This document shows positions 1 to 49,779 of a stretch of DNA of 49,779 bases, in pieces. This DNA comes from Candidatus Poribacteria bacterium (GTDB lineage Bacteria; Poribacteria; WGA-4E; WGA-3G): contig JAGWBV010000019.1 in NCBI GenBank assembly GCA_021295715.1, forward strand, positions 1-49,779, in the 5' to 3' direction. Position numbers and translations under genes: made by a program. Below the pieces are notes generated by a model, which saw only the letters and a program-made list of their open reading frames with translations, had not been told where the DNA came from and ran no database searches. Each line of letters begins with the position of its first letter. Positions within the stretch are counted from its first letter, which is position 1.

Positions 1-10
1 TTAAAATGAT

Positions 11-60
11 ACCACATTTGGTGAGAACAGTCAAAAAGGATCTGTCCCATCAAATGTGGT
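11..60. repeat. 10-bp inverted repeat near window edge
   Basis: ACCACATTTG at 11-20 is matched exactly by CAAATGTGGT at 51-60, leaving a 30-base loop. It lies just beyond the 3' end of the minus-strand permease gene that stops at 88, so it may act in 3'-end formation, but no T-run follows on the minus strand. The function is not established. Confidence 0.4.
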
Positions 61-87
61 GATTTCCAACCGCGGCTTCTCCGCATC

Positions 88-1545
88 CTATTTCACATCG
101 GTTCGCAAAAATGCTAAAACAGCCGACATAAACAGAAGTAGTGAGAGCGAAACTAACAACATCAGATCCAGCAACGCCGCTTTGAAAGTGATACCTATCG
201 TCAATTTCTCTGAGAACTTGGGAATGCTGTTAAAGGCAACCGGTTTCTGGGATAAACCTTCTTTTACGAGATAAACATGATGACTTTCGTTGTCTGCTCT
301 GTCCTCTGATTGGATGAAGTCAACGAACTGTTGCCTATAGCGACGTGCTTGTTGGACAAACCTTTTATGTCTGGCGAACCCTGTCCCCGCCAGAGATTCC
401 AAAGCGTATTTGTAGATAGCCGCCGGGGATAGCCGCGTAATTTGTTGCGTAAACCCAACCTGTGCAAACTGCTTATCCAGATGCTCATCATCAAATCTAC
501 TCTTCGCATCCGCACGTTCAGTGAGATAGCCTGCCCATGTTCTGAGTGCCTCAATGTTGGGTGGATTGCCGGAAGGAGAACCGAATTGGAAGAGTTTTCT
601 ATCTTTCCAGTATCGTTCATGGATTTCATCAAGTTGTGCCTCCTTTAACCGAGAAACTTCGCTCCTGGAGGGAACCTGCTGGAAACCGCTCGCCAACGCC
701 CCCATTGTGTTTGGAATCAGTACCACAAATACAACCCAAATCAGAAGTAGGATCAGCAGACTGCTTGACGAATCGGAAAATTGGCTCGAGATAAACAGGC
801 CAAGCCATAAGAATATTGAGACGTAAAGGGCAGAAATAACAACGATTATCCCAAATCTTACCCATTCGCTCCCGTCGAGTGACACCAGTTTCGACGCGTT
901 GACAATCATTAGATTCAATAATATCCCAATCAGGAGGGGTAACATGAGAGTAAGAAACGCACCGATGAACTTTGCCAGAAGCACGGTAGCACGGGAGACC
1001 GAATTAGACATGAGCAAGCTTAAGGTCCCTATTTCACGCTCTCCAGAGATTGCATCGTAAGTGAATAGGATTGCCATGAAACTCATCACCAATCCGATGA
1101 TGAACGTCCAATCTAATTGCGTAAAATTTGGCAGCGCATCATTTTTCTGAAAGACATCTTGCACATATTCAAGCCACCAATTGTTTGAATGCGAGTAGTG
1201 AAAATTGGAGGCAGTCCAGTTGCTGCCGGAAGAAGCATTCGCGGTGACCCGCTTCGGCAATTTCGCGTCTGCACCCGTAGCGATAAACGCCAATGGACTC
1301 GGCTTCTTATAGAGATCTCCCGGACCTTTTACACCTAACTCGCCTAAACTGGCACTTCGTTCCTTCAGCGATTCCGTCGCGGCGTTGATATCTTGGGAAT
1401 ATTCTGATATTCTTCGCGGATATTGACTACTCACAAATATCACAGCATTCATCACCATCAGTGCCATTATCAAAACCACCGTGAGGGCAAACCGAAAACG
1501 GGTCAGATTATCAAGAATTTCGCGTTTTGCTATGTGCCAGATCAT
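88..1545 (-). CDS. ABC-2 type transporter permease subunit
   Basis: This 485-residue integral membrane protein is the permease half of an ABC exporter of the ABC-2 type. A first membrane segment near residues 17-38 is followed by a long extracytoplasmic loop (about 40-140). Then comes a block of helices (about 145-290), a second large hydrophilic region (about 295-440) and a final helix near 455-480. The sequence FTYDAISGEREIGTL at the start of the helix block is typical of the family (DAISGERE..GTL). It is preceded on the same strand by a paralogous permease 36 bases upstream, and the two probably form a heterodimeric channel. No ATPase gene is inside the window; it may lie beyond the left edge. 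The substrate cannot be deduced. Confidence 0.85.
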   Translation of the reverse strand: MIWHIAKREILDNLTRFRFALTVVLIMALMVMNAVIFVSSQYPRRISEYSQDINAATESLKERSASLGELGVKGPGDLYKKPSPLAFIATGADAKLPKRVTANASSGSNWTASNFHYSHSNNWWLEYVQDVFQKNDALPNFTQLDWTFIIGLVMSFMAILFTYDAISGEREIGTLSLLMSNSVSRATVLLAKFIGAFLTLMLPLLIGILLNLMIVNASKLVSLDGSEWVRFGIIVVISALYVSIFLWLGLFISSQFSDSSSSLLILLLIWVVFVVLIPNTMGALASGFQQVPSRSEVSRLKEAQLDEIHERYWKDRKLFQFGSPSGNPPNIEALRTWAGYLTERADAKSRFDDEHLDKQFAQVGFTQQITRLSPAAIYKYALESLAGTGFARHKRFVQQARRYRQQFVDFIQSEDRADNESHHVYLVKEGLSQKPVAFNSIPKFSEKLTIGITFKAALLDLMLLVSLSLLLFMSAVLAFLRTDVK

Positions 1546-1581
1546 GTCATTTCCTTTTATCAGGTAATCCAGAGATGGGTG

Positions 1582-3084
1582 CTATATAGCGTCGTAGCGC
1601 AAGAATGAGATGAATGCTCCCATGAAAAATAGGATATTTAACACCGCGAGTATCATAATATCCGGTAGGGCACGTTGCAGACTACGGCCGATACCCTCGC
1701 TCCGTTCTTTAAATCTGGGTATGCCGCTGAGGTCAAGAGCCCCTTGAGCTCCATCCTCTGTAAACCATCTACGTGAGGAGAATATTTTTTCATCTCTCAG
1801 ATATTCGACCCACTCTCGGCGGTATTGTCGAGTCTGTTCCATAAACTGATAGAAACTTCCCAAGTCTGTCTCCGCAAGAATTGCGGCAGTATTGTAGTAA
1901 ACGGGTGCTGGAGATATGCGAGATATGTTCAGTGCCAAGAGAGACTGTCGGTTCGGATTTTCGTCGAGATATGCTTTACGTATTTGCCATATCCTGTCGG
2001 CGTATTGTGCCCGTAGATTTTCCTTGAACCCGTAATATTCTTGGATAAACGGTATACCGTCCTCGTTTGCAAAACGGCTCATGCCTATGGTCTCTCCGCT
2101 GCCATAAGAACTTCTGTCTGAACTTAAGCCCATGCCACCAGGCTTGGCATGATCCCAAGGGTTTTCAACACCGCGTTTTTTCAAATACTCTCCAACTTTG
2201 GTCTCAAATTCCATCCACAGTTCATCCGCCTGTGTTTTGGACGATTGTTCTGATCGAATTGGACTCGCATGTTCCACGAGTAAAACTGTTAAATTGGGAA
2301 TGATCAGCACGAAAATCACCCAGACGCACATTGAAAACATCAGGGTGATAGAGGAGCGATGTGTCCGAGCGGAAAGGAAAAGTCCAATAAGAAAAAAGAG
2401 GGAGACGTAAAGCATAGAGACGAGAAAGATGAGTAAAACCCGTATCCAATCTGAACTATTAAAGGAGACATAAGGCGAAAATTGTATCACCAATAAGCCT
2501 GCCACGAAACTCGCAACAAGTGGAAGAGAGATGGATATCATCCCGGCAATATATTTTCCTAAGAGCAGCGTCGATCTCGGAACTGCGCATGAGAGTGCCA
2601 ATCTTAAAGTCCCTGCTTCTTTCTCTCGCGATATAGCGTCGTAAGAGAAAAGCAGCGCGAGCAGACTCATCACCACTTGGCAGATGACCGTGAAATCAAT
2701 AGAGGAAAAGATGTTCAAATATGGATTATCAGATCCGTGTTGTTCAGCAACGGCAGGAACAGATCCGTGCGCCACAGCTACCGAATTGCCCTTCCTTTTA
2801 TCCACACCTTCGTTGAAGACACTCAACAGTTTCGGTTTCCGATTACACTTCAGTCTACGATTTTGCCCAATTTGCCCGAATTCAGAGTATTTTTTGACCT
2901 GTCTTATCTGATCTTCATTTTCTCGTATAGCCGTTTGGTAACTTTGCAGTCTATCCTCATAACCTCTGGTCAGAACAAAGAGATTTGTTACAATCAGGAA
3001 AAAATAGATGAGCAATCCCATCAAGAACCTGAAACTTAAGATATTGGATGTGATTTCCCTTCTAACAATTGTCCAAAGCATCAT
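1582..3084 (-). CDS. ABC-2 type transporter permease subunit
   Basis: This 500-residue paralogue of the downstream permease has the same architecture: an N-terminal helix (about 20-40), an extracytoplasmic loop, a helix block from about 130 to 275 introduced by LLFSYDAISREKEAGTL, a second hydrophilic domain and a C-terminal helix. The shared DAISxE(R/K)E..GTL motif and matching order of segments point to an ancient gene duplication. The start ATG at 3084 follows GAGGAAAT, a usable ribosome site. The two permeases are separated by only 36 bases and are very probably cotranscribed. The partner ATPase is not visible, so the transported substrate is unknown. Confidence 0.85.
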   Translation of the reverse strand: MMLWTIVRREITSNILSFRFLMGLLIYFFLIVTNLFVLTRGYEDRLQSYQTAIRENEDQIRQVKKYSEFGQIGQNRRLKCNRKPKLLSVFNEGVDKRKGNSVAVAHGSVPAVAEQHGSDNPYLNIFSSIDFTVICQVVMSLLALLFSYDAISREKEAGTLRLALSCAVPRSTLLLGKYIAGMISISLPLVASFVAGLLVIQFSPYVSFNSSDWIRVLLIFLVSMLYVSLFFLIGLFLSARTHRSSITLMFSMCVWVIFVLIIPNLTVLLVEHASPIRSEQSSKTQADELWMEFETKVGEYLKKRGVENPWDHAKPGGMGLSSDRSSYGSGETIGMSRFANEDGIPFIQEYYGFKENLRAQYADRIWQIRKAYLDENPNRQSLLALNISRISPAPVYYNTAAILAETDLGSFYQFMEQTRQYRREWVEYLRDEKIFSSRRWFTEDGAQGALDLSGIPRFKERSEGIGRSLQRALPDIMILAVLNILFFMGAFISFLRYDAI

Positions 3085-3254
3085 ATTTCCTCAGTTACAC
3101 AAAGTATAGATGGTTTTCGCTTCTGCCGCGCTTCACTCCCTATAGATGACACTCGGATTTAAAAGTTTTCAGTGACGCGCCACTTCTCAAAGACTGTCTC
3201 ATTGAAAGAAACACTGTGATATTTGTATATGTACGTAGAACCAATCTGCAGTTG

Positions 3255-3806
3255 CTATTCTGTTTCGTCGGAATCCTCCTCAAAGTCGTAGAAATCGTCG
3301 AAAATCTCAACATCACTGGGTGCGTATTTCTCCCCATAAGCGGACTTGATGCTATTCCATAACCGATTCAAAACTCTTTCACTCTTCAATTGGTTGTAGT
3401 TGATTCCCGCTATCGCTCTCTGTATACAATCGGCAATAATAACCAAAAGGATATCGGGAACTTCGGCATCCTCATCAATGATAGCGTCAACAGTTTCCCA
3501 TACTGCGTGCTTGAACAGGGTTGGTAAACGATTGATATGGTGAAGGACCACCTGTGTTACGAGCACAATAAAACATGACACGCGAGGGATGGAGATATCT
3601 TTAGCGATATCATGCGCTTCCAACTCTTCAGGTATACCGATTTCATAGACATGCGCAACAACGCCATGGTGGATAAATCCTATGCGAAAGTCAAAGTTCT
3701 CGGGTATCTCCTCTTGAAAAAGCGGTGCACAATGGTCTGGCGCAAGCCGTAGGTACTCCATTTTTAGTATTCGCTTGTCAATACTTGTCTGTTTTTTCTT
3801 TCTCAT
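3255..3806 (-). CDS. hypothetical protein with acidic C-terminal tail
   Basis: I do not recognise this protein of about 183 residues. It has no signal peptide or clear membrane helix, although a hydrophobic stretch near 80-95 (CFIVLVTQVVL) is present. The last 25 residues are very rich in Asp, Glu, Phe and Tyr (DDFYDFEEDSDE). The ATG at 3806 is chosen over an overlapping TTG; a further ATG at 3761 is possible. It sits alone between the ABC permeases and the dioxygenase operon on the same strand. The absence of a competing long frame and the protein-like composition suggest a real gene. No function can be offered. Confidence 0.6.
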   Translation of the reverse strand: MRKKKQTSIDKRILKMEYLRLAPDHCAPLFQEEIPENFDFRIGFIHHGVVAHVYEIGIPEELEAHDIAKDISIPRVSCFIVLVTQVVLHHINRLPTLFKHAVWETVDAIIDEDAEVPDILLVIIADCIQRAIAGINYNQLKSERVLNRLWNSIKSAYGEKYAPSDVEIFDDFYDFEEDSDETE

Positions 3807-3876
3807 CAATCTTTGCGCTTTCCATCGAAAGCTTCAAACATCGGAGGAAAGCCCACTCCCATAAAAATTTGTCCGT

Positions 3877-4671
3877 TTAAACCGTATCCAAAAATCCCAA
3901 CTCACGTAACCGATCAATCCATTGCTGCCGTTTTTCACTGCCCGATGGATTTGCGACCCAGCGCGGATCGTAGAGCGGCTCGCTCGGTCGATTAAAGTGT
4001 TCGGGACTCTTCGCATTGCTACGCGCGCGGTCGCGTGTAGCAGCATCTTCTACTGGCGTTTTCGGATTGTTATAGTAAACTATAGTGCACATTCGACGGT
4101 CATCATTGCCACCCCAACTGGCATGCCAACACCGCATATCGAAAGCGACCACATCGCCGGGTTCCGATTTGCAAACATAACCCGGAACGTCACAAATCTC
4201 CAGTCCCAACTCGTTCAAATTCTCCCGTAGATCGTTGTGCAGCGGATTTTTGTGAGAGCCGGGAATCAACCGTAACGCCCCGCTTTCCGCGTCAACAGGT
4301 TCGAGATAATATGCGAACTTCACCCCGTAGCAATCCTTGGTTGGATCGACGTTATGGTCGGGATGCCAATTTGTATTGCCTACATAACGGTTCGCATCCG
4401 AAACAACGAAAAAGACATCGTCGCCGTATAGTTGCTCTGCCACCTTGCAGAACCGTGAGTCCTCCGGCAAATCCGAGAAAAATGGTGTTTCGGGTCCCAT
4501 CATCGGCAGCCAATGTCGGTGCGTTCCATCAAAGGGGACATGACTGTATGCAGACGCCATCGCCCCTTCAAACTCCTCGTGTATAGTGTTCAACTCGTCT
4601 TGGCTGAACACCTGCCGAAAAATGAGGAATCCCAAAGTGTGGAAATGCTTGATTTGCTGTTCTGAGAGCAT
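3877..4671 (-). CDS. phytanoyl-CoA dioxygenase (PhyH) family protein
   Basis: This 264-residue enzyme has the length and motifs of the PhyH branch of the Fe(II)/2-oxoglutarate-dependent dioxygenases. The iron ligands are visible as H103 and D105 in NWHPDHNVDP and the distal His183 in CWHASWGGND. The arginine pair just after it (DDRRMC) is the likely 2-oxoglutarate anchor. GALRLIPGSHK is the conserved strand preceding the distal His. Family members hydroxylate small molecules, and the substrate here is unknown. It is the last gene of a minus-strand run (binding protein, hydroxyacid dehydrogenase, PhyH, PhyH) and starts 24 bases after the preceding gene's stop. A GGAGG lies just upstream of the ATG at 4671. 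Confidence 0.92.
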   Translation of the reverse strand: MLSEQQIKHFHTLGFLIFRQVFSQDELNTIHEEFEGAMASAYSHVPFDGTHRHWLPMMGPETPFFSDLPEDSRFCKVAEQLYGDDVFFVVSDANRYVGNTNWHPDHNVDPTKDCYGVKFAYYLEPVDAESGALRLIPGSHKNPLHNDLRENLNELGLEICDVPGYVCKSEPGDVVAFDMRCWHASWGGNDDRRMCTIVYYNNPKTPVEDAATRDRARSNAKSPEHFNRPSEPLYDPRWVANPSGSEKRQQWIDRLRELGFLDTV

Positions 4672-4695
4672 GATGTTCCTCCGCGCTTTGTGGCG

Positions 4696-5910
4696 TTAAG
4701 AATCAACAGTAATTGATTCAGTTGCCCAACTATTAATAAAATCTTCGACGCTGAAACCCGTGGGCATATCGTTTGGATTATAGTCAGACATTCGTTGGAA
4801 GCCGGGCTGATATGTATCTTCCGGAAGTTTCAATTTTTCATCAAGTGGCTGGAATCGCCCACACAGTTCGGTTGCCCGCTCGGACGTAAAGTGATTTCCA
4901 AGATAGATGATGTCCCGACCGTTCCCCCATAGGGTGGAAGGATTCGCAGTTGTGTGCTTCAAATCATACAATTTCCCCGCCAGTTTTGAGAGCATGACGA
5001 TACTGACCATCCGTTCATGTGGTGAGGGATGCAATGCCGCCAGTTCAGCACAGAATCTGTTCGCGTCTCCGTTAATGATGGCATGGAAGATAGCGGCTAT
5101 TCGATCAAACTCCTGAAAAAAGAGCGCGTCCCATGCCTCAAACTGTTCGCGTGCTGTATTTGAGAGATAATGATAGAATCCCGGTTCCCAGTGCCGCCAA
5201 TGGACATTGGGTAAAGCCGCAAATCCGAATGGACGGTAACCCGGGTGAAGTGTGCGCCGCATCTTGCTACTGTAATAACTACCCCAGTGCAGCAATAGAT
5301 GCGTGTATACGACGCCGTCTCCAGCATTCAGTTCAACTGGCATTCCACCGGGCAATGGAACAGACGGATTTTCTGCGAGTTGTCTATGCTCTGCCTCGGT
5401 ATTAACCCGACGGTGGCTGCGCGGGACAATCCAGAAGACACTGTCGTCATACAAGGCAATATTCCACTGAAGATAACTCGGTCCGTGGTGTTCCATGTTT
5501 GAAATCATCCCACGCAGTGGAGCCGGTTCACCAGGACCAATGTCCCGATGCCAACGCATCGGACCCGCATCGTGACTCCCACTACAGATGCAGGCGAATT
5601 GGTGAGGCACGACGTGTTCTGCTTCCATCAGCTGCTGGCTAACGCCGAGCGTATTTTCATGAAGCAGAAATTCGATTGCCGAGCCAGATTCCTCATCACA
5701 GTCGGTGTCAAATTTCAAGCGCGGTTGAGCAGAACGCTCCCAATCACCGCCTTGTGGATCGGTAGGGAAACGGCGTTGTGCAGAAAATTCTTTTCTCCGA
5801 CTGACCATGTGTTCGATACTGCGGCGCAACGGTTCGAGTTCTGCCCTCGGCACGACAGATCGCAGTATGTTGTACCCCTCTTCTCTGAACTGTTGTCGAT
5901 CGACTTGCAT
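4696..5910 (-). CDS. PhyH-like dioxygenase, long form
   Basis: A 404-residue protein whose N-terminal 230 residues carry the PhyH pattern. RWHRDIGPG gives the His/Asp iron ligands (H121, D123), HLLLHWGSYYS gives the distal His (H208) and KMRRTLHPGY offers arginines for 2-oxoglutarate. The remaining 170 residues are extra compared with the usual 260-300 and contain no motif I recognise. The ATG at 5910 is preferred to the GTG at 5934 because GGAAGAGGAA precedes it. It shows little similarity to its downstream PhyH neighbour outside the metal motif, so the two probably act on different or successive substrates. It is cotranscribed with the dehydrogenase upstream (28 bases between them). Confidence 0.88.
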   Translation of the reverse strand: MQVDRQQFREEGYNILRSVVPRAELEPLRRSIEHMVSRRKEFSAQRRFPTDPQGGDWERSAQPRLKFDTDCDEESGSAIEFLLHENTLGVSQQLMEAEHVVPHQFACICSGSHDAGPMRWHRDIGPGEPAPLRGMISNMEHHGPSYLQWNIALYDDSVFWIVPRSHRRVNTEAEHRQLAENPSVPLPGGMPVELNAGDGVVYTHLLLHWGSYYSSKMRRTLHPGYRPFGFAALPNVHWRHWEPGFYHYLSNTAREQFEAWDALFFQEFDRIAAIFHAIINGDANRFCAELAALHPSPHERMVSIVMLSKLAGKLYDLKHTTANPSTLWGNGRDIIYLGNHFTSERATELCGRFQPLDEKLKLPEDTYQPGFQRMSDYNPNDMPTGFSVEDFINSWATESITVDS

Positions 5911-5938
5911 GATATGTTTTCCTCTTCCTAACACAAGT

Positions 5939-6964
5939 TCAACGCGCTAACTTCTGCTGCAATTTCGGGCTATCTATTACCTCCCGATTCACAATCCACG
6001 TGGGAATCTTCCCAGAAGCCACGTTGATAATGCTCCCACATGCACTCTTGGCGTTGCCTTCAAAACATTCATCCGTCCAGCAGATACTGTGTGGGGTTAC
6101 GATAACATTGTCCAGACTTAAGAGTGGATCGTCATCGCTAATGGGTTCCTGTTCAAAAACATCAAGACCCGCTCCTTGAATCCGTCGGTTCTGAAGTGCT
6201 TCTGTGAGTGCTTTCTGGTCAACAATTGGACCGCGTGCGGTGTTAATCAGATAAGCCGTCGGTTTCATCAACCCGATACATCTTGCATTGATGAGTCCTC
6301 GCGTCTCTTCGTTCAATGGACAACAGACACATACAAAATCAGCCATTTGCATCAAGGTGTCCAGATCGACGGGTTCCACATCTGCTTCTGCTGCGTCTGC
6401 AGGTGTGACGTAAGGGTCGTAGGTGATGTGGCGCATCCCGAAAGGTTTCGCCAGTTTAAATGCCTCTTTTCCGATATTGCCCATACCAACAAGCCCAAGT
6501 GTCCTACCGACTAACCCCATGCCTCTATAGTTTTGCGTGTTCCGCCAGCCGCCGGAACGGGTCAGCCTATCCTTTATCAACAGTTGGTGGCTCAGTGATA
6601 AAACAAAAGTCATAATAGAGGTGGCAACAGGACGGCGAACACCGTCAGGGGCAATCGTCAGCAACACACCGTTTTCCGTACAGGCTCCCACGTCCACCTT
6701 ATCGTATCCGACACCGAAACGGGCAATAACAGCCAACTTGTCAGCGTCTGTGAACGTCTCTGTGGTGATACCCGCGCCCAATACTAAGAGGGCATCATAA
6801 TTCTGCACCTGTGCCGCTTGTAATACCGGTGTATTCTCCGCAATATATTCCCAGTGCAGACCTGCTTCGTCAAAAAGCGGACCTGCGATGTCATCTAAAT
6901 CGCAGGTGCCATCGGGTCCCAAGAAGTCCCGCGTGACACCTACACGAAATACGGATTTGTTCAT
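5939..6964 (-). CDS. D-isomer-specific 2-hydroxyacid dehydrogenase (NAD-dependent)
   Basis: A 341-residue protein of the phosphoglycerate-dehydrogenase-like family, which interconverts 2-hydroxy and 2-oxo acids. The NAD-binding Rossmann motif is GLVGMGNIGKEAF. The catalytic Arg is in LINTARGPIVDQ, the Glu in GLDVFEQEP and the His in VIVTPHS. It lacks the ACT or ASB regulatory domains of true SerA, so serine synthesis is not implied. The ATG at 6964 lies one base after the stop of the upstream binding-protein gene (TAATATG) and its ribosome site GAGGAA is inside that gene's end, so translation is probably coupled. Neighbouring dioxygenases suggest oxidation of an imported acid. Confidence 0.92.
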   Translation of the reverse strand: MNKSVFRVGVTRDFLGPDGTCDLDDIAGPLFDEAGLHWEYIAENTPVLQAAQVQNYDALLVLGAGITTETFTDADKLAVIARFGVGYDKVDVGACTENGVLLTIAPDGVRRPVATSIMTFVLSLSHQLLIKDRLTRSGGWRNTQNYRGMGLVGRTLGLVGMGNIGKEAFKLAKPFGMRHITYDPYVTPADAAEADVEPVDLDTLMQMADFVCVCCPLNEETRGLINARCIGLMKPTAYLINTARGPIVDQKALTEALQNRRIQGAGLDVFEQEPISDDDPLLSLDNVIVTPHSICWTDECFEGNAKSACGSIINVASGKIPTWIVNREVIDSPKLQQKLAR

Positions 6965-6965
6965 A

Positions 6966-8558
6966 TTATTCCTCAATCCAAATTTGGCGGAAGTATTTCC
7001 AATTCAACGGTTGAAGTTTAAGGTTTTTGACCTTTTTGTTAGTGACTAAAATCTGCTTCGCATGCGCCAATGGGACCCACGGTACATCTTTGTGGAAAAT
7101 CCGCTGTGCTTCTTGATAGAGCGAGATTCGCTTTTCTCGATCTGAGGTTGCTCTTGCTTGCTCTAAAACGGATTGCATTTCATCGCTTCGATAAAATGCG
7201 ATATTTCCAGCGGGCTTCTCCGCTGAGGATTTACTGAGAAGAAAGTAGAGGAAGTTATCAGGGTCCCCGAGGTCCGCACTCCATCCTAACATCGCGATGT
7301 CGTGCTCCCCATTCTTCGTTTTCTCAAGATAGGTCCCCCAGTCGAAGGTCACGATTTTTGTCTCAATTCCAACATTTCGGAGTTCGGATTGAAGGACTTC
7401 TGCCAGGGCGCGTCCATCAGGAATATACGGACGTGGGACGGGTAATGCCCAGAGCGTCGTTTCAAACCCCTCGGGATAACCTGCCTCAGCGAGCAGTTTC
7501 CTCGACAGTTCTGGATCGTAAGCGTAACCCTCAATTGAATCATCATAACTCCAGAGTGTCGGTGGAATCGGGTTCTTCGCTGGGATTCCCAAACCTTGAT
7601 ATAAGTGTTCAATGATCGCTGACTTGTTGATAGCGTGGTTAATTGCGAGTCGCACCTTGAGAGTGTCGAAAGGAGATTTGTCCATGTTCATCGCCAAGTA
7701 GCCGATGCTCATCCCGGGTTGCGATAACAACTCAAGCGTCTCGTCATCTCGGATCTGTTGCAAATCGTCCGGATTTGGGAACTCCATCGCGTGGATACTG
7801 CCTTGCTGCAGCTCAATGAGTCGCACTGAGTTATCAGGAATAGAGCGAAGGATGACTCTCTCTAACATAGGAGGTCCACCCCAATAAGCGTCGTTTGCCT
7901 CAAGGACGATTTTATCTTTCCTATCCCATTGCACAAACTTAAAGGGACCCGTGCCAACAGGATTATTGGAAAACTCATCGCCCCATTTTTTTACTGCTGT
8001 AGGACTGACAATGGAGAAAGGTGTTATTGCAATGGTATAAATAAAAGGGGCATAAGCCGTTTTAAGGTGAATTTGAACGGTAAAGTCATCAACAGCGATA
8101 ATCTTGTCTACAATCTCTGCCAAGCCAGTTGCTATCCAGTAAATATAACTACCGCCAACTTTATGGAACGGATGTGTATCGTCGTGCTGTCGATTAAGGG
8201 AAAAAAGCACAGCTTCAGCGTTGAAAGGGGTACCGTCATGAAAAGTCACGCCTCTTCGAAGGTGAAACGTCCATATCAAACCATCTTCTGAACTTTCCCA
8301 ATTCGTGGCGAGACCTGCTTCAAGCTCAGTACTTTCATCCTTGTAGTGGACGAGCGTATCGTAAATATTATCGCAAACTTTGAAGGATTCTCCATCTTCT
8401 TCAAGAGCCGGATCTAAGCCCACAGAGTCACCGCCACGCCCGAATATTAGGGTGCCGCCGCGCTGTAGATGTGAATCGGCACGTAACGGGGAGAACCCCG
8501 CAAGTAGCGATATTAGAAAAGTGAATAAGAAAATCCGTGTAAAAAATCTGTGTTTCAT
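6966..8558 (-). CDS. ABC transporter substrate-binding protein, family 5 (peptide/nickel type)
   Basis: This 530-residue secreted protein has a Sec signal peptide (MKHRFF..., hydrophobic core to about residue 25, probable cleavage after LRA). It matches the family-5 solute-binding fold of DppA/OppA: FGRGGDSVGLDPALEEDGES near the N-terminus, LATNWESSEDGLIWTFHLR, GTGPFKFVQW, the central RLAINHAINKSAI and the C-terminal lobe. Family members deliver oligopeptides, nickel or other solutes to a membrane permease. No permease or ATPase is nearby. It is the first gene of an operon with a hydroxyacid dehydrogenase and two dioxygenases, so the ligand may be their substrate. A strong promoter lies at 8748-8776. 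Confidence 0.93.
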   Translation of the reverse strand: MKHRFFTRIFLFTFLISLLAGFSPLRADSHLQRGGTLIFGRGGDSVGLDPALEEDGESFKVCDNIYDTLVHYKDESTELEAGLATNWESSEDGLIWTFHLRRGVTFHDGTPFNAEAVLFSLNRQHDDTHPFHKVGGSYIYWIATGLAEIVDKIIAVDDFTVQIHLKTAYAPFIYTIAITPFSIVSPTAVKKWGDEFSNNPVGTGPFKFVQWDRKDKIVLEANDAYWGGPPMLERVILRSIPDNSVRLIELQQGSIHAMEFPNPDDLQQIRDDETLELLSQPGMSIGYLAMNMDKSPFDTLKVRLAINHAINKSAIIEHLYQGLGIPAKNPIPPTLWSYDDSIEGYAYDPELSRKLLAEAGYPEGFETTLWALPVPRPYIPDGRALAEVLQSELRNVGIETKIVTFDWGTYLEKTKNGEHDIAMLGWSADLGDPDNFLYFLLSKSSAEKPAGNIAFYRSDEMQSVLEQARATSDREKRISLYQEAQRIFHKDVPWVPLAHAKQILVTNKKVKNLKLQPLNWKYFRQIWIEE

Positions 8559-8966
8559 ATCTTAATTTATTACTCCTTGGCACCGCTCCTGCACAAACCT
8601 ATGGAGGCTTTCGGGAAAATACGCGGCGGTTTTCAGTGATTAACATCCGTCCGGAAGACATAAGGTTTCCAACAATTCTGAAGATTGCGAGGAAGAGGAT
8701 GGAAGCAAAACTCAGAAGCACGTAATTGACCGAACTGACAACTACTTATAATACGGAGTTTTCTGCAAAATGTCAAACGGTTTTCGGTCTTCGGTCTTCG
8801 ATTATTGTAACAAGAGGCTCCTGTTAAACGAGAACCGCTTTAACGCTCACTGCGAGGCAAACTGATAACCAATACCAAGCGTGAAACCCTTTTTATGTAA
8901 AAATCGTTTTATTAATTGGAGTAATTTTTTAAAATTAGTAATAGGGTTCAATTTGTCTAAAAAATT
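8559..8966. other. divergent intergenic region, 408 bp
   Basis: This gap separates the minus-strand binding-protein operon from the plus-strand HEAT/TPR gene. It holds the minus-strand promoter at 8748-8776, which leaves a leader of roughly 180 bases. A short tandem of TTCGGTC starts near 8784. The A/T-rich stretch at 8890-8965 probably contains the promoter for the HEAT/TPR gene, but no convincing hexamer pair was found. No small gene is visible. Confidence 0.6.
8748..8776 (-). promoter_or_regulatory. predicted sigma-A promoter for the binding-protein operon
   Basis: Read on the minus strand, TTGACA (8776-8771) is followed by 17 bases and TATTAT (8753-8748). Transcription would start near 8741, giving a leader of about 180 bases before the ATG at 8558. 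Confidence 0.7.
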
Positions 8967-11030
8967 ATGTTATCTTTTGAACAAGTCATCCAGAATTTAA
9001 CGGATACAACGCAACCGAGTATTGTCCGCTGCAGTGCTATAGCGAATCTCATTTCACAAGGTAGTTCCGAAGGAATAAGATCCCTAATTGAGGTACTTGC
9101 TGATTCAGATTCGATGGTCCGGCGCGAAGCCGCAATGGCACTTCGACAAATGGATGCGACTCGGGCTGCGCAACCGCTGCTTGAAGCGTTGCAGGTGGAG
9201 TCAAACGATTTAACGCTTTGGGCAATGCTTGAAGCTGTTGGAGAGTTGGCAACACCTGACGCGCTTCCTATGCTCGAATCGCTCCGTGCTGCGGGTCCTA
9301 TGCTCACACGGATCGAAGTGAAGAAAAGCATCGCGCGGATTGAAGCGCGTTATGCCAATGGCAGCACTTCTACATCCGCAGAAGCGTCTGAACCCGAATT
9401 GCACCACGAGCGAATAGAGGCACATGAACCGTCGGCAACAGAAGACCTCGCAGATACAGAGATCACTCCAGAAGAAGACCCAGGAGCATCGGAGTCCAAT
9501 GTTCCCCATGACAGCACTGAAGATTTCCAAGAGACTACATCCGACGATCTGTTTATAGAAGAATTAGAAGATGTAGCGACAGTTGAATCTCATGAGAAAC
9601 AACCCACAGAATTTGAAGAAATATTCACAACTCCTTCTGTTGATCCAGACGAAGGAGCTAGGTCAACGCCAGAAGAGATAACTGATATACCTGATTATAC
9701 AGAGTCCGCGGATGAACAGGTCGATGTCCTGGAGGAAACGGAATCAGCAGATGAAGTAACTGATGCCCTGGATTATGTACAGTTCGACGATGAATCGAAT
9801 CCACCTATAGATGAAATCGGAGAAGACCCCCAATCAGAAACACCTACAGAGACTTCAACAACCGATACGGAATCAACACATCGAGAAAAAGAAGATCAAG
9901 AGATAAACGATTTAGCGGAATCCATTGCACGATCATCTCGTCTTGCCGGTTCATCGGTTAATCTCCCCGTGTTAGCACCTAATGCTTCCACCGTCCCGTA
10001 TGATCCGAAGGGCACTGCGCTTGAATCCGCCGAGACGAACTTTTTTCTTACCCTTATACACCCTGGCAGGTATCTCTCCAAACAGTGGATGCAACGAACG
10101 CGGGTGTATCCGATATTGTGGGCTGTCCTGGTTATCGTTACGATCGCTTTCACTCAGTATCAGAAACACACAAAAATAGAGTTAAGTCCACTATCTCGTT
10201 TTGGGCTTTCTATCAGTAAACTACCGGAATTGGTAAAACGTTCATTGGCGGAAGGTGATTTCTACATTCAGGAGGGATATTATAGGAAAGCCATTAATTC
10301 ATATGAGCTGAGCAGGGGACTCGGTGCCCTTCCGGTTAGTTTCTATAGGAAACTCGGATTTGCGTATTTTAAGGAAGGTCAGTACGCCCTTGCCGTTGAA
10401 GCGTATGAACTGTTTTTAGAGGCGAAAGAGAATGAGAACCCGGACGTGTTTGCCGCCGAAGCTTCACTCGTTGGCGTTTATCCGCTTACATCGGTAGGAG
10501 AAGGAACAACCCGCGACTATGAAACTTACAATATCCTTGGGACAGCGTATATGAAACTCGGACGTGCTTTGGACGCGCAACGCACCTACGAAAAGGCGAT
10601 ACATCTTGCCCCGAAATATGGTGAGGCATACAATAATCTCGCACGCCTCTATGCGCATAACTATCCCGATCATTTACCGGCAAATATTAACAACCCACAA
10701 GTTTCACACCCGTTGTTTGCAAATTCTGTTTTGCAGACTTCACCGAGACTGCGGTTTGCTGAGGCATTAGCCTATACAGCCGTAACGTTGAATCCGGATG
10801 TCGCTGCTTATCACGACACCCTCGGTTGGATTTTATCGAAGCGGGGACAAGTCAACAAGGGAATCAAAACTTTGGAGCGCGCCATCAATCTACAAAGCGA
10901 TGCTGTCGAGCCTCATTATCACCTGGCGCAGGTTGCGCTAAAAGCCAACGAACGGGAGAGGGCAATAAAAGCGATCCGAAACGTGTTCAAACTCAATCCG
11001 GCTTTTGTATCGCTCAATACAGCAGAATAG
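8967..11030 (+). CDS. HEAT-repeat / acidic linker / TM / TPR protein
   Basis: This 687-residue protein has four parts. Residues 1-130 form HEAT-like helical repeats (for example MVRREAAMALRQMDATRAAQPLLEAL). Residues 130-310 are a Glu/Asp/Thr/Ser-rich low-complexity linker. Residues 379-397 form one hydrophobic helix (ILWAVLVIVTIAFTQY). Residues 420-687 hold TPR units with the A/G/Y spacing of the family (GYYRKAINSYELSRGLGALP; GRALDAQRTYEKAIHLAPKYGEAYNNLA). With no signal peptide, the single helix suggests a cytoplasmic N-terminal half and an extracytoplasmic TPR half. This is a scaffold-type protein; no enzyme motif is present. No clear ribosome site precedes the ATG, so the exact start is uncertain. 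Confidence 0.85.
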   Translation: MLSFEQVIQNLTDTTQPSIVRCSAIANLISQGSSEGIRSLIEVLADSDSMVRREAAMALRQMDATRAAQPLLEALQVESNDLTLWAMLEAVGELATPDALPMLESLRAAGPMLTRIEVKKSIARIEARYANGSTSTSAEASEPELHHERIEAHEPSATEDLADTEITPEEDPGASESNVPHDSTEDFQETTSDDLFIEELEDVATVESHEKQPTEFEEIFTTPSVDPDEGARSTPEEITDIPDYTESADEQVDVLEETESADEVTDALDYVQFDDESNPPIDEIGEDPQSETPTETSTTDTESTHREKEDQEINDLAESIARSSRLAGSSVNLPVLAPNASTVPYDPKGTALESAETNFFLTLIHPGRYLSKQWMQRTRVYPILWAVLVIVTIAFTQYQKHTKIELSPLSRFGLSISKLPELVKRSLAEGDFYIQEGYYRKAINSYELSRGLGALPVSFYRKLGFAYFKEGQYALAVEAYELFLEAKENENPDVFAAEASLVGVYPLTSVGEGTTRDYETYNILGTAYMKLGRALDAQRTYEKAIHLAPKYGEAYNNLARLYAHNYPDHLPANINNPQVSHPLFANSVLQTSPRLRFAEALAYTAVTLNPDVAAYHDTLGWILSKRGQVNKGIKTLERAINLQSDAVEPHYHLAQVALKANERERAIKAIRNVFKLNPAFVSLNTAE

Positions 11031-11165
11031 CCAGCAGCGGTCAGCAGCCAGCAGTCAGTAGTTCATGTAGTAAGTTGTTCTCACCGCGAAGTAGTTTTGT
11101 CCTCTACAAAGTCCTCCTACTGAAAACCGAGAGCCGATGGCTGACAGCCGCTCTATAGAATGAAA
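11031..11165. repeat. imperfect inverted repeat between convergent genes
   Basis: AGCGGTCAGCAGCC near 11037 and GGCTGACAGCCGCT near 11140 are imperfect inverted copies flanking about 90 bases. The GCCGAT...ACAGCCG vocabulary resembles the fold-back element at 36475-36574. It lies between the 3' ends of the HEAT/TPR gene and the subtilase gene and may serve both as a termination structure. Confidence 0.45.
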
Positions 11166-14100
11166 TTAGCGAATGACAGAGAATTTGCCGATGCGTTGAT
11201 CCTTTTGAGACGAAAGGACATAAATATAGACGCCACTGCTGACACCAAAGAGTTCCCAAACCCTTCTATCTCTTTCATATTCCGTCCGAGTCAGCGATGC
11301 AATACAGTTTCCACTGACATCGTAAATATCAATGTTCGTTCCCGCCGGTAGTTTATCGAATGTAACCTGATTACACGCTGTCACCGGATTGGGATAGACA
11401 ATCACCTCTGCCAACGTTGGTGCCAAGAGCATTATTGTCAACATTCTGGCATCCTCTGCAAGATCGGCACCATGTCTATCCGAAATTTGCAACGCCTCAA
11501 TCTGATAGCGATTGCCCGTGCGGAAGACTTCTGGAGAAAATGTAAGGACAACCCGCTTCCCCGCTTGGTCAAGAATCGCCGAGAGCGGCGCGTAACTTTC
11601 CGAACCGTTTTCCATTTCGCTCTGTTTGTGTAGACGGTAACGACCAGCGTGTGTCGCAGAAACGCCCATCGGTTTGTCAAACTCCAACAAGAGTTGATTC
11701 GGTGGAGAATGCGCAGCGGCATGCAAGCGGGGTCGCCGTGTTGGCACGACAGATATTGATGTGGATTGCTTTGAAGTTGTAGATGCAGGTGTCTCAAAAA
11801 CGGTCAAGGCATTATCACTGTTAAACAACAATGCCTTTGCTCCATTGCTATTCAGGTCAACGACAATCGGATTGAAAGTACTTGTTGCGGGGTGGTGCCA
11901 GATAGGTCGATACTCTATTCCGTCATACTGTACGAGGTAGAAGTTAGGCTGAGCGGCGATGCATAGTTCATTGTGTCCATCGTTATTCGCGTCCGCAATA
12001 GTCATTCCATTTCCCCCATCTCGCACGTCACGGATGCGTTGTGTCCAGACGGCACGATAAGTATTATCACCATCTGATTTGAAAATAGTTAAAAGCCAGT
12101 GATAGTAACGAATATCAAGTTCCGTAGTGCCGACGTGGGTACCCGTTCTGGCGCAGATAGCAAATTCGTCGTTTCCATCACCATCCATATCCCCAGCGGC
12201 AAAGAGTTGCGGTGTGCCTTCAGGAAGCGTGTGTATCCACGTTTGTTTGTATTGGTTGTTTCCAGATGCTTCATGTACGAACACTCTTCCATCGTTGTCC
12301 GCGGCTAAAATCTCTATCTGTCCATCGCCATCAAAATCACCAGAGGCGAAATTCGCACTAATCCCGTCGTTTCCCCACATTGGGCTTTCAAGGGTAGCTA
12401 CAATTCGATAGTCATTATCTCCGATTGCCTCGTATATTGAAATAGCATTCGTAACATCGTCGCGTGCGAAGATTTCAGGTGTACCGTCTGCATCCGTATC
12501 TGCGATTGTTCGACTCCACTGCCCGCGTGCTTCCCAGATGCGTTCCGTTGGAAATTCGCCTCGTGCGGGTTGTTCCAGCAGAAATGTTACCCCCGAAGCA
12601 TTGCACAATATTTCTATAAGTCCATCGTTATCTGTATCCGCTGATGCCCAGGGCCACAATGATTCGGGAAATGAAAAAATCTGTTCGTAGGTCCCATTGT
12701 CCGCTATCTCAAAAATTTGTGCCGTGCCAGTTTCCATTTCAACCGTGAAAAGTTCTAATTTTCCGTTTCCGTTTATATCCACAGGTGAGGCGATAGCGTG
12801 CAATCCATTCTCAATTGATGCGACTTGCGAGAGAGGGGATATATCAATTGAGGCATCGTTCACTTCAATCTGATATAACCTGCCGTTGTTGTCATCAATG
12901 TGCAGCTCTCCGATGCGGCTTTTCACCACCAATTGGTACAAATAAGTGCCCGGTGGTCCGCCTAAATCGGATACATTGACAAAATGAAGCAGATTCTCTG
13001 AATCCGAATAGACAGTTCTATCAATATTCCGGTTTGCCTCCAAAATTTGGATTTTGCCTGTGGTTAATGCGTCCGTTTGCCACATCACCACTGAATTGAA
13101 TTTGTTTCCCGCAAGCCACGGTTGTGCTTCATGCTTTATAATAAGAGGTGCCTCGTGAACCACGTCAACAACCACCTTGGCTCTCTTGAGGTCTCCATTT
13201 TCGGATTTAACACTCAGTCGTAGGGTATACCTGCCTTCCGCTAAAGCAGAGGTGTCCCACTTGTGTAGACACTCGCTCAATTTCGGTTCAGTTTGCGCAG
13301 CTCCCAAGGGATACCATAAATCAGGAACTTCACCGATGCCATACTCCAGCCAGAATTCAGAAAATTCAGCACCACCTGCGCTCCCGATAATCTCAACTCT
13401 ATCAAAGATAACCTCGCGAGCTATCACTGCGCCGACGATTTCAATTCCACCGTGAGCTTGTTGCAATGTCCGTTGCGCATCAATTTTTGCAACAAGCGAT
13501 GTTGAAGACACGAGTGCCGCGTATGCATCCAGTGAACCTGCTCCAACGAGTTCGGTAATGAAAAGCGGCTTTGCAGTGGTAATCAATTTCTCTTGAATCT
13601 CTATATTGGTAGCGTTCGGGTTTGCAGACAAGACGAGAGCCGCAACACCAGAGACATGTGCAGCTGCCATGGATGTACCGGATCTTTTTCGGTATTCCCC
13701 ATTAAGTGCTGTGCTGAGAATTTCTTCACCGGGCGCGGCAATATTGATTGTAGCTCCGAAATTAGAACCGTCATACAACTGATTTTCCTGTCCAAGCCCC
13801 GCAACGGATATAACGGGTTTAAGAGCAGCAGGATAATAAGAACCGACTGTCGCCGAATTGCCCGCGGCACCAACCAAGACACACCCACGATGATGGGCGT
13901 ATTCTATGGCATCTTCTATAATGAAGGCACGCACCGTATCCCCCCAACTCATATTAATCACCTGTGCCCCATTGTCTGCGGCGTAAACAATAGCGGCGGC
14001 GAGATCATCGTTCTGAAGATAAGCACCGCCTCCATACTTGAAACCAGCTCTCAGAGGCATCAAACGGCAGTTCGGCGCGATTCCCGCGACACCAAGCGCA

Positions 14101-14819
14101 TTGTTCACTCTCGCAGCAATGATACCTGAGACGTGTGTTCCGTGTCCAGTTTCATCTTCGGGGTCATTATCGCGAACTGTCCAATCGCCGCTGCCGGGAA
14201 GGGTCGGCGCGTCGCTGAAATCCCACCCGATTCTGTCATCAATGTAACCGTTTCCGTCATCGTCAATGCCGTTCCTCGGCACCTCACCGACGTTCTCCCA
14301 TATCTGCGAACGAAATTCAGGATGTCGGGTTGCAATCCCACTATCAACGACTGCCACCGTTACTTGTGGGTTTCCCTGTTCTATAGCCCACGCTTGTAGG
14401 ATATTTAGGACATCTAAATTCCACTGCTCGGCATAGTTTGGATCGTTCGGTGGTATTTCTGCACAGAACTGGTTCAGGCGATTCACCTCAACCGCTTCAA
14501 CAGCCGTGTGCCGTTCATACCGTCGCCGTAAGGTGTCCAATTTCCTATCTTTTGGAAACCGAATCAGATAAATGCGCCGGAGTTGGGGATGTCGTCCGCC
14601 GGGGGTCGTGGCGGGAAAAACTGGAAAAACAGACAGGGCACCGAGTTGTCTACTCAACTTTTCGAGTTGCTCACCAGATGTCCCCAGATTCAAACGGACG
14701 ATCAGTTCTCCAGGTGTTTCAGTGATGTAAGAAAAATCGTCTGAATTGCTTTGGGCAAAGACCAATTGTGAATGGATAAACAGGACGAGGATGTAGAGGT
14801 AAAAAGATTTTTTTTCCAT
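11166..14819 (-). CDS. secreted subtilisin-like serine protease with FG-GAP repeats and C-terminal sorting-like domain
   Basis: A 1217-residue peptidase of family S8. It has a signal peptide (residues 1-22), an inhibitor-type prodomain (about 35-115) and a catalytic domain (about 125-430). The triad is D159 in VAVVDSGIATRHPEF, H226 in GHGTHVSG and S383 in SGTSMAAAHVSG, with oxyanion N321 in GAAGNS. Next come beta-sandwich regions (about 445-660), a stretch of FG-GAP/VCBS repeats with calcium-type loops such as DTDADGTPE and DFDGDGQIE (about 670-1020), and an Ig-like segment (about 1040-1130). The last 75 residues begin VIVYPNPVT and end with GVYIYVLSS...GKFSVIR, the form of a type IX secretion sorting domain. 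It is probably exported and may be anchored at the cell surface. The other cargo machinery is not in the window. Confidence 0.93.
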   Translation of the reverse strand: MEKKSFYLYILVLFIHSQLVFAQSNSDDFSYITETPGELIVRLNLGTSGEQLEKLSRQLGALSVFPVFPATTPGGRHPQLRRIYLIRFPKDRKLDTLRRRYERHTAVEAVEVNRLNQFCAEIPPNDPNYAEQWNLDVLNILQAWAIEQGNPQVTVAVVDSGIATRHPEFRSQIWENVGEVPRNGIDDDGNGYIDDRIGWDFSDAPTLPGSGDWTVRDNDPEDETGHGTHVSGIIAARVNNALGVAGIAPNCRLMPLRAGFKYGGGAYLQNDDLAAAIVYAADNGAQVINMSWGDTVRAFIIEDAIEYAHHRGCVLVGAAGNSATVGSYYPAALKPVISVAGLGQENQLYDGSNFGATINIAAPGEEILSTALNGEYRKRSGTSMAAAHVSGVAALVLSANPNATNIEIQEKLITTAKPLFITELVGAGSLDAYAALVSSTSLVAKIDAQRTLQQAHGGIEIVGAVIAREVIFDRVEIIGSAGGAEFSEFWLEYGIGEVPDLWYPLGAAQTEPKLSECLHKWDTSALAEGRYTLRLSVKSENGDLKRAKVVVDVVHEAPLIIKHEAQPWLAGNKFNSVVMWQTDALTTGKIQILEANRNIDRTVYSDSENLLHFVNVSDLGGPPGTYLYQLVVKSRIGELHIDDNNGRLYQIEVNDASIDISPLSQVASIENGLHAIASPVDINGNGKLELFTVEMETGTAQIFEIADNGTYEQIFSFPESLWPWASADTDNDGLIEILCNASGVTFLLEQPARGEFPTERIWEARGQWSRTIADTDADGTPEIFARDDVTNAISIYEAIGDNDYRIVATLESPMWGNDGISANFASGDFDGDGQIEILAADNDGRVFVHEASGNNQYKQTWIHTLPEGTPQLFAAGDMDGDGNDEFAICARTGTHVGTTELDIRYYHWLLTIFKSDGDNTYRAVWTQRIRDVRDGGNGMTIADANNDGHNELCIAAQPNFYLVQYDGIEYRPIWHHPATSTFNPIVVDLNSNGAKALLFNSDNALTVFETPASTTSKQSTSISVVPTRRPRLHAAAHSPPNQLLLEFDKPMGVSATHAGRYRLHKQSEMENGSESYAPLSAILDQAGKRVVLTFSPEVFRTGNRYQIEALQISDRHGADLAEDARMLTIMLLAPTLAEVIVYPNPVTACNQVTFDKLPAGTNIDIYDVSGNCIASLTRTEYERDRRVWELFGVSSGVYIYVLSSQKDQRIGKFSVIR

Positions 14820-15001
14820 ATATTTTTAGGGATATGTAAACATTTTAGCTTCTGCAATGTTGCAGTACAGCACACCTTGTGCACATTACTTTCTCTTAAA
14901 ATTGCAATTCTATATCTCTATCTGATATATTAATGATAGGGAATTCAGAGAGAAAAAACAAATTTTTTCGTTTCCGCCAACAAAAAGGAAGTCCAATAAT
15001 T

Positions 15002-16639
15002 ATGAAAGCCTCAGAATTGATCGTTAAATGTTTGGAAAATGAAAACGTTGACTATATATTCGGAATACCCGGTGAAGAAAATCTGGATTTGATGGACGCG
15101 CTATTGGAATCCAATATCCAATTTATTCAAACACGTGACGAACGCGGTGCCGCCTTCATGGCTGATGTCTATGGTCGGCTCACTGGACGCGCCGGTGTAT
15201 GCCTCGCGACTTTAGGTCCGGGAGCGATGAACCTTGTTACAGGGGTCGCTGATGCGAATATGGATAGGGCACCTCTCGTTGCGATCACCGGACAAGCAAG
15301 CTTAGACAGGATGCACAAAGAATCTCACCAATATATGGATGTTGTCTCTGTCTTCAAACCGATGACCAAATGGAATACACTCCTGCACCTCCCTGAAATC
15401 ATACCGGAATCAATAAGTAAAGCCTTCAAGACGGCGACAAGCGAGAAACCTGGGGCTACACACATCGATTTTCCAGAGGATGTCGCCAAGATGGAAGTCA
15501 GCGCGGAACCTATGCCCCATGACTTTCCGAGTGAAGCCGAACCCGTTGCGTCCTGTTTGCTACGTGCCGCGCAACTTATTAACGACGCAAAGCAACCCAT
15601 CATCCTCGCAGGAAACGGTGTTGTCCGTCAAGGTGCCTCTCGGATTCTGACCCAATTCGCTGAAATGACGAATATTCCGGTTGCACACACCTTTATGGGC
15701 AAAGGCAGCATTCCATGGACACATCGACTCTCCCTCCTCAGTGTCGGATTACAGGCAAACGATTTCGTTTCCTGTGGATTTGATAGGGCAGATCTTGTCA
15801 TTGCAATCGGTTACGATATCGTCGAATATCATCCGCGTCTTTGGAACCCCGACCGGAATAAAAAACTCATCCATATTGATACACAACCGAGCGAAAGTGA
15901 TGCCTCTTACGTCACTGATGTCGAGATGGTAGGCAACATCCGTCAGAGCCTCAGACACCTCATGACACAAGAAATCTATCCCAAAGATTCAGAGTATGCC
16001 TCAAACACCTTACGAAAAATCATACTCGATCAACTCGACGAACATCGCGATGATACAGGATTTCCTATAAAGCCCCAAAAAATCTTGAGTGATGTCCGTT
16101 CCGTCCTCGCTGAAGATGACATCCTGATTTCCGATGTTGGTGCGCACAAAATGTGGATCGCACGTATGTATCCATGTTATCAACCTAATACGTGCATCAT
16201 CTCCAACGGTTTCGCCTCCATGGGCATCGCGCAACCGGGGGCTTTTGTTGCTAAACTTATCTATCCAGAGCGTAAATGTTTGGCAATCTGCGGCGATGGC
16301 GGTTTCCTAATGAACTCTCAGGAACTCGAAACAGCGACGCGAATCGGTGTCCCGTTTGTCACACTTATCTTCAATGATGAGGCTTACGGGCTTATCGAGT
16401 GGAAGCAGATGAACAGTTTTGGTAGACCTGCCCACATCGACTTCACAAACCCAGATTTTGTCAAATATGCCGAAGCCTTTGGTGCCAAAGGCTATAGAGT
16501 CGAAGGAAGTGACGAATTGGTTCCTATACTCGAAGATGCGTTCAGCCAGAAAGTTCCTTCAGTTATTGATTGCCCCGTTGATTATGCCGAAAATCTACGC
16601 TTAACCAACGAACTTGGACATTTAACATGTCCAATTTAA
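15002..16639 (+). CDS. thiamine-diphosphate-dependent enzyme, acetolactate synthase (AlsS/IlvB) type
   Basis: A 545-residue ThDP enzyme. The N-terminal PYR domain has FGIPGEENLDLMDALLES and the catalytic Glu in TRDERGAAFMADVYGR. The central domain runs from about 190 to 330. The C-terminal PP domain has the metal-binding GDG motif in AICGDGGFLMNSQELETA followed by FNDEAYGLIEW. The order and length match acetolactate synthase large subunits, especially the stand-alone catabolic type. No regulatory small subunit (ilvH) or ilvC is adjacent, and other reactions of the superfamily cannot be excluded. The ATG at 15002 is preferred over a frame opening at 14933 because AAGGAAG precedes it and the family begins at this point (KASELIVKCLENENVDYIFG). 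Confidence 0.88.
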   Translation: MKASELIVKCLENENVDYIFGIPGEENLDLMDALLESNIQFIQTRDERGAAFMADVYGRLTGRAGVCLATLGPGAMNLVTGVADANMDRAPLVAITGQASLDRMHKESHQYMDVVSVFKPMTKWNTLLHLPEIIPESISKAFKTATSEKPGATHIDFPEDVAKMEVSAEPMPHDFPSEAEPVASCLLRAAQLINDAKQPIILAGNGVVRQGASRILTQFAEMTNIPVAHTFMGKGSIPWTHRLSLLSVGLQANDFVSCGFDRADLVIAIGYDIVEYHPRLWNPDRNKKLIHIDTQPSESDASYVTDVEMVGNIRQSLRHLMTQEIYPKDSEYASNTLRKIILDQLDEHRDDTGFPIKPQKILSDVRSVLAEDDILISDVGAHKMWIARMYPCYQPNTCIISNGFASMGIAQPGAFVAKLIYPERKCLAICGDGGFLMNSQELETATRIGVPFVTLIFNDEAYGLIEWKQMNSFGRPAHIDFTNPDFVKYAEAFGAKGYRVEGSDELVPILEDAFSQKVPSVIDCPVDYAENLRLTNELGHLTCPI

Positions 16640-16936
16640 TACTTTTAACTATCGGGTTTTCGCCCTGTGCTCCGCTTCGCTTACGCGCAGGTTTTCGCTG
16701 ATTCTGTAGGCACTTCTTAAAACCGGACCCGCAGTCCGTAATGTAATAGAGGACGGATAGGAGAAAGCAAATCCGTTAAATCCAAAGCTCACTTCATTAC
16801 TCCGCACGATAAATTAAAAATATGATTGCACTGTGGCATAGAAAATGCTATTATCTTTTAAACGCCGTCATAGTCTTTAGTCTATTTACAGCGGAATGTT
16901 GCTTCGTTTTTTTAGAGGAGGTTTCTGTACGAAAAA
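16640..16936. other. intergenic region, 297 bp
   Basis: It contains a stretch common to this genome's spacers (TGCTCCGCTTCGCTTACGCG near 16669), a short CGGAC/GTCCG stem near 16724-16739, and the promoter for mtnA at 16826-16854. A strong ribosome site, AGGAGGT, lies at about 16916. No gene is seen. Confidence 0.6.
16826..16854 (+). promoter_or_regulatory. predicted sigma-A promoter for mtnA
   Basis: TTGCAC (16826-16831), a 17-base spacer and TATTAT (16849-16854). Transcription would start near 16861, with a leader of about 76 bases. Confidence 0.68.
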
Positions 16937-17977
16937 ATGGCAGTTTCAACAATTGAGTGGGCAGATGGCAGAATTCGGATGATCGATCAGACGCTATTGC
17001 CCAATGAATTCAAACAGATTTATTGCGATGATCTTCCATCGGTCTGGGAAGCCATCAAATCCCTACGTGTGCGCGGTGCTCCCGCGATCGGTATTGCTGG
17101 TGCTCTGGGCGCGGTGATCGGAATATGGAATTCCACTACGAAAACCTATGATGCTTTTGCCGCCGAACTTAAATCCGCTACAGATTATTTGGCGACATCA
17201 CGACCAACAGCCGTTAATCTCTTTTGGGCACTGGATAGAATTACCCAAACGGCACAAAAAAACAGTCACCTTCAGGTCCCTGAACTCAAAGAGGTGTTAC
17301 TTACTGAGGCTTTGAAGATTATTGATGAGGATAAAGCGATGTGTCGTGCCATTGGGCAGCACGGTATGGCGTTGCTAAACGCAAACGACACGATTCTAAC
17401 GCATTGCAACGCTGGTGGGTTAGCAACATCCGATTATGGCACAGCATTAGCAGTTATGTTTAGCGCACACGAGGCGGGTAAGAAGATCCAAGTTTACGCC
17501 GACGAGACGCGTCCCCTTTTACAAGGCGCACGTCTCACCACTTGGGAACTCATGCAAGCGGGCATTGATGTGACGCTTATCTGTGATAACATGGCGGCGC
17601 AGGTCATGAAAGAAGGGAAGATCCAATGCGTGATTGTCGGCGCTGACCGGATTGCCGCAAACGGTGATACTGCCAACAAGATCGGCACCTATAACGTTGC
17701 TATCCTCGCAGAGGCACACGGCATTCCCTTTTATGTCGCCGCACCGACTTCTACCTTAGACTTCGCCCTCGAAACCGGGGCAGAAATTCCTATTGAGCAG
17801 CGGGCAGCGGAAGAGGTAACAGAAGGCTTCGGGAAACTAACTGCGCCTGAAGGCGTTAAAGTCTATAGTCCTGCGTTTGATGTTACGCCCGCGGCGTTAG
17901 TTACAGCAATCATTACTGAAAAAGGCGTGGCACGCGCCCCTTACACAGAGAGCCTGCAGGCTTTGAGAGACGCATAA
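16937..17977 (+). CDS. mtnA: S-methyl-5-thioribose-1-phosphate isomerase
   Basis: This 346-residue enzyme isomerises methylthioribose-1-phosphate to methylthioribulose-1-phosphate in the methionine salvage pathway and is cytoplasmic. Diagnostic segments are LRVRGAPAIGIAGALG near the N-terminus, the catalytic cysteine C157 in LTHCNAGGLATSDYGTA, YADETRPLLQGARLT, and the catalytic aspartate D237 in VGADRIAANGDTANKIGTY. These match the Cys160/Asp240 pair of characterised MtnA proteins. The length is normal. AGGAGGT lies 15 bases upstream of the ATG. It is a single gene, convergent with an amidohydrolase 15 bases away. No other methionine-salvage gene is in the window. Confidence 0.95.
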   Translation: MAVSTIEWADGRIRMIDQTLLPNEFKQIYCDDLPSVWEAIKSLRVRGAPAIGIAGALGAVIGIWNSTTKTYDAFAAELKSATDYLATSRPTAVNLFWALDRITQTAQKNSHLQVPELKEVLLTEALKIIDEDKAMCRAIGQHGMALLNANDTILTHCNAGGLATSDYGTALAVMFSAHEAGKKIQVYADETRPLLQGARLTTWELMQAGIDVTLICDNMAAQVMKEGKIQCVIVGADRIAANGDTANKIGTYNVAILAEAHGIPFYVAAPTSTLDFALETGAEIPIEQRAAEEVTEGFGKLTAPEGVKVYSPAFDVTPAALVTAIITEKGVARAPYTESLQALRDA

Positions 17978-17992
17978 ACGTAAACCTTTAAG

Positions 17993-19282
17993 TTATGCCG
18001 CTTTCGCAATGTTCGAGCGGGTGCCACTTATATCAAAGCAGTCGTACTGGTTTGTATTCATAATTCGGGTTGCAAACGCCATTGCCTGTTTTTCGGTGAG
18101 GTAACCGTCTGCAATCTCGGCTTCAAGGGCACGTCGGATTTCGTTTCTCGCTTGAATGGCATACGCCATCGCGCTGGTCGGCCACCCCGTATCGCCGCCG
18201 AAAGCGAACAATTTATTTGACGGGACAGCATGGATGCATCGACGGAGGAAATCACGCGAACTGTACGGATCTATACTCCACGCCCAGCAGAAGTCAACCC
18301 AAATATTACGATAATGCTTGGCAAGTGCGACCAGTTCGTCGTTATAAGGGTAGGCGATGTGCATCAACACAAACTTCGCATCGAGATACCGAGCAAAAAG
18401 GGCACACATATTGCCAGCAGGGATGCGTCGCACCGGCATCCGATCGTTGCCAGCATAATAACCGGTGTGAATTTTGAACGGGAGGTTGTGTTCAATCGTG
18501 AGTTCAACGCCTCTCGCCCAGCACCAATCTCCGAGGCAGAGCCGCGTTGCTTCGTCAACCGCTGCAGCAGGTTTGGTGAGCACAGTGTTCAAGGCAGTAG
18601 CAGCCTCAGCATCACTCCTCTCGATCCAGTTGAGTGTGCGGTTGTAAGCATGTTGTGATTTTACAGCGATAGCACAAGGCGCGTGTTTGGCGAAAATTGC
18701 CGACATAGCGGACTTGAGGGAAGTCACGTCGTTGACCTCAATACCTGTCTCGGTGTGGATAGCACTCGGATCGACCTGTCCATTACAGAATGTTGCCCAT
18801 GAAAGGTCATAGAGGAAAAAATCGGGACCGGATGTGTCTGGGGTGCACTGCCAACTGAAATCGTCTGTTTGAATGTGATCAAGGTTTGCGAGATCGTGTA
18901 AGATGTGATAACGTTTGCCGGGAGAGCGAAGCGTCTTTAGGTTATTGGCACCCGCGAGACCATCGCCTGTCAGTTCGTCAAGTCCATAGATGTGTTTTGC
19001 GATGAGACTAACAGCCTCGCCGTACCCAGTAAACTGCGTCGCTTCCCACGCGTCTCGGATACCTTTAAACCGAGATGTGATGTCTTGAGAAGCGTCCATC
19101 AGGTTACGCATCGCTTCCGGGGAAGCACCAGCTGTTACCAGATCGGCAGGCACATAATTTCCGAATAGGTCTTGGAGAATATCGGGTCCGTTCTCAACCC
19201 ATTCGGCTTCGCGCTTCATGTGTTCGTGTGTGTCAACGAGGCGAATAGATTGAATGTGATGTGTCAAATCAGTGGTTGCCAT
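17993..19282 (-). CDS. amidohydrolase family protein (uronate-isomerase-like)
   Basis: A 429-residue TIM-barrel metal-dependent hydrolase. The HxH metal motif appears early in RLVDTHEHMKREAEW. Later metal or proton-shuttle residues are KIHTGYYAGND, VLMHIAYPYNDE and the barrel-end Asp in AFGGDTGW. The spacing resembles the amidohydrolase_2 and uronate isomerase group, whose members act on sugar acids, carboxylates or lactones. The substrate here is unknown. The ATG at 19282 follows AAGGAGACC. The gene is divergent from the cold-shock/Hfq-like gene, and the shared intergenic region has a 16-base palindrome (19309-19324) that could be an operator for it. No cotranscribed partner is visible. Confidence 0.85.
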   Translation of the reverse strand: MATTDLTHHIQSIRLVDTHEHMKREAEWVENGPDILQDLFGNYVPADLVTAGASPEAMRNLMDASQDITSRFKGIRDAWEATQFTGYGEAVSLIAKHIYGLDELTGDGLAGANNLKTLRSPGKRYHILHDLANLDHIQTDDFSWQCTPDTSGPDFFLYDLSWATFCNGQVDPSAIHTETGIEVNDVTSLKSAMSAIFAKHAPCAIAVKSQHAYNRTLNWIERSDAEAATALNTVLTKPAAAVDEATRLCLGDWCWARGVELTIEHNLPFKIHTGYYAGNDRMPVRRIPAGNMCALFARYLDAKFVLMHIAYPYNDELVALAKHYRNIWVDFCWAWSIDPYSSRDFLRRCIHAVPSNKLFAFGGDTGWPTSAMAYAIQARNEIRRALEAEIADGYLTEKQAMAFATRIMNTNQYDCFDISGTRSNIAKAA

Positions 19283-19308
19283 ACAAGGTCTCCTTAAAAA
19301 TTGAGATC

Positions 19309-19324
19309 AGACTATGCGTAGTCT
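19309..19324. promoter_or_regulatory. palindrome in divergent promoter region, possible operator
   Basis: AGACTATGCGTAGTCT is a 6-bp perfect stem around TGCG. It lies 27 bases upstream of the amidohydrolase ATG and 13 bases before the -35 box of the opposite promoter. It could be a repressor site; this is inference. Confidence 0.35.
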
Positions 19325-19336
19325 CACGCTTGATAC

Positions 19337-19365
19337 TTGACAAATGTGTTGAATTATGATTTAAT
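19337..19365 (+). promoter_or_regulatory. predicted sigma-A promoter for the cold-shock/Hfq-like gene
   Basis: TTGACA (19337-19342), a 17-base spacer and TTTAAT (19360-19365). The predicted transcript carries a leader of about 190 bases before the ATG at 19565. That is unusually long, and long leaders are known for cold-shock genes of the cspA type. Confidence 0.65.
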
Positions 19366-19564
19366 ATACTATGTTTTGGTAATTTACCTCTCTTTTCACT
19401 GTTGCAGGATGGAGTTGGTTCCGAAAAAGATGAAGTTGCTCTATTATTGTATAAAGAGTAGAGTTGTTATGTCAAGAAAAACCGAAAATAAGGAATGCTC
19501 GCGCAGGAACGCGAATGGTTAACGTCACCTTCTTGAAAAAGGGACCAGACCACAGGAGCATATA

Positions 19565-20524
19565 ATGCCTACAGGACGGATTAAGTACTACAATTTCGAT
19601 AAAGGCTTCGGATTTATCGCGCAAGATAGCAGTGATGCGGATGTCTTTTTACATAGTTCCGCTATTAAGCAGCCTGAATACGAGGAACTCCGTGTCGGAC
19701 AGCGCGTAAAGTATAGCATTGTTGAAGGTGAGAAGGGGCTTGTTGCCCAGAACGTCGAAGTATTGCTGACACCGACAGAACGCCGATGGCTACGGCAAGG
19801 GAAGGCAATTATTCCGCGTGGTTACGCGGGGTTCCCGGGTCAGGGTCAGGGCCAATTTATCAGCAATGACACGGTGGCAGTGTCTGGTTATGATGCCGGC
19901 AAACCAAAGCCGAATCGGAATCGCCGAGACCATGATGCATCTGTAGCACCTCTGGGACCGGCAGCAAAACCACCACACAATCAACGTTCCTCAGCGACGG
20001 ATTTTAAAGATTCGGCAGCACCGAGACAAGAGGCGCAAGACTCATCTTCAAAGCAACTCAGTTTTGGTGATCTCTATATCCTTAAGCAGATTAATTTTGA
20101 AACATCCATGTTTTTTGCGTTGTATAATCATGTACAACTGCCTGCTACCGTTCTTGAAATGACGCTCTCCAGTTTGACACTCAATAGCAATAAAGGTGAG
20201 CAGCACATCGCTAAAACGGATGTTAAATACTGTTATAAAGATATTGATGCAGAGAGGGTTCAGGCATCCGTTGATATTGATGCTACTGTGAAGGCACAGC
20301 AGCTGACACAATTAACCAATGATGTGCAAGCCCCTGAGATTGATACCAAAGCTGTTCGGCTCGCCCGAAAAAATGGAACTCCGATTGAGTTCACACTCCG
20401 TGAAGGAGAGATCTTCCGTGGCATTATAGACTGGGTCAGTCCTTACGAGATTAAACTCATTTTAGAGAACGGTGCCAAGGTTGTTATTTTCAGACATGCT
20501 GTGTATAGTTTTACCATAGATTAG
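19565..20524 (+). CDS. cold-shock domain protein fused to two Hfq/Sm-like domains
   Basis: A 319-residue probable RNA-binding protein. Residues 3-67 form a cold-shock domain with the RNP1-type KGFGFIAQ and RNP2-type DVFLHSS. Residues 70-160 are a Gly/Pro/Gln/Arg-rich linker. Residues 262-318 align with the Hfq Sm fold: LARKNGTPIEFTLREGEIF, GIIDWVSPYEIKLIL, and the Sm2-like VIFRHAVYSF (compare YKHAIS in Hfq). Residues 169-228 look like a second, diverged Sm unit (ILKQINFETSMFFALYNHV, ending IAKTDVKYCY). The protein plausibly binds mRNA or small RNA in the cytoplasm. CAGGAG precedes the ATG. The next gene starts 8 bases downstream and is probably cotranscribed. The Hfq assignment is by eye and needs a profile search. 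Confidence 0.85.
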   Translation: MPTGRIKYYNFDKGFGFIAQDSSDADVFLHSSAIKQPEYEELRVGQRVKYSIVEGEKGLVAQNVEVLLTPTERRWLRQGKAIIPRGYAGFPGQGQGQFISNDTVAVSGYDAGKPKPNRNRRDHDASVAPLGPAAKPPHNQRSSATDFKDSAAPRQEAQDSSSKQLSFGDLYILKQINFETSMFFALYNHVQLPATVLEMTLSSLTLNSNKGEQHIAKTDVKYCYKDIDAERVQASVDIDATVKAQQLTQLTNDVQAPEIDTKAVRLARKNGTPIEFTLREGEIFRGIIDWVSPYEIKLILENGAKVVIFRHAVYSFTID

Positions 20525-20532
20525 GTGCTACC

Positions 20533-21102
20533 GTGAAAGCATACCACGAACTTCTTGATGAGATTCAGCGCGATGTCGAACGTTTGCGCACAGAATCGGG
20601 GGGGGTGCCGTGTCCATCTACCTGCTTTTCCTGCTGTCGAAACACTGCAACGATGGCAATAAGTGAAGTCGAGGCTCGCGATTTAAAGGTCGGTTTAGAA
20701 GCACTTCCTGTTGAAATTCGCGCACATATTCGTCGCAAGGCTGAACAGAGCATCAGAAAACTGAAGGCACACGGTTATGACGCTGAAAATATAATGCCGG
20801 ATGCGGGCATGGAAGCAATTGCGGTCATAAAAGACACGCCTGAAGGCGAATGCCCTATGCTAATCGGTGGGGTTTGTACCGTTTACGAACACCGCCCTGT
20901 CATCTGCCGTGTCTGGGGATATCCTATTCATAGCGGCAATGAGTTAGCCTGTTGCTACAAAACTTTTATTGCGAAACGTCGCCGCTTCCGTCCACTCAGT
21001 TACGATCGCTATTGGAAAATGTGTCAGAATCTTAGCACAGCGTTGGGTGCCACTCGGAAGACCCCGAACTGCTACCTTGTCTCGCGATTGTTATCAAAAT
21101 AA
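20533..21102 (+). CDS. YkgJ-like cysteine-cluster protein
   Basis: A 189-residue protein starting at GTG, 8 bases after the preceding gene. It carries the cysteine pattern of the YkgJ/FliB-like zinc- or iron-cluster family. CPSTCFSCCRN near residues 27-37 is followed by ECPMLIGGVCTVYEHRPVICRVWGYP near 113-138, in which the C...C.vY..RP..CR.wg signature is clear, and by further cysteines (ACCYK, KMCQN). The molecular function of the family is not firmly known; it is thought to bind a metal or an Fe-S cluster. Cotranscription with an RNA-binding protein is notable. A rho-independent terminator follows at 21134-21165. Confidence 0.85.
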   Translation: MKAYHELLDEIQRDVERLRTESGGVPCPSTCFSCCRNTATMAISEVEARDLKVGLEALPVEIRAHIRRKAEQSIRKLKAHGYDAENIMPDAGMEAIAVIKDTPEGECPMLIGGVCTVYEHRPVICRVWGYPIHSGNELACCYKTFIAKRRRFRPLSYDRYWKMCQNLSTALGATRKTPNCYLVSRLLSK

Positions 21103-21133
21103 CGCAAAACAAGACTTCTACACTTCTCTCTTT

Positions 21134-21165
21134 GGTGAGGTTAAAACCTCACCTATTTTTATTTC
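21134..21165 (+). terminator. rho-independent terminator after the YkgJ-like gene
   Basis: GGTGAGGTT (21134-21142) pairs with AACCTCACC (21145-21153) and is followed by TATTTTTATTTC. It ends the plus-strand pair of the cold-shock/Hfq-like and YkgJ-like genes. Confidence 0.7.
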
Positions 21166-21191
21166 AGGGCAAAACACATCTCAAATGAAGC

Positions 21192-21509
21192 CTAAGTTTG
21201 AGGGTTACTTTCACTTAACTCACGCAAAAATTGGAACGTATAAATTCCGGTACGATGTCCGTCGTTCCATACCAATCTTACCGCGTAGCGTCCGACTCGC
21301 TGAATGTCAACAAGCTGTAGGTTTTCAAAAAAATCGTCAGAGGGTAGGATGTGAAAAGGATCTTTTCCTAATCGTGTGGCATCGCAACGGGCACAAGGGC
21401 ATTTTTGTCGGAGGGTGCGGTAGGATAATTCGCAGTGATGTGAATCTTTCCATCGGATTTCCAAACCTGTACTGCTTCTTTCAATGCGAGTCGGTTGGAA
21501 TTTCTGCAT
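21192..21509 (-). CDS. DUF971 domain protein (GBBH-like N-terminal domain)
   Basis: A 105-residue cytoplasmic protein of the DUF971 family, equivalent to the zinc-containing N-terminal domain of gamma-butyrobetaine hydroxylase. Typical features are LEIRWKDSHHCELSYRTLR, the cysteine pair CPCARC, and YAVRLVWNDGHRTGIYTFQFLREL. Bacterial stand-alone members often accompany Fe-S-cluster or iron genes; here a ferredoxin is the next gene upstream on the same strand, with a terminator between them. The ATG at 21509 is followed by an N-terminus (MQKFQPTRIERSS) usual for the family. A self-complementary AAGGAGTCG/CGACTCCTT hairpin lies in the leader at 21523-21541. Confidence 0.85.
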   Translation of the reverse strand: MQKFQPTRIERSSTGLEIRWKDSHHCELSYRTLRQKCPCARCDATRLGKDPFHILPSDDFFENLQLVDIQRVGRYAVRLVWNDGHRTGIYTFQFLRELSESNPQT

Positions 21510-21522
21510 GATAATTTCTCAA

Positions 21523-21541
21523 AGGAGTCGCCGACTCCTTA
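21523..21541 (-). promoter_or_regulatory. hairpin in the leader of the DUF971 gene
   Basis: AAGGAGTCG and CGACTCCTT are separated by one base, just upstream of the minus-strand ATG at 21509. It may be a continuation of the adjacent ferredoxin terminator or a translational control hairpin. No experimental parallel is claimed. Confidence 0.35.
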
Positions 21542-21542
21542 C

Positions 21543-21597
21543 AAAAAACGGTTGCCAATTGTGCGACTGAAGACAGTCTGCAAACCAGCAACCGTTC
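21543..21597 (-). terminator. rho-independent terminator after the ferredoxin gene
   Basis: On the minus strand AACGGTTGC (21596-21588) pairs with GCAACCGTT (21555-21547) and is followed by a T-run (complement of AAAAAA at 21543-21548). An inner GACTG/CAGTC stem sits in the loop, so the whole folds as a nested hairpin. Confidence 0.7.
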
Positions 21598-21633
21598 AAT
21601 GAGTTGTGATCGAAGGATTATTCCTACTATCCG

Positions 21634-21891
21634 TTATTCAAAGTACTCCGCATTGATCTCAATGAACTCGTCCCATTCTTCGGGAACATCTTCTTCCATA
21701 AAGATGGCTTCGACGGGGCATTCAGGCTCACATACACCACAATCGATGCACTCTTCCGGGTCGATGTAGAGCTGATTGGTTTCCTCAAACTCGTCAGCAT
21801 CGGGTAGGGGATGAATGCAGTCCACTGGGCATACATCAACGCATGCACTGTCCTTAACGTCGATACATGGTTCACAAATCACATACGTCAT
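21634..21891 (-). CDS. ferredoxin, 7Fe/8Fe type
   Basis: An 85-residue electron carrier with two Fe-S cluster motifs. The first is CEPCIDVKDSACVDVCPVDC (residues 6-25), the spacing CxxC...CxxxCP that fits a 3Fe-4S or a modified 4Fe-4S site. The second, DCGVCEPECPVEAIF (about 45-60), is a classic CxxCxxxCP 4Fe-4S site. The C-terminal tail is acidic (EEDVPEEWDEFIE), as in the FdxA group. It is cytoplasmic. It has its own promoter at 22062-22090 with a leader of about 165 bases and a terminator at 21543-21597, so it is monocistronic. Confidence 0.93.
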   Translation of the reverse strand: MTYVICEPCIDVKDSACVDVCPVDCIHPLPDADEFEETNQLYIDPEECIDCGVCEPECPVEAIFMEEDVPEEWDEFIEINAEYFE

Positions 21892-22061
21892 GTTAGAAAC
21901 TCCTTTCCGCTTAATTTTACAATAAGAGCCTCCATATCAGACGGGCGGTAACTTCACTTAACGGACGAGGTTAGTCCCTATTTTGATGAAGGCGTTACAA
22001 AAATATCGTCGTATGTGGCATTTTTGTACATTGTCTGCTGAGTTGCGATCAGGACATTTTA

Positions 22062-22090
22062 ATAATACCATAAACAATTTGCTTTGTCAA
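22062..22090 (-). promoter_or_regulatory. predicted sigma-A promoter for the ferredoxin gene
   Basis: On the minus strand TTGACA (22090-22085), a 17-base spacer and TATTAT (22067-22062). The predicted start near 22055 gives a leader of about 165 bases. Confidence 0.7.
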
Positions 22091-22321
22091 GTTATATATG
22101 CAACAGGGCTATTCAGTTTTCCGTTTTTTGGGGACATTTGGATCCCCCGACTCGGTAGGTGCGGTTTCCTAACCAGGGTTCCCACCCGTTACTGGGAAGG
22201 GACACCGGATCCACCCAGAATCCCATAATTGCTTAAAACTAAATCGTCCTGATATATGCAACAGCACAGAAGCATTCAGTTTCCAACAGATGGTGGTCAG
22301 CAATGTCAGTTTGGAAAAAAA

Positions 22322-22350
22322 TTGACAATTCTCGATTTTTGTGTTACTAT
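22322..22350 (+). promoter_or_regulatory. predicted sigma-A promoter for recJ-rel
   Basis: TTGACA (22322-22327), a 17-base spacer and TACTAT (22345-22350). It supports ATG 22442 as the recJ start, because the in-frame upstream ATG at 22256 would lie before the transcript begins. Confidence 0.7.
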
Positions 22351-22441
22351 ATCCATAGTCGAAAATAGTCGAAAACGTATTGCTTGCAAGACCCTACATT
22401 GCAAAGCACAGGTTCCCCATCTTAACAATACAAGGCGCGTC

Positions 22442-25000
22442 ATGAGAAAACCTTCTCGCAAAAAGTGGCAATTCAACAATTCGGATTTTGATAGTAGTCT
22501 AACATTAGCATCTGAAGCAGGTGTTTCTCCGTTTGCTGCACAACTGCTTATCAATCGAGGAATAAAAACGGCTGCCGCAGCACGATCTTACCTTTACCCA
22601 ACTCTTGATGAATTGCACTCCCCTTTCAAATTGGCAGATATGGACAAAGCTGTAGAACGGATACACAAGGCGATCTCTCGCGGTGAGAAAATCTGTGTCT
22701 ACGGCGATTATGACACGGATGGCACGACAGCGACGGCATTACTGCTCAACACATTCCGCCAGATGGGTGTCCCCGTTGATTATTATATCCCAAATCGGTT
22801 TGGAGAAGGTTACGGATTAAGCGAAGACACTGTAAAAAAGATCCACCAGAAAAACAAAGCGAAGTTACTGATTACCGTAGACTGTGGTATAACATCGGTT
22901 AAAGAGGTCGCATTGGCGAATCAACTCGGTATAGATGTTATTGTCACGGATCACCACCAGCCAGAAAAAGAACAGCCGCCAGCATATGCTCTGATTTCAC
23001 CTAAGATTCTGGGGAACGAATACCCTTTCACTGAGCTCGCAGGTGTCGGTTTAGCCTTCAAATTAGCACAGGGATTAATAGACGATACAGCGTTTCTTGA
23101 ATCACTACTTGACTTGGTGGCGCTGGGTACCGTCGTGGATATGGCACCACTGACTGGAGAGAACCGTATTTTAAGCCGCTTGGGATTAGCAGAACTTGAT
23201 AAACGCGAACGTCCCGGGGTTCATGCTTTGTGCGAAGCAGCAGGGCACAAAATTGACACACCGCTTGACGGATACGCCCTCTCTTTTAAGTTGGGACCCC
23301 GTATTAATGCCGCTGGACGCATGGACACCGCACATAAAGTGGTTGACCTCTTTACCACCGATTCTGAGGATGTAGCGATTCGGATTGCCTCTGAACTCAA
23401 TCAGGCAAATCAGAGGCGACAAGAACTGGAAAAGCAAATTCAAGACCAAGCTTTGGAGATAATTGAAAAAGAGATAGATGATGACACCGTGGGAATTGTT
23501 GTTGCCAGCGACAAGTGGAATAAGAAAGCACAAGGTGTTGTCGGTATCGTTGCCGCCCGTTTGATGCAAACCTTCTATAAGCCTGCCGTTGTCCTTGCGA
23601 TTGATGGCGATGAGGCTACCGGATCTGGACGTTGTATCGAAGGAATGAGTCTCGCTGATAGTTTCGTTGCCTGCACGGAATTGCTGGTGAAACACGGTGG
23701 ACACGAAGCAGCAGCAGGGTTAACGCTCAAAACTAAAAATATTCCCAAATTCAGGAATGCTTTTAATGAATTCGCTCGTGAGACGCTCTCAGAGGACGCA
23801 TTGCAACCGAAACTGGAACTTGAGTTTGAAACGCGTCTCTCACTTTTAACGTTAGAGACCCTAAAGGAACTGGAACAATTTGAACCCTTTGGAAAAGAAA
23901 ATCCAAAACCCCATTTCGGTACACGACGTGTCAAAGTTAATGGGACACCTACCCAAATGGGAAAAGAGAAAAACCACCTGCGAATGTTTGTTAACGATGG
24001 CACGGTAAAACGATGCGCGATTGACTGGGGAGCAGGTGAGAAACTCATCACTTTCAGACGTCCGAATATGTCCCTCGACATCGCCTTCTCGCCCCAAATT
24101 AACGAGTGGCAAGGGAATCGTTCTGTTCAACTTATTCTTCAAGATTGGGAGCTCCACGCTGAAGGCAGGGACATGAACCGGGATGTATTTCCTAAACTCA
24201 GTGATAAATCTTCTGTCAAACTTGTTGATAAACGGAACGTTAATAAAAAGAATTACCTTTTAAACTTGCTTGCGCGAGAGGAATCTTGTATAATTTATGT
24301 ACGAGACGAAGAGATGTTAGATCTCCTGCTTACAAAACTTCTACCGGAGAGCATCGAGGGAATCGCGCGGCACACTGAAGCGACACCAGAGACAGAGGCA
24401 GCAGCTTTATTGAACCGATTGGAAACCGGTGAACTACGGACAATCGTATCAAGTAGTACTTTTTCCCCTCTCGAAGCATTTCCTTATGTTAAACACGTTG
24501 TTCTTTGTCACCTTGCATCAAGCCAAGATCTCTTTTTTAAACGGTGTGAACCCGCTTTCGCAACTGCCGAGACCTCCTATCTGCATCTCATCTACAACAA
24601 CACAGATGAGGCGGAGATGCACAATTGGATTTCTGAAAAATATCCTACGGGTGACGAATTGCGGCGATTGTACGGACACATACGAGCGGCTATACAATCC
24701 AATGGCACAGACGGTTATCCTGAGGCAGAGATACTGAAAGGTGGATTTGGGACTCTGGCAGCACTTCAAACTGGACTCACTATCTTTGAGGAACTACAGT
24801 TCATTGAACGGCAGGGGCAACCGGGTAATAGACTTGTAAAACTCCTATCGGGGGAGAAAAGTGACTTGTCTCGTTCACCTACCTACCTGAAAGGAGAATG
24901 GATTAAGCAGACGAGCCCTTCTTTTATAGAGTTTCAATTAAAAGAAAACATCGAATCTATGTGGGAGCGCATAGGGCATGAGTATCAAATCCTTAGTTAA
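22442..25000 (+). CDS. recJ: single-stranded-DNA-specific exonuclease RecJ
   Basis: An 852-residue 5'-3' single-strand DNA exonuclease of the DHH superfamily, used in recombination and repair. Catalytic metal motifs are visible: CVYGDYDTDGTTATALL (motif I), LLITVDCGITS, VIVTDHHQPE (the DHH motif), the DHHA1 motif GGHEAAAGLTL, and the intervening KLGPRINAAGRMD. A C-terminal extension of about 280 residues (after the OB-like region near 520-600) is seen in many long RecJ proteins. ATG 22442 is chosen because the sequence from KPSRKKWQF is family-like and the promoter at 22322-22350 excludes the more upstream ATG. Its last 23 bases overlap the rel gene, so the two are cotranscribed. Confidence 0.94.
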   Translation: MRKPSRKKWQFNNSDFDSSLTLASEAGVSPFAAQLLINRGIKTAAAARSYLYPTLDELHSPFKLADMDKAVERIHKAISRGEKICVYGDYDTDGTTATALLLNTFRQMGVPVDYYIPNRFGEGYGLSEDTVKKIHQKNKAKLLITVDCGITSVKEVALANQLGIDVIVTDHHQPEKEQPPAYALISPKILGNEYPFTELAGVGLAFKLAQGLIDDTAFLESLLDLVALGTVVDMAPLTGENRILSRLGLAELDKRERPGVHALCEAAGHKIDTPLDGYALSFKLGPRINAAGRMDTAHKVVDLFTTDSEDVAIRIASELNQANQRRQELEKQIQDQALEIIEKEIDDDTVGIVVASDKWNKKAQGVVGIVAARLMQTFYKPAVVLAIDGDEATGSGRCIEGMSLADSFVACTELLVKHGGHEAAAGLTLKTKNIPKFRNAFNEFARETLSEDALQPKLELEFETRLSLLTLETLKELEQFEPFGKENPKPHFGTRRVKVNGTPTQMGKEKNHLRMFVNDGTVKRCAIDWGAGEKLITFRRPNMSLDIAFSPQINEWQGNRSVQLILQDWELHAEGRDMNRDVFPKLSDKSSVKLVDKRNVNKKNYLLNLLAREESCIIYVRDEEMLDLLLTKLLPESIEGIARHTEATPETEAAALLNRLETGELRTIVSSSTFSPLEAFPYVKHVVLCHLASSQDLFFKRCEPAFATAETSYLHLIYNNTDEAEMHNWISEKYPTGDELRRLYGHIRAAIQSNGTDGYPEAEILKGGFGTLAALQTGLTIFEELQFIERQGQPGNRLVKLLSGEKSDLSRSPTYLKGEWIKQTSPSFIEFQLKENIESMWERIGHEYQILS

Positions 25001-27185
25001 TCAAATTCAAGCATATAATCCGGATGCAGAGGTTGAACTTCTGGAGCGTTGCTACCGTTTTGCGCAAGAGGCACATGAGGGGCAACAGCGAAAATCAGGA
25101 GAACCTTACTTCACGCATTGCGTCAAAACCGCTGAGATACTCGCCGAACTCCGACTGGATACACACACAATTTGTGCCGGACTCATGCACGATGTCCTCG
25201 AAGATACAGGTATCACACGTCAAGAGATGCAAGTTCGGTTCGGCGCCAATATCGCCAATCTTGTCGAGGGTGTCACAAAGATCGGTAAGTACAAGCTCAG
25301 TGTCGCCTCCCCAACTCCAGATATTAAAAGCACAGTCGAACATCGCGTCCATCGGAAACGCCAAGCCGAAACCTACCGGAAACTCCTGTTAGCGACAGCA
25401 GAAGACATGCGGGTCATCCTGATTAAACTCGCGGACCGACTGCATAACATGGAAACACTGGGGTTTCTCCCAAGTGAGAAATGCCAACGCGTCGCAAAGG
25501 AAACGCTGGAAATTTATGCCCCGATCGCACACCGATTGGGGCTTTGGCGTATTATGGGCCGCCTCGAAGACCTCGCGTTCAAACATCTTTATCCTATCGA
25601 ATACCGAAAAATTGCCGACCTCCTGAACCAGAAACTCACTGAGCGAGAGGCGTATTGCGAGAAGATGGTTAAACAAATTCGTGAAGAATTCGAAAAACGG
25701 AACGTTTTCGCCGATGTCCACGGTAGAACGAAGCATATCTATAGCATTTACCAGAAGATACAACAGAAAGGAACACCCTTCAGCAAAATCCGAGACTTAA
25801 TCGGGCTGCGAATCCTCGTCAAAACTGAGGCGGATTGCTACATCGCGCTCGGTGCACTCCATGGTAAATGGAATTACCATCCTGACCGACTTCGAGATTG
25901 GATTGGGCAGCCGAAGAAGAACGGATACCAATCACTTCATACCACGATTCTTGATGATGGCAGACCTGTTGAAATCCAGATTCGCACATATCAGATGCAT
26001 AAGATTGCTGAAGACGGCATTGCTGCGCATTGGAGTTATAAGGAGGGGTTACCGACGAGTCAACAAGGACGTTCCATTTTCGCGAGCTATAAGCAGATAC
26101 TTGAAGACATACAAGAAACGCAAGACAGCCCGCATCATTTTGTCGAGTCCATGAAGTTGGAACTCTTCCAAGATGAAGTCTATGTTTTTTCGCCGAAAGG
26201 TGATCTTTTTAAGCTACCTGCTGGCGCGACCGCGATCGATTTTGCCTATAAAATTCATACGGATGTTGGGCATACATGTGTCGGAGCAGAAGTCAACGGT
26301 GCTGTCGCACCGATCCGACGTGTGCTGCAAAACGGCGACCAAGTCAATATTCGGACTCAGCCAAATGGAAGACCGAGCCGGAGCTGGTTGTCGTATGTCA
26401 AAACCGCCACGGCACGGGGTAAAATCAATCACTGGTTCCGTGAAAAAGATAGAGCTGGTGCCCTGGAGTTAGGCAAGCAACTTCTCACAGCGGAACTGCG
26501 GGGCTCCTATCTGAACGCACGGGATTATCTCAATTCCCCGAAACTTCACGATGTTGCTAAACAACTCAAACTCAAAAATCTTGAGGAACTTTTCGTCCGG
26601 ATTGGTAATGGGGATGAATCTGCTACTCAGGTCGTTAATTTATTGAAACCTGAGGTGCCGAAATCAGAGACCGAATTTCCTGAAGATACTCACCGAAGGC
26701 GAAAACCAGAATCGCCACCGGCTGTTCAGCTTGAAAACGACATAGACTTAGGTATGATACGAATTATGAAGTGCTGTAACCCGATCCCTGGTGATCAAGT
26801 CGTCGGTTATCTCACTCGAGGACGCGGGGTTTCTGTCCATAGAGCCGGCTGTATCCGCATTCTTGACGAACCGGAACGACTGCTAACTGTTAATTGGAGC
26901 GAAAAATCGTCCTCCGAAAACGGAAACCATCCGCCTTCTGTTTATCCCGTCAAAATTCTCGTTGAGTGCAATGACCGCCCCGGTATGCTCGGTGAAATTA
27001 CGACTGCTATTGCACAATACAAAGTGAATATCCGTTCCGGAAAATTCGAACCCTCCGCTGTCCACCATGACGCCGAAGCCTCTGATAACCTGACGATAGA
27101 CGTGACAGGTGCAGAACAACTTGATGCTGTCATGCAAGCGATTCGGGGCTTAAAAGGTGTACAACGTGTCACCCGTGAGTCCTAA
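24978..27185 (+). CDS. rel: bifunctional (p)ppGpp synthetase/hydrolase
   Basis: A 735-residue stringent-response enzyme that makes and degrades (p)ppGpp from GTP or GDP and ATP. The N-terminal HD hydrolase domain is intact (H47 in YFTHCVKT; H71 and D72 in GLMHDVLEDTG). The synthetase domain follows (about 240-360; IRDLIGLRILV, GYQSLHTTI, VEIQIRTYQMHKIAEDGIAAHW). Next is the TGS domain (about 390-450; VYVFSPKGDLFKLPAGATAIDFAY), a zinc-finger-like segment (CCNPIPGDQVVGYLTRGRGVSVHRAGC in part) and a C-terminal ACT domain (about 655-735). Both catalytic halves look functional. The start overlaps the recJ end by 23 bases, implying translational coupling. Confidence 0.95.
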   Translation: MSIKSLVNQIQAYNPDAEVELLERCYRFAQEAHEGQQRKSGEPYFTHCVKTAEILAELRLDTHTICAGLMHDVLEDTGITRQEMQVRFGANIANLVEGVTKIGKYKLSVASPTPDIKSTVEHRVHRKRQAETYRKLLLATAEDMRVILIKLADRLHNMETLGFLPSEKCQRVAKETLEIYAPIAHRLGLWRIMGRLEDLAFKHLYPIEYRKIADLLNQKLTEREAYCEKMVKQIREEFEKRNVFADVHGRTKHIYSIYQKIQQKGTPFSKIRDLIGLRILVKTEADCYIALGALHGKWNYHPDRLRDWIGQPKKNGYQSLHTTILDDGRPVEIQIRTYQMHKIAEDGIAAHWSYKEGLPTSQQGRSIFASYKQILEDIQETQDSPHHFVESMKLELFQDEVYVFSPKGDLFKLPAGATAIDFAYKIHTDVGHTCVGAEVNGAVAPIRRVLQNGDQVNIRTQPNGRPSRSWLSYVKTATARGKINHWFREKDRAGALELGKQLLTAELRGSYLNARDYLNSPKLHDVAKQLKLKNLEELFVRIGNGDESATQVVNLLKPEVPKSETEFPEDTHRRRKPESPPAVQLENDIDLGMIRIMKCCNPIPGDQVVGYLTRGRGVSVHRAGCIRILDEPERLLTVNWSEKSSSENGNHPPSVYPVKILVECNDRPGMLGEITTAIAQYKVNIRSGKFEPSAVHHDAEASDNLTIDVTGAEQLDAVMQAIRGLKGVQRVTRES

Positions 27186-27198
27186 ACGCTTTGCTCTT

Positions 27199-27411
27199 CT
27201 ATACCGGTGCTGGCATCCTTGAAATAACTTTACTGACTTTTCCGCTCCGTAGACAATTTGTGCAAACCCGAATCCGTCTCGGTCCTTCCGCAGTTTGAAC
27301 CCGGACCCGTTGCAGATTCGGCAACCAACGCCGCTTTGTATGCCGCCGTGATTTACTAATCTGGTTGCCTGTCATCGGACGTTTGCTACAGATAGTACAG
27401 ACTCGTGACAT
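27199..27411 (-). CDS. rpmB: 50S ribosomal protein L28
   Basis: A 70-residue basic ribosomal protein of the large subunit. The N-terminal CTICSKRPMTGNQISKSRR and RRWLPNLQRVRV with the C-terminal CTNCLRSGKV are characteristic. The two CxxC pairs show that this is the zinc-binding (C+) form rather than the cysteine-free form found in many bacteria. It is monocistronic, convergent with rel (13 bases apart), and has its own promoter at 27467-27495. A GGAGAT-like site precedes the ATG. Confidence 0.95.
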   Translation of the reverse strand: MSRVCTICSKRPMTGNQISKSRRHTKRRWLPNLQRVRVQTAEGPRRIRVCTNCLRSGKVSKVISRMPAPV

Positions 27412-27466
27412 TATGTCTATCTCCTTCCTTCTTTTTCTCTAAAGTATTGGTAAAATCTAAACATTA

Positions 27467-27495
27467 ATAATACCACAATTACACCGGAAATGCAA
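27467..27495 (-). promoter_or_regulatory. predicted sigma-A promoter for rpmB
   Basis: On the minus strand TTGCAT (27495-27490), a 17-base spacer and TATTAT (27472-27467). The leader would be about 50 bases. Confidence 0.68.
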
Positions 27496-27525
27496 ATTTC
27501 TTTAGCGCAAGTTGCAGATCCGTTC

Positions 27526-27554
27526 TTGCCATACAAACTATGATATGCTATAAT
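27526..27554 (+). promoter_or_regulatory. predicted sigma-A promoter for the first Uma2 gene
   Basis: TTGCCA (27526-27531), a 17-base spacer and a perfect TATAAT (27549-27554). AAGGAG lies just before the ATG at 27599. Confidence 0.7.
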
Positions 27555-27598
27555 TTGGTAACAGGACTTGTAGACGCATCCCATTCAAGGAGATAGAT

Positions 27599-28177
27599 AT
27601 GTCATCTCTCGCAGCGGAAACTCTCTTTACACCAGAGGAATACCTCGCTTCGGAACGAAAGGCGATAGTTAAAAGCGAATACCTTCGCGGTCAGATAATT
27701 GCAATGTCCGGAGCGAGTCTCGCACATGCTCGCATCATAGCAGATATAGTTACTGAACTTAACATCCAACTGAGAGGGCGGGATTGTGAAGTCATCAGCA
27801 ACGATATGCGCGTGAAGACCCGTCCGAAAGGTGCCTATTTTTATCCGGATGTCGTTGCTTTCTGTGGGGATCCGCAATTTGAGGATAATGTCTTCGACAC
27901 ACTTCTCAACCCGATCCTCGTTATAGAGGTGCTTTCGCCGTCAACCGAGGTGTATGACAGAGGCGAGAAGTTTTCACACTATCAAGAACTCGCGTCTTTG
28001 CGAGAATACATCCTCGTTTCACAGGACAGGGCTCGCGTTGAACAGTATCGGCTTCTGAAAACGGAGTGGGCGGAGACGGAGTATCGGAGATATGAAGATG
28101 TGTTGCCGCTGGATTCCATCGGCTGCGAACTCCCCTTGCCGGACATCTACAGACGTGTTCCTGCAGTCATTTCATAA
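27599..28177 (+). CDS. Uma2 family (DUF820) putative endonuclease
   Basis: A 192-residue protein with the PD-(D/E)xK-like Uma2 fold. The order is LFTPEEYLASERKA, a helix with KSEYLRGQIIAMSGAS, the core GAYFYPDVVAFCG (PDv acidic residue), and VIEVLSPSTEVYDRGEKFSHYQEL, which carries the catalytic-type Glu and the downstream Lys. Uma2 proteins are frequent in Cyanobacteria and Poribacteria and are annotated as nucleases; activity and biological role are mostly untested. It is a single gene with a strong promoter and AAGGAG site. It is clearly related to the second copy at 33597-34187. Confidence 0.88.
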   Translation: MSSLAAETLFTPEEYLASERKAIVKSEYLRGQIIAMSGASLAHARIIADIVTELNIQLRGRDCEVISNDMRVKTRPKGAYFYPDVVAFCGDPQFEDNVFDTLLNPILVIEVLSPSTEVYDRGEKFSHYQELASLREYILVSQDRARVEQYRLLKTEWAETEYRRYEDVLPLDSIGCELPLPDIYRRVPAVIS

Positions 28178-28372
28178 TTTTCTATGCATCGCCTTTCGTA
28201 TTTTCACGGAGAAAGAATAGAGGGCGTTTCACGAATCGGTCCCGTTCGACCTTAGAAAATTTTCCGTGAAGCCTCCGTGAATTGTGTCTATCGGCGAAAT
28301 CCGTGTTATCCACCCACTGCAGATAGAGGAGGCATACTCTTCCCCTAAACGTTCAGTATTAAAACCGAAAAC

Positions 28373-29662
28373 ATGAAAGTTGCTTATATCACCGCAGGCG
28401 CCGCCGGCATGTACTGCGGAACCTGTATCCATGACAACATGGTAGCCACTGTCCTGAAAAAACAAGGACATAACGTTTCCCTGATTCCAACTTATACGCC
28501 TACACGAACAGACGAGGCAAATGTGAGTTTGAACCGCGTCTTTTTCGGTGGGATTAACGTCTATCTGCAACAGAAACTCTCCTTATTTAGACACACGCCG
28601 TGGACCTTAGATAAACTACTCGACAATCCCACGCTATTGAATGGATTGGCGCGATTTAGTAGCTCGACAGACGCTCGAGATCTTGGGCAACTTACAGTCT
28701 CTATGCTCAGCGCAGAGCAGGGGCACCAAAGCAAGGAATTAGCGAAATTAGTCAAATGGCTCGCTGAAGAGAATAAACCGGATATTGTCTACCTCACGAA
28801 TTCCATGCTTGTTGGTTTCACAAGAGAAATTAAAAAGGCGTTAGATGTACCGGTTATCTGTGCGCTCCAAGGCGAAGATATTTTTCTCCAAGATATTATC
28901 GAGCCTTACAAATCAGAGGCGTTAGCTCTCCTTCGAGAACGTGCTATAGATCCAGATGGCTTTGTGGCACCTTGTCGTTACTACGCACAGTTTATGGCAG
29001 ATACCTACCTTAACGTACCGATTGATAAGATTGACGTGGTCCCGCTCGGATTAAACATCGATGGCCACGGTGTGCCTGTCCAAAAAGCGGAACCACCGCC
29101 CTTCATTATCGGGTACTTAGCGCGTATCTGTCCTGAAAAGGGGTTACACATCTTGATAGACGCTTTCCGCCTGGTAGCGGAAGCGTTAGGTGCCGATAAC
29201 GTCCAATTGCATGTTGCCGGTTACCTCGGCAAGAAAGACGAACCGTATCTTGAGGAACTTGTGAACCAGATTCAGGCATGGGATTTGTCAGACAGTTTTG
29301 TACATCACGGTGAAGTGACGCGTACGCAAAAAATTGATTTTCTCAACCGTCTCCATGTTTTTTCTGTCCCCACTGTTTACCGTGAATCCAAAGGACTGTC
29401 GATTATAGAGTCGCTTGCCAATGGTGTGCCAGTCGTCCAACCGCGGCATGGTGCGTTTCCAGAGATGATCGATGCTACCGAGGGGGGAGTCCTGGTTGAA
29501 CCAGAATCTTCTGAAGCAGTCGCAACGGGTATCATCGAACTCCTTGGCGATACCGATCGGCGTGAACACCTCGGAGAAACCGGAAAAATCAATGTGCATC
29601 AGAATTTTAATGATACCATCATCGCAGAACAACTTTTGAAAGTATTTGAAAAGTATACTTAA
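28373..29662 (+). CDS. glycosyltransferase family 4 protein
   Basis: A 429-residue GT-B fold enzyme that transfers a sugar from a nucleotide donor, probably to a surface glycan or lipid. The N-terminal half binds acceptor: MKVAYITAGAAGMYCGTCIHD, a glycine-rich loop. The C-terminal half has the GT4 signature FIIGYLARICPEKGLHILIDAF and the donor-site ESKGLSIIESLANGVPVVQPRHGAFPE, with the E-x7-E pair. No signal peptide is present. It is preceded by Uma2 on the same strand, 195 bases away, and followed after 63 bases by a small membrane protein. Donor and acceptor are not predictable. Confidence 0.9.
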   Translation: MKVAYITAGAAGMYCGTCIHDNMVATVLKKQGHNVSLIPTYTPTRTDEANVSLNRVFFGGINVYLQQKLSLFRHTPWTLDKLLDNPTLLNGLARFSSSTDARDLGQLTVSMLSAEQGHQSKELAKLVKWLAEENKPDIVYLTNSMLVGFTREIKKALDVPVICALQGEDIFLQDIIEPYKSEALALLRERAIDPDGFVAPCRYYAQFMADTYLNVPIDKIDVVPLGLNIDGHGVPVQKAEPPPFIIGYLARICPEKGLHILIDAFRLVAEALGADNVQLHVAGYLGKKDEPYLEELVNQIQAWDLSDSFVHHGEVTRTQKIDFLNRLHVFSVPTVYRESKGLSIIESLANGVPVVQPRHGAFPEMIDATEGGVLVEPESSEAVATGIIELLGDTDRREHLGETGKINVHQNFNDTIIAEQLLKVFEKYT

Positions 29663-29725
29663 TGTTTCAATTGCTGGCGCGCTTTGGAAGTGCTTCTGCC
29701 ACAAAAATCAAGAAGGAAGTGGATT

Positions 29726-30202
29726 ATGTCTAAAACATGGCTCATTTTTGTTTTCATGACAGTTTCATCATGGGGGCTTTACGGCGTTTTTCTACATCAA
29801 GGACAGGTCTCTATGGCGGATCCTGTGCATGGACGCTACAAAGCGTTCCTCTTTGTGGGACTCGCGTATCTCTTGGCAGCCGTTATCGGTTCTGCACTGA
29901 TGCTCATTGTTAACGGATCCAATTGGCAATTCACAGGTTCGGGAGTCTCCTGGTCGTTTGTAGCCGGACTTGTCGGTGCTATTGGAGCATTTGGCGTGCT
30001 ACTCGCCTTCGGCGCAGGGGGTCGCCCTGCAGTCGTCATGTCCATCGTCTTTGCGGGTGCCCCGATTGTAAACGCTATCGTTGCGACACTATCGCATCCA
30101 CCAGTAGGTGGCTGGGGGGCAGTCCGATGGCAGTTTATCGCAGGCATTTTGCTCGCCGCACTCGGCGGTTGTATGGTGATGCTCTATAGGCCCACTTCAT
30201 AA
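29726..30202 (+). CDS. half-size EamA/DMT-like membrane protein
   Basis: A 158-residue hydrophobic protein with about five predicted membrane segments (near residues 5-22, 37-60, 70-92, 97-115 and 132-152). The pattern WGLYGVFLHQGQ, the Gly-rich helix with GAIGAFGVLLAFGAGGRPAVVMSI and the C-terminal LAALGGCMVMLY resemble one half of a 10-helix drug/metabolite transporter, so it may work as a dimer. The ATG at 29726 is chosen over an upstream TTG (29684) because AAGGAAG lies directly before it. The function and substrate are unknown; cotranscription with the glycosyltransferase is possible. Confidence 0.75.
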   Translation: MSKTWLIFVFMTVSSWGLYGVFLHQGQVSMADPVHGRYKAFLFVGLAYLLAAVIGSALMLIVNGSNWQFTGSGVSWSFVAGLVGAIGAFGVLLAFGAGGRPAVVMSIVFAGAPIVNAIVATLSHPPVGGWGAVRWQFIAGILLAALGGCMVMLYRPTS

Positions 30203-30364
30203 TATGTAGAAACAGAACCGCCCGACCTCTGACGTGTTTATGTCTTGGAAAGGCGGTTGAATCCCCTATCCCGTTCCCTCGCTCCGTTCGTTTTACCGAA
30301 AAACGCACTTTTCACTATCCTCTTTCTGTGACATGTCTCTAATAGGCAAAGAGGGAGAGTTTTC
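30203..30364. other. intergenic region with AACCGCC/GGCGGTT stem
   Basis: AACCGCC at 30216-30222 pairs with GGCGGTT at 30252-30258. No T-run follows, so this is terminator-like at best. The rest shows a spacer-type sequence also used elsewhere (CGCTCCGTTCG near 30281) and probably an unrecognised promoter for the sigma factor gene, which may be ECF-dependent. Confidence 0.4.
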
Positions 30365-30973
30365 ATGCCTATAGGCGAAGCTTGCGTGCCAATCAATCAA
30401 GAGTTAACCAAGGCAAATGATGCTGAGTTAGTCGTCGCTGCACTTGCGGGTAATACGCAAGCGTTTGATGTTTTGGTGAGTCGCTACCGTCGGGCTATGC
30501 TGACAATCGCGCAACAGATTGTGCGAAACCCCACCGATGCTGAAGATGTCGTGCAAGACGCGTTTTTGCGGGCTTTTGAAGCACTGCCACAGCTCACGGA
30601 TCTGAACCGTTTTGGGGCATGGCTTCATTCAATCACTCGCAACCGTGCCTTGCGCTACTACAAGAGTGCAGGACGTTACCAACCCCAAGAAGATATGGAA
30701 CCCTATTTAAATAGGGCAGCAGATATATCGGCTGAAGATCCAGCTCACATTGTGGAACGTGAATTGACACAGCAAGCGATGAGAGACGCGATTCAGGAAC
30801 TACCTACCGATTATCAAGCGGTTATTGAACTTTATTATTGGGCAGAGATGCCACAAAAACGGATGGCTGAATTCCTCTCCGTGCCACTGACAACCGTGAA
30901 ATGGCGACTCCATAAAGCGAAGGAACTCCTCAAAACGATTTTGGAAAGACGGGGCTATCGTGAGGATATGTGA
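30365..30973 (+). CDS. RNA polymerase sigma factor, ECF type
   Basis: A 202-residue sigma-70 family regulator with domains 2 and 4 only. Region 2 runs from AFDVLVSRYRRAMLTIAQ through DAEDVVQDAFLRAF to RFGAWLHSITRNRALRYYK. Region 4 has the helix-turn-helix around QELPTDYQAVIELYYWAEM and AEFLSVPLTTVKWRLHKAKELL. It recruits RNA polymerase to a specific set of promoters. No recognisable anti-sigma factor (zinc-finger or FecR-like) follows, although the gene 105 bases downstream encodes an unusual DUF4097-like protein. A GAGGGAGAG site precedes the ATG. Confidence 0.93.
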   Translation: MPIGEACVPINQELTKANDAELVVAALAGNTQAFDVLVSRYRRAMLTIAQQIVRNPTDAEDVVQDAFLRAFEALPQLTDLNRFGAWLHSITRNRALRYYKSAGRYQPQEDMEPYLNRAADISAEDPAHIVERELTQQAMRDAIQELPTDYQAVIELYYWAEMPQKRMAEFLSVPLTTVKWRLHKAKELLKTILERRGYREDM

Positions 30974-31018
30974 CAACCTTCACCACTATTCTCCGCAGGT
31001 AGGTTCCGACCTTCCTTG

Positions 31019-31046
31019 TTGATAAAATCACATCCGTAATTATAGA
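31019..31046 (+). promoter_or_regulatory. possible promoter for the DUF4097-TM-TIR group
   Basis: TTGATA (31019-31024), a 16-base spacer and TATAGA (31041-31046). It is weaker than the others in the window but correctly placed before the start at 31078. Confidence 0.45.
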
Positions 31047-31077
31047 CTTTAACGACTATCATAGAGAGGTAAAAATT

Positions 31078-32496
31078 ATGGAACAGCAAAGACCACAAGA
31101 GATCAGAGGGCTTTTTCACATGTTGGAGCACACGGCAAAAATCGCAGAGGACGCTGCGTTAACCGGAGCGTTCAGTGGTGGTGAAACGCGGTGCATCTCC
31201 CAATTCAATAACGTCCTCAAACGCCTCAGGGACATCGAGGCAATACCTGATGGACTTTTTGAAATGCTGCCAGCAGATGCGTCTTTTAGCCAAATTGGAA
31301 TCGCGTGCCATCAACTCGCTGCATACCTCAATGAAGAATTGGACGCGACGACGGATTTCAAAGGATGGCTCTCCAGTTTTTTCGGAGAACGGTTCATGGA
31401 AAACCTAACAGAGGAGTTGGCAGACAAACCATTTGGCGACCTAATCCGCAAAGCCGTTCCAGATTTCTTAACTGAGACAACATTGGAAGACATCGTCGAA
31501 GTGTTTCCGGTTGCACCCGGTGGAAAACTAACGGTTGATGCCGATTTCGGCGCAATTGATGTGCAGAGCGCAGCGGACGATAATCTCTCTGTCCGCGTCC
31601 GACGTGCCGCACAATTGAAGGAAGATCGACGGGCAGGCGAAGTCCTCAAGAATTTTGATGTCCAGATGACACATGAAGCAGCGGATGTCAAAATTGAAGC
31701 GAAATTCAGAGGTCCAGTAAAGCAATGGAAAAAGGCGAAAAAACGTCTGGATGTCCAATTTGAGATCGTCGTCCCGAGAAACTATGGGCTTGATTTGAAG
31801 ACCGCGGATGAGGAAATTTCCGTGATAGATATAGTAGGAAATGTGAACGTTCACACAGCCGGCGCGGGGCTCCGCTTACAAAATATCACTGGGCGTATTG
31901 ATGGAAAAACTTCGGGTGGAAACATAGACCTCAAGGCATTTGAGGGCGACGCAGCACTTCAAACGAGTGGCGGAAATATTACACTTGAAGGCGGCACAGG
32001 CGATGCCAAAGTCAAAACATCAGGCGGAAACATCCAGATGACCGATGTCATTGGTGCCGTCAATGGGAAAACCTCCGGCGGCACTGTTACCCTACACGGA
32101 TGCAAAGGCGGTGCAGATGTGAAAACTGCGGGTGGCAGTATAGAGGTAGAGAACGACGGACCCGTCCTCGCGAAAACGAGTGGCGGTTCTATCCGCTGCC
32201 AACTCCAAGAGGCGGTTTCAAGCCAAAACTTACTGCTGGATTTGGAAACAATAGGGGGGAGTGTAGACGTTTCGCTCGCTCCGGACATTGCTGCGACAGT
32301 CGAAGCAAAAGTGCTTGGCGGTTCAGTGACCACAGAATTTCCGGTAACTGCGGAGACGGCAGGTCCTGTCAAACCCGATCAATTGCACGGAACCATTAAT
32401 GGGGGGGGTTCACTCTTGAAACTCTTTTCCGTCGGTGGAAACATCATACTCAGGAAAACAGAGCGACACACGCCAACCTCGTCCCTTCAGGCATAA
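31078..32496 (+). CDS. DUF4097-like beta-repeat protein with N-terminal helical domain
   Basis: A 472-residue protein. Residues 1-140 are mostly helical and acidic and show no motif I recognise. From about 150 to 465 it becomes a repetitive beta structure in the manner of DUF4097 (LTVDADFGAIDVQSAADDN; LDLKTADEEISVIDIVGNV; then repeated KTSGGNI/KTSGGTV/KTAGGSI units about every 16-18 residues near 265-385). Proteins of this type are often linked to ECF sigma factors, but their role is not defined. No signal peptide or membrane helix is visible. It is followed by a small membrane protein 14 bases downstream and a TIR-like protein, which suggests one transcript. AGAGAGG precedes the ATG. Confidence 0.85.
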   Translation: MEQQRPQEIRGLFHMLEHTAKIAEDAALTGAFSGGETRCISQFNNVLKRLRDIEAIPDGLFEMLPADASFSQIGIACHQLAAYLNEELDATTDFKGWLSSFFGERFMENLTEELADKPFGDLIRKAVPDFLTETTLEDIVEVFPVAPGGKLTVDADFGAIDVQSAADDNLSVRVRRAAQLKEDRRAGEVLKNFDVQMTHEAADVKIEAKFRGPVKQWKKAKKRLDVQFEIVVPRNYGLDLKTADEEISVIDIVGNVNVHTAGAGLRLQNITGRIDGKTSGGNIDLKAFEGDAALQTSGGNITLEGGTGDAKVKTSGGNIQMTDVIGAVNGKTSGGTVTLHGCKGGADVKTAGGSIEVENDGPVLAKTSGGSIRCQLQEAVSSQNLLLDLETIGGSVDVSLAPDIAATVEAKVLGGSVTTEFPVTAETAGPVKPDQLHGTINGGGSLLKLFSVGGNIILRKTERHTPTSSLQA

Positions 32497-32510
32497 CTTG
32501 GAGATGAATC

Positions 32511-32762
32511 ATGGGATTATTGTCGATTCTTAGTTTAATATGGGGGATATTGGCTCTTATCGGGATGGCAGTTGCCATTATCCCATTTCTTGGGGCACTC
32601 AATTACCTGAATATCCCCTTTGCAGTCTTTGGCTTGCTTTTCAGTGTCCTCGCGCTTATCGTGTCATCAAAGAAAGAAGGGGCTGTTGCTGGGTGCGTTC
32701 TGTGTGGCGTAGCGATTTTCTTGGGAGCGATCCGACTCGTTTTAGGCTTCGGAATCTTCTAA
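32511..32762 (+). CDS. small three-helix membrane protein
   Basis: An 83-residue protein consisting almost entirely of three hydrophobic helices (about 4-26, 32-52 and 57-82), separated by short loops (ALNYL and SSKKEG). It resembles small DUF4190-type inner-membrane proteins, though identity is uncertain. The tight spacing (14 bases after the DUF4097-like gene, 21 before the TIR-like gene) places it within an operon, where it could anchor or report on the other products at the membrane. GGAGATG precedes the ATG. Confidence 0.7.
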   Translation: MGLLSILSLIWGILALIGMAVAIIPFLGALNYLNIPFAVFGLLFSVLALIVSSKKEGAVAGCVLCGVAIFLGAIRLVLGFGIF

Positions 32763-32783
32763 TTTTGAATAGGAAAAAATAAT

Positions 32784-33179
32784 ATGGCAAAGGTTAAGGT
32801 TTTTCTAAGTTTCGAGTTCGACAAAGATAACGAACTTCATCACAATTTCTATGCGCAAGCCGCCCGTGGGGACTCCTGCCATGAAATTAAGGATTATTCA
32901 TTGAAAGAGGCATATAAACCACACAATGACAGTAGTTGGCTGAAGAAAGCAAAGGATCTAATTTCTCGTTCAGACATTGTGATTGTCGTTACAGGACAAG
33001 ATGCACATAACGCACTTGGTGTTGCAAAAGAGGTGACAATCGCACATCAGCAATGTAAACCGATTTTTCAGATTCGCCCACAGAATAGGACAAGCGGTCC
33101 GGTCCGCGGGGCAGGGGAAGTGGTTCCATGGAACTGGAAACAAATTGAGGCAAAAATCTCTGAGTGCTTGAAGATATAA
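32784..33179 (+). CDS. TIR-like domain protein (MTH538/ThsB-like)
   Basis: A 131-residue single-domain protein with the fold signature of the TIR-like DUF1863 family. It has a first strand KVFLSFEFDKDNEL, a conserved internal region SWLKKAKDLISRSDIVIVV with TGQDAHNALGVAKEVTIA, and a strand KPIFQIRPQN. The Glu in VAKEV (about residue 83) sits where TIR enzymes have the catalytic glutamate. Relatives include the ThsB sensor of the Thoeris defence system, but no ThsA-like effector is nearby. Its genes of association here are an ECF sigma factor, a DUF4097-like protein and a small membrane protein. Enzymatic activity on NAD is possible but unproven. Confidence 0.8.
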   Translation: MAKVKVFLSFEFDKDNELHHNFYAQAARGDSCHEIKDYSLKEAYKPHNDSSWLKKAKDLISRSDIVIVVTGQDAHNALGVAKEVTIAHQQCKPIFQIRPQNRTSGPVRGAGEVVPWNWKQIEAKISECLKI

Positions 33180-33200
33180 CGGAAACGCGACTTACAAGTA

Positions 33201-33233
33201 TATGCCATCAACCCACGTTAAGTTGGCGGCATA
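33201..33233 (+). terminator. terminator-like hairpin after the TIR-like gene
   Basis: TATGCC (33201-33206) pairs with GGCATA (33228-33233), and an inner CAAC/GTTG extends the stem. The following T-run is weak (CGTTTAATTT). Confidence 0.45.
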
Positions 33234-33247
33234 CGTTTAATTTCGGG

Positions 33248-33358
33248 TTAATGGTTATTCCTGATTGAAATCGCATCTTCTATCCAAGTTTCAAGATGCT
33301 TTTGGATGTAAGCATAAACCTCTTGGCTATCTGAGCAGGGCAGATCAGAACGTTTCAT
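33248..33358 (-). CDS. possible 36-residue small ORF
   Basis: ATG at 33358 opens a frame reading MKRSDLPCSDSQEVYAYIQK and ending SIRNNH. The composition is protein-like (amphipathic, charged), but no ribosome site or homologue is visible. It may be a relic of a larger gene. Confidence 0.2.
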   Translation of the reverse strand: MKRSDLPCSDSQEVYAYIQKHLETWIEDAISIRNNH

Positions 33359-33373
33359 AATTACATACTATAT

Positions 33374-33538
33374 TAACCCAAGTTGTCAGTTTTTTATCTA
33401 CATAGCACTCCGCTGGAGTGCGGAAGCAGAAAACTCCTTTTCTATAGACATATCACCCCTACGGGGTGTGAAGAGACACTTTTCCGTAAAAAATCTGTGT
33501 TTAAACACCCAAAACCGATTAGGTAGCAACTTGGGTTA
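33374..33538. mobile_element. MITE-like fold-back element, about 165 bp
   Basis: TAACCCAAGTTG at 33374-33385 is an exact inverted copy of CAACTTGGGTTA at 33527-33538. Two further perfect palindromes lie inside: GCACTCC-GCT-GGAGTGC (33405-33421) and CACCCC-TAC-GGGGTG (33454-33468). There is no coding capacity. The structure fits a non-autonomous mobile repeat; copy number elsewhere is unknown. Confidence 0.5.
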
Positions 33539-33596
33539 TATTATCATTTGCAGGCATCCGATTGTTCCCCTTTCGACTGTATCATTCTCTGAAATT

Positions 33597-34187
33597 CTAT
33601 TCAAGGAATGTAACGCGTTCGTAAATTTCCTGCAAGGGTAATTCGCACTGGATGGAAGGAAGCGGCAGAATCTCGTTATGTTTTTCAAAATCGGTAAAAA
33701 TCCACTGCTTTTCTTGGCGGCGGTAGTGTTCCACAAAAATCTGGTCTTGGGCGACGAGAACGTATTCCTGCAATGATGGGAGTTGGCGATAGTGGGCGAA
33801 TTTTTCACCTCTATCATACACTTCGGTTGAGGGTGAAAGCACCTCTATAACGACAATCGGGTTCAGGAGCGTGTCAAAGACATCGTCTTCAAAACGGGGT
33901 TCCTCACAGACGACACCGACATCAGGATAAAAATAGGATTTTGCTGTGGGAATGCTGATACGCATGTCATTCGCGAAAACAGCACACCCCGTGCCTTGCA
34001 AGTTCGCATGCAATCTTGCAGAAATGTTCATCGTTATCAGATTATGCGGAAAACTTGCTCCGGGCATATTGATAATTTCCCCATTAATATATTCGCTTCT
34101 AACCGTTTCAGCGTCAGGAATTGCCTTGCGTTCTAAAGCGATGTATTCTTCTGATGTGAGGTATGTTTGGGCCCCTCTCGCTGCCAT
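33597..34187 (-). CDS. Uma2 family (DUF820) putative endonuclease, second copy
   Basis: A 196-residue paralogue of the protein at 27599-28177 with the same motif order: YLTSEEYIALERKA, RSEYINGEIINMPGAS, AKSYFYPDVGVVCEEPRFEDDVFDTLLNP and VIEVLSPSTEVYDRGEKFAHYRQL. Both copies conserve PDV and the EVLSPST acidic/lysine-region motif, so both could be active nucleases. The gene is preceded on its strand by an ATG with GGAGGG. It lies between the MITE-like element and a divergent hypothetical gene. The sequence has clearly diverged from the first copy, so this is an old duplication or a separate acquisition. Confidence 0.87.
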   Translation of the reverse strand: MAARGAQTYLTSEEYIALERKAIPDAETVRSEYINGEIINMPGASFPHNLITMNISARLHANLQGTGCAVFANDMRISIPTAKSYFYPDVGVVCEEPRFEDDVFDTLLNPIVVIEVLSPSTEVYDRGEKFAHYRQLPSLQEYVLVAQDQIFVEHYRRQEKQWIFTDFEKHNEILPLPSIQCELPLQEIYERVTFLE

Positions 34188-34252
34188 GATGTCCCTCCAA
34201 GAATTTTTAGTAATTCTATTATAGCGTAGTTACGGGTGAGTGTCAAGATTTC

Positions 34253-34281
34253 TTGACAGATGATCACTGCTGCGATAAAAT
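34253..34281 (+). promoter_or_regulatory. predicted sigma-A promoter for the gene at 34322
   Basis: TTGACA (34253-34258), a 17-base spacer and TAAAAT (34276-34281). The promoter excludes the in-frame TTG at 34253 as a start and supports ATG 34322. Confidence 0.72.
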
Positions 34282-34321
34282 GGGTCCAATGAATCATATA
34301 CCGCACCGAAAGGAAAAATCA

Positions 34322-35017
34322 ATGAACTGCCTTGATTATGGGCTTTCTTTTATTAACTCTGTTGGGAACGGGAATGCTCCCCGCTTTTGGGTCGAATCTC
34401 GATGCCGCATCATAGATGACACAGATGGAAGTTTCAGCGATTATTATCAATGTGGTTCGTGTAAGAGTGAACACACCTTTGCGGAGAAAAATCTCTTCAT
34501 AAATCCGAACTATGACTTCCTCCCTGTTTTTGGTGAAGAACATATAGCGGTATTCAGAAGGCACGCTTACTGCAACGATAACTACGTCGAGTATAGACCG
34601 GCGCGAGATTATTGGGGAGGTGCCCTGTTTGATGTTCAAAAGGCATCGCCGGTCCGAGTCCTTGATAGCAACGCAGCCATTTTTGAGGCGACACGCAAAG
34701 GTCTACCCATCGTAACACACACAGAAATATGGGATACCCATACACAGCAGCGGGCGATTATCGAGTGTCCGGTTAAAACGATGAATATAGATGAAAATGC
34801 AGGCATCTACCAAGTTGATACCGGAATTGTTCTATTTCCAGATCTGTCAAAGCGATACGATCGGCAGATTGAGATGTTCAGTCTCGCTTACGTTGCTTTT
34901 AACGCACCGCACTTCGCTGACTTCGTTATCGAACGCCCCACTGCCATCATTGAAAATGGAGTGGAAGTTACCCAAGTTTACCACTATTCCGTATTCGGCA
35001 TCGGTGAGCGCGAATAA
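34322..35017 (+). CDS. hypothetical protein, unknown family
   Basis: A 231-residue soluble-looking protein that I do not recognise. Features are a CGSCKSEHTF cysteine pair in the N-terminal third, which could bind metal, an aromatic-rich middle (YCNDNYVEYRPARDYWGGALFD in part) and a C-terminal half with TEIWDTHTQQRAIIECPVK and QVYHYSVFGIG. There is no signal peptide. The ATG at 34322 with AAAGGAAA upstream is chosen because a strong promoter occupies the more upstream in-frame positions. The gene lies between the second Uma2 and the sugar-type importer, 120 bases before the latter's start. Confidence 0.65.
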   Translation: MNCLDYGLSFINSVGNGNAPRFWVESRCRIIDDTDGSFSDYYQCGSCKSEHTFAEKNLFINPNYDFLPVFGEEHIAVFRRHAYCNDNYVEYRPARDYWGGALFDVQKASPVRVLDSNAAIFEATRKGLPIVTHTEIWDTHTQQRAIIECPVKTMNIDENAGIYQVDTGIVLFPDLSKRYDRQIEMFSLAYVAFNAPHFADFVIERPTAIIENGVEVTQVYHYSVFGIGERE

Positions 35018-35023
35018 ATTTTC

Positions 35024-35052
35024 TTGCAAAAATTTTAGGCTCCGTATATAAT
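35024..35052 (+). promoter_or_regulatory. predicted sigma-A promoter for the sugar-type importer operon
   Basis: TTGCAA (35024-35029), a 17-base spacer and TATAAT (35047-35052). The leader of about 80 bases has a small GACCGG motif and a strong GGAGGAG ribosome site before ATG 35138. Confidence 0.72.
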
Positions 35053-35137
35053 GCGGGATTATAACAGCGAACCGGACAGCAGATTTTGACCGGTGCTGAT
35101 TACAACTCGCACGATCTTTATACGGAGGAGAAAAAAC

Positions 35138-36463
35138 ATGAAAAGTGTTCGCATAAGTTTTGTCTTCGCACTAATACTCGCACTCGCGTTCGTTAGTGCC
35201 TCGAAAGCGGATAACCACCAATCCCAATCCTTAACTATTGTCTGGGCAGAATGGGATCCGGCTAACTATTTGCAGGAACTCTCGAAAGACTTTACAACCG
35301 AAACAGGCATTGCTGTTGATGTGATCCAGATTCCGTGGCCCAATTTCCAAGATAAGGTCTTCACGGCTTTTGTTGGAAAAAGCGATCTCTACGACATTGT
35401 CATTGGAGATAGCCAATGGCTCGGTAGAAACTCTCAAGGCGAAAACTATATCAATCTAACGGAGTGGATTAATGAGAACATAGATGTTGATTCTATCTAT
35501 GGACCCGCGATGACAGCGTTTGCTGAGTATCCAAAAGGCAGCGGAACATACTGGGCATTACCTGCGGAGGTGGATGCCGCTGGATATGTCTATCGGAAAG
35601 ACTTATTTGAAGATCCAAACGAAATGAAGGCGTTCCAAGCGAAGTATGGCTACGCACTCGCTCCGCCGAAAACCTACGACCAACTCCGCGATATCGCTGA
35701 ATTCTTCACGCGTCCGGATCAAGACCTATACGGTATCGCAACATGGTATAGCAAGGAATACGACGGCATTACGATGGGTTTCCAGCAGGTAATGTGGAGT
35801 TTTGGCGGTGCTTATGGCGATCCAGACAACCATAAAGTTGCCGGGCACATTAATACAGAGGATGCTGTTAAAGCCCTGGATTTTTACACAGATTTGCTCC
35901 AGTTTTCACCCCCTGATGCCCCGAACTACTATTGGGCAGAGACGCTGAATGCCTATAACTCCGGTAAGGTCGCAATGGCGATGAATTACTTCGCATTCTT
36001 CCCCGGCGTTGTAGACCCTAAATCGAATGCAATTTCGCACGATAAAAGCGGGTTCTTTATCGCCCCTGCTGGTCCGAAAGGGCATTACATCAGTATCGGT
36101 GGACAGGGCATGTCTATTTCTTCCTATTCTAAAAACAAGGATATTGCCAAACAATACATGAAATGGTTTATGCAGAAACCAGTTCAGGAGAAATGGGCAG
36201 CACTTGGAGGGTTTACACCCCACAAAGAGGTGTTGCAGTCGGACACATTTAAGACAGCAACCCCCTTTAACGAAGCTTTTGCCGCGAGCTTCCCGTACCT
36301 ACGCGATTTCTGGGCGGTGCCGGAATACGCAGAACTCTTAGAAGTTTGCCAGACGAATTGGAGTGAAGCCATCTCCAAAATCAAGTCTGCAAAGGAAGCA
36401 CTGGATACCATCGCACGGAAACATGAGGAAATCTTTGAGGACGCAGGCTACTACGACGAATAA
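35138..36463 (+). CDS. ABC transporter extracellular solute-binding protein, family 1
   Basis: A 441-residue periplasmic or lipid-anchor-free binding protein of the maltose/sugar type. It has a signal peptide (MKSVRISF..., core to about residue 24, cleavage after SKA), then the family-1 fold: LTIVWAEWDPANYLQELSKDF, YDIVIGDSQWLGRNSQGENYI, PAEVDAAGYVYRKDLFED, and the hinge region ENTEDAV-like around 240. It captures a carbohydrate or related solute for the two permeases that follow. The ATG at 35138 has GGAGGAG upstream. No ATPase is encoded in the cluster, so the importer must share one with another system. Confidence 0.93.
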   Translation: MKSVRISFVFALILALAFVSASKADNHQSQSLTIVWAEWDPANYLQELSKDFTTETGIAVDVIQIPWPNFQDKVFTAFVGKSDLYDIVIGDSQWLGRNSQGENYINLTEWINENIDVDSIYGPAMTAFAEYPKGSGTYWALPAEVDAAGYVYRKDLFEDPNEMKAFQAKYGYALAPPKTYDQLRDIAEFFTRPDQDLYGIATWYSKEYDGITMGFQQVMWSFGGAYGDPDNHKVAGHINTEDAVKALDFYTDLLQFSPPDAPNYYWAETLNAYNSGKVAMAMNYFAFFPGVVDPKSNAISHDKSGFFIAPAGPKGHYISIGGQGMSISSYSKNKDIAKQYMKWFMQKPVQEKWAALGGFTPHKEVLQSDTFKTATPFNEAFAASFPYLRDFWAVPEYAELLEVCQTNWSEAISKIKSAKEALDTIARKHEEIFEDAGYYDE

Positions 36464-36474
36464 AGCGAGTGGTC

Positions 36475-36574
36475 GGCTATCGAGGCGTTCGCTCCGCTCA
36501 CTTTCGGCAGTCGGTACGTGGCGATTGTGTGTATTTTGCTTGCCACAAGGTCCGCTTACCGACAGCCGATAGCC
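36475..36574. repeat. 100-bp fold-back (inverted repeat) element
   Basis: Three nested perfect stems are present: GGCTATCG (36475-36482) with CGATAGCC (36567-36574), GTCGGTA (36510-36516) with TACCGAC (36557-36563), and GTGGC (36518-36522) with GCCAC (36542-36546). It lies between the binding-protein stop and the first permease and resembles the repeat at 11031-11165. It may be an inserted repeat and could set differential expression of binding protein and permeases. Confidence 0.6.
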
Positions 36575-36582
36575 AAAAAGAT

Positions 36583-37503
36583 ATGCTTACCAACCACCCA
36601 CATCGAGCGTCGCGCGGGATGAGTGACTATCAATTGAAGATGGCATTTATCATGCCCACCATGATTTTGCTCATCTTGATGAACATTTTTCCGCTGCTGT
36701 GGTCGCTATATCTGAGTTTCCATCGCTACAAAGCCTCGATGCCCACACCCCCAAGATTTATCGGTGTTCGTAACTATTCACGCCTCCTCGCCGATCCAGA
36801 GATATGGGGTTATTTTCAAACCACCGCTTATTTTGTGATCCTTGCGGTAGCAGCACAATTCTTTATCGGATTTGGGTTGGCACTGCTCCTGAATCGGGAC
36901 TTCCGGTATAAAGGCTTTGTCACAACGTTGCTTCTGCTACCGATGATGCTATCGCCTGTGGTCGTTGGACTCTTTTGGCGCTTTATCCTTCTCGCAGATA
37001 ACGCCGGTTTGCTAAACTTTTTCCTCAGTCCCTTTTTAAAGTCGCCTATTGGCTGGACAACGAACCCGAAGGTAGCGATGTTAGCCGTTGTTATTGTGGA
37101 CACATGGATGTGGTCTCCATTCATGATGTTGATCGCCTTGGCAGGATTGAGCGCGGTCCCGAAATCTCTCTACGAAGCTGCTGATGTCGATAGAGCGTCC
37201 GCTTGGTTCAAGTTTCGATGGATTACCCTTCCGTTAGTATCCCCTCTTTTACTGATCGCCCTTCTGTTCAGGACGATGGATGCCTTCAAGATGTTTGACA
37301 TCGTCTATGTACTCACACGTGAAGGGGGACCTGGTACTGCTACAGAGACTGTATCAATGAACCTTTATAAACTCGCCTTTCGCAACTACAATACCGGTAA
37401 AGCGTGCGCGATGGCGTATATTCTACTCATTATTATTGTTGCGCTGAGCAATATCTACGTAAAGTACCTTAATCGCGTTAAAGGAGACACACAGGAAACC
37501 TAA
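36583..37503 (+). CDS. sugar-type ABC transporter permease (MalF-like)
   Basis: A 306-residue membrane protein with six predicted helices. The first is MAFIMPTMILLILMNIFPL. The EAA loop that contacts the ATPase is visible as LYEAADVDRASAWFKFRWITLPLV near residues 195-220, and the end is FRNYNTGKACAMAYILLIIIV. It forms the channel together with the next permease. ATG 36583 is chosen because the preceding bases are an intergenic repeat; ATG 36619 is also possible. It overlaps the next gene by one base (TAATG), so translation is coupled. Confidence 0.88.
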   Translation: MLTNHPHRASRGMSDYQLKMAFIMPTMILLILMNIFPLLWSLYLSFHRYKASMPTPPRFIGVRNYSRLLADPEIWGYFQTTAYFVILAVAAQFFIGFGLALLLNRDFRYKGFVTTLLLLPMMLSPVVVGLFWRFILLADNAGLLNFFLSPFLKSPIGWTTNPKVAMLAVVIVDTWMWSPFMMLIALAGLSAVPKSLYEAADVDRASAWFKFRWITLPLVSPLLLIALLFRTMDAFKMFDIVYVLTREGGPGTATETVSMNLYKLAFRNYNTGKACAMAYILLIIIVALSNIYVKYLNRVKGDTQET

Positions 37504-38720
37504 TGCGAAGCCGAAAAAACTTTGTCCACTACGTTATATTGGGGTTTATCGCTGCGGCTGTGGTTGTCTACATCACCCCGATTTATTGGATTTTGGCGAC
37601 ATCTCTAAAGCAATCGACAGATATTACCACAAAACTTCCGAAGTTTGTTTTTGAAATATCGTTAGAGAACTATCAGAAGTTGATGCCGTCAGAGGGTGTG
37701 GCAGATGTAACATATCTGTTTTTAGGAGTGGTGCTTGTCGGATTATTGCTGTTCGGTTTTTTCTCCCTATTTACTGTGAGATTACCCCGTGCCTTGTCGC
37801 TCCGAAATCTCGGCTTAATCTGGAACGGCATCTTCGTTTTAACGTGTCTCTATAGCTTTCTGACGCTGCAACCGCTGCAAAGTCGTCTCCAAACGGATGC
37901 CCGTTTCAACTTCCTATTACTCATCGCCTGCACAATTATAGCGTATCTTTTGATTGCACCGTGGAGAAAAACTGGTGGACTGACATCGCAAACGATAAAA
38001 AAACAGCGACTCACCCTTGTGTTGCCAAGCGTTTTCGGGACGATAGCAATTTGTGTCGTCCTGGCAAATGGTGGGTCCAAGTATTTTTATCAGCTGCTCA
38101 ATAGCATTATTATCGGTGGGGGTAGCACGATTCTTGCTGTAGGACTCGGAACACTTGCAGCTTACGCCTTCTCCCGATTCGACATCGCTGGCAAGGACGA
38201 TCTCCTCTTTTTTATCCTCAGTACACGCATGCTCCCACCTGTTGTTGTTGTGATCCCAATCTATCTGATGTACAGCGCTCTTGGGTTACGGGATACACAC
38301 TTCGGACTGATTTTGCTTTATACTACCTTTAATGTTTCATTTGCGGTGTGGCTCATGAAGGGGTTCATTGATGAAATTCCGAAGGAATATGAGGATGCCG
38401 CGCTTGTTGATGGCTACTCTCGGTTCCAAACCTTCATGAAGGTGATCTTACCGCAGTCTGTCACAGGCATTGCTGCGACTGCTGTGTTCTGTCTCATTAC
38501 AGCGTGGAACGAGTTCGCGTTTGCTCTGGTTCTTACAGAGGTCGGCGGTAGAGCGGTGACCGCGCCCCCTTCAATTACGAGTGCGACGGGTTCTACTGGC
38601 ATGGATTGGGGAAAAATTGCCGCGGGAACCTTTGTTTTTCTCCTGCCCGTTGCCGTTTTCACCTTCCTAATGCGAAGTCACCTCCTGCGCGGCGTCACAT
38701 TCGGCGCAGTAAAGAAGTAA
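37503..38720 (+). CDS. sugar-type ABC transporter permease (MalG-like) with N-terminal insertion
   Basis: A 405-residue membrane protein whose C-terminal part is a standard MalG-type permease: NSIIIGGGSTILAVGLGTLAAYAFSRF, LSTRMLPPVVVVIPIYLMY, the EAA loop EIPKEYEDAALVDGYSRFQTF and a final ALVL...FLLPVAVFTFLMR. Usual family length is about 270-300. The extra length is an insertion of roughly 130 residues between the first helix with its loop (residues 1-65) and the MalG core (from about 200), containing three more predicted helices (about 73-93, 103-118 and 134-150). The insertion has no known motif. The start overlaps the MalF-like gene by one base. Confidence 0.88.
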   Translation: MRSRKNFVHYVILGFIAAAVVVYITPIYWILATSLKQSTDITTKLPKFVFEISLENYQKLMPSEGVADVTYLFLGVVLVGLLLFGFFSLFTVRLPRALSLRNLGLIWNGIFVLTCLYSFLTLQPLQSRLQTDARFNFLLLIACTIIAYLLIAPWRKTGGLTSQTIKKQRLTLVLPSVFGTIAICVVLANGGSKYFYQLLNSIIIGGGSTILAVGLGTLAAYAFSRFDIAGKDDLLFFILSTRMLPPVVVVIPIYLMYSALGLRDTHFGLILLYTTFNVSFAVWLMKGFIDEIPKEYEDAALVDGYSRFQTFMKVILPQSVTGIAATAVFCLITAWNEFAFALVLTEVGGRAVTAPPSITSATGSTGMDWGKIAAGTFVFLLPVAVFTFLMRSHLLRGVTFGAVKK

Positions 38721-38739
38721 GCATTTCTTTTCTGTAGGA

Positions 38740-38754
38740 GCGAGTTTTACTCGC
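38740..38754. repeat. short palindrome after the importer operon
   Basis: GCGAGT-TTT-ACTCGC is a perfect hairpin 20 bases after the MalG-like stop. No T-run follows on the plus strand. The flanking TGTAGGAGCGAG is the kind of short sequence that recurs in such spacers, but further copies were not found in this window. Confidence 0.4.
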
Positions 38755-38803
38755 GACCCTTACCAACAACTGGCAACCTAAAACCCTGAAACCTTATCGA
38801 AAT

Positions 38804-38832
38804 TTGACTTCCGCAATCGGTTTCTGTTATAC
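38804..38832 (+). promoter_or_regulatory. predicted sigma-A promoter for the PhyH-HEAT gene
   Basis: TTGACT (38804-38809), a 17-base spacer and TTATAC (38827-38832). GAGGAGGG lies just before ATG 38862. Confidence 0.65.
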
Positions 38833-38861
38833 TTACTGCAAGCAACAGAGGAGGGCGCAAA

Positions 38862-40271
38862 ATGAGCAATCATGCACTAAAACTCACCGATGCAGAGATG
38901 CGGGATTTCATCATCAACGGGTACGTCAAGGTAAAAGTTGATTTCCCGCCGAGTTTTCACGAGAACGTTTACCAACAACTCGACGAAATGTTTGAAGGGA
39001 CGGGTAATTTGGGAAACAACGTCCTACCACTCATCCCCGAAATTCAGGAGGTCTTTGATCATCCTGTTGTTCACGGCGCGATGCAAAGCGTGCTCGGTGA
39101 AGATTACGCGATGCACTCACACCGATACTGCCATTTCAACCAACAGGGCAGCGAAGGTCAGAATTTCCATAAGGATAGTTACGAAGGGGACGAGCAGATC
39201 CGACGCCACCGATGTCGTTGGACGATGGCGTTCTACTATCCGCAGGATGTCACCGAAGATATGGGATCCACCGCTGTCCTGCCCGGGTCGCAGTATTACG
39301 AGACGGGCGAAAGCGCACACCAACAGCCTGATCTCGCACTCACTGGCGAAGCCGGGACAGTGACCATTGTCCACTACGACTTATGGCATCGTGCAATGCC
39401 GAATCTGAGTGATAAGAAACGCTACATGTTGAAGTTTCTCTTTATCCGACTCGATGAGCCACAAACACCCGCATGGAAAAACAATACCGCTGACTGGCAC
39501 GCGCTCGGCAACGGAGAAACATCCGAACATCCAGAATTGTGGGAATCGCTATGGGACTGGTATAACGGAAAACAGAACAGGGCTGCCAACGGTGTTTCAC
39601 GTACTGAGGTCGATACCCTCATCGAAATCTTGAACGGTGATAATGAGAGAGCTCGGTTAAATGCTGCGTACCGCTTGGGACGGATTGGTGCCACTGCTGT
39701 GCCTGTCTTGAAGCAAGCGTTGTATAGTCGATCTGATGATGCTATCCGCGAGTACGCTGGATACGCTTTAAGCCTCACTGGTGCTTCCGCGGTTCCAACG
39801 CTCATTGACGCATTGCAAGCGACAGATGATTCGGTGCGGGCAAGCGCGGCGTTTGCCTTAGCGGATATGGGAAAAGCCGCACAGGAAGCGATACCTGAGC
39901 TAACACATGCCGCACAAGATCCCCACGATTTGGTCCGACGAAACGCCACAGAAGGGTTGGGACTCATCGGACAACAGGTTTCTGAAAACATGGATTTATC
40001 CGAGACGGTCCAGGTGTTAACAACCCGATTGCAGGATGACCATTATGCGGTTCGTGATAACGCCGCTCGATCTTTAGCAAAATTGGGCACGCTTGCTGAA
40101 CCCGCAATTCCTACACTTGTCGCGCAACTCGAAGATGAGAACCGATATGTCCGTTTCCATGCCGCCTTAGCATTGAAGCAGATTAAGACACCCGAAGCAC
40201 AAGATGCCCTCTTCAATCATCTATTCGCTTCGCGTTGGTGTGCCTTGACAACAAATAACACACCCTATTAG
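38862..40271 (+). CDS. PhyH-type dioxygenase fused to HEAT repeats
   Basis: A 469-residue two-part protein. Residues 1-225 form a phytanoyl-CoA dioxygenase-like domain with iron ligands H103 and D105 in NFHKDSYEGDE, distal H176 in DLWHRAMPNL and a likely 2-oxoglutarate Arg shortly after (DKKRYMLKF). Residues 240-460 are HEAT/PBS-lyase-like repeats, each with the ALxx.. LG.IG pattern, for example NAAYRLGRIGATAVPVLKQAL and VRASAAFALADMGKAAQEAI. HEAT repeats usually bind proteins or hold cofactors, so the fusion suggests targeting of the oxygenase to a partner. It is monocistronic with its own promoter. Its domain 1 is not especially close to the two PhyH proteins at 3.9-5.9 kb. Confidence 0.92.
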   Translation: MSNHALKLTDAEMRDFIINGYVKVKVDFPPSFHENVYQQLDEMFEGTGNLGNNVLPLIPEIQEVFDHPVVHGAMQSVLGEDYAMHSHRYCHFNQQGSEGQNFHKDSYEGDEQIRRHRCRWTMAFYYPQDVTEDMGSTAVLPGSQYYETGESAHQQPDLALTGEAGTVTIVHYDLWHRAMPNLSDKKRYMLKFLFIRLDEPQTPAWKNNTADWHALGNGETSEHPELWESLWDWYNGKQNRAANGVSRTEVDTLIEILNGDNERARLNAAYRLGRIGATAVPVLKQALYSRSDDAIREYAGYALSLTGASAVPTLIDALQATDDSVRASAAFALADMGKAAQEAIPELTHAAQDPHDLVRRNATEGLGLIGQQVSENMDLSETVQVLTTRLQDDHYAVRDNAARSLAKLGTLAEPAIPTLVAQLEDENRYVRFHAALALKQIKTPEAQDALFNHLFASRWCALTTNNTPY

Positions 40272-40292
40272 CGAAAACGTGGATTAAAATTA

Positions 40293-40319
40293 GTAGGCGA
40301 GGTTTCTGACCTCGCCTGC
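40293..40319. terminator. terminator-like hairpin after the PhyH-HEAT gene
   Basis: GGCGAGGT (40296-40303) and ACCTCGCC (40309-40316) form a perfect stem that extends by two more pairs. No T-run follows on either strand. The word GGCGAGGT also builds the hairpin at 43840-43868. Confidence 0.45.
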
Positions 40320-40329
40320 TGCCCGCCGA

Positions 40330-40485
40330 TCACAGACGACTAAAAACCATCTGACAGTGTAGGGAGACCGTGGCATGGGAATCGGGAAGTACTGAATAGT
40401 ATTCTCTGGATCCTGCGGACACGTGCCCCTTGGTCGGATTTACCAGAAAAGCATCCGACCTATCAAACGTGTCATCGCCGTTCAA
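40330..40485 (-). CDS. possible 51-residue ORF overlapping the radical SAM stop
   Basis: TTG at 40485 overlaps the radical SAM TGA (40484-40482) and opens a frame of 51 codons reading (M)[19 protein letters not shown] and ending QMVFSRL. Stop-overlap and an uninterrupted frame are compatible with translational coupling, but no homologue is recognised and chance cannot be excluded. Confidence 0.2.
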
Positions 40486-42032
40486 GGCGACTTCTCCAAC
40501 TGCGTTAGCGAATTCTCTTCTGACTTGAGATAAGCGTTCGGGTCATGATGCAAAGCACCCTCCGGAAGCCACTCCCAAAACGCTCCCAGACTCTTTCGTA
40601 TCCGTTCCACATAGAACTGTGGAATTTCCGTCGTATCTCCGTTAAAGAAGGGTCGGAACTGAGGATCTTCATCAAGTCGTCTCCGTATTTCGCGATAGTA
40701 CTTGAGTTGTTCGAACCATGGCAGGACACGGATAACGTTCACCCATCGCGGGATAAAGGCATCAATCGCCTTATAACTGCTAATGAGGTTCCTCCATGAA
40801 ATATTGTGCCCAATCAGATCAATGACGTTATCGTAAAACTCATCCCACGCATAGTTTTTCGGTTTGATATTCATCCCGCGCTTACTGTCAAGGAAATAGA
40901 ATGGAAAGGGGAGAACCCGTCCCGCCCGTTGATATTCAAGGTTCAGAGGTGCTGCCTGTCCGTATGCCGTCAATAGCAAATACGCAGGATACGCTCCAGG
41001 GGTCATCTCCAGGAAGCGTTTTGTGAGTTCAAACGGCTCTGTCCCTTCGTCAATATCGAGTCCAAATATGAAGTTGGTTTGAACGTACGGAACGTACCTC
41101 AGAATCATGTTAACCTGCTCCGATACCTCTCGAACTTTATCAACTCCCTGATGTCGCCCCGTCTTTGATTTGTTACCGAAGTCCTGCCACGACTCAATTC
41201 CGGGCAACAGCACCTTAAATCCGTTCCGCTGTAGCCGTTCCATATGCGGTTCCGAGAGGAGTGCCAGGCTACTTTCAGCAATGAAATCAACACTGCCTGG
41301 TGGAACGGCATCTTCGATTGCAGACAGATAGTCATCGAATCGGATACCGAAGTTGGGATCGTGCCAACCGACAATCGGGCGTTTAAACTTCTCCAAGAGG
41401 AAACGCAGATCTGCCTTCATAACATCAAATTCCAGAGGTTGATACGGAACAACCGAATCAATACAAAAACTACACGTGTATGGACACCCCATGCTACCGA
41501 GCATCGGAACCACTTTAATCCACGGAGCTTTACGGTGGGTGATTTCAATGAACTTCCAACGCTCTTGTACACTCGGCAGAGTCATCGGTTGCCCATTTGC
41601 TGAAAGGTGAACGCCCATAGGCCGGTGCTGTGAACAGTCTCGCAAAAGGTCCCGGATAGTGTCTCTGTCCGTAAAACCCAGAACGTAATCGAAATACTTC
41701 TGTGCATCTTGAGGGTAGCATCGGGCGTGAGGACCCCCAAGTACAGTGACTGCACCTCTGGATCGAAAGAGATTGCTCAACGCGTATGCCAGTTGTGCTC
41801 CCTGCGAGAACGTCCCTATCACAACGAGATCCAGCGTTTCGGGGAATTCTTCAATGGGATTTTCAAGACCCGCATAGCAGACGAAGGTGACATCATGCCC
41901 CTCTTCTTCACACCATACGGCAATAGTTTGGGGCATGATGCTTGCCAGGTTCGCGTGCATCGTCCGTGCCCACAGATTTCGCGTCGGTCCTTTAGCAACA
42001 AGATCTATAACACCAATTTTGAGTTTTCGCAT
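40482..42032 (-). CDS. B12-binding-domain radical SAM protein
   Basis: A 516-residue Fe-S enzyme. The N-terminal 160 residues form a Rossmann-like B12-binding-type domain ([46 protein letters not shown]). The core radical SAM motif is [10 protein letters not shown] (CxxxCxxC) at about residue 185-195, preceded by PMLGSMG. It is followed by [21 protein letters not shown] and a C-terminal helical domain. Family members carry out methylation, cyclisation or ring-contraction chemistry (compare BchE and hopanoid-type enzymes). The substrate is unknown. ATG 42032 is preferred over a frame opening at 42155 because GGAAAGGGAG precedes it and the family starts at [10 protein letters not shown]. Confidence 0.9.
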
Positions 42033-42228
42033 AGCCACGGCTCCCTTTCCGGAAGTTTTTCTCAAACAACATGAGTTAAGCAGGGAAGCAAAGCATTCCG
42101 CGTTGGAAAAAGAACGATTTGCAGGACAATAACGCGTTAACCGAACAGGTATCACTGGATGATTAACTTTAGACTACCACGTATCTACATTTTAAAGATA
42201 CCTCTTTTCCGTGCAAATCTCGCATAAT

Positions 42229-42567
42229 CTAAAAAAATGGTAAACACAACTTCGCATGAATCCTCCGCGAGAGCCAATCTAACTGCAAAACAAGATCGCT
42301 ACAGGTAACAACGAGGTCATAATCGTGTTGTGTGCCACCGTAGTCGATAGCGAGTCCTTGTGATTCAAGATAACGGTAGCATTCTCCAGCACGTTTGTCG
42401 CCGATGATGGTGAATTCAACGAGATTGAGTTTATTGAGGATATTGATGAATCCATCGGCATAAAACGGCGTGAAGCACTTCTCATATTCTGGAAGTTCAG
42501 CGGCGATTTGTTGCATCTGGGTCGTAATGTTCATCGAACCACATATAAATAAAATTTTCCTGCTCAT
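42229..42567 (-). pseudogene. N-terminal fragment of unknown protein, probably truncated
   Basis: A frame of 112 codons from ATG 42567, with GGGGAA upstream. It reads MSRKILFICGSMNITTQMQQ, then YEKCFTPFYADGF and YDLVVTCSDLVL, a compact well-formed alpha/beta start. After LVVTCSDLVL it changes to an unlikely tail (QLDWLSRR...) and stops. Intact proteins beginning this way would be expected to be several hundred residues long, so a frameshift or deletion after about residue 95 is likely. It belongs to the row of broken genes to its right. The family was not identified with certainty. Confidence 0.5.
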
Positions 42568-42635
42568 CGAATTCCCCGTTTGCAATATACATATTCAAAG
42601 AGATATTTTAGAAAGCGTTTCTGAGCCATTCGGCG

Positions 42636-42770
42636 TTACAGAATGAACCATATTCCTACCCGAGCGGTAAAGATGCCGAGAACCGCACCTGCCAGAACAT
42701 CGGTAGGATAGTGAACCCCAAGATATACACGCGCAACACCAACCGTAGTTGCCCAGAAAAACGTTGGAAC
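42636..42770 (-). pseudogene. C-terminal fragment of a second PAP2 phosphatase copy
   Basis: Read in the frame of the intact PAP2 gene, these 135 bases encode [19 protein letters not shown] and end in IWFIL before a stop, near-identical in pattern to the C-terminus of the intact protein at 43943-44476 ([18 protein letters not shown]... then GMWFMM). The conserved His and Asp of PAP2 motif 3 are retained. The fragment begins directly where the short-chain dehydrogenase start breaks off, joined in another frame, so a deletion or recombination event fused the two. Confidence 0.85.
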
Positions 42771-43161
42771 CGGTTAAATCTACATCTATGCTCTGATTCC
42801 AAAGTTCCAACGGGTAATCTTCAAAGGTGTTCGTATGCGCATCTGCGTGCTCAGTATCGAATTTCGGGTCAAGTGCGGCATTGTTCACCAGAATATCAAC
42901 ACGCCCAAATTCCCTGAAAGTTCGGGCAACTATCCATTCAACAGAAGTCTTATCGGTGACATCTGTTTCGATCCCAATAGCTTTAGGGTGTCCATTCGCG
43001 TTAATCTGGTGCGCAGAGTCTTTCGCTTCTCCGCCGCGCAAATCTGCTACCACAACATGGACCGAGGCTTCAGCGAGTGCTCGACAATATTCTCTTAACA
43101 TCCCCGCGCCACCGGTAACAATAGCGACCTTCCCTTTTAAATCGAATATATCTCTCTTCAT
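42771..43161 (-). pseudogene. N-terminal half of a short-chain dehydrogenase (SDR), truncated
   Basis: From ATG 43161 (AGGGGATG just upstream) the frame encodes an SDR start: KGKVAIVTGGAGMLREYCRA, ADLRG, a DVTD motif and RVDILVNNAA, and runs to SIDVDLTG. Intact SDR enzymes are 240-280 residues; here the active-site Ser-Tyr-Lys half is missing because the frame runs out of register into a PAP2 gene fragment. The glycine motif also appears one residue short (GAGMLREY where GAGxLGxxY is normal), which fits decay. It is a non-functional relic. Confidence 0.85.
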
Positions 43162-43234
43162 TGGCATCCCCTGAAAAAACGTTTAAGAATGCAATGCTTG
43201 AACGAGTATTGTTGTTTAATCCATCCTATCTTTT

Positions 43235-43467
43235 TCACTCTCTGTACCAGAACAGAATACCTCTTTCCTGTGAAAGATAGACACTTTTGCAGCCAGTCTG
43301 AACCTCCCCGATAAGCCATCGTAGATAGTCAAAGGGATGGCAGAGCGTCAATAGGACACCACCTCCGAGATCTTCACGTGTGGCATAGCCTATCCGATGT
43401 TCATATCCTGCAAGTTTCGTAGATGGCGGCGTCCAATAGAGCCTAACCCAGCAATTAGAATCTTCAT
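43235..43467 (-). pseudogene. internally deleted Gfo/Idh/MocA-type oxidoreductase
   Basis: ATG 43467 begins MKILIAGLGSIGRRHLRNLQ, a textbook GxGxxG start of an NAD(P)-dependent Gfo/Idh/MocA oxidoreductase, and meets a stop at 43390. In another frame the bases that follow read LGGGVLLTLCHPFDYLRWL then IGEV, which matches the strand and helix near the middle to end of the same family, and stop at 43235. Intact members have about 340-390 residues, so most of the protein has been deleted. It is the upstream end of a decayed gene row. Confidence 0.8.
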
Positions 43468-43942
43468 CTGTCTCCTATGTCTACGATGTATTTCCGCTTA
43501 AAATTGTAGTGGGGATATGTTGCATAATTTTAACCAACACATCATTTTTATATAAAAAAGGTTGGACAAAATTGTGTCAATATGTGCTAAGAAACAGAGT
43601 AGCGAGGTTGTATGAAGATTATTTTTTATTCGGTAATCCTCTTGTCTTCACGAGGTGGGTATAATCCCTGCTGGCGAGGTGTTTTTGATAGGATGTTTTG
43701 CTTGGGTATTTCTGCGGATTTCCCTCGTAACCTCGCCCAATTACCGATTTTTTAACCTCATTAAACCTCGCCAGCAAAGGAGGGTATTTCGGGCTTTCAG
43801 AATGCCCACGTATTTCGGGATTGACTATAAAAATGAATAGGCGAGGTGTCCGAGGGAAACACCTCGCCTTCTGAGCGTTATTTATCAATGACAAGCATTT
43901 TCTGCCCGGGCAAGGGGAGCCTCTGCATAAAATACTATCTGT
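43468..43942. other. repeat-rich intergenic region, 475 bp
   Basis: It is A/T-rich, with several copies of the word GCGAGGT in both orientations between 43600 and 43870, including the hairpin at 43840-43868. A 91-codon minus-strand frame (43619-43894) runs through these repeats and is not believed. No regulatory site is certain. Confidence 0.45.
43825..43869 (-). terminator. terminator-like hairpin downstream of the PAP2 gene
   Basis: GGCGAGGTGT (43840-43849) and ACACCTCGCC (43859-43868) form a 10-bp stem. On the minus strand it is followed by TATTCATTTTTATAG, fitting termination of the PAP2 transcript. Confidence 0.5.
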
Positions 43943-44476
43943 CTACATCATGAACCACATACCCATCTGCCCTGCGAATATCCCAAGGAGTGCCCCGGCG
44001 AGCACATCTGTCGGATAGTGGACACCGAGATATACGCGCGCAACACCGACCATAGTGCCCCAGCAAAGCGTCGGAATTTGTAAAGTTGGGAGGGTACTCG
44101 ACAACAGCGTCATCATCACAAAAGCAGACGCAGTGTGTCCGGATGGAAAACTAAAACGATCTGGTGGACGCACCCGAAATTGTACGTCGACAATCCGTTC
44201 ATACGGTCGATCCCGTTTCATTGCTTGCTTGAGGAAATGGTATAGGAGTCTCTCAAGCAAAAATGCAAGTGTTGCTGATAAAAGGAGTGGCTTGCTGGCA
44301 GCTGAGCCGAACGTTAAGTGCACGTATAACACTAAAAATGGGTATAGACACCCGTTAGCACTCCAAGAAATGAGACGAAATGAGCGACTCAGAACTCTTC
44401 TATCGCCCCAACCAAAGATACGGTTAAACAGTAACGTATCCCATCGGGTCAGACTATTTGTAAATTCTCTAAGCAT
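43943..44476 (-). CDS. PAP2-type phosphatase
   Basis: A 177-residue integral membrane phosphatase. The three PAP2 motifs are present: KQAMKRDRPYE (motif 1, K...RP), FSFPSGHTAS (motif 2) and [16 protein letters not shown] (motif 3, R...H...D). Five to six helices are predicted. Relatives dephosphorylate lipid phosphates, such as undecaprenyl pyrophosphate or phosphatidic acid, at the outer face of the cytoplasmic membrane. The fragment at 42636-42770 is a broken second copy of its C-terminus. It is followed on the same strand by relic genes of surface-sugar type, so a role in envelope polysaccharide or lipid cycling is plausible but unproven. Confidence 0.9.
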   Translation of the reverse strand: MLREFTNSLTRWDTLLFNRIFGWGDRRVLSRSFRLISWSANGCLYPFLVLYVHLTFGSAASKPLLLSATLAFLLERLLYHFLKQAMKRDRPYERIVDVQFRVRPPDRFSFPSGHTASAFVMMTLLSSTLPTLQIPTLCWGTMVGVARVYLGVHYPTDVLAGALLGIFAGQMGMWFMM

Positions 44477-44623
44477 AGTTTATAAAGTGAGCAGGCACTC
44501 CTACAACACACGCCCGCTGTATCTTTTATCTCCATCTATATTATTTCAATATATTTGATACGTCCCCAACACTGTGCCGAAGACACCCAGCGAGTCTGTC
44601 TGTACGGATCAATTGCCACACTC

Positions 44624-45361
44624 TCACAGAGCGTGTGAGCCTACATAATCTGTGAGGTCCTGGAGCGCGATGACCTTGTAATCATTTTCGTAGAGAAATG
44701 CCATATACGCTTCAAATTGTTCCGGTTCTGTGTGGACCCATGGATGCTCAATATCCGGCACACCGTGGAAGGTAAGGATGGCGATATTTCCATCTGTTGC
44801 TTGGGTGAGTGCCCACGTGAAGTCATCAAATTCCCAATTGGGACCGGAGGCTCCCGTCGTTGGAATCAAGAGCGGATGATGGAGGGTTGGATTGTAAGCA
44901 GGTCCGCGCGCGCCCTCTCCGCTGTAAGGGAACTCTGGCGCAACACCGCGTCGGGCAAAATGAAAACCGTGTTCAGCAAGTACTTGGACTGCCGCGTCGC
45001 CATGGCTATAACCCGGATAACAGAATGTTGTCGGCTTTGAAATGCCGTAAGTCTCACACCGTGCGTCAATATGCACCAAATCCGCGCTGAGTTCCTCAGC
45101 GGGTTGTTGCGTGACGTTTCGGTGATGGCGCGTGTGATTACCAATCTCGAAACCGTCGTCGTGTAATCCCTTCACCTCTTCCCACGTCATATACGCTTCT
45201 TTATTGGTGAGGAAGTTGAGCCCTTCGGTGATATAGAAGGTTGCACCGAAGCCATAAGCCTTGAGGATCGGCGCGGCGAAAGTCGCCTGTGATTTGCACC
45301 CGTCGTCGAAGGTTAACACAACGAGTTTATCGGGGATTGTCTTCAATAAAATGTTTTTCAT
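44624..45361 (-). CDS. polysaccharide deacetylase (NodB homology domain)
   Basis: A 245-residue carbohydrate esterase family 4-type enzyme that removes acetyl groups from N-acetylated glycans. The catalytic-base and metal motif is VVLTFDDGCKS (TFDDG), and the metal histidines are in EIGNHTRHHRN (HxxxH). The remaining motifs are FCYPGYSHGD and AILTFHGVPD, whose His is the acid. There is no signal peptide in the chosen frame, so it may act in the cytoplasm, or the start may be mis-set. It lies upstream of the PAP2 gene on the same strand, 147 bases apart, consistent with an envelope-glycan role for this block. A probable promoter lies at 45419-45448. Confidence 0.9.
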   Translation of the reverse strand: MKNILLKTIPDKLVVLTFDDGCKSQATFAAPILKAYGFGATFYITEGLNFLTNKEAYMTWEEVKGLHDDGFEIGNHTRHHRNVTQQPAEELSADLVHIDARCETYGISKPTTFCYPGYSHGDAAVQVLAEHGFHFARRGVAPEFPYSGEGARGPAYNPTLHHPLLIPTTGASGPNWEFDDFTWALTQATDGNIAILTFHGVPDIEHPWVHTEPEQFEAYMAFLYENDYKVIALQDLTDYVGSHAL

Positions 45362-45418
45362 CTGGCAAATCTCGTATTTGCATGGAACACAAAAAAATCA
45401 TAGTATGCTGGACTGTTA

Positions 45419-45448
45419 ATTATAGACGCACATCGCGACTTAAATCAA
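45419..45448 (-). promoter_or_regulatory. possible promoter for the polysaccharide deacetylase
   Basis: On the minus strand TTGATT (45448-45443), an 18-base spacer and TATAAT (45424-45419). The leader would be about 50 bases. Confidence 0.5.
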
Positions 45449-45474
45449 GGAAAAAATCTGGCACCTATTTTTTT

Positions 45475-45565
45475 CTAGTGCTGTGTCAAGTTGCGTTTGA
45501 TAGTATTGTCAGTTGGGTTGAAGGGATTTTCCCTGTAGGGGCAGTCCCTTGTGACACAGCACTAG
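45475..45565. mobile_element. 91-bp MITE with CTAG ends (IS630-like)
   Basis: The element starts CTAGTGCTGTGTCA-AG and ends CTTGTGACACAGCACTAG, near-perfect terminal inverted repeats of 16-18 bases. CTAG at each end is the usual target (TA duplication) of IS630/Tc1-type transposition. The interior carries a second fold-back (AAGGGA...TCCCTT) and no gene. It lies between the divergent deacetylase and aldo/keto reductase genes. Confidence 0.65.
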
Positions 45566-45633
45566 TGATGGGTCGCGAGCGAGACGCTTACTGATCGCTA
45601 ACGACCAATTGCTAATTGCCAATTGAAAAATGG

Positions 45634-45662
45634 TTGACAAAAATCCAGAAATGATTTAAAAT
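45634..45662 (+). promoter_or_regulatory. predicted sigma-A promoter for the Tat-type aldo/keto reductase
   Basis: TTGACA (45634-45639), a 17-base spacer and TAAAAT (45657-45662), 32 bases before the ATG at 45694. A relic copy of this promoter is at 46945-46973. Confidence 0.72.
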
Positions 45663-45693
45663 ATTTTTTTGGAAACCAATGGAGGTAAGAACC

Positions 45694-46686
45694 ATGATTG
45701 ACCGACGTGCATTTCTAAAATCGATGGCAAGTTTGACAACAGGCGTTCTCTTGTCATCTGCGTGTGCAGAGGGTGGTGAGGAAGAGACTGCAAGTGACCG
45801 CTTGGGGACTCTCCTACCGACACGGAGGTTTGGACGCACCGGAGAAGCTGTAACGATGCTCGGTATAGGTGGCTGGCATATCGGGGAAATGAGCGAAGCA
45901 GAGGCTCAGAAAACGATTGAGACAGCACTTGAAGGGGGTGTGCGCTTCTTTGATAGTGCAGAATCCTATCAAGGTGGCGGTAGCGAGCGTCGACTCGGTA
46001 AACTGCTTGTTCCAAAATATCGCGATGATGTGTTTCTTATGACAAAAACAACAGCACGAAACGCGACGAAAGCATGGGAACATCTTGAAAATTCACTGAC
46101 ACGCTTGAATACCGATCAGCTCGACCTCTGGCAGATGCACTCTGTGCAGAATCCTGCGGATGTCAATGATCGGATTGATAACGGCATCCTTGACGTTATG
46201 TTGGAAGCAAAGGCAACGGGTAAAACCCGCTATATTGGATTCACTGGACATGCAAGTCCAGCCGCGCATGAACGCGTCCTTGAACAGACTGATATTTTTG
46301 ATACCTGTCAATTAGCGATGAATCTCGTTGATGTCAGTTACGAGAGTTTCATTGAAAGAATCGTGCCGACGCTCATTGAACGAAATATTGGTGTGATTGG
46401 AATGAAGGCGTTAGCAAACGGAGGTTTCTTCGGAGGGTCGCAACACGGCAAACACGGTTCAAATCCGAAAGTTGTCCCAAATCGTGTTAGTGTCTCCGAA
46501 GCGATTCGTTTCGTTTGGTCGTTGCCCGTGAGTACAATCGTTACCGGTCCAGACAATGCAAAACAGATGCAAGAGAAGATCGACATTGCGAAGACCTTCA
46601 CAGGCATGGACGATGACGAACGACAGGCATTGATAGAAAAAGTGGAAGATATGGCAGGGACAACGGTTGAGTTTTACAAAACTTAA
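45694..46686 (+). CDS. aldo/keto reductase with Tat signal and lipobox
   Basis: A 330-residue oxidoreductase. The N-terminus DRRAFLKSMASL is a twin-arginine signal and the following LLSSAC is a lipobox, so the product is probably exported folded and lipid-anchored. The mature part is an AKR barrel: TRRFGRTGEAVTMLGIGGW, VRFFDSAESYQGGGSERRLGKLL (Asp and Tyr of the catalytic tetrad), VFLMTKTTARN (Lys) and QLDLWQMHSVQ (His). NADPH-dependent reduction of carbonyls is the family role, but an extracytoplasmic member is unusual; the cofactor would have to be bound before export. ATG 45694 is chosen because GGAGG lies 9 bases upstream and the Tat motif follows directly. A terminator lies at 46730-46766. 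Confidence 0.9.
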   Translation: MIDRRAFLKSMASLTTGVLLSSACAEGGEEETASDRLGTLLPTRRFGRTGEAVTMLGIGGWHIGEMSEAEAQKTIETALEGGVRFFDSAESYQGGGSERRLGKLLVPKYRDDVFLMTKTTARNATKAWEHLENSLTRLNTDQLDLWQMHSVQNPADVNDRIDNGILDVMLEAKATGKTRYIGFTGHASPAAHERVLEQTDIFDTCQLAMNLVDVSYESFIERIVPTLIERNIGVIGMKALANGGFFGGSQHGKHGSNPKVVPNRVSVSEAIRFVWSLPVSTIVTGPDNAKQMQEKIDIAKTFTGMDDDERQALIEKVEDMAGTTVEFYKT

Positions 46687-46729
46687 CCTTTTGAAAACCG
46701 TTGTTGAATCTGTGAGTTGGGTTAAATAG

Positions 46730-46766
46730 AAGAAGGCAAGGACGATGTGTCCTTGCCTTCTTTATG
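46730..46766. terminator. bidirectional rho-independent terminator
   Basis: AAGAAGGCAAGGAC (46730-46743) and GTCCTTGCCTTCTT (46749-46762) form a perfect 14-bp stem with a 5-base loop, followed by TATG. It ends the AKR transcript and could also end the minus-strand LamG relic. Confidence 0.7.
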
Positions 46767-46776
46767 TGTGGATCTA

Positions 46777-46938
46777 CTATTTCTTTATGGCTGCCCATGT
46801 GGTGGTGAGTTTGTCGGTCGGAGAAACGGCGAAAGCCTTTTCCAATCCATCATCCATGATACTCTGAATCTCATCCTCACTCAGAACCACATTAAAAATA
46901 CCTATGTCGTCAATGATACCTCTGTATTTACCAGCATA
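46777..46938 (-). pseudogene. C-terminal fragment of a LamG-domain protein
   Basis: About 53 codons read YRGIIDDIGIFNVVLSEDEI and end KLTTTWAAIKK. This matches the last strands and tail of concanavalin-A/LamG-like secreted proteins (the IDEVxIFNxALS...I pattern). The rest of the gene is missing to the right, where it is replaced by an AKR-type promoter relic. Confidence 0.7.
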
Positions 46939-46944
46939 AACTGT

Positions 46945-46973
46945 TTGACAAAAATTCCGAAGTTGTTTAGAAT
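46945..46973 (+). promoter_or_regulatory. duplicated AKR-type promoter upstream of the ASPIC/UnbV gene
   Basis: TTGACA (46945-46950), a 17-base spacer and TAGAAT (46968-46973). The bases around it align with the AKR promoter at 45634-45662. It may now drive the ASPIC/UnbV gene starting at 47135. Confidence 0.6.
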
Positions 46974-47002
46974 AAGTAGAACAAGTAACAACAATGTAAA
47001 TC

Positions 47003-47124
47003 ATGATTGACCGACGCGCATTTCTAAGATCCATGGTGAGTTCGGCAGCTGGTATCCCTTTACCATCGGCGCCCGCAAAGTGTTAAGTTTTGCCAAGCCT
47101 AATCTCTTGAAAATTATTGTTAAG
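47003..47124 (+). pseudogene. relic aldo/keto reductase copy: Tat leader joined to C-terminal tail
   Basis: ATG 47003 encodes MIDRRAFLRSMVSSAAGIPL and stops at 47086 after 27 codons, a clear copy of the intact AKR Tat leader. Bases 47082-47124 align with the last codons and 3' flank of that gene (46666-46708): AGTTTT, then CTTGAAAA and TTGTT in the same order. The whole middle of the gene, about 900 bases, is missing. The copy may derive from this gene or from a close paralogue. Confidence 0.8.
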
Positions 47125-47134
47125 AAAACACAAC

Positions 47135-48787
47135 ATGCAGACTTTTGTTTTCTCGTGCGTTCTTGTCTGTTTATGTATTGCAGCGGAGGCAGATGTAAAA
47201 TTTACGGATGTCACTGATGCGTCGGGTATTGAATTCCGACATTTTACGGGGGCAACCGGTGAACGTTATATGCCTGAGACGATGGGAGCAGGCTGCGCTT
47301 TTTTGGACTACGACGCAGATGGCCATTTGGACATTCTGCTCGCAAATGGGACGAGTTTGATCCCTGAAGGTCCCGTGGATACCCCGAAACTCTACCGAAA
47401 CGCAGGGAATGGACAGTTTGTTGACGTCACTGAGGCAGCAGGACTCAACGTGCCGATGTACGGCATGGGGATAGCGGCTGCTGATTATGATAACGATACC
47501 GACCTCGATATCTATTTTACCAATGTAGGTAAAAACCGACTCTTCCGCAATAACGGCGATAGAACTTTCACAGATGTCACCGAATTTGCCAAGATAGGCG
47601 ATACCGGTTGGTCGACAAGTGCAGCCTTCTTCGATGCCGACAAAGACGGTTGGTTGGATCTGTTCGTTTGCAACTACGTTGAATGGACACCTGAAACAGA
47701 TGTTAAGTGCACGGTAAATCCGACGGGCAAGAAACAATACAGAACCTATTGCACGCCCACCGTCTATCCAGGTCAATCCTGTCGTTTCTATCGCAACCAA
47801 GGCAGTGGTAGGTTTACCGACATGACATCGCAGGCAGGATTGTATAATCCAATAGGTAAATCACTCGGTGTAACGCTCTTGGATTACAATCATGACGGAT
47901 GGATCGACCTCGCGGTGGCGAACGATACTGAACCTAATTTTTTATATCGCAATAACGGCGATGGCACATTTACCGACGAAGCCGTGTTAATGGGAGTCGC
48001 CTTCAGTGAGACAGGGAAAGCACGCGGAAGCATGGGGATTGACGCAGCGGATGTCTATAACAATGGCGGCACCGCAATCATTATCGGTAATTTTAGTAAT
48101 GAGAAAACAGGATTTTTTTATGCGGAACCAGATGCGGTTTACTTTACAGATAGAACGGATAGAGCAGGAATTGGAAAACTAAGTTACCGTTCTTTGACGT
48201 TTGGAATCCTGTTTTTCGATTGCGATTTGGATGGAGCACTCGACCTGTTTTGCGTTAATGGACATATTGAGCCGGAGGCACTGCGATATCAGCAGCATAT
48301 CCCTTATGCACAACGCCCTTCACTCTTCCGAAACCAGCAGGACGGCAGGTTTCGAGAGATCACAAAGGCTGCGGGGCTTGATCGTATAGGTGTTGGACGC
48401 GGGTGCGCTTATGGCGATTACGATAACGACGGTGATGTGGACCTTCTCGTAAGTAATAACGGCGTTACCAAAGATTACGGCGGTGTATGGCTCCTGCGTA
48501 ACGATAGTGAACCTTCATCTAATTATCTCCGAGTGAGGGTAATGGGCACCCGTAGTAATCGCGATGGAATCGGGACGCGTGTTCGGTTAACTTTGGGGGA
48601 TAGCGTTCAACAGCAAATCGTCCGGACCGGCGGTAGTTACTGTTCTCAAAGCGAAATGACATTGACCTTCGGATTGGGGAAAAATAAAGCGGTTACGCAA
48701 CTTGAAATCCTATGGCCCTCTGATGAGATAGACCAGTCCGTAGAACTTGAGGCGAATCAACTCATAGAGGTCGTCGAAGGTTTTTAA
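47135..48787 (+). CDS. ASPIC/UnbV and FG-GAP repeat protein (CRTAC1 family)
   Basis: A 550-residue secreted protein. The signal peptide covers residues 1-20 (FVFSCVLVCLCIAAEA). The body is a beta propeller of FG-GAP/VCBS units with calcium-type loops (DYDADGHLDILLANG, DYDNDTDLDIYFTN, DADKDGWLDLFVCNY, DYNHDGWIDLAVAND, DCDLDGALDLFCVNG, DYDNDGDVDLLVSNN). The last 70 residues form the ASPIC/UnbV domain (NYLRVRVMGTRSNRDGIGTRV; SEMTLTFGLG; LEILWPS). It is probably adhesive or structural at the cell surface. The ATG at 47135 is chosen over TTG 47117. The upstream region contains a captured AKR-type promoter. Confidence 0.92.
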   Translation: MQTFVFSCVLVCLCIAAEADVKFTDVTDASGIEFRHFTGATGERYMPETMGAGCAFLDYDADGHLDILLANGTSLIPEGPVDTPKLYRNAGNGQFVDVTEAAGLNVPMYGMGIAAADYDNDTDLDIYFTNVGKNRLFRNNGDRTFTDVTEFAKIGDTGWSTSAAFFDADKDGWLDLFVCNYVEWTPETDVKCTVNPTGKKQYRTYCTPTVYPGQSCRFYRNQGSGRFTDMTSQAGLYNPIGKSLGVTLLDYNHDGWIDLAVANDTEPNFLYRNNGDGTFTDEAVLMGVAFSETGKARGSMGIDAADVYNNGGTAIIIGNFSNEKTGFFYAEPDAVYFTDRTDRAGIGKLSYRSLTFGILFFDCDLDGALDLFCVNGHIEPEALRYQQHIPYAQRPSLFRNQQDGRFREITKAAGLDRIGVGRGCAYGDYDNDGDVDLLVSNNGVTKDYGGVWLLRNDSEPSSNYLRVRVMGTRSNRDGIGTRVRLTLGDSVQQQIVRTGGSYCSQSEMTLTFGLGKNKAVTQLEILWPSDEIDQSVELEANQLIEVVEGF

Positions 48788-48874
48788 TTTCCGGACTTAA
48801 CACCGCTCCGCTTACGCTTCTTTTCCTTCGATGTTCCTAAACCGTAAACCCGTAACGAAGTGGAGAGTGGATAG

Positions 48875-49729
48875 ATGGAACACACTTCAATTACAAAACG
48901 ATGCTTATTACCCCGCAAGAAAAAATTAAAAACATGGATGTACGGATGCCTCTTTCTGACAATCTTCGGGTTAACTATCGGATGTCAAAACAACGAACAA
49001 ATTTCGACTCAAAAAAAGCCAGCATCCGCGACATCCACAAAATCATCGGTTTCACCATCTGCGCAGGACTACAATAACAGCGGAACTGCTTACCAGCGTG
49101 CCGGAAGACTGCAAGAGGCAGCGGCGGCTTATCAACGGGCTATTGAGATCAAGCCGACATTAATTGAGGCACATCATAACTTAGGCACAGTGTACGTAAT
49201 GCAGGGGAAACTCGCTGAGGCGATTGCTGCGTATAAGCGCGTTATTCAGTTACGACCCGACATGGCGGCGGCTTACGTTGATTTGGGCAGAATCTACGGA
49301 CTCGCAGGACGGCTTGATGAGGCGATTGCTGAGTACCAGAAGGCACTTACGCGTGATGCTACGCTCGTATATGCACATTATGGGATCGGTCTCGCTTACA
49401 GACATAAAGGTATGTTCCCTGAAGCCATTGTTGCACTCGAAAAGGCGATAACTCGGCAACCTGACTTCGCCGAGGCACTCATGCAGCTGGGTTACGTTTA
49501 TCGAGAAACAGAACAGTTCAACCACGCCATGGAAACATTCACTACGATTATCCAAATCTATCCGACAAACGCTCAAGCGTATCATGAGCTCGGTATCTGC
49601 CATACAAAAACAGAGGCGTATCCAGATGCTGTCAAGGCTTTTGAAAGAGCCTTACAACTGAATCCAGATGCTGTTGAAACGCAAAATCTCTTGCGTGTTG
49701 CCCAGGCGCGCGTGGCGCGTCAAAGGTAG
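48875..49729 (+). CDS. TPR-repeat lipoprotein
   Basis: A 284-residue protein with a lipobox signal (FLTIFGLTIGC near residues 27-37) indicating lipid attachment at Cys37. A Ser/Thr-rich linker to about 65 is followed by six or so tetratricopeptide units of 34 residues (YNNSGTAYQRAGRLQEAAAAYQRAIEIKP; AHHNLGTVYVMQGKLAEAIAAYKRVIQLRP and so on, with conserved W/L-G-Y-A-P spacing). TPR lipoproteins hold envelope complexes together. It lies 87 bases after the ASPIC/UnbV gene and may be cotranscribed with it. The ATG is preceded by GTGGATAG, a weak site, so the start is slightly uncertain. The final 50 bases of the window show nothing more. Confidence 0.9.
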   Translation: MEHTSITKRCLLPRKKKLKTWMYGCLFLTIFGLTIGCQNNEQISTQKKPASATSTKSSVSPSAQDYNNSGTAYQRAGRLQEAAAAYQRAIEIKPTLIEAHHNLGTVYVMQGKLAEAIAAYKRVIQLRPDMAAAYVDLGRIYGLAGRLDEAIAEYQKALTRDATLVYAHYGIGLAYRHKGMFPEAIVALEKAITRQPDFAEALMQLGYVYRETEQFNHAMETFTTIIQIYPTNAQAYHELGICHTKTEAYPDAVKAFERALQLNPDAVETQNLLRVAQARVARQR

Positions 49730-49779
49730 TTCGCAAACGATTTCGTAAGAGGTCTCATTCATTTTGTTTCCTTTGGAGT

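Follow-up and report, generated by a model that had tools for sequence, protein, structure and literature searches.

Gene organisation at the locus

The window, meaning the whole analysed stretch of 49,779 nucleotides from a Candidatus Poribacteria genome, contains at positions 19565-20524 of the forward strand, to which all coordinates of the locus refer, an open reading frame for a 319-aa protein with orthologues in other genomes, in which a cold-shock domain (CSD) is followed by two Sm-like units (CSD-Sm-Sm). The CSD occupies residues 3-65 (19571-19759) and carries an RNP1-type KGFGFI and an RNP2-type DVFLH motif. It was detected by the Pfam search with an E-value of 7.7e-20 and by PF00313 with one of 3.9e-20, scoring 71 bits against a cut-off of 27 for that family, and CspA-type proteins were among its structure matches when Foldseek was run against the PDB. 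The CSD that the preliminary description had placed at the N-terminus of a single polypeptide (residues 3-67) is therefore present, with nearly the same limits. CspA-family members are stand-alone proteins of 65-75 aa, whereas the CSD here, for all its RNP1/RNP2-type motifs and CspA fold, sits within a 319-aa fusion and is followed by 23 near-invariant residues and two Sm domains, which places the protein outside the small stand-alone class.

These 23 residues (68-90, LTPTERRWLRQGKAIIPRGYAGF; 19766-19834) include a short helix predicted by AlphaFold2 at 70-77, and give way to a fast-evolving linker (residues 91-161; 19835-20047) which is probably disordered, its pLDDT being below 50. The first Sm unit (Sm1) spans residues 166-226 (20060-20242) and the second (Sm2) residues 257-318 (20333-20518). 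The spacer between them (20243-20332) is of near-constant length across the phylum, and 57 residues lead from K225 at the end of Sm1 to G281 in the middle of Sm2 in 27 of 28 relatives.

Upstream, 44-71 bases before the start codon, lies a 28-nt leader block (19494-19521) that is conserved in the genus, occurs once in the genome and contains a short UCGCG-CAGGAA-CGCGA hairpin. The stability of the leader RNA is unexceptional (z -0.67), and no Rfam family matched it above threshold. Control by CsrA, considered because of the AGGA in the hairpin loop, was rejected, no CsrA gene being found in this genome or in the 35 genus mates searched. Read as an upstream open reading frame, the leader would encode MLAQEREWL, and stops interrupt this frame in several relatives; the putative peptide resembles the TPTERRWL that follows the CSD. 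A cysteine-rich gene with a CPSTCFSCC motif recognised by eye (20533-21102), without a Pfam match at 1e-4, lies closely downstream in nearly all family relatives and in part of the order, and the two genes probably form one operon. A divergent amidohydrolase gene is found upstream in the family.

Predicted structure and relationship of Sm2 to Hfq

An AlphaFold2 model built on 35 aligned sequences predicts an Hfq-type fold, an N-terminal helix followed by five strands, for both units: helix 169-173 and strands 182-225 in Sm1, helix 261-270 and strands 274-318 in Sm2. Their pLDDT is about 75-90 over most of the length, with block values of about 50 at 171-180 and 67 at 251-260. Foldseek searches of the PDB recovered Hfq, with a TM-score of 0.89 over the target for S. 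aureus Hfq. The suggestion that both C-terminal segments are Sm-like is thus upheld by structure prediction, an Sm fold being obtained for each.

For the second unit, which had been aligned with Hfq by eye, profile searches point the same way. Residues 257-319 matched PF21979 (Hfq-related; cyanobacterial Hfq and M. jannaschii MJ1435) with an E-value of 1.3e-5 and PF17209 (Hfq) with one of 4.9e-4, both slightly short of the curated cut-offs (25.7 bits against 27 and 20.1 bits against 27, respectively), and the TIGR02383 score was 18.2 bits against 61.7, so that Sm2 falls below the curated thresholds for Hfq. Paralogues within the phylum exceed the PF17209 cut-off (38 bits). With its second half, a profile of 28 relatives (A1) matched Hfq sequences of known structure, about 40 distinct ones, at E-values down to 1.2e-5, and the Hfq N-terminal helix was also aligned. 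Matches of the same profile to NusA were weak (E 0.1-0.5), fell on true NusA genes and were set aside. Hfq similarity is therefore found in the C-terminal part, as had been proposed.

Hfq forms a six-unit ring and binds U-rich RNA through residues that include Y55, K56, H57 and F42. In the alignment these places are taken in Sm2 by F309, R310, H311 and Y294, with FRHA where Hfq has YKHA; judged from sequence, Sm2 retains the proximal-pocket motif of Hfq (Y/F-K/R-H together with an aromatic residue at the F42 position). Within the window's family F309 is invariant and R310 and H311 are conserved in at least 90% of sequences, and across the whole tandem class F309 and H311 are each conserved in at least 90%.

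Identity of the first unit

No Pfam or other family model matched Sm1 of the window's protein taken alone, and the unit was therefore folded in isolation. The resulting model is of low confidence (pLDDT 58.5); of its 50 best PDB matches, 49 were Hfq and the remaining one a U6 snRNP chain. Bridging relatives connect Sm1 with Hfq as well: in pairwise comparison the Sm1 profile matched a 96-aa stand-alone Hfq-like protein from another class of the phylum (L168, genome G082) at 1.4e-9, itself above the PF21979 cut-off at 2.7e-10, and the single Sm domain of a CSD-Hfq protein (L185, genome G075) at 4.1e-6. The Hfq likeness of Sm1 thus runs through its fold and these relatives, which rule out an unrelated domain, while its direct similarity to Sm2 is weak (45% probability in profile comparison). 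By alignment the only pocket residue kept in Sm1 is the lysine (K217), which is invariant in the window's family and in a chosen set of Sm1 sequences; the Hfq histidine has been lost. The protein accordingly differs from Hfq in having two Sm units per chain fused to a CSD, in its scores below the cut-offs and in an Sm1 without the histidine.

Conservation and selection

Mean identity and median dN/dS were obtained against up to 34 relatives. The CSD (95% identity, dN/dS 0.016), Sm1 (87%, 0.061) and Sm2 (75%, 0.096) are all under purifying selection; the segment of residues 68-90 is nearly invariant (97%, dN/dS about 0) and the linker is the most variable part (35%, 0.384). The preliminary description had called the first unit diverged, but within the family Sm1 is better conserved than Sm2. 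The CSD-Sm-Sm architecture is preserved across the family and the order.

Paralogues and accessory forms

A tree of the tandem region resolves three groups, namely CSD-Sm-Sm, tail-Sm-Sm and accessory proteins, the last with support of 100/100, and on this tree the CSD and tail states require two changes each. Several genomes carry both the CSD and the tail forms, which are therefore regarded as paralogues. Tail-Sm-Sm proteins are without a CSD and have a basic N-terminus with an [ST]xxWxPD-like motif; in the paralogues L079, L080 and L082-L097 this N-terminal motif is followed by basic low-complexity sequence.

In the accessory group the Sm-Sm module is joined to GmrSD restriction-type, sacsin/TmtA-like and RNase H-like proteins, some of which also have a CSD. 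Four GmrSD restriction-type proteins (L175, L176, L177 and L178) carry a C-terminal Hfq-type tandem Sm and then a CSD, and two sacsin/TmtA-like ATPase proteins (L171, positions 1527-5258 of the forward strand; L172, positions 2080-5703 of the reverse strand) end in a tandem Sm and may represent a form of a defence protein that senses RNA. Matches to the tandem profile extend to UvrD-GrpE-S1 and S1-CSD proteins. The CSD-Hfq protein of G075 (L185, positions 2119-2703 of the reverse strand), a frame of 195 residues, resembles the window's protein in having a CSD followed by an Hfq-type domain and differs from it in having one Sm unit; it is a possible intermediate form.

Distribution and search for separate Csp and Hfq

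Tandem Sm proteins were found in 80 of the 85 genomes of the phylum and in all 56 high-quality ones. In a sample of 214 genomes belonging to four other phyla none was detected, though there was no positive control among these, and a search of plasmids gave one weak match. The fusion itself recurs in other genomes with the same order of domains, as the preliminary description had proposed to check.

Hfq and Csp, both among the main RNA chaperones of bacteria, act as separate proteins. A separate hfq gene had also been proposed as a search target, and none was found in the window's genome, where the CSD-Sm-Sm gene is the sole Hfq match at E < 0.01. Across the 59 draft genomes of the window's family, neither an intact stand-alone Csp nor a single-domain Hfq was found: an 80-aa CSD frame (G047:C116) is truncated by the end of its contig, and the other Hfq matches inspected are longer proteins, mostly tandem. 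Since neither was found, the fusion appears to replace both, standing in for CspA and Hfq in this family. Other families of Poribacteria have stand-alone Csp genes with frames of 67-109 aa. The sole other CSD in the window's genome belongs to a single 408-residue frame (L002, contig G000:C90, positions 487-1710 of the reverse strand) that combines a CSD with the type III-A CRISPR components Csm2 and Csm4.

Each part of the protein is a known domain. Tandem Hfq genes, with two Sm units per chain as here, were reportedly described in a few bacteria by Sun, Zhulin and Wartell in 2002; these are not known to carry a CSD. No paper on a CSD-Hfq fusion or a tandem Hfq was found in the literature searched, which covers few subscription journals; one article mentions only that some species have two hfq-like gene copies (PMC3474761).

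Proposed mechanism and alternatives

The reading that we prefer, with a probability of roughly two in three, is that a CspA-type CSD and two Hfq-type Sm units make up an RNA-binding chaperone whose three chains would close into a pseudo-six-unit ring, Sm1 and Sm2 alternating around it. RNA binding is suggested by the domain families, and the three-chain ring, which the preliminary description had suggested, is plausible, and the near-fixed distance between Sm1 and Sm2 fits it. As Sm2 keeps the pocket motif and Sm1 keeps the lysine without the histidine, such a ring would alternate strong and altered pockets: Sm2 would offer the aromatic, basic and histidine residues with which the proximal face of Hfq binds uridine, and Sm1 the lysine only. 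Three CSDs on flexible linkers could deliver single-stranded RNA to the ring, so that the Hfq role (RNA stabilisation and annealing) and the Csp role (melting of RNA structure) would be performed jointly.

An alternative arrangement, in which six chains form two stacked or linked rings, one of Sm1 and one of Sm2, with twelve Sm domains in all, is unlikely, even if both units are predicted to be full Sm folds and crystals can show Hfq rings stacked into dodecamers (PMC5379935); the 57-residue spacing fits side-by-side units somewhat better, without being decisive. It is likewise doubtful that the tandem forms no ring and is instead a compact monomer or dimer, a module that docks proteins or clamps RNA. 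There are single Sm-fold proteins that act outside rings (Rof, RimP), Sm1 has no Hfq histidine, and a trimeric ring would be bulky on the large enzymes that bear the accessory copies, but Sm2 retains a pocket motif which in Hfq functions within a ring.

A DNA-related role, in which the CSD and Sm domains would bind DNA that is single-stranded or structured and the protein might serve in the nucleoid or in defence, seems improbable. CSDs bind ssDNA, Hfq can bind DNA (PDB 5uk7 is among the Sm1 matches) and the accessory branch is joined to restriction-type proteins; however, RNA is the ligand for which both domain families are best known, and, unlike defence genes, the core gene keeps its synteny across the family and the tandem occurs in nearly all genomes of the phylum. 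Chance or misassembly, with a CSD frame run into an unrelated one, is refuted by the recurrence of the fusion in dozens of assemblies made independently, single-contig genomes among them, and by the low dN/dS in every domain.

Beyond the preferred reading of a three-chain RNA chaperone, we put forward tentatively, as somewhat short of an even chance, that this is a phylum-specific chaperone in which a three-chain pseudo-hexamer of duplicated Hfq domains, bearing unequal pockets and three CSD arms, replaces Hfq and CspA in sponge-associated Poribacteria, the Sm-Sm module having also been recruited for RNA sensing on defence-type enzymes.

Conclusion

The fusion, with two Hfq units per chain, of this family of sponge-associated Poribacteria, in which free versions of its parts were not found, makes it possible to test in nature if a single ring whose pockets are unequal can do both jobs. 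It also bears on the way in which Sm rings of identical subunits come to have unequal ones, as happened in the eukaryotic Lsm rings, and finding the Sm-Sm module attached to restriction-like proteins suggests that it is used in defence to sense RNA.
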